Shown: positions 1 to 13,594 of the stretch, piece after piece
Layout of the letters: every line of letters begins with the position of its first letter
Position numbering within the stretch: the first letter of the stretch is position 1
Origin: Lachnospiraceae bacterium
Lineage (GTDB): Bacteria > Bacillota > Clostridia > Lachnospirales > Lachnospiraceae
Reading direction: 5' to 3'
Assembly (NCBI GenBank): GCA_014804565.1
Contig: JAAUZN010000080.1
Location: 1 to 13,594 of the forward strand
DNA length: 13,594 nt
Notes under the pieces: generated by a model
The model's input: only the letters and a program-made list of their open reading frames with translations
Told to the model about the DNA's origin: nothing
The model's database searches: none
Program-made: the position numbers and the translations under genes

Positions 1-125
1 CCGGAGGACAGGACCAGACGGTTGCCTGCCGCCAGAAATTTGTCCAGAAAGGCTTTCGTTTCAGGGCTTACCTGACTTTGGTTGTTTAATAGGGTATCGT
101 CCAAATCTGTGAATAAGAGATACAT
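1..125 (-). CDS. Cof-type HAD-superfamily phosphatase, N-terminal fragment
   Basis: The reverse strand reads from an ATG at 125 off the left edge, giving about 41 residues that open MYLLFTDLDDTLL. This is HAD motif I, with the nucleophile Asp and the Asp two residues later. A later VLSSG matches the Ser/Thr of motif II. The family are cytosolic Mg-dependent phosphatases of sugar phosphates and similar small molecules; the substrate cannot be told from this fragment. A GGAGG ribosome binding site lies 7 bases upstream of the ATG. The gene starts 27 bases after the PHP-domain gene and is probably the third gene of the ABC-F/PHP operon. The C-terminal part is outside the window. Confidence 0.8.
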   Translation of the reverse strand, partial: MYLLFTDLDDTLLNNQSQVSPETKAFLDKFLAAGNRLVLSS

Positions 126-152
126 GTTATCCTCCACAAATAATCGCGAATT

Positions 153-1025
153 TTATCTGGCAGCTGCAGCGAGGCGTTTTTTTATATCAGTGAGCAGATC
201 CTCCGGGACATACAGCTTCCCGTAGCCGCATCCAAGGTCAAGTCCCGGCTTGTTAGCGCCGTGGAAATCGGAACCGCCGCTTAAAAGCAGATCATACTTT
301 TTTGCCAGATGCAGCATATCCCGCACATCTTGATTGCTATAGGTGCTGTAGAAGGCCTCAATGCCCATAAGCCCGTCCTCTTTCAGAGAAGCGGTCAGGG
401 CATCCAGCTGCTCCTGCCCCATGTGGTAGAGAGGCGGATGGGCCAGAATAGGAACGCCGCCGGCCTGCAGGATCAGTGACACAGCCTGTGCGGGCGTCAC
501 TTTCTCTCTGGGCACAAAGTATTTCGTGTGATCCCCCAGATACTTGGCGAAAGCGTCCTGACGGCTTTTGACATAGCCCTGTTCCAGCAGATAGGAAGCA
601 TAGTGGGCTCTGGTGATGACTGCGTCCGGAAACCGCGCCTGCAGCTTTTCATAGGTGATGTCGATATCCGCACTTTGCAGATTCTCGCACATTTTGATAT
701 TCCTGTTGGTGCGGGAATTCACGAAAGCGTTCAGTGGCTCCAGAAAGACCGGGCTGTCGTAGGCGATGTAGAGGCCCACGATGTGCACATCCTGCTGTTC
801 GTACTTGGTTGAAAACTCGATCCCAGGGATGACCTCGATGGATGGCAGACCCTTTTCCCTCAGGGCTTTTGCATGGGAGAGCGCTTCGTCCAGACCCTCT
901 ATACTGTCGTGGTCTGTGATGGCCACGGCTGAGAGTCCTTTTTCGATGGCGTAGTCCACAAGCTCTGTGGGAGTGTAACTGCCGTCTGATTTGCAAGTGT
1001 GTGTGTGCAGGTCAATAGAGTTCAT
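153..1025 (-). CDS. PHP-domain metal-dependent phosphoesterase (YciV/TrpH-like)
   Basis: This 290-residue cytosolic protein carries the whole set of PHP metal ligands: HTH at residues 7-9 with Asp14, TDHD at 37-40, PGIE with Glu70, His81, RAH with His141, AHP with His196 and SDFHG with Asp253 and His255. The length and the order of motifs match the family that holds E. coli YciV (RNase AM), a 5'-3' exonuclease and nucleoside 3',5'-bisphosphate phosphatase. Substrate in this organism is inferred from family only. An AGGGG ribosome binding site precedes the ATG. It begins 39 bases after the ABC-F gene ends, with no terminator between, so the two are probably co-transcribed. PHP domains also occur in histidinol phosphatase and DNA polymerases, but size and motif order argue against those. 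Confidence 0.85.
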   Translation of the reverse strand: MNSIDLHTHTCKSDGSYTPTELVDYAIEKGLSAVAITDHDSIEGLDEALSHAKALREKGLPSIEVIPGIEFSTKYEQQDVHIVGLYIAYDSPVFLEPLNAFVNSRTNRNIKMCENLQSADIDITYEKLQARFPDAVITRAHYASYLLEQGYVKSRQDAFAKYLGDHTKYFVPREKVTPAQAVSLILQAGGVPILAHPPLYHMGQEQLDALTASLKEDGLMGIEAFYSTYSNQDVRDMLHLAKKYDLLLSGGSDFHGANKPGLDLGCGYGKLYVPEDLLTDIKKRLAAAAR

Positions 1026-1064
1026 CTTTTCCCCTATTCATCAGTCTGTCAAAGTGTTTTCAAT

Positions 1065-2705
1065 CTAGTCGTCCTCTTCCTCGCTGGCCGTGCTGGTGTA
1101 GACGGTACGTTTCCTTGCCATTTCGTCGTTCTCCAGGTACTCGTCGTAGGTGGTGATCTTATCGATCAGTGTGCCGTCCGGCAGAATTTCCATGATGCGG
1201 TTGGCTGTGGTCTGTACCACCTGATGATCGTGGCAGGAAAAGATCTCCACGCCCTTAAATTTCTTCATGCCCTCGTTTAAGGCAGTGATGGCTTCCATGT
1301 CCAGATGATTGGTAGGCTCGTCGAAGAGCAGACAGTTGGCGCCGCTGATCATCATCTTGGAGAGCAGGCAGCGAACCTTTTCGCCACCGGATAATACTTT
1401 GACTTTCTTGACGCCGTCCTCGCCCGCAAAGAGCATACGACCCAGGAAGCCGCGCACATAGGTTACATCCTTGACAGCAGAGTAGCCCATGAGCCAGTCG
1501 GTGATGGTGTAGTCGTTGTCAAACTCTGCGGTGGAATCCTTCGGGAAATAAGCCTGAGAGGTGGTCACACCCCATTTGTAGGTGCCCTCGTCCGGCTCCA
1601 TTTCGCCCATCAGGATCTGGAACAGCGTGGTCTTAGCCAGCTCGTTGCCGCCCACCAGAGCGATCTTGTCGTCGTGTCCCACGATAAAGGAGATGTTGTC
1701 TAATACCTTCTCCCCGTTTATGGTCTTGCTGATGCCCTCAACGGTGAGCACCTCGTTGCCGATCTCACGCTCGGGCCGGAAATCAATGTAAGGATATTTA
1801 CGGCTGGAGGGACGGATGTCATCCAGCTCGATCTTTTCCAGGGCGCGCTTTCTGGAAGTGGCCTGCTTGGATTTGCTGGCGTTGGCGGAGAAGCGGGAGA
1901 TAAATTCCTGCAGCTCTTTGATCTGCTCTTCCTTCTTCTTGTTGGCTTCCTTGCGCTGTTTGATGATCAACTGGCTGGACTCGTACCAGAAATCATAGTT
2001 GCCGGCGAAAAGCTGAATCTTGCCATAATCGATGTCTGCGATGTGCGTGCAGACTTTGTTAAGAAAATAACGATCATGGGAGACCACGATGACGGTGTTG
2101 TCAAAGTTGATCAGAAATTCCTCCAGCCATGCGATGGCGTCCAAGTCCAGGTGGTTGGTAGGCTCATCCAAAAGCAGGATATCAGGATTGCCGAAGAGCG
2201 CTTTGGCAAGGAGCACCTTCACCTTTTCATTACCGTTTAAGTCGGCCATCTGGCTGTAGTGCAGCTCTGTTTCAATGCCCAGACCGTTTAAGAGCATGGC
2301 GGCATTGGTCTCTGCGTCCCAGCCGTCCATCTCTGCAAACTCGGCCTCCAGCTCGCTGGCGCGGATACCGTCCTCGTCGGAGAAATCCTCTTTGGCGTAG
2401 ATGGCGTCTTTTTCCTTCATGATCTGGTAGAGCCGTTCGTTGCCCATAATGACCGTATCCATCACGGGATAAGCGTCGTATTTAAAGTGATCCTGCTCCA
2501 GAACGGAGAGACGCTGACCGGGTGTGAGCGTCACATCGCCGTTGGTGGTCTCCAGCACGCCGGAGAGGATCTTCAGGAAAGTGGATTTGCCCGCGCCGTT
2601 AGCGCCGATCAATCCGTAGCAGTTTCCCTCGGTGAACTTGATGTTTACGTCCTCGAAGAGTGCTTTCTTTCCTACGCGTAATGTTACATTGTTTGCCTGT
2701 ATCAT
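1065..2705 (-). CDS. ABC-F family ATPase (YkpA/YbiT-like translation factor)
   Basis: The 546-residue protein has two nucleotide-binding domains and no membrane segment, as in ABC-F ribosome-associated ATPases. Domain 1 has Walker A GANGAGKS (34-41) and Walker B LLLDEPTNHLD (177-187). Domain 2 has signature LSGGE (438-442) and FDEPTNHLD (461-469). Between them (about 240-310) is a Lys/Glu-rich helical linker, the part that contacts P-site tRNA in studied members. Two motifs are atypical: the domain 1 signature is LNGNE (156-160) and the domain 2 Walker A is GGNELAKT (352-359), with Ala for the usual Gly before Lys. Both map to the same composite ATP site. It is the first gene of a leftward operon with its own promoter and an ATGAGG binding site. 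Lack of a long C-terminal tail makes a housekeeping role more likely than antibiotic resistance; that is inference. Confidence 0.9.
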   Translation of the reverse strand: MIQANNVTLRVGKKALFEDVNIKFTEGNCYGLIGANGAGKSTFLKILSGVLETTNGDVTLTPGQRLSVLEQDHFKYDAYPVMDTVIMGNERLYQIMKEKDAIYAKEDFSDEDGIRASELEAEFAEMDGWDAETNAAMLLNGLGIETELHYSQMADLNGNEKVKVLLAKALFGNPDILLLDEPTNHLDLDAIAWLEEFLINFDNTVIVVSHDRYFLNKVCTHIADIDYGKIQLFAGNYDFWYESSQLIIKQRKEANKKKEEQIKELQEFISRFSANASKSKQATSRKRALEKIELDDIRPSSRKYPYIDFRPEREIGNEVLTVEGISKTINGEKVLDNISFIVGHDDKIALVGGNELAKTTLFQILMGEMEPDEGTYKWGVTTSQAYFPKDSTAEFDNDYTITDWLMGYSAVKDVTYVRGFLGRMLFAGEDGVKKVKVLSGGEKVRCLLSKMMISGANCLLFDEPTNHLDMEAITALNEGMKKFKGVEIFSCHDHQVVQTTANRIMEILPDGTLIDKITTYDEYLENDEMARKRTVYTSTASEEEDD

Positions 2706-2754
2706 GTCAAAACCTCATATTTTCTCTATTTTACTCTTTCTGGCTACTCATATC

Positions 2755-2782
2755 ATTATACACAAAAACGCCGTTTTTTCAA
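2755..2782 (-). promoter_or_regulatory. Promoter of the ABC-F operon
   Basis: Read on the minus strand, TTGAAA (2782-2777) and a perfect TATAAT (2760-2755) are separated by 16 bases. Transcription would start near 2748, leaving a leader of about 43 bases before the ABC-F start codon. That is too short for a typical ABC-F attenuator, and no leader peptide or hairpin was seen. Confidence 0.7.
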
Positions 2783-2829
2783 GAAAAAAACATGATATAA
2801 TATAGTATAACGATAAGGAGAAAATTTGC

Positions 2830-3084
2830 ATGAATATTAAGTACAAACCGATAGTTCTTTATATTCTGGAAAATTATACGGATGAGGTTATGACAGAAAG
2901 TGGTTTTAAGCGTAGAAGTAGTTCGCCTATGTAGATATTGATGATGGATGTATCATGCGAAGGCATTTGAGTATTTAAAAATGAAATTGGGCGAGATTTG
3001 ACAAGTGACTTTCTTGCGGAAGGATATACAGAACTATGACCGGGTAAAATGCAAATAATGCAAGATATATGTTTAGAGGATTAA
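2830..3084 (+). pseudogene. Decayed small gene, possibly an immunity-type protein
   Basis: An ATG at 2830 follows an AAGGAG site (2815-2820) and a TATAAT (2796-2801), but its frame stops after 34 codons at 2934. Protein-like sequence continues in other frames: VDIDDGCIMRR from 2931, FEYLKMKLG near 2968-2994, then DLTSDFLAEGYTEL, a TGA, and PGKMQIMQDICLED ending at TAA 3082-3084. At least two frameshifts and one nonsense codon would have to be repaired to rebuild one protein of roughly 85 residues. The last codons contain the ribosome binding site of the following Imm32-like gene, as in a former operon with coupled translation. The family is not recognised. Sequencing error is unlikely to explain so many lesions. 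Confidence 0.5.
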
Positions 3085-3086
3085 TT

Positions 3087-3371
3087 GTGAAAGTAGAAAT
3101 TGAACTTGAAGATTATAGTAAGGAAGAAGGAATAAAACTAAAATGGGAAAATGGATTTAACATTAGAGTAGAGAGAGAAGGTGATGAAGTTTTAATTTTA
3201 GCAAATAAAGCAGGGCTAATTTCTTTAGCTAATCATTTACTTACTTTATCACAGGATGAGGTATTAGAGGGGACACATATTCATCTGGATGAATATAATT
3301 CGTTAGAAGAAAATTCTCTCGATATAATAATTGAAAAAAGCAAATTAGAAAAAAGGATGGTGATATGCTAA
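3087..3371 (+). CDS. Imm32-like immunity protein
   Basis: This gives a 94-residue acidic protein. The start chosen is GTG 3087, because AGAGGA (3075-3080) lies 6 bases upstream; an in-frame ATG at 3069 has no binding site. The core IKLKWENGFNIRVE, then LANKAGLISLANHLLTL (residues 38-54) and HIHLDEYNSLEE (64-75), resembles small immunity proteins of the Imm32 type that guard against polymorphic toxins. That family call is from memory of the pattern, without a search. There is no signal peptide or membrane segment, so it should be cytosolic. No toxin gene is adjacent. The gene is clearly richer in A+T than the ABC-F operon, which suggests acquisition. Confidence 0.6.
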   Translation: MKVEIELEDYSKEEGIKLKWENGFNIRVEREGDEVLILANKAGLISLANHLLTLSQDEVLEGTHIHLDEYNSLEENSLDIIIEKSKLEKRMVIC

Positions 3372-3441
3372 TTTATATAATCAGGTACTTTGGGACACCA
3401 AAGTGGAGCAGATGGAAAAGGGCAGGGGCATTTAAAAAGGA

Positions 3442-3470
3442 TTGCCCATATTAAAATTGCGTGATAAAAT
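3442..3470 (+). promoter_or_regulatory. Promoter of the type I toxin mRNA
   Basis: TTGCCC (3442-3447) and TAAAAT (3465-3470) are 17 bases apart. Transcription would start near 3477, giving an 85-base structured leader in front of the small toxin gene. Confidence 0.6.
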
Positions 3471-3484
3471 AAACGTATGGGAGA

Positions 3485-3537
3485 CCAGAGAGCTATAGGC
3501 GGCTTACCCTTCTGTTTTATCGGAGGGGCTACCCTCC
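3485..3537 (+). promoter_or_regulatory. Structured 5' leader of the toxin mRNA
   Basis: The leader holds a perfect 6-bp hairpin with a 4-base loop, GGAGGG (3522-3527) with CCCTCC (3532-3537). The CCCTCC arm could alternatively pair with the toxin's G-rich ribosome binding site (3550-3555). Upstream, CCAGAGA (3485-3491) and GCGGCTTACCCT (3499-3510) can pair with TCTCTGG (3728-3734) and AGGGTAGGCCGC (3715-3726) in the 3' part of the same transcript, with one G-U pair. This is typical of type I toxin mRNAs held in a translation-inert fold. The structure is predicted by eye only. Confidence 0.5.
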
Positions 3538-3561
3538 AGACGAAAGAAAGGGGGGATGCCA

Positions 3562-3654
3562 ATGTATGTTACATATCCTGATCTGATTCAGGCTGGAATA
3601 TTCATTGTCGCCCTTGCAAGTCTGTTATATCAGATCTTCAGGGGAAAGAAATAG
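3562..3654 (+). CDS. Holin-like small membrane toxin (type I toxin-antitoxin)
   Basis: A 30-residue peptide begins MYVTYPDLIQ, has one hydrophobic helix (about residues 9-26, including AGIFIVALASLLYQIF) and ends in a basic RGKK tail. Size and layout match the putative holin-like toxins found widely in Firmicutes, single-span peptides that damage the membrane when overproduced. A G-rich binding site (AAGGGGGG, 3548-3555) lies 6 bases from ATG 3562. An in-frame ATG at 3556 abuts the site and is less likely. A promoter at 3442-3470 and a convergent antisense RNA at about 3645-3745 complete a type I locus. The gene is well below usual gene-calling length limits and would often be missed. Confidence 0.75.
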   Translation: MYVTYPDLIQAGIFIVALASLLYQIFRGKK

Positions 3655-3745
3655 CCGCCACTATCGGAAGTAGTGACGGCTGGCCGCTTTTAGCGGTAAA
3701 GTTATAAACTATCGAGGGTAGGCCGCTTCTCTGGCTTTCCCTGTT
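3645..3745 (-). ncRNA. Antisense RNA antitoxin of the type I locus
   Basis: A minus-strand promoter (3752-3780) predicts a start near 3745. A hairpin followed by a U-rich stretch predicts an end near 3645, so the RNA would be about 100 nt. It runs against the 3' untranslated region and the last codons of the toxin gene and would form a perfect duplex with that part of the mRNA. Its 5' part, CCAGAGAAGCGGCCTACCCT (3734-3715), resembles the toxin leader at 3485-3510. By analogy with known type I systems, this RNA should block toxin synthesis or trigger mRNA decay. No open reading frame in it seems real. Confidence 0.65.
3653..3681 (-). terminator. Terminator hairpin of the antitoxin RNA
   Basis: The two arms AGCCG-C-CACTA (3653-3663) and TAGTG-A-CGGCT (3671-3681) pair over 10 bp around one C/A mismatch, with a 7-base loop. 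On the minus strand the hairpin is followed by ATTTCTTT. On the plus strand a second small hairpin (CCGC/GCGG, 3684-3696) follows, so the toxin mRNA may continue through. Confidence 0.55.
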
Positions 3746-3751
3746 TACAAC

Positions 3752-3780
3752 AGTATAGTATATCTTTAAAGCAATCGCAA
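3752..3780 (-). promoter_or_regulatory. Promoter of the antisense RNA antitoxin
   Basis: On the minus strand TTGCGA (3780-3775) and TATACT (3757-3752) are exactly 17 bases apart. This is a better match to the consensus than the toxin promoter, as expected for an RNA antitoxin that must be in excess. Confidence 0.7.
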
Positions 3781-3856
3781 GTCTTTTGTGCACCAAGTTT
3801 ACACCAATTTCAATAAATTTTTTGAAGAGATGTTTCAGAGACAAGAGGGAGAGAAA

Positions 3857-4276
3857 ATGCCAGCAGAGGCTGAAGAACTTATTACAGTAGGTAAGAAATT
3901 GAACATAAAGGCGGAACTTTTGGCTGATGATGAAGCTGAAAGCTGTATACAAAGAACGTTAGATTTATTTATGCCTTTTAGGACTACTGGGCACCTTGGT
4001 ATAGGGCATGATTCTTTTACGCTGCCGATTGATAAGTGGGAATTTTCTTACATGGAATATTTATCTCAAGAGAGTGGATACGTATTTTTTTCACAGAAAA
4101 AACGATTAAGTGGTAGAACAGTAGTAAGAATAGATAATTTGCAAGAGTTGGGGAAAATACTTGAGGAGTCATTCGGAATGGAATATTTTCTGACGAATAA
4201 AAATGCAGATTTTTTGATAGCAGTAAATTGGTATGTAGTAGAAATTTTAGGTATAGAGTTATCTGTTTTTCAGTAG
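3857..4276 (+). CDS. Unrecognised small cytosolic protein, possible immunity protein
   Basis: The protein has 139 residues from ATG 3857, chosen because AGAGGGAGAG lies just upstream. The frame is open back to GTG 3788, which would give 162 residues, and ATG 3830 is another option; neither has a clear binding site. No family is recognised. The N-terminal part is helical and acidic. The rest alternates short strands and helices, with PIDKWEFSYMEYL (57-69), GYVFFSQ, a VRIDNLQELGKILEESFGMEYFLTNK stretch split over residues 90-114, and a final NWYVVEILG. There is no signal peptide or membrane segment. Position between Imm32-like and SUKH genes, small size and high A+T suggest an immunity protein. 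This is an inference from context. Confidence 0.5.
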   Translation: MPAEAEELITVGKKLNIKAELLADDEAESCIQRTLDLFMPFRTTGHLGIGHDSFTLPIDKWEFSYMEYLSQESGYVFFSQKKRLSGRTVVRIDNLQELGKILEESFGMEYFLTNKNADFLIAVNWYVVEILGIELSVFQ

Positions 4277-4461
4277 ATAAAAAGCGAACGGGTAAATTTC
4301 CAGGAACAAAAGGTCATTATCCGTTTAAGAAATTAAAGCAGGAGTTGGCATGATTCAAAAAGTGTCGGGATATATAAGTACTGAACTTGAATAAGCATAT
4401 ATATCACCCATTTGAGATTATTACGAATAATGAGGCAATAAGAAAAATATTAGACGATTAG
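4276..4461 (+). pseudogene. Decayed coding fragments, possible toxin-tail remnant
   Basis: There is no intact gene here, but two protein-like stretches survive. One (4276-4353) reads DKKRTGKFPGTKGHYPFKK and ends at TGA 4351. The other (4387-4461, another frame) reads LNKHIYHPFEIITNNE and ends with LDD at TAG 4459-4461. Between them, SGYISTELE runs into a TAA one base away from the second frame, so a single frameshift would join these parts. Such short C-terminal pieces between immunity genes are typical of displaced toxin tips of polymorphic toxin loci. The family cannot be named. The second stretch ends 28 bases before the SUKH gene. Confidence 0.35.
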
Positions 4462-4489
4462 ACTTGTTAAAATCAGGAGTAGTTTAATA

Positions 4490-5092
4490 ATGAACAATAT
4501 GAAACAAATTAGTGATTTTGAAAGAAGATATAAAATAGTGATACCTACTCTATATAAAGAGTTTTTACAAAATGAAAATGGAATCAGTTTTAATGGAGGG
4601 GCAATTTTATATTCTATAGATGAATTGAAACAAATGAATGATGATTTGCAGATTCAGGAGTATCAGCCTAATTATCTTGCGATTGGGGATGATGGGGGAG
4701 GACTTGTGTTTTTAATGAGACAAGATCCTGATGCAAAGGAAGTGATTTGTGTTGATATTTCTGATTATGATACCGAGTCACCTTTTTATAGAATAGAAAA
4801 TTTTACTGATTGGTATAAAGATGGTTGTAAAATACATACAGAAACGAAAGAGGATAATCGGTTAAGCAAAGCAGGCGATGTTTTTTTGATCAAAGAACCC
4901 AAGAATGGGATGAAAGATTTGATAAAGATAAAACAAGCTTTTAATATGGACATAGCTACATCACAATTATTAGCCTTATCCAAGGAATTGCCTTGTATGG
5001 TAATTAGAGATATTAAGTATGCAAAAGCCATTAAGTTAATGGAAAAGATTGGTCAGCCGGATATATTTGAGTTTTGTGAAAATAGTGGTTAA
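4490..5092 (+). CDS. SMI1/KNR4 (SUKH) immunity protein with C-terminal L7/L12-like domain
   Basis: The protein has 200 residues. Residues about 5-115 match the SUKH fold: ISDFERRYKIVIPTLYKEFL at the N terminus, an NG turn, YLAIGDDGGG (62-71) and a final FTDWYKDG. SUKH proteins are cytosolic immunity factors against diverse nuclease and other toxins delivered by contact. Residues about 130-196 form a second segment, where the order strand-helix-helix-strand-helix-strand can be read (DVFLIK, MKDLIKIKQAFN, ATSQLLALSKEL, MVIRDI, AKAIKLMEKIG, DIFEF). This resembles the ribosomal L7/L12 C-terminal fold; the assignment is by eye. AGGAG (4475-4479) precedes the ATG. No toxin is adjacent, so it appears orphaned. 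Confidence 0.75.
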   Translation: MNNMKQISDFERRYKIVIPTLYKEFLQNENGISFNGGAILYSIDELKQMNDDLQIQEYQPNYLAIGDDGGGLVFLMRQDPDAKEVICVDISDYDTESPFYRIENFTDWYKDGCKIHTETKEDNRLSKAGDVFLIKEPKNGMKDLIKIKQAFNMDIATSQLLALSKELPCMVIRDIKYAKAIKLMEKIGQPDIFEFCENSG

Positions 5093-5129
5093 ACTACATA
5101 ACGTGATAAAATTTTACAAAAAATCAACT

Positions 5130-5157
5130 TTTATACAGATATTGTAAGGTGTATAAT
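5130..5157 (+). promoter_or_regulatory. Probable promoter of the Rpn-type nuclease gene
   Basis: A perfect TATAAT (5152-5157) stands 16 bases after a weak -35 TTTATA (5130-5135). Transcription would start near 5164, giving a leader of about 50 bases that contains the hairpin at 5179-5207. Confidence 0.5.
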
Positions 5158-5178
5158 TAAAGTGGCGTGAGCGGGAAC

Positions 5179-5207
5179 TTCCTTCCAGAAAAGCGAGCAG
5201 GAAGGAG
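5179..5207 (+). promoter_or_regulatory. Leader hairpin that covers the ribosome binding site
   Basis: TTCCTTCC (5179-5186) can pair with GGAAGGAG (5200-5207) over 8 bp, with one G-U pair and a 13-base loop. The right arm is the Shine-Dalgarno sequence of the TTG start at 5214. If formed, the hairpin would hold translation of the nuclease low. Confidence 0.45.
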
Positions 5208-5213
5208 ACACTT

Positions 5214-5714
5214 TTGAATACAATAGAGCAGATACATCTGTCGGATCTGGAACGTTTGAGATCACTCCGATATATGGATGATGATTTTATGACCATCTGT
5301 CTTGCAGATAATTTTGAAGGCGTGGAATTGATACTGCGAATTCTTCTAGAGCGGAAGGACATAAAGATCAGATCAATCCGGACACAGGAGCCGATGAAGA
5401 ATCTACAGGGGTGTTCCGTCGTTTTGGATGTCCATGCGGTCGACAGCACCGATAGGGAATTTGATGTAGAGATACAGAGGTCAGATGCAGGCGCAGGGGC
5501 AAAAAGAGCAAGGTATTTTAAGCAGGACAGGGAAGGAGTGGCGAACATGAGTAAGATTTTGGATGATATGAGGAATGAAAAAGCAAAAGAAGTTAGAATA
5601 GAAAATGCAATCCGCATGATTAAAGACAAAGAATTATCATTGGAGAAAATCGCATTGTATTCTGGCTTATCGATTGAGGAAGTCAGAGAGTTAGCCACAC
5701 CAGTTATGGCATAA
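5214..5714 (+). CDS. Rpn/PD-(D/E)XK nuclease-transposase family protein, internally deleted
   Basis: The 166-residue protein opens like Rpn (recombination-promoting nuclease) family members: MDDDFMTICLADN (21-33), LRILL, then NLQGCSVVLDV with Asp72 and DVEIQRSD with Glu86 and Gln88, the D...ExQ nuclease core. After GAKRARY (95-101) the sequence jumps to YFKQDREGVANMSKILDDMRNE, which in full-length relatives (roughly 250-300 residues) comes about 90 residues later. The ending, LSLEKIALYSGLSIEEVREL, is the usual C-terminal tail. This points to an in-frame deletion joined within two similar R-x-R-Y motifs. The reading frame is intact, but the protein is probably inactive or altered. TTG is chosen as the start because AAGGAG lies 6 bases upstream. 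Confidence 0.7.
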   Translation: MNTIEQIHLSDLERLRSLRYMDDDFMTICLADNFEGVELILRILLERKDIKIRSIRTQEPMKNLQGCSVVLDVHAVDSTDREFDVEIQRSDAGAGAKRARYFKQDREGVANMSKILDDMRNEKAKEVRIENAIRMIKDKELSLEKIALYSGLSIEEVRELATPVMA

Positions 5715-5744
5715 CAAGGAAGTAAATAATCTATAGCAGCGTAA

Positions 5745-5781
5745 AGGCGTATGGGACAGAAATGACCATGCGCCTATTTTT
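5745..5781 (+). terminator. Intrinsic terminator after the Rpn-type gene
   Basis: AGGCGTATGG (5745-5754) pairs with CCATGCGCCT (5766-5775) over 10 bp with one G-U pair and an 11-base loop, followed by A and five Ts (5777-5781). It closes the AT-rich island. Confidence 0.75.
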
Positions 5782-5881
5782 GTGCGGAGATGAAACTTTT
5801 CGCCTTTCTGATTCGTATTACTGATATAGAGCTTATCAGAATAAAAACGGCAGAATTTTTACCGGAAAAGGGGCGGAAACT

Positions 5882-6700
5882 ATGAGTGGATTTTTCTTCA
5901 CACCGATCACCCGTTTTTATGCGGAAATGATGCAGGGGATGAGCAGCACGGGAAGCAGCGTATATGCAGGAAACGGAACGGATGGAAGCTTTTTCGGGAC
6001 GGTGCAGGATAAACTTTCGCAGATGGAGAATGGGCAGGACAGCACTGCGGGTGTGGGAGAACGGGATGAGGCTGCCGTACAGGCCATGTCTATGGAGGCT
6101 TATAAATTGTATATCTATCAGAAGATATCCGGGATTCCCATGAACGCCTCCCAGAAGTGGGATGCGGTGTCGGTCAATATCTCTGAGGAGGGCTTTGCGG
6201 CGATGAAGGCGGATCCCGTCTATGAGAAGTGGGTGCTGGATACGCTGCGAAGTGACTTTTCCTATTATAATCCCTGGAGCAGCTACTATGGCGGCAGCTA
6301 CAGGTCACATTATTTCGGGGCAACGAAGGAGGAATACCGGGGAGAGAGCTTTCATATGGGATTTCGGAACGGCGATAAGCGCACGGAGTCTAAGAAAAAG
6401 GAGGAGAGCTTCTGGGATAAGCGTGCCAAGCGGCGTAAGCTGTACATGGATCTGGCGCAGAAGGCATGGTACAAGCATGAGAGCGAGAGAAAATATCAGG
6501 AGAGTATCGACCTGCAAAGGCGGGAATTGAGCAGCGCCAGATTACAGCAGTGGTCTCTGGAGCGGGCCACGGGTGAAAAGGCAGAACTGGATGTGAATCC
6601 GTCGGTGCTGTCGGAAGCAGCCACGGAATATGCGCAGGAATATGTATTCTTTAAGATTCCTAGCGCCCTGATGAATGCGAAGCCGAAAACCTCTAAATAG
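5882..6700 (+). CDS. Conserved-looking protein of unknown function, 272 residues
   Basis: No family is recognised. The frame is a convincing gene: ATG after an AAGGGGCGG site, codon use like the signalling genes, no internal stop. The N-terminal 60 residues are rich in Gly, Ser and Met and lack a signal peptide. A core (about 70-150) reads AYKLYIYQKISGIPM, SVNISEEGFAAM and a Tyr/Ser-rich stretch ending YGGSYRSHYFGA. It is followed by a strongly charged helical region (about 165-220) with repeated Lys, Arg and Glu. This looks cytosolic, possibly coiled-coil or nucleic-acid associated, but no function is proposed. It converges with the sensor kinase gene, overlapping it by 8 bases, with no terminator between. 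A small inverted repeat CTGATA/TATCAG lies upstream at 5821-5839. Confidence 0.75.
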   Translation: MSGFFFTPITRFYAEMMQGMSSTGSSVYAGNGTDGSFFGTVQDKLSQMENGQDSTAGVGERDEAAVQAMSMEAYKLYIYQKISGIPMNASQKWDAVSVNISEEGFAAMKADPVYEKWVLDTLRSDFSYYNPWSSYYGGSYRSHYFGATKEEYRGESFHMGFRNGDKRTESKKKEESFWDKRAKRRKLYMDLAQKAWYKHESERKYQESIDLQRRELSSARLQQWSLERATGEKAELDVNPSVLSEAATEYAQEYVFFKIPSALMNAKPKTSK

Positions 6701-8006
6701 GAAGCGTCACCGTAAAGACGCTGCCGCCGCCGGGGCGGCTGTCCACACGGATCGTACCGTGGTGGAGCTTTACGATCTCCAATGCAATAGAAAGACCCAG
6801 CCCGAAGTGTCCCTTGGCGCTTCGGGATTTTTCTGCCCGGTAAAAGCGGTCGAAGATCTTTTTCTGATCCTCCGGCGGGATGCCGATACCGGTATCCGCC
6901 ACGGTGAGACAGAAGTGGTTCTTCTGATAGGCCAGCGTCAGGTCGATGCTGCCGCCCTCCGGCGTATAGCTGATGGCGTTGGAGAGCAGCACCTGGAGCA
7001 GTTGGGAAAGACGATCGGCATCGGCATGACACAGTGGCAGGGCGTCCTCCGGCAGAGAGATGGTGAGGGTCAGTTTTTTATCTGCCGCCAACGGTTCAAA
7101 GGCTTCGTAGGTGTTGATGAGCAGTGTGTCCAGTTCTACGGGAGCCTGGTGAAACGGCAGCCGCTGGCTATCGGAGGCGCTCAGTGTGAGCATGTCATTG
7201 ACTAAAGAAGTCAAAAGCGCACCCTCCTGTCGTATCGTGTCTAAAAATCCGGTCTGTCTTTCTGACGTGGCATCCCGGCAGCACTCGGCGGCGGACAGGA
7301 TGACTGCCAGAGGTGTGCGCAGCTCATGGGAGGCGGCGGCTACAAAGGCCGTCTGCTTCTGTCTGCTCTCAATGATGGGCGCAAGAAGCCTGCCTGTGAA
7401 GAAAAAGGAGAACAGGGCCAGGAGGAGACAGGCGGTCAGATTGATCAGGAAAAAACGGATCCGCTGGCTCAGAATCTGCTCCTTTAAAAATGCCAGGGGA
7501 AAAAGGATCACGACCTGCAGGGTGGAATCCTCTCTGACAAGCTCAATGACGCTGGCGTAATATTCATGTCTGCCGCCATCGGGATCAAAGGGAAATTCCA
7601 TGTGCAGGCAGGCATTATACAGACCGCCTGTCTGCAGTTCCAGCTCGATCATGGAATATTCCTGACTGTTTTGATAGGCAGAAAGACATTTGTCCAAAAG
7701 AATCAGCTCGTCCGGGCTGTCTGAAAAGCCGTTTAAACGGTTATAGAGAAAAGGGATCCCGTTGTCCAGCACATAGAAAGTATAGTTGCCGCGGGATTCC
7801 ATTTTAGAGAGCCACTCCATGGAGATCACGGTCTGCTGTTCCAGACTCGTGGCAATGGTGTTGATATCGTTTTGAAAAGAGTGGTATTGATTTTCGTAAA
7901 GATTCTTTTCCGAAACATACAGGTAGCACAGGGACATTATGATCAGGACGGCGGTGATGGTGCCGGCGCACATCGCTGTCAGCTGCAGATGGACTTTTTG
8001 AAACAT
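6693..8006 (-). CDS. Membrane sensor histidine kinase of a two-component system
   Basis: Starting at the ATG ending at 8006, which has GGAGG 6 bases upstream, the protein has 437 residues. An in-frame ATG at 8048 overlaps the regulator's stop codon but lacks a binding site. There are two membrane helices (about 8-30 and 183-205) flanking an extracytoplasmic sensor region of about 150 residues. Next comes the phosphoacceptor box SHELRTPLAVI with His227, an N box around Asn343, DTGIGIP (371-377), FDRFYRAE and GLGLS (402-406). These complete HisKA and HATPase domains. It should phosphorylate the regulator encoded immediately upstream in the same operon. The stimulus is unknown. Its target promoters are probably the TTAGAG sites described below; that is inference. 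Confidence 0.9.
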   Translation of the reverse strand: MFQKVHLQLTAMCAGTITAVLIIMSLCYLYVSEKNLYENQYHSFQNDINTIATSLEQQTVISMEWLSKMESRGNYTFYVLDNGIPFLYNRLNGFSDSPDELILLDKCLSAYQNSQEYSMIELELQTGGLYNACLHMEFPFDPDGGRHEYYASVIELVREDSTLQVVILFPLAFLKEQILSQRIRFFLINLTACLLLALFSFFFTGRLLAPIIESRQKQTAFVAAASHELRTPLAVILSAAECCRDATSERQTGFLDTIRQEGALLTSLVNDMLTLSASDSQRLPFHQAPVELDTLLINTYEAFEPLAADKKLTLTISLPEDALPLCHADADRLSQLLQVLLSNAISYTPEGGSIDLTLAYQKNHFCLTVADTGIGIPPEDQKKIFDRFYRAEKSRSAKGHFGLGLSIALEIVKLHHGTIRVDSRPGGGSVFTVTLPI

Positions 8007-8044
8007 GATTCCTCCGTTTGTAACCGGTCGGCGGGATGCCCTGC

Positions 8045-8722
8045 TCATGAGGGATCGACCATGATGTAGCCGATACCCCTGACCGTCTTTATGGTGAGAC
8101 TGCTCCCAACGGTTTTCAGCCGTCTGCGCAGAAAATGAATATAGTTATCCAGATTGCCCTCCTCCACATCGCTGTCAGGGCCCCAGACTTTTAAAAGCAG
8201 AAGGCTTCTGGAGAGGGTGGCGCCGTCACTTTTTAAAAAGGCTTCCAGAAGAGCCATCTCCCGCTTGGAGAGTGTGCAGCTTCCTGTTGGTCCTGTCAGC
8301 CGGTTTTCTGCGGCATGCCAGGTAATGTCTGCCAGGGAAGCGGCTTCCTCGTCCACGATCTGACGAGGCCGTCTTATGATACAGCGGATCCTTGCCAGAA
8401 GCTCTTCCAGAGCAAAGGGTTTGACCAGATAATCATCGGCGCCCAGATCGAGCCCTTCTACCTTGTCCGACAGCATACCCAGTGCGGTGATCAGGATGAT
8501 GGGGGTGCAGATTCCTTTTTTGCGAAGCGCCACCAGCACCTCGCTACCCTCCATGTGGGGCAGCATACGATCCAAAAGGATCACATCGTAAATATCCTGT
8601 TCCCCATAGAAAAGAGCATCCTCCCCGTCAAAGCAGGTATCCACATCAAATCCGGCCCGGGTCAGTCCGTAGACCAGCGTCTCATTCAGTTTTTCGTCAT
8701 CCTCGGCAAGCAGTATCCGCAT
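8045..8722 (-). CDS. OmpR-family response regulator
   Basis: The 225-residue protein has a receiver domain with acidic pocket ED at 7-9, phosphoacceptor Asp51 in LLDRMLP, Thr79 and Lys101 in VKPFALEEL. It is followed by a winged-helix DNA-binding domain (about 130-222) with LSKREMALLEAFL, NLDNYIHFLRRRL and TVRGIGY. OmpR-type regulators bind as dimers to two direct repeats about 11 bases apart. AAGGAGG precedes the ATG. Its own promoter (8748-8780) holds such a pair, TTAGAG and TTAAAG, and the same pair lies upstream of three lipoprotein genes further right. Positive autoregulation and control of those genes is therefore likely but inferred. The stop codon lies 38 bases before the kinase start. 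Confidence 0.93.
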   Translation of the reverse strand: MRILLAEDDEKLNETLVYGLTRAGFDVDTCFDGEDALFYGEQDIYDVILLDRMLPHMEGSEVLVALRKKGICTPIILITALGMLSDKVEGLDLGADDYLVKPFALEELLARIRCIIRRPRQIVDEEAASLADITWHAAENRLTGPTGSCTLSKREMALLEAFLKSDGATLSRSLLLLKVWGPDSDVEEGNLDNYIHFLRRRLKTVGSSLTIKTVRGIGYIMVDPS

Positions 8723-8747
8723 GGCAGCCTCCTTTTTCTTAATGAAT

Positions 8748-8780
8748 ATAATACCACAGAAATCTTTAAAAAAACTCTAA
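8748..8780 (-). promoter_or_regulatory. Regulator operon promoter with TTAGAG/TTAAAG direct repeat
   Basis: Read on the minus strand, TTAGAG (8780-8775), 5 bases, TTAAAG (8769-8764), 10 bases, then TATTAT (8753-8748) with TG one base before it (extended -10). The spacing equals that at 11732, 12599 and 13282. No good -35 is present, as expected where an activator replaces it. The repeats also overlap the -35 zone of the divergent hybrid-kinase promoter. Confidence 0.65.
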
Positions 8781-8785
8781 GGTTA

Positions 8786-8794
8786 TGTTATAAT
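8786..8794 (+). promoter_or_regulatory. Extended -10 promoter of the hybrid kinase gene
   Basis: TG, one base, then TATAAT (8789-8794) forms a perfect extended -10. The -35 zone (about 8766-8771) has only TTAAAA and lies inside the regulator's direct repeats, so the two divergent transcripts may compete. Confidence 0.5.
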
Positions 8795-8835
8795 AAAAAT
8801 ATTAAAAATTGACTGCAAGGCAGGGAGGAATTTCC

Positions 8836-10920
8836 GTGAGACAGTATAGCGAAAAAACCGATTTTACAATATGTTTTGATGAGCATACACTGCCCGTGAT
8901 CGAGCAGATCTCAGAGGGGATGCCGGGCGGCTTTTTTATCTATCATGCTGACGGTGATGAGGAACTGATCTATATCAATGGCGCTATGCTGCGGATCTTT
9001 GGCTGCGATACGGTGGAGGAATTTAAGGAGCTGACCGGATATACCTTTAAAGGACTCGTTCACCCGGATGATATCGAGGCAGTAGAGGCTAGTGTCAAGG
9101 CGCAGATTGAACACAGCAAGGATGATCTCGATTACGTGGAATACCGCATTATCCGTAAGGATGGGAAGGTGCGATGGGTGGAGGATTACGGCCACTTTAT
9201 TCACACCAGGGAGTACGGGGATATTTTCTATGTGTTTATAGAGGATGTCACGGAGCGGATGCAGAAGCGGATGGCGGAAATGGAGCGGATCAACGAGGCT
9301 CTCTATGAAGCGCAGCTGCGAGAGGATTATTTTAAGAGAGCGCTGCTGCGCGATGCGGTCTCTTTTGTGGAAATCAATCTGACCAGAGATGAGTTTATCT
9401 CCGCTTCCATGCTGGATGGGGATGGAAGAGTACAGAACCTCTTTAATTTTATGGGGATCACTCCTTTTGAAAAATATTCTGATTTCGCAAGATTTTGGGC
9501 GGATTTTACGGAGACCGATGAATTGGATACCTACAATCGGTTTTTCGATATAGAAAGGCTGATCCGCAGCTATGAGGCGGGAGAGCGGGAGCAGATATAT
9601 GACAGCTGGGTGACAGATATGTTCGGCAGAAAACGTCTGTGCCATTATGTGTTCCTTTTAGATAAAAACGAGCATACGGGCGATGTGGTCTGTCTTTCCG
9701 TGGCAAGGGATATCACGGAGCAAGTGGAACGGCAGAGCCTTTTAAAATCCGCACTGCGTCAGGCGGAGATGGAACGGCTTGCGAGAAATACCTTTTTTGC
9801 CAATATGTCTCACGACATCAGAACGCCGTTAAACGCTATCATCGGTTATGCAGAGCTTTTAAAGAGTTATGTGGGAGATCCTGGGAAGGTCGGAGAATGT
9901 ATAGAGAACATTCGCTATTCCGGCGAGGAGCTTTTGTCGGTCTTCGATGAGTTCCTGCGGGACAACCTGAGCGAACCCTCCAGGGCAGAGCTTACAGAGA
10001 GTGAGTACCATCTGGGAGAACTGCTTCGGGAAGTGGAGAAGAATGCCGAGCGTCCCATCAAGGCGAAGCATATAGTGTTTCAACTGGATAAGAAAGATAT
10101 TACTCATGTTTCTGTAGATGTCGATTACATAAGGCTCAGAGAAATCTTAAACCAGCTTTTGGATAATGCCATCAAGTACACGCCGGCTGAGGGACAGGTG
10201 AGCCTTACGGTCAGAGAGAGTGAGAGCGATGTCAAGGGCAGAGGCTTGTATCAGTTTATTGTTTCGGATAATGGCTGCGGCATTCCTGCGGAGCGGCAGG
10301 AGGAGATATTTCAGCCTGTGCAGCCGGGAAAAGGCGCTGTGTATAATGGCATGCCGGGGGTAGGGCTTGCTGTGGTGAAAAGCTATGTGGAGATGATGGG
10401 CGGTACTGTCGGCGTAGAGAGCGAGGCGGGCAAGGGAAGTGTCTTTACGGTTACACTTCCCCTAAGATATCCTATGGCCGGCTCTTTTATGGAGCATGAG
10501 AGCAGCGCTTCTGAAGAGAGGAATACCGGTGAAGAACAAGTCCGGATCCTGCTGGCGGAGGATAATAGCATCAACAGGGAGATCGAGGCGGAACTTCTCA
10601 AAAATCAGGGTTACGCGGTGGAGACAGTCTGCGACGGCTTGAGCGCTTATGAGATGATGAAGAACGCCGAGCCGGGGTATTATGGGCTGGTGCTTTTGGA
10701 TATTGAGATGCCCGGCATGGATGGCTATGAGACGGCGAGAGCGATCCGCAGGCTGGAAGATGAGGAACTTGCTGAAGTGCCGATAGTTGCGCTGTCCTCT
10801 GATGTCCTGGAGGAGGATCGGCAGAGATCGCTGGAGGCGGGGATGAATGCACATTTCCCGAAGCCCATTGATATTGAGGCGCTGCAGAAGTTGATCGGGG
10901 AGATTTTGGAGGGAGAATAG
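8836..10920 (+). CDS. Soluble PAS hybrid histidine kinase with C-terminal receiver
   Basis: GTG 8836 is taken as the start because GGAGG (8824-8828) lies 7 bases upstream; a TTG at 8809 has no site. The protein has 694 residues and no membrane helix, so it should act in the cytoplasm. Domains in order: a PAS domain (about 20-140) with VEYRIIRKDGKVRWVED and a DVTER end; a second PAS-like region (about 165-295) ending DITEQ; HisKA with His326 in MSHDIRTPLNAI; HATPase with Asn444, DNGCGIP (478-484) and GVGLA; and a receiver (about 570-690) with Asp622 in LLDIEMPGMDG and Lys676 in PKPID. It has no output domain or phosphotransfer domain, so phosphate must pass to another protein or the receiver must regulate the kinase itself. 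It is a single-gene unit closed by a terminator. Confidence 0.9.
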   Translation: MRQYSEKTDFTICFDEHTLPVIEQISEGMPGGFFIYHADGDEELIYINGAMLRIFGCDTVEEFKELTGYTFKGLVHPDDIEAVEASVKAQIEHSKDDLDYVEYRIIRKDGKVRWVEDYGHFIHTREYGDIFYVFIEDVTERMQKRMAEMERINEALYEAQLREDYFKRALLRDAVSFVEINLTRDEFISASMLDGDGRVQNLFNFMGITPFEKYSDFARFWADFTETDELDTYNRFFDIERLIRSYEAGEREQIYDSWVTDMFGRKRLCHYVFLLDKNEHTGDVVCLSVARDITEQVERQSLLKSALRQAEMERLARNTFFANMSHDIRTPLNAIIGYAELLKSYVGDPGKVGECIENIRYSGEELLSVFDEFLRDNLSEPSRAELTESEYHLGELLREVEKNAERPIKAKHIVFQLDKKDITHVSVDVDYIRLREILNQLLDNAIKYTPAEGQVSLTVRESESDVKGRGLYQFIVSDNGCGIPAERQEEIFQPVQPGKGAVYNGMPGVGLAVVKSYVEMMGGTVGVESEAGKGSVFTVTLPLRYPMAGSFMEHESSASEERNTGEEQVRILLAEDNSINREIEAELLKNQGYAVETVCDGLSAYEMMKNAEPGYYGLVLLDIEMPGMDGYETARAIRRLEDEELAEVPIVALSSDVLEEDRQRSLEAGMNAHFPKPIDIEALQKLIGEILEGE

Positions 10921-10928
10921 ATGTGTTT

Positions 10929-10971
10929 AAAGTCCATGGTGATCGGGGTGAGGCGATACTGTGGACTTTTT
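10929..10971 (+). terminator. Intrinsic terminator after the hybrid kinase gene
   Basis: AAAGTCCA (10929-10936) pairs with TGGACTTT (10962-10969) across a long loop, followed by TTTTTC and another T run. On the minus strand the stem lies just after the type III toxin stop codon but has only a short T stretch, so it may be weak in that direction. Confidence 0.6.
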
Positions 10972-11472
10972 CTATTTTTTCCCGGTTATTCCTAATTCAT
11001 GGTGAAAATATGGCAGAGTCGAATATTCATAGATACGTTTAAATGAGACTTTATCATATGTGGTTGTATCACCTGATATGCCGGTTATGTAATCATCAAT
11101 ATATTTTTGAACATCATTTTTTATGTATTCTATATTATCTCGTGTTTCCTTAAATTCATCCCGATCTATGATCGCGTCGCTAGTTCCGATATATTCTTTT
11201 TTTGTTATGATCACAATTTTGCTGTAGTCCAACCCGGAATGTGTTTTCTTAGAACGGGCACTGTTTTTGAATTTAAAGGCATATTTGTGCTTGATATGAC
11301 TTCTGTAGGGGATGCAGATAAAATAACCATAATGAGATTGTATTAGCAGACAATTATAGGGCCTGCTTTCTTTTTTTAAAATCTCTTTATAGGGTGGGTT
11401 AGGATAATCAGCATAAAATTTTGCCGTTAAATGTAAAATCTGATAATCGAAAGACTTTTCTTTAGAATACAT
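10972..11472 (-). CDS. Type III toxin-antitoxin endoribonuclease (ToxN/CptN/TenpN superfamily)
   Basis: The protein has 166 residues from the ATG ending at 11472; GGGGAG lies 5 bases upstream, and a GTG at 11478 overlaps that site. It is basic, with GYFICIPYRSHIKHKYAFKF (49-68) and SGLDYSKIVIITKKEY (79-94), then helical NIEYIKNDVQKYIDDYI. This pattern and size fit type III toxins, probably of the CptN or TenpN branch; the branch is not certain. These toxins are RNases that cut cellular mRNA and their own repeat RNA, and the cut repeat units bind and silence them. The context supports this strongly: directly upstream are an intrinsic terminator, two 51-base tandem repeats and a promoter, the standard type III order. 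High A+T suggests horizontal gain. A phage-defence role is known for relatives. Confidence 0.8.
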   Translation of the reverse strand: MYSKEKSFDYQILHLTAKFYADYPNPPYKEILKKESRPYNCLLIQSHYGYFICIPYRSHIKHKYAFKFKNSARSKKTHSGLDYSKIVIITKKEYIGTSDAIIDRDEFKETRDNIEYIKNDVQKYIDDYITGISGDTTTYDKVSFKRIYEYSTLPYFHHELGITGKK

Positions 11473-11485
11473 AGACACTCCCCAG

Positions 11486-11513
11486 AAAAATGGGAGAGCA
11501 GAAACTCTCCCAT
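11486..11513 (-). terminator. Attenuating terminator between antitoxin repeats and toxin gene
   Basis: On the minus strand ATGGGAGAG (11513-11505) and CTCTCCCAT (11498-11490) form a perfect 9-bp stem with a 6-base loop, followed by TTTT. In type III loci this terminator lets most transcripts end after the antitoxin RNA and only some read on into the toxin. Confidence 0.85.
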
Positions 11514-11514
11514 G

Positions 11515-11623
11515 AACTCATCACTCGGTCACTTTTATTTTACCGTTGAGTCAGAACCGTCACTCAACTCATCGCTCTGTCACTTTTATTTTACCGTCCT
11601 GTCAGAACAGTCACAGGACTCAT
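11515..11623 (-). repeat. 51-base tandem repeats, 2 full copies plus 7 bases
   Basis: Copy 1 spans 11623-11573, copy 2 11572-11522, and a third starts at 11521 with ATGAGTT before running into the terminator. Both copies begin ATGAGT, share GACNGTTCTGAC and the exact run ACGGTAAAATAAAAGTGAC, and end GAGYG. Differences fall almost entirely in paired positions. Confidence 0.9.
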
Positions 11624-11632
11624 AATGTGATG

Positions 11633-11653
11633 AAGAAATCTAGTAGATTTCTT
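11633..11653 (-). other. 21-base perfect palindrome at the antitoxin RNA start
   Basis: AAGAAATCTA (11633-11642), a central G, and TAGATTTCTT (11644-11653) are exact inverted copies. The palindrome begins where transcription is predicted to start. It could fold as a 5' RNA hairpin (8 bp, 5-base loop) that protects the antitoxin, or be an operator for a dimeric repressor. Confidence 0.6.
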
Positions 11654-11659
11654 ATCTAT

Positions 11660-11688
11660 AATATATCCAATTACAGAAGAAAATGCAA
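11660..11688 (-). promoter_or_regulatory. Promoter of the type III toxin-antitoxin locus
   Basis: On the minus strand TTGCAT (11688-11683) and TATATT (11665-11660) are 17 bases apart. A single promoter upstream of the repeats, driving both RNA and toxin, is the usual type III layout. Confidence 0.65.
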
Positions 11689-11731
11689 GAAAAATCAAAT
11701 GAACTTTTGATGAATATTATGAAAAGTTTTC

Positions 11732-11764
11732 TTAGAGAGATTTTAGAGGAACCTCTGCTAAGAT
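11732..11764 (+). promoter_or_regulatory. Lipoprotein 1 promoter with TTAGAG direct repeat
   Basis: TTAGAG (11732-11737), 5 bases, TTAGAG (11743-11748), 10 bases, then TAAGAT (11759-11764) with TG one base before it. Transcription would start near 11771. The leader holds the palindrome GGCTGGCCAGCC (11777-11788). The same design precedes the other two lipoprotein genes and the OmpR-type regulator. Confidence 0.7.
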
Positions 11765-11812
11765 ATAACACGAAAAGGCTGGCCAGCCAAAAGACAGAAA
11801 GGATGAAGACAA

Positions 11813-12454
11813 ATGATAAGAGAAAAACTATACTATAAAGGGAGAGTTTTAACGGCGGCAATCACACTGCTATTGGCAGTGGGAATGACAGGATGCGGAA
11901 AGGATACAGGGGCAGCAGAGCAGTCGGAGGAGATTGTGACAGAGTCGGACCGGGCGGGTATCGAGAATGAGAAAAAGGTGCCGGGGACACCGGAGCGCGA
12001 AGTTGCCGAGGAGAAAAATCCGGAGGCAGACCGAAACGGACAGGATGAGTCACAGGAAGAGGAAACAGAAAAAGCGGAAGAAGTCGAACAGATTGAACCG
12101 GAAATGGAGAGCCAGCCGCAGGCAGGCACGGCGGAGCTGACCGGCAGCGTGCAAAGTGTGGGCGCAGACAGCTTTGTGGTCAGTCAAACCACCACAGAGC
12201 ATCATGAGGATTATGATATTGAAGTGGGCGTGGCACCCGGTGCCTCAGGAGAGGTGTTGGTCACCGTGTATGTGACCGACGCTGCCGTCTATCAGTATCG
12301 GACAGTCAAAAACAGCGGTATCAATCCGGAGGATGTCACGAGCCGGGAGGGAAGCTATGGAGATTTACAGGAGGGGATTTCCGTTATTTTAAAGGGCCAC
12401 TGGGAAGAGGATTCCTTCTATGCGGACGAATTGGTGATGATGAAGTTTACATAA
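11813..12454 (+). CDS. Secreted lipoprotein 1, DUF5666-like C-terminal domain
   Basis: The 213-residue protein has a basic N terminus, a hydrophobic segment and lipobox MTGC with Cys28, so it should be lipid-anchored on the outer face of the membrane. Residues about 30-105 are an acidic, low-complexity linker rich in Glu. The C-terminal part (about 108-213) starts LTGSVQSVGADSFVVSQTTT and ends DLQEGISVILKGHWEEDSFYADELVM. This layout resembles the small beta-barrel DUF5666 and related extracytoplasmic domains; that is a loose match by eye. Lipoprotein 2 has a parallel ending, so the two are distant paralogues. AAAGGA lies 9 bases before the ATG, and the GACAGAAAGGATG leader sequence is shared with lipoprotein 2. 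Function is unknown; an envelope stress or ligand-binding role is possible. Confidence 0.8.
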   Translation: MIREKLYYKGRVLTAAITLLLAVGMTGCGKDTGAAEQSEEIVTESDRAGIENEKKVPGTPEREVAEEKNPEADRNGQDESQEEETEKAEEVEQIEPEMESQPQAGTAELTGSVQSVGADSFVVSQTTTEHHEDYDIEVGVAPGASGEVLVTVYVTDAAVYQYRTVKNSGINPEDVTSREGSYGDLQEGISVILKGHWEEDSFYADELVMMKFT

Positions 12455-12459
12455 TTCTA

Positions 12460-12499
12460 ATTTTTATTTACATATTATAATATTATGTAAACTAAAAAT
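12460..12499 (+). repeat. AT-rich inverted repeat after lipoprotein 1
   Basis: ATTTTTA plus TTTACATA (12460-12474) is mirrored by TATGTAAA, one unpaired C and TAAAAAT (12484-12499). A third copy of the arm, GTTTACATAA (12445-12454), covers the lipoprotein stop codon and is an exact inverse of TTATGTAAAC (12483-12492), so two alternative hairpins are possible. Confidence 0.55.
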
Positions 12500-12539
12500 G
12501 AGCGCTCTGTAGGGAACATTTAAGGAGCGCTCTCTTTTT
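12500..12539 (+). terminator. Intrinsic terminator after lipoprotein 1
   Basis: GAGCGCTC (12500-12507) pairs with GAGCGCTC (12525-12532) over 8 bp with a 17-base loop, followed by TCTTTTT. It separates lipoprotein 1 from lipoprotein 2, which has its own promoter. Confidence 0.75.
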
Positions 12540-12598
12540 ATTATATAGGAAATTGCCAACTTTTTCTTAAAAATGTCATAATAAAATCTTCATTTTTT

Positions 12599-12631
12599 TT
12601 AGAGAGAATTTAGAGGGACGGCTGATATCCT
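12599..12631 (+). promoter_or_regulatory. Lipoprotein 2 promoter with TTAGAG direct repeat
   Basis: TTAGAG (12599-12604), 5 bases, TTAGAG (12610-12615), 10 bases, then TATCCT (12626-12631) with TG one base before it. There is no consensus -35, so activation is likely needed. Predicted start is near 12638, giving a 60-base leader. Confidence 0.7.
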
Positions 12632-12697
12632 TTTCTCATAGTTAACGGCATGCTCTTTACTATGACAACAGAAGAGGACAGAAAGGATGGCAGCAGG

Positions 12698-13285
12698 ATG
12701 AAGAAGAGAAAATTGATAGCAACAGTCGGCGTCATGTTAAGTCTGGGAATGATGATGGCAGGATGCGCGGGAACAGATGAGACTTCGCAGACGGAGATAA
12801 GGGAGATGTCCCTGGAGGACATTGACGAAACGAAAGACACAGAGCCGGACGCGGAGGGGAAGATTGAAACAGAAGAGACAGAAAAGGATGCCGACAAGAC
12901 AGACGAGGTGAGACGGGATACGTCGGAGCCAGACGAGACAGACGGGGGACAGACCATAAATGTATCGCATGATATGGAGCATCTCGGCGGGAAGGTGCAG
13001 TCTCCGCAGGCGGATGGCATGATTCTGGCACAGACCACACTCATGGATGAAGACGGAATGGTTACGCTGTTGGAAGTGAAGGATGCGAAAAAAATTCAGG
13101 TGAGATTTACCGAGGACACGAAAGCGGAACACTGGATCATTCAGGGCGGCGGCGCCGGCATTGATATGAAGGAAGCCTCGCTCTCGGATCTGGAAGAGAA
13201 TATGGGCGTGGAGCTGGAAGGTTATTTTGAGGATGAAGATTTCGTAGCGACAAGGGTAATCATCGAGGAGTACGTGCAGGCTTAG
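12698..13285 (+). CDS. Secreted lipoprotein 2, paralogue of lipoprotein 1
   Basis: The protein has 195 residues from ATG 12698. An in-frame ATG at 12650 would put 16 hydrophilic residues before the signal peptide and lacks a binding site. The signal peptide MKKRKLIATVGVMLSLGMMM ends in lipobox MAGC with Cys23. Residues about 25-90 are an acidic Glu/Asp/Thr linker. The C-terminal domain (about 92-195) reads LGGKVQSPQADGMILAQTT, matching the GSVQSVGADSFVVSQTT of lipoprotein 1, and ends DLEENMGVELEGYFEDEDFVA, matching its DLQEGISVILKGHWEEDSFYA. The two are therefore diverged paralogues in one regulon. AAAGGA lies 10 bases upstream. The operator of the third gene overlaps its stop codon. The role is unknown. 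Confidence 0.8.
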   Translation: MKKRKLIATVGVMLSLGMMMAGCAGTDETSQTEIREMSLEDIDETKDTEPDAEGKIETEETEKDADKTDEVRRDTSEPDETDGGQTINVSHDMEHLGGKVQSPQADGMILAQTTLMDEDGMVTLLEVKDAKKIQVRFTEDTKAEHWIIQGGGAGIDMKEASLSDLEENMGVELEGYFEDEDFVATRVIIEEYVQA

Positions 13286-13314
13286 AGATTCGTTAGAGAA
13301 AACTTTGATAAAAT
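13282..13314 (+). promoter_or_regulatory. Lipoprotein 3 promoter with TTAGAG direct repeat
   Basis: TTAGAG (13282-13287), 5 bases, TTAGAG (13293-13298), 10 bases, then TAAAAT (13309-13314) with TG one base before it. The predicted start, near 13321, leaves only about 11 bases before the ATG, which cuts into the AAAGGG site (13317-13322). Read-through from lipoprotein 2 may therefore also matter. Confidence 0.6.
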
Positions 13315-13331
13315 GGAAAGGGTGCGATAAT

Positions 13332-13594
13332 ATGAACCGATATTTGTTTGATGATAACAAAAAAATAGCAAGGGCGCTGGCAGTTTTAGCAGCCCTTATG
13401 GTGATAGCCGGACTGCTCGGAGGCTGTGGCGGGAACGGGCCGGCAAATGCGCCGGGGACACAGGGAACGGCTTCCGGAGAAACGGATGCCTCGAATGCAG
13501 GGGAAGGAACAGAAGGCGGGGAGAACGGCGGAGCGGAAGGAAAGGGCGAAACGACGGCCATGGGACGATACATAGAATCCACCATGGATCTCTC
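13332..13594 (+). CDS. Secreted lipoprotein 3, N-terminal part
   Basis: The frame runs off the right edge after 87 complete codons. After ATG 13332 come a basic stretch, a hydrophobic helix (ALAVLAALMVIAGLL, 15-29) and lipobox LGGC with Cys32, so this is a third lipid-anchored exported protein. A Gly/Glu/Ala-rich linker (33-74) leads to TTAMGRYIESTMDLS, where a folded domain seems to begin. Such a GRYxE entry is seen in large extracytoplasmic, possibly propeller-type lipoproteins of Lachnospiraceae; this is recall, not a search. It differs from lipoproteins 1 and 2 in linker composition (Gly-rich rather than Glu-rich) but shares their promoter design. The gap to lipoprotein 2 is 46 bases with no terminator. 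Confidence 0.75.
   Translation, partial: MNRYLFDDNKKIARALAVLAALMVIAGLLGGCGGNGPANAPGTQGTASGETDASNAGEGTEGGENGGAEGKGETTAMGRYIESTMDL

Follow-up and report, generated by a model that had tools for sequence, protein, structure and literature searches.

The regulator and lipoprotein locus

The window (the whole stretch of DNA analyzed, covering 13,594 of the 26,758 bases of its contig) carries a sensor-regulator gene pair on the minus strand and, on the plus strand, two small lipoprotein genes and the start of a third gene encoding a solute-binding lipoprotein (Table 1). Past the window end, the latter gene is followed by two permease genes and a gene for an HlyD-type adaptor. Both domains of the regulator scored above their Pfam cut-offs, as expected of an OmpR/PhoB-type protein, and alignment of 22 orthologues placed EGNLDNYIHFLRRRL as its recognition helix. 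Residues D8, D9, D51, T79, and K101 were invariant among these orthologues, and we take them to be the acidic pair, the phospho-acceptor Asp, the Thr/Ser, and the Lys of the receiver domain. A curated family name could not be assigned: 87 NCBIfam families matched at E ≤ 0.001, and none of the best 25 of these 87 reached its cut-off. Hydropathy analysis of the kinase predicted an extracytoplasmic domain between two membrane helices (residues 23-41 and 199-217), and a C-terminal, OB-fold-like beta domain was predicted for the second small lipoprotein. The solute-binding lipoprotein bears a large extra domain.

Table 1. Features of the window.
Feature	Position	Strand	Details
Sensor histidine kinase gene	6693..8048	-	451 aa; PF00512 + PF02518
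Response regulator gene, OmpR/PhoB-type	8045..8722	-	225 aa; receiver + winged helix; PF00072, PF00486
Regulator-gene operator-promoter	8748..8780	-	TTAGAG-N5-TTAAAG-N10(TG-N)-TATTAT
Operator-promoter 1	11732..11764	+	TTAGAG-N5-TTAGAG-N10-TAAGAT
Small lipoprotein 1 gene	11813..12454	+	213 aa; lipobox-like MTGC, Cys28; cluster 3 among fetched-locus proteins
Operator-promoter 2	12599..12631	+	TTAGAG-N5-TTAGAG-N10-TATCCT
Small lipoprotein 2 gene	12698..13285	+	195 aa; Cys23
Operator-promoter 3	13282..13314	+	TTAGAG-N5-TTAGAG-N10-TAAAAT; overlaps the stop codon of the preceding gene
Solute-binding lipoprotein gene, start	13332..13594	+	~812 aa product; cut by window end

An earlier note on this DNA had described four promoters of one design, and its account held in detail: the half-sites, the 5-bp gap, the 10-bp gap, and the TG-N were present in each, TTAAAG was the second half of the regulator's own site, and TTARAG-N5-TTARAG-N7-TG-N-TANNNT matched the two strands of the window exactly four times (0 matches in 200 dinucleotide shuffles). 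Its chance expectation of about 0.002 for an exact 12-base pattern was correct (2 × 13594/4^12 = 0.0016), and its impression by eye that there was no further copy agreed with a search that found 0 extra TTAGAG-N5-TTAGAG at 0 or 1 mismatch; at three or fewer mismatches, 20 matches were obtained versus a shuffle mean of 14. The genes following the three plus-strand sites all encode lipoproteins, as had been claimed, with the correction that the third product belongs to a transporter operon, as its binding protein. The −10 box of the regulator-gene site ends 25 nt upstream of the start codon, and operator-promoter 3 starts inside the preceding gene, the TAG stop of which (13283-13285) is contained in the first half-site.

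Distribution of the sites and of the regulator

Scanning the 3.1-Mb genome for TTARAG-N5-TTARAG-N10-TANNNT yielded six sites (0 for the reversed control), two of which lie outside the window, upstream of a peptidoglycan amidase gene on contig C26 and of a second solute-binding lipoprotein gene on contig C38. The 17-bp core had seven matches, six with the full promoter geometry and one within a sensor-kinase-like ORF; the pattern was thus not scattered over many unrelated loci or the interiors of genes. The sites at C72:3109 and C76:11959, with one and two mismatches, lacked TG-N and lay amid genes of other kinds, and were judged to be chance matches. In the genus, 258 matches were counted over 77 genomes, compared to 18 for the reversed control, and a chance origin of the sites was rejected on this comparison together with the shuffles of the window. 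The geometry was equally restricted, as a half-site gap of 5 was found in 143 pairs (6 when reversed) and every other gap from 0 to 12 in 9 pairs or fewer; the resulting direct repeat of 6-bp half-sites has the 11-bp period of OmpR/PhoB-type operators. TG-N was present in 116 of 129 distinct sites, though the pattern does not demand it. A search for TTGACA at 16-18 bp in 139 sites found a 4/6 match in one, never a better one, and at most 3/6 in the other 138, and a −35 box was ruled out by this comparison.

The genes that follow the sites fall into a few families. In 11 genomes for which every site was fetched, with the target defined as the longest ORF whose start is no more than 320 bp away, all 40 sites preceded a gene for a lipoprotein (20), an amidase (9), a solute-binding protein (7), or the regulator (4). 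Similarly, 127 of 139 sites in 83 fetched loci, a set picked for containing a site or the regulator, preceded genes for a small lipoprotein, a solute-binding lipoprotein, an amidase, or the regulator; three others preceded permease genes, five preceded other genes, and four had no called same-strand gene within 400 bp. Twelve of the 139 overlapped a called gene. The regulator gene was downstream of 31 of them, with further cases in other loci, so that a conserved operator precedes the regulator's own gene. Lipoprotein and regulator genes do follow the sites, as the term autoregulated lipoprotein regulon in the earlier note implied, but that name is too narrow because the transporter operon and the amidase also belong. 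The amidase sites differed from the others in their second half (TTAAAG in 11 of 11) and in TG-N (1 of 11), for which reason this promoter may be weaker or read differently. In some genomes a MacB-like protein is also among the targets.

The signal is present in most relatives that possess the regulator and mostly absent from those that do not. In the genus, 70 of 77 genomes carried sites, and in the family 65 of 397, concentrated where the regulator is present, so the design is conserved in relatives. Within the genus, 68 genomes had both site and regulator, two the site only, none the regulator only, and seven neither (p = 1.5e-8, from counts that ignore relatedness and with a regulator cut-off of 1e-80 that was chosen after the list was seen). 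The genus genomes with sites and without a regulator orthologue, G052 and G068, are 66% and 83% complete. Seven genus genomes lacked the solute-binding protein and all of these lacked the regulator; two more regulator-less genomes retain it. Among the 397 family genomes, with the regulator called at E ≤ 1e-60, the corresponding counts were 49, 16, 15, and 317 (p = 3e-35, again ignoring relatedness), or 42, 2, 22, and 331 when TG-N was required. A held-out test covered the 15 genomes that have the regulator but no exact match, and in 13 of them it detected a diverged site close to the regulator gene with a score of 20.4-37.1, compared to a maximum of 13.3 in 20 shuffles of four of those loci; the other two scored low (G422, 11.9; G223, 16.2). 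Conversely, 14 of the 16 site-bearing genomes without the regulator had only TG-N-less sites, as by chance, a 45-48% identical regulator adjoins the sites of G157, and G358 belongs to neither case. In a sample of the order, 5 of 13 genomes with a regulator at E ≤ 1e-60 were without an exact TG-N site. A contig scan for regulator relatives mostly picked up a common receiver motif, and 9 of its 80 loci were usable (L135-L142 and L211; 49-68% identity).

Proposed mechanism and alternatives

In Lachnospiraceae-type bacteria, a single DNA signal very probably allows the two-component regulator to turn on its own gene together with a few genes for surface lipoproteins, transport, and the cell wall. 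Computation established the sites themselves, their geometry and downstream genes, how far they are conserved, and that they go with the regulator. We infer that this regulator binds the sites because of the co-occurrence, the sites that adjoin the regulator gene, and the different operators beside paralogues. In the full scheme, the kinase of the locus, responding to an envelope or surface-ligand signal, would phosphorylate the adjacent regulator, a dimer of which would bind head-to-tail to a pair of TTARAG half-sites with an 11-bp period. With the downstream end of the pair positioned 10 bp from the −10 box, the bound protein would substitute for the missing −35 and recruit RNA polymerase at the extended (TG-N) −10. 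The regulator would thereby activate its own operon in a positive loop, along with the small lipoprotein gene or genes, the operon for the solute-binding lipoprotein, permeases, and adaptor, and, in many members of the genus, the peptidoglycan amidase gene. We regard this explanation as highly likely.

Activation is favored over repression because of the promoter geometry and the missing −35. That these are real operators of this regulator acting in repression, or in a mixture of activation and repression, seems unlikely; Clostridioides difficile RR_1586 does repress reporters and binds a direct repeat of similar design and 11-bp period (PMC6222199), and negative autoregulation is conceivable, but three observations argue against it: 138 of 139 sites have no TTGACA-like −35 better than 3/6, the distance to an extended −10 is fixed at 10 bp, and the geometry is identical to that of CiaR-activated promoters (PMC3091779). 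We give less weight still to the idea that the sites are read by another regulator of the family, such as the paralogue on contig C56 (44-46% identity). The recognition helices of such paralogues are largely the same, TTAGAA, TTATAG, or TTTAAG repeats lie near their genes, and the G051 paralogue has TTAGAG-N5-TTATAG; against this, upstream regions of paralogues mostly bear other repeats, G051 possesses the paralogue and the solute-binding protein without the exact site, and in many genomes the sites directly precede the regulator orthologue. Least probable is that the pattern has nothing to do with the regulator and merely reflects A+T-rich DNA or a sigma factor, as a general promoter element: the 33-bp pattern does contain a −10, but it far outnumbers its reversed control, is absent from 7 of 9 same-genus genomes without the regulator, and is confined to four gene families and to the 5-bp gap.

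The proposed regulon provides an uncharacterized sensor-regulator pair with a precise operator, a short target list, and a means of locating both across genomes. Its targets, which comprise the solute-binding lipoprotein with its permeases and HlyD-type adaptor, the small lipoproteins, the amidase, and in some genomes the MacB-like protein, suggest one surface function, which becomes testable as a unit in Lachnospiraceae-type bacteria. As related regulators have other operators of the same geometry, DNA specificity in the OmpR family could be tested by single substitutions.

Residue 193 and comparison with known systems

A lead in this direction is the apparent association of residue 193 of the regulator (Asn versus Thr/Val) with base 3 of the half-site (A versus T), a pattern with few evolutionary changes behind it. 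From 171 distinct regulators, 170 of which had an upstream candidate, 107 with TG-N-TANNNT at the fixed place were kept, and one Ser193 row was left out of the count. The downstream base 3 was A in 78 and another base in 11 of the Asn193 rows, compared to A in one and another base in 16 (15 T and 1 G) of the Thr/Val193 rows (Fisher p = 5e-11, the rows being related). Of the 12 exceptions, 11 have Asn193, and 8 of these 11 have C; the upstream half-site breaks the rule for Thr193, with A in 9 of 9. Only two residue-193 changes are forced by well-supported branches of the tree (four in the best tree), and on average the base follows the residue in 1.8 of the 2 pairs; a sign test cannot reach 0.05. 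We tentatively propose, at somewhat less than even confidence, that this Clostridia regulator clade keeps one geometry (half-sites with an 11-bp period, 10 bp, and an extended −10) and changes which genes it controls through single recognition-helix residues, with Asn193 reading A and Thr/Val reading T. On the same tentative footing, Asn193 would specify a downstream TTARAG, Thr/Val (as in CiaR) TTT[AG]AG, and NVDNY helices TTATAG or TTAGAA. If so, paralogues with different helices could run parallel, separate regulons, and the operators would amount to a naturally occurring recognition code for regulators of the OmpR type.

A description of this operator or regulon was not found in the open-licence literature, among the matches listed. 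PhoB of Escherichia coli, which binds its pho box in tandem through a winged helix, was the second best NCBIfam match, at 167.1 bits compared to an equivalog cut-off of 296.2. Its V197 presumably corresponds to Asn193 of the present regulator, by alignment with the PhoB helix. V197 contacts thymines in PhoB (PMC3973317). The closest parallel in geometry is CiaR of the streptococcal CiaRH system, also an OmpR-type regulator, for which PMC3091779 gives TTTAAG-N5-TTTAAG, 10 nt, and a −10; the sites described here likewise have two 6-bp direct repeats, a 5-bp gap, and 10 bp between the second repeat and the −10. The half-site differs (TTTAAG versus TTAGAG/TTAAAG in the window), as does the recognition helix (VVEVYVSKVRKKL with only V/I changes in PMC3091779, versus NLDNYIHFLRRRL here). 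CiaR targets include small-RNA genes, whereas those found here are protein genes for surface lipoproteins, a transporter operon, and an amidase; the −10 here is extended, a feature on which the CiaR passages are silent. The BAS0540-BAS0541 system (PMC4938410) likewise has direct repeats (NTTAAG-N5-TTTAAG), its own operon among the sites, and one target annotated as an RND-type MFP subunit, but its half-site is CiaR-like and its targets are otherwise different. RR_1586 is an OmpR-type regulator with an 11-bp direct repeat (DRTTAAGNWWW twice) and differs in its TTAAG-containing half-site and in repressing in reporter assays (PMC6222199).

Operator design and promoter anatomy

The four promoters that the earlier note had read as sharing one operator design (TTARAG-N5-TTARAG-N10-TANNNT, with TG-N as an extended -10) were confirmed at the positions and spacing it gave, and shuffles of the same window yielded none. 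The window spans positions 1 to 13,594 of contig C80, itself 26,758 bases long, in a 3.1-Mb assembly (93 contigs, 98% complete) that holds seven matches to TTARAG-N5-TTARAG, six of them with TANNNT exactly 10 bp downstream; the seventh, on contig C13, lies within an ORF resembling a sensor kinase. Beyond the window, the site on contig C26 precedes an Amidase_2 gene (PF01510), and that on C38 precedes a lipoprotein gene whose product, of ∼800 aa, contains a solute-binding domain (PF13416/PF01547) and clusters with the protein whose gene starts at the window's end. Downstream of the latter gene, on C80, come two permease genes (BPD_transp_1) and one for an HlyD-type adaptor.

Coordinates of the regulator locus, its operators and related features
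Feature	Location	Strand
Sensor histidine kinase gene	window 6693..8048	-
OmpR/PhoB-type regulator gene	window 8045..8722	-
Regulator operator	window 8780-8748	-
Hybrid PAS-kinase-receiver gene (703-aa ORF)	window 8809-10920	+
First lipoprotein operator	window 11732-11764	+
Second lipoprotein operator	window 12599-12631	+
Third lipoprotein operator	window 13282-13314	+
Weak additional half-sites	window 13271-13309	
Importer/exporter-type gene set (C80 beyond the window)	L008:2433-8061	
Solute-binding lipoprotein gene	L136:1558-3969	
Near-identical site	G009:C57:151127	
Near-identical site	G042:C1:3113	
Near-identical site	G358:C33:54837	

The weak additional half-sites flank the third operator in 11-bp steps, and G223 (locus L307) carries a row of four half-sites. 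The hybrid kinase gene is divergent from the regulator gene, and its ORF begins ∼30 bp away from the operator of the latter; several relatives likewise have kinase genes close to the regulator.

Promoter anatomy was analyzed in 83 fetched loci (1.29 Mb) selected for containing a site or the regulator. A half-site gap of 5 occurred in 143 pairs versus 6 for the reversed pattern, and each other gap from 0 to 12 gave 0 to 9 pairs. TANNNT stood at 10 bp in 139 of the 143 and TG-N in 124; because many loci were picked by the full pattern, the six of seven in the genome itself is the fairer 10-bp figure. When a -35 element was sought at the 139 sites, TTGACA was matched at four of six bases in one and no better in any. 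The 129 distinct sites gave the consensus TTAGAG-AWW-N-T-TTARAG-AWW-N4-TG-N-TATRAT (TG in 116). By rough gene classes, the second half was TTAAAG in 27/33 regulator promoters and 11/11 amidase promoters, of which one had TG-N, and TTAGAG in 91/94 lipoprotein promoters. These differences may reflect graded promoter strength.

Probable target genes and the conserved locus

A listing of downstream genes, as the earlier note proposed, was compiled for all sites found in genomes G000-G010, taking as target the longest ORF starting ≤320 bp away. All 40 preceded one of four regulon gene families: small lipoprotein (20), amidase (9), solute-binding lipoprotein (7) and regulator (4); in G002, one of two sites reaches the lipoprotein gene only beyond the other. 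Simple gene calls of our own and BLAST clusters in the 83 loci placed a small lipoprotein (43), solute-binding lipoprotein (42), regulator (31), amidase (11), permease (3) or other gene (5) next on the same strand at the 139 sites; 4 sites had no same-strand gene within 400 bp, and 12 overlapped a called gene.

An HlyD-type adaptor gene lay within the fetched stretch in 18 of 20 loci of other genera (L255-L274), as a rule behind the solute-binding lipoprotein and permease genes and often divergent from the regulator-kinase pair. A MacB-like gene was next or near in 8 of these 20; in most such proteins one membrane helix is predicted at the N terminus and others towards the C terminus, and MacB_PCD was found in the single member tested. 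A search for ABC ATPases by Walker A together with LSGG found none in the same-strand run at any of 40 adaptor loci, where runs were short and five consisted of the adaptor alone. Importer- and exporter-type parts occur together on C80 and in L215-L274: binding lipoprotein, two MalF/MalG-like permeases, HlyD-type adaptor and sometimes a MacB-like protein. The solute-binding lipoproteins (L136 and relatives) have an extra all-beta N-terminal region of ∼300 residues, in which 7 of 9 aligned members contain the stretch S-x-D-x-G-x-T-W; Pfam and fold searches gave the region no identification. In a predicted model of one, the C-terminal part is a sugar-binding protein and the N-terminal part all-beta.

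Co-occurrence with the regulator and a specificity lead

Within the genus, the pattern was present in 70/77 genomes (258 matches versus 18 for the reversed pattern) and the regulator in 68/77 at E≤1e-80, a cut chosen after the list was viewed; the search cut of 1e-40 gives 69/77, adding G051 through a 45% paralogue. Both were present in 68, the site only in 2, the regulator only in none and neither in 7 (kinship ignored). The solute-binding lipoprotein occurred in 70/77, being absent from G068 and from six of the seven genomes lacking site and regulator; two genomes, G051 and G052, lack the regulator yet encode this lipoprotein. Across 397 family genomes, the site was found in 65 and the regulator in 64 (E≤1e-60): both in 49, site only in 16, regulator only in 15 and neither in 317, or 42, 2, 22 and 331 with TG-N required (kinship ignored in both). 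A weight matrix trained on sites from other genomes found a site, on one strand or on both, beside the regulator gene in 13 of the 15 regulator-only genomes (scores 20.4-37.1; maximum 13.3 when four of these loci were shuffled 20 times by mononucleotide); G422 (11.9) and G223 (16.2) fell short. Among 295 order genomes, nine had the TG-N pattern, eight of these with the regulator at E≤1e-60 (kinship ignored), and 5 of the 13 regulator-bearing genomes had no exact TG-N site. A second family holds three of the nine, including G495, with the site 30 bp upstream of the regulator gene, and G578, with a low-scoring site on a different contig from the regulator.

The 33-bp sites of G042 and G358, genomes from two genera, are identical, and that of G009, upstream of a lipoprotein gene, differs by one base. 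At the cut used, G358 lacks the regulator. A mobile block may have carried its operator with it.

Paralogous regulators have related yet different upstream repeats, for example helix NVDNYISFLRKRLR with TTATAG-N5-TTATAG. Those with helix SNLDNYIYFLRKRLK (L326, L327, L332, L333) have three TTAGAG/TTAGAA half-sites nearby in 11-bp steps, a different operator layout. Recognition-helix residue 193, Asn in the window's regulator, was compared in 107 of 170 regulators, those whose upstream promoter was clear. With Asn193, base 3 of the downstream half-site was A in 78 and other in 11; with Thr/Val193, it was A in 1 and other in 16. Behind these counts lie only 2 to 4 independent changes; Thr193 regulators retain A in the upstream half-site. 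The pairing of residue 193 with this base may be taken as a lead, not a result. Residue 193 aligns with Val in ArlR, CovR and PrrA and presumably corresponds to PhoB V197. In PhoB, V197 is reported to contact thymines (PMC3973317).

Proposed activation and comparison with CiaR

The earlier note's autoregulated lipoprotein regulon is well supported, except that its scope is wider than lipoproteins, as the transporter and amidase also belong; no description of it was found in the literature searched. A regulator dimer on the two half-sites would most likely replace the -35 and touch polymerase at the extended -10, activating transcription, and at the regulator's own promoter this would form a positive loop. 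The kinase has an extracytoplasmic domain between two predicted membrane helices; as guesses, it might respond to a ligand of the lipoproteins at the surface or to stress on the cell wall.

The regulon is thus one of an OmpR-type regulator, and its promoter geometry resembles that of CiaR. CiaR-activated promoters are described with the layout 6-5-6 and a further 10 bp up to the -10, which the window promoters share, whereas the CiaR half-site is TTTAAG and its helix VVEVYVSKVRKKL (PMC3091779). The window's regulator is therefore not CiaR, although it would work in a CiaR-like way.
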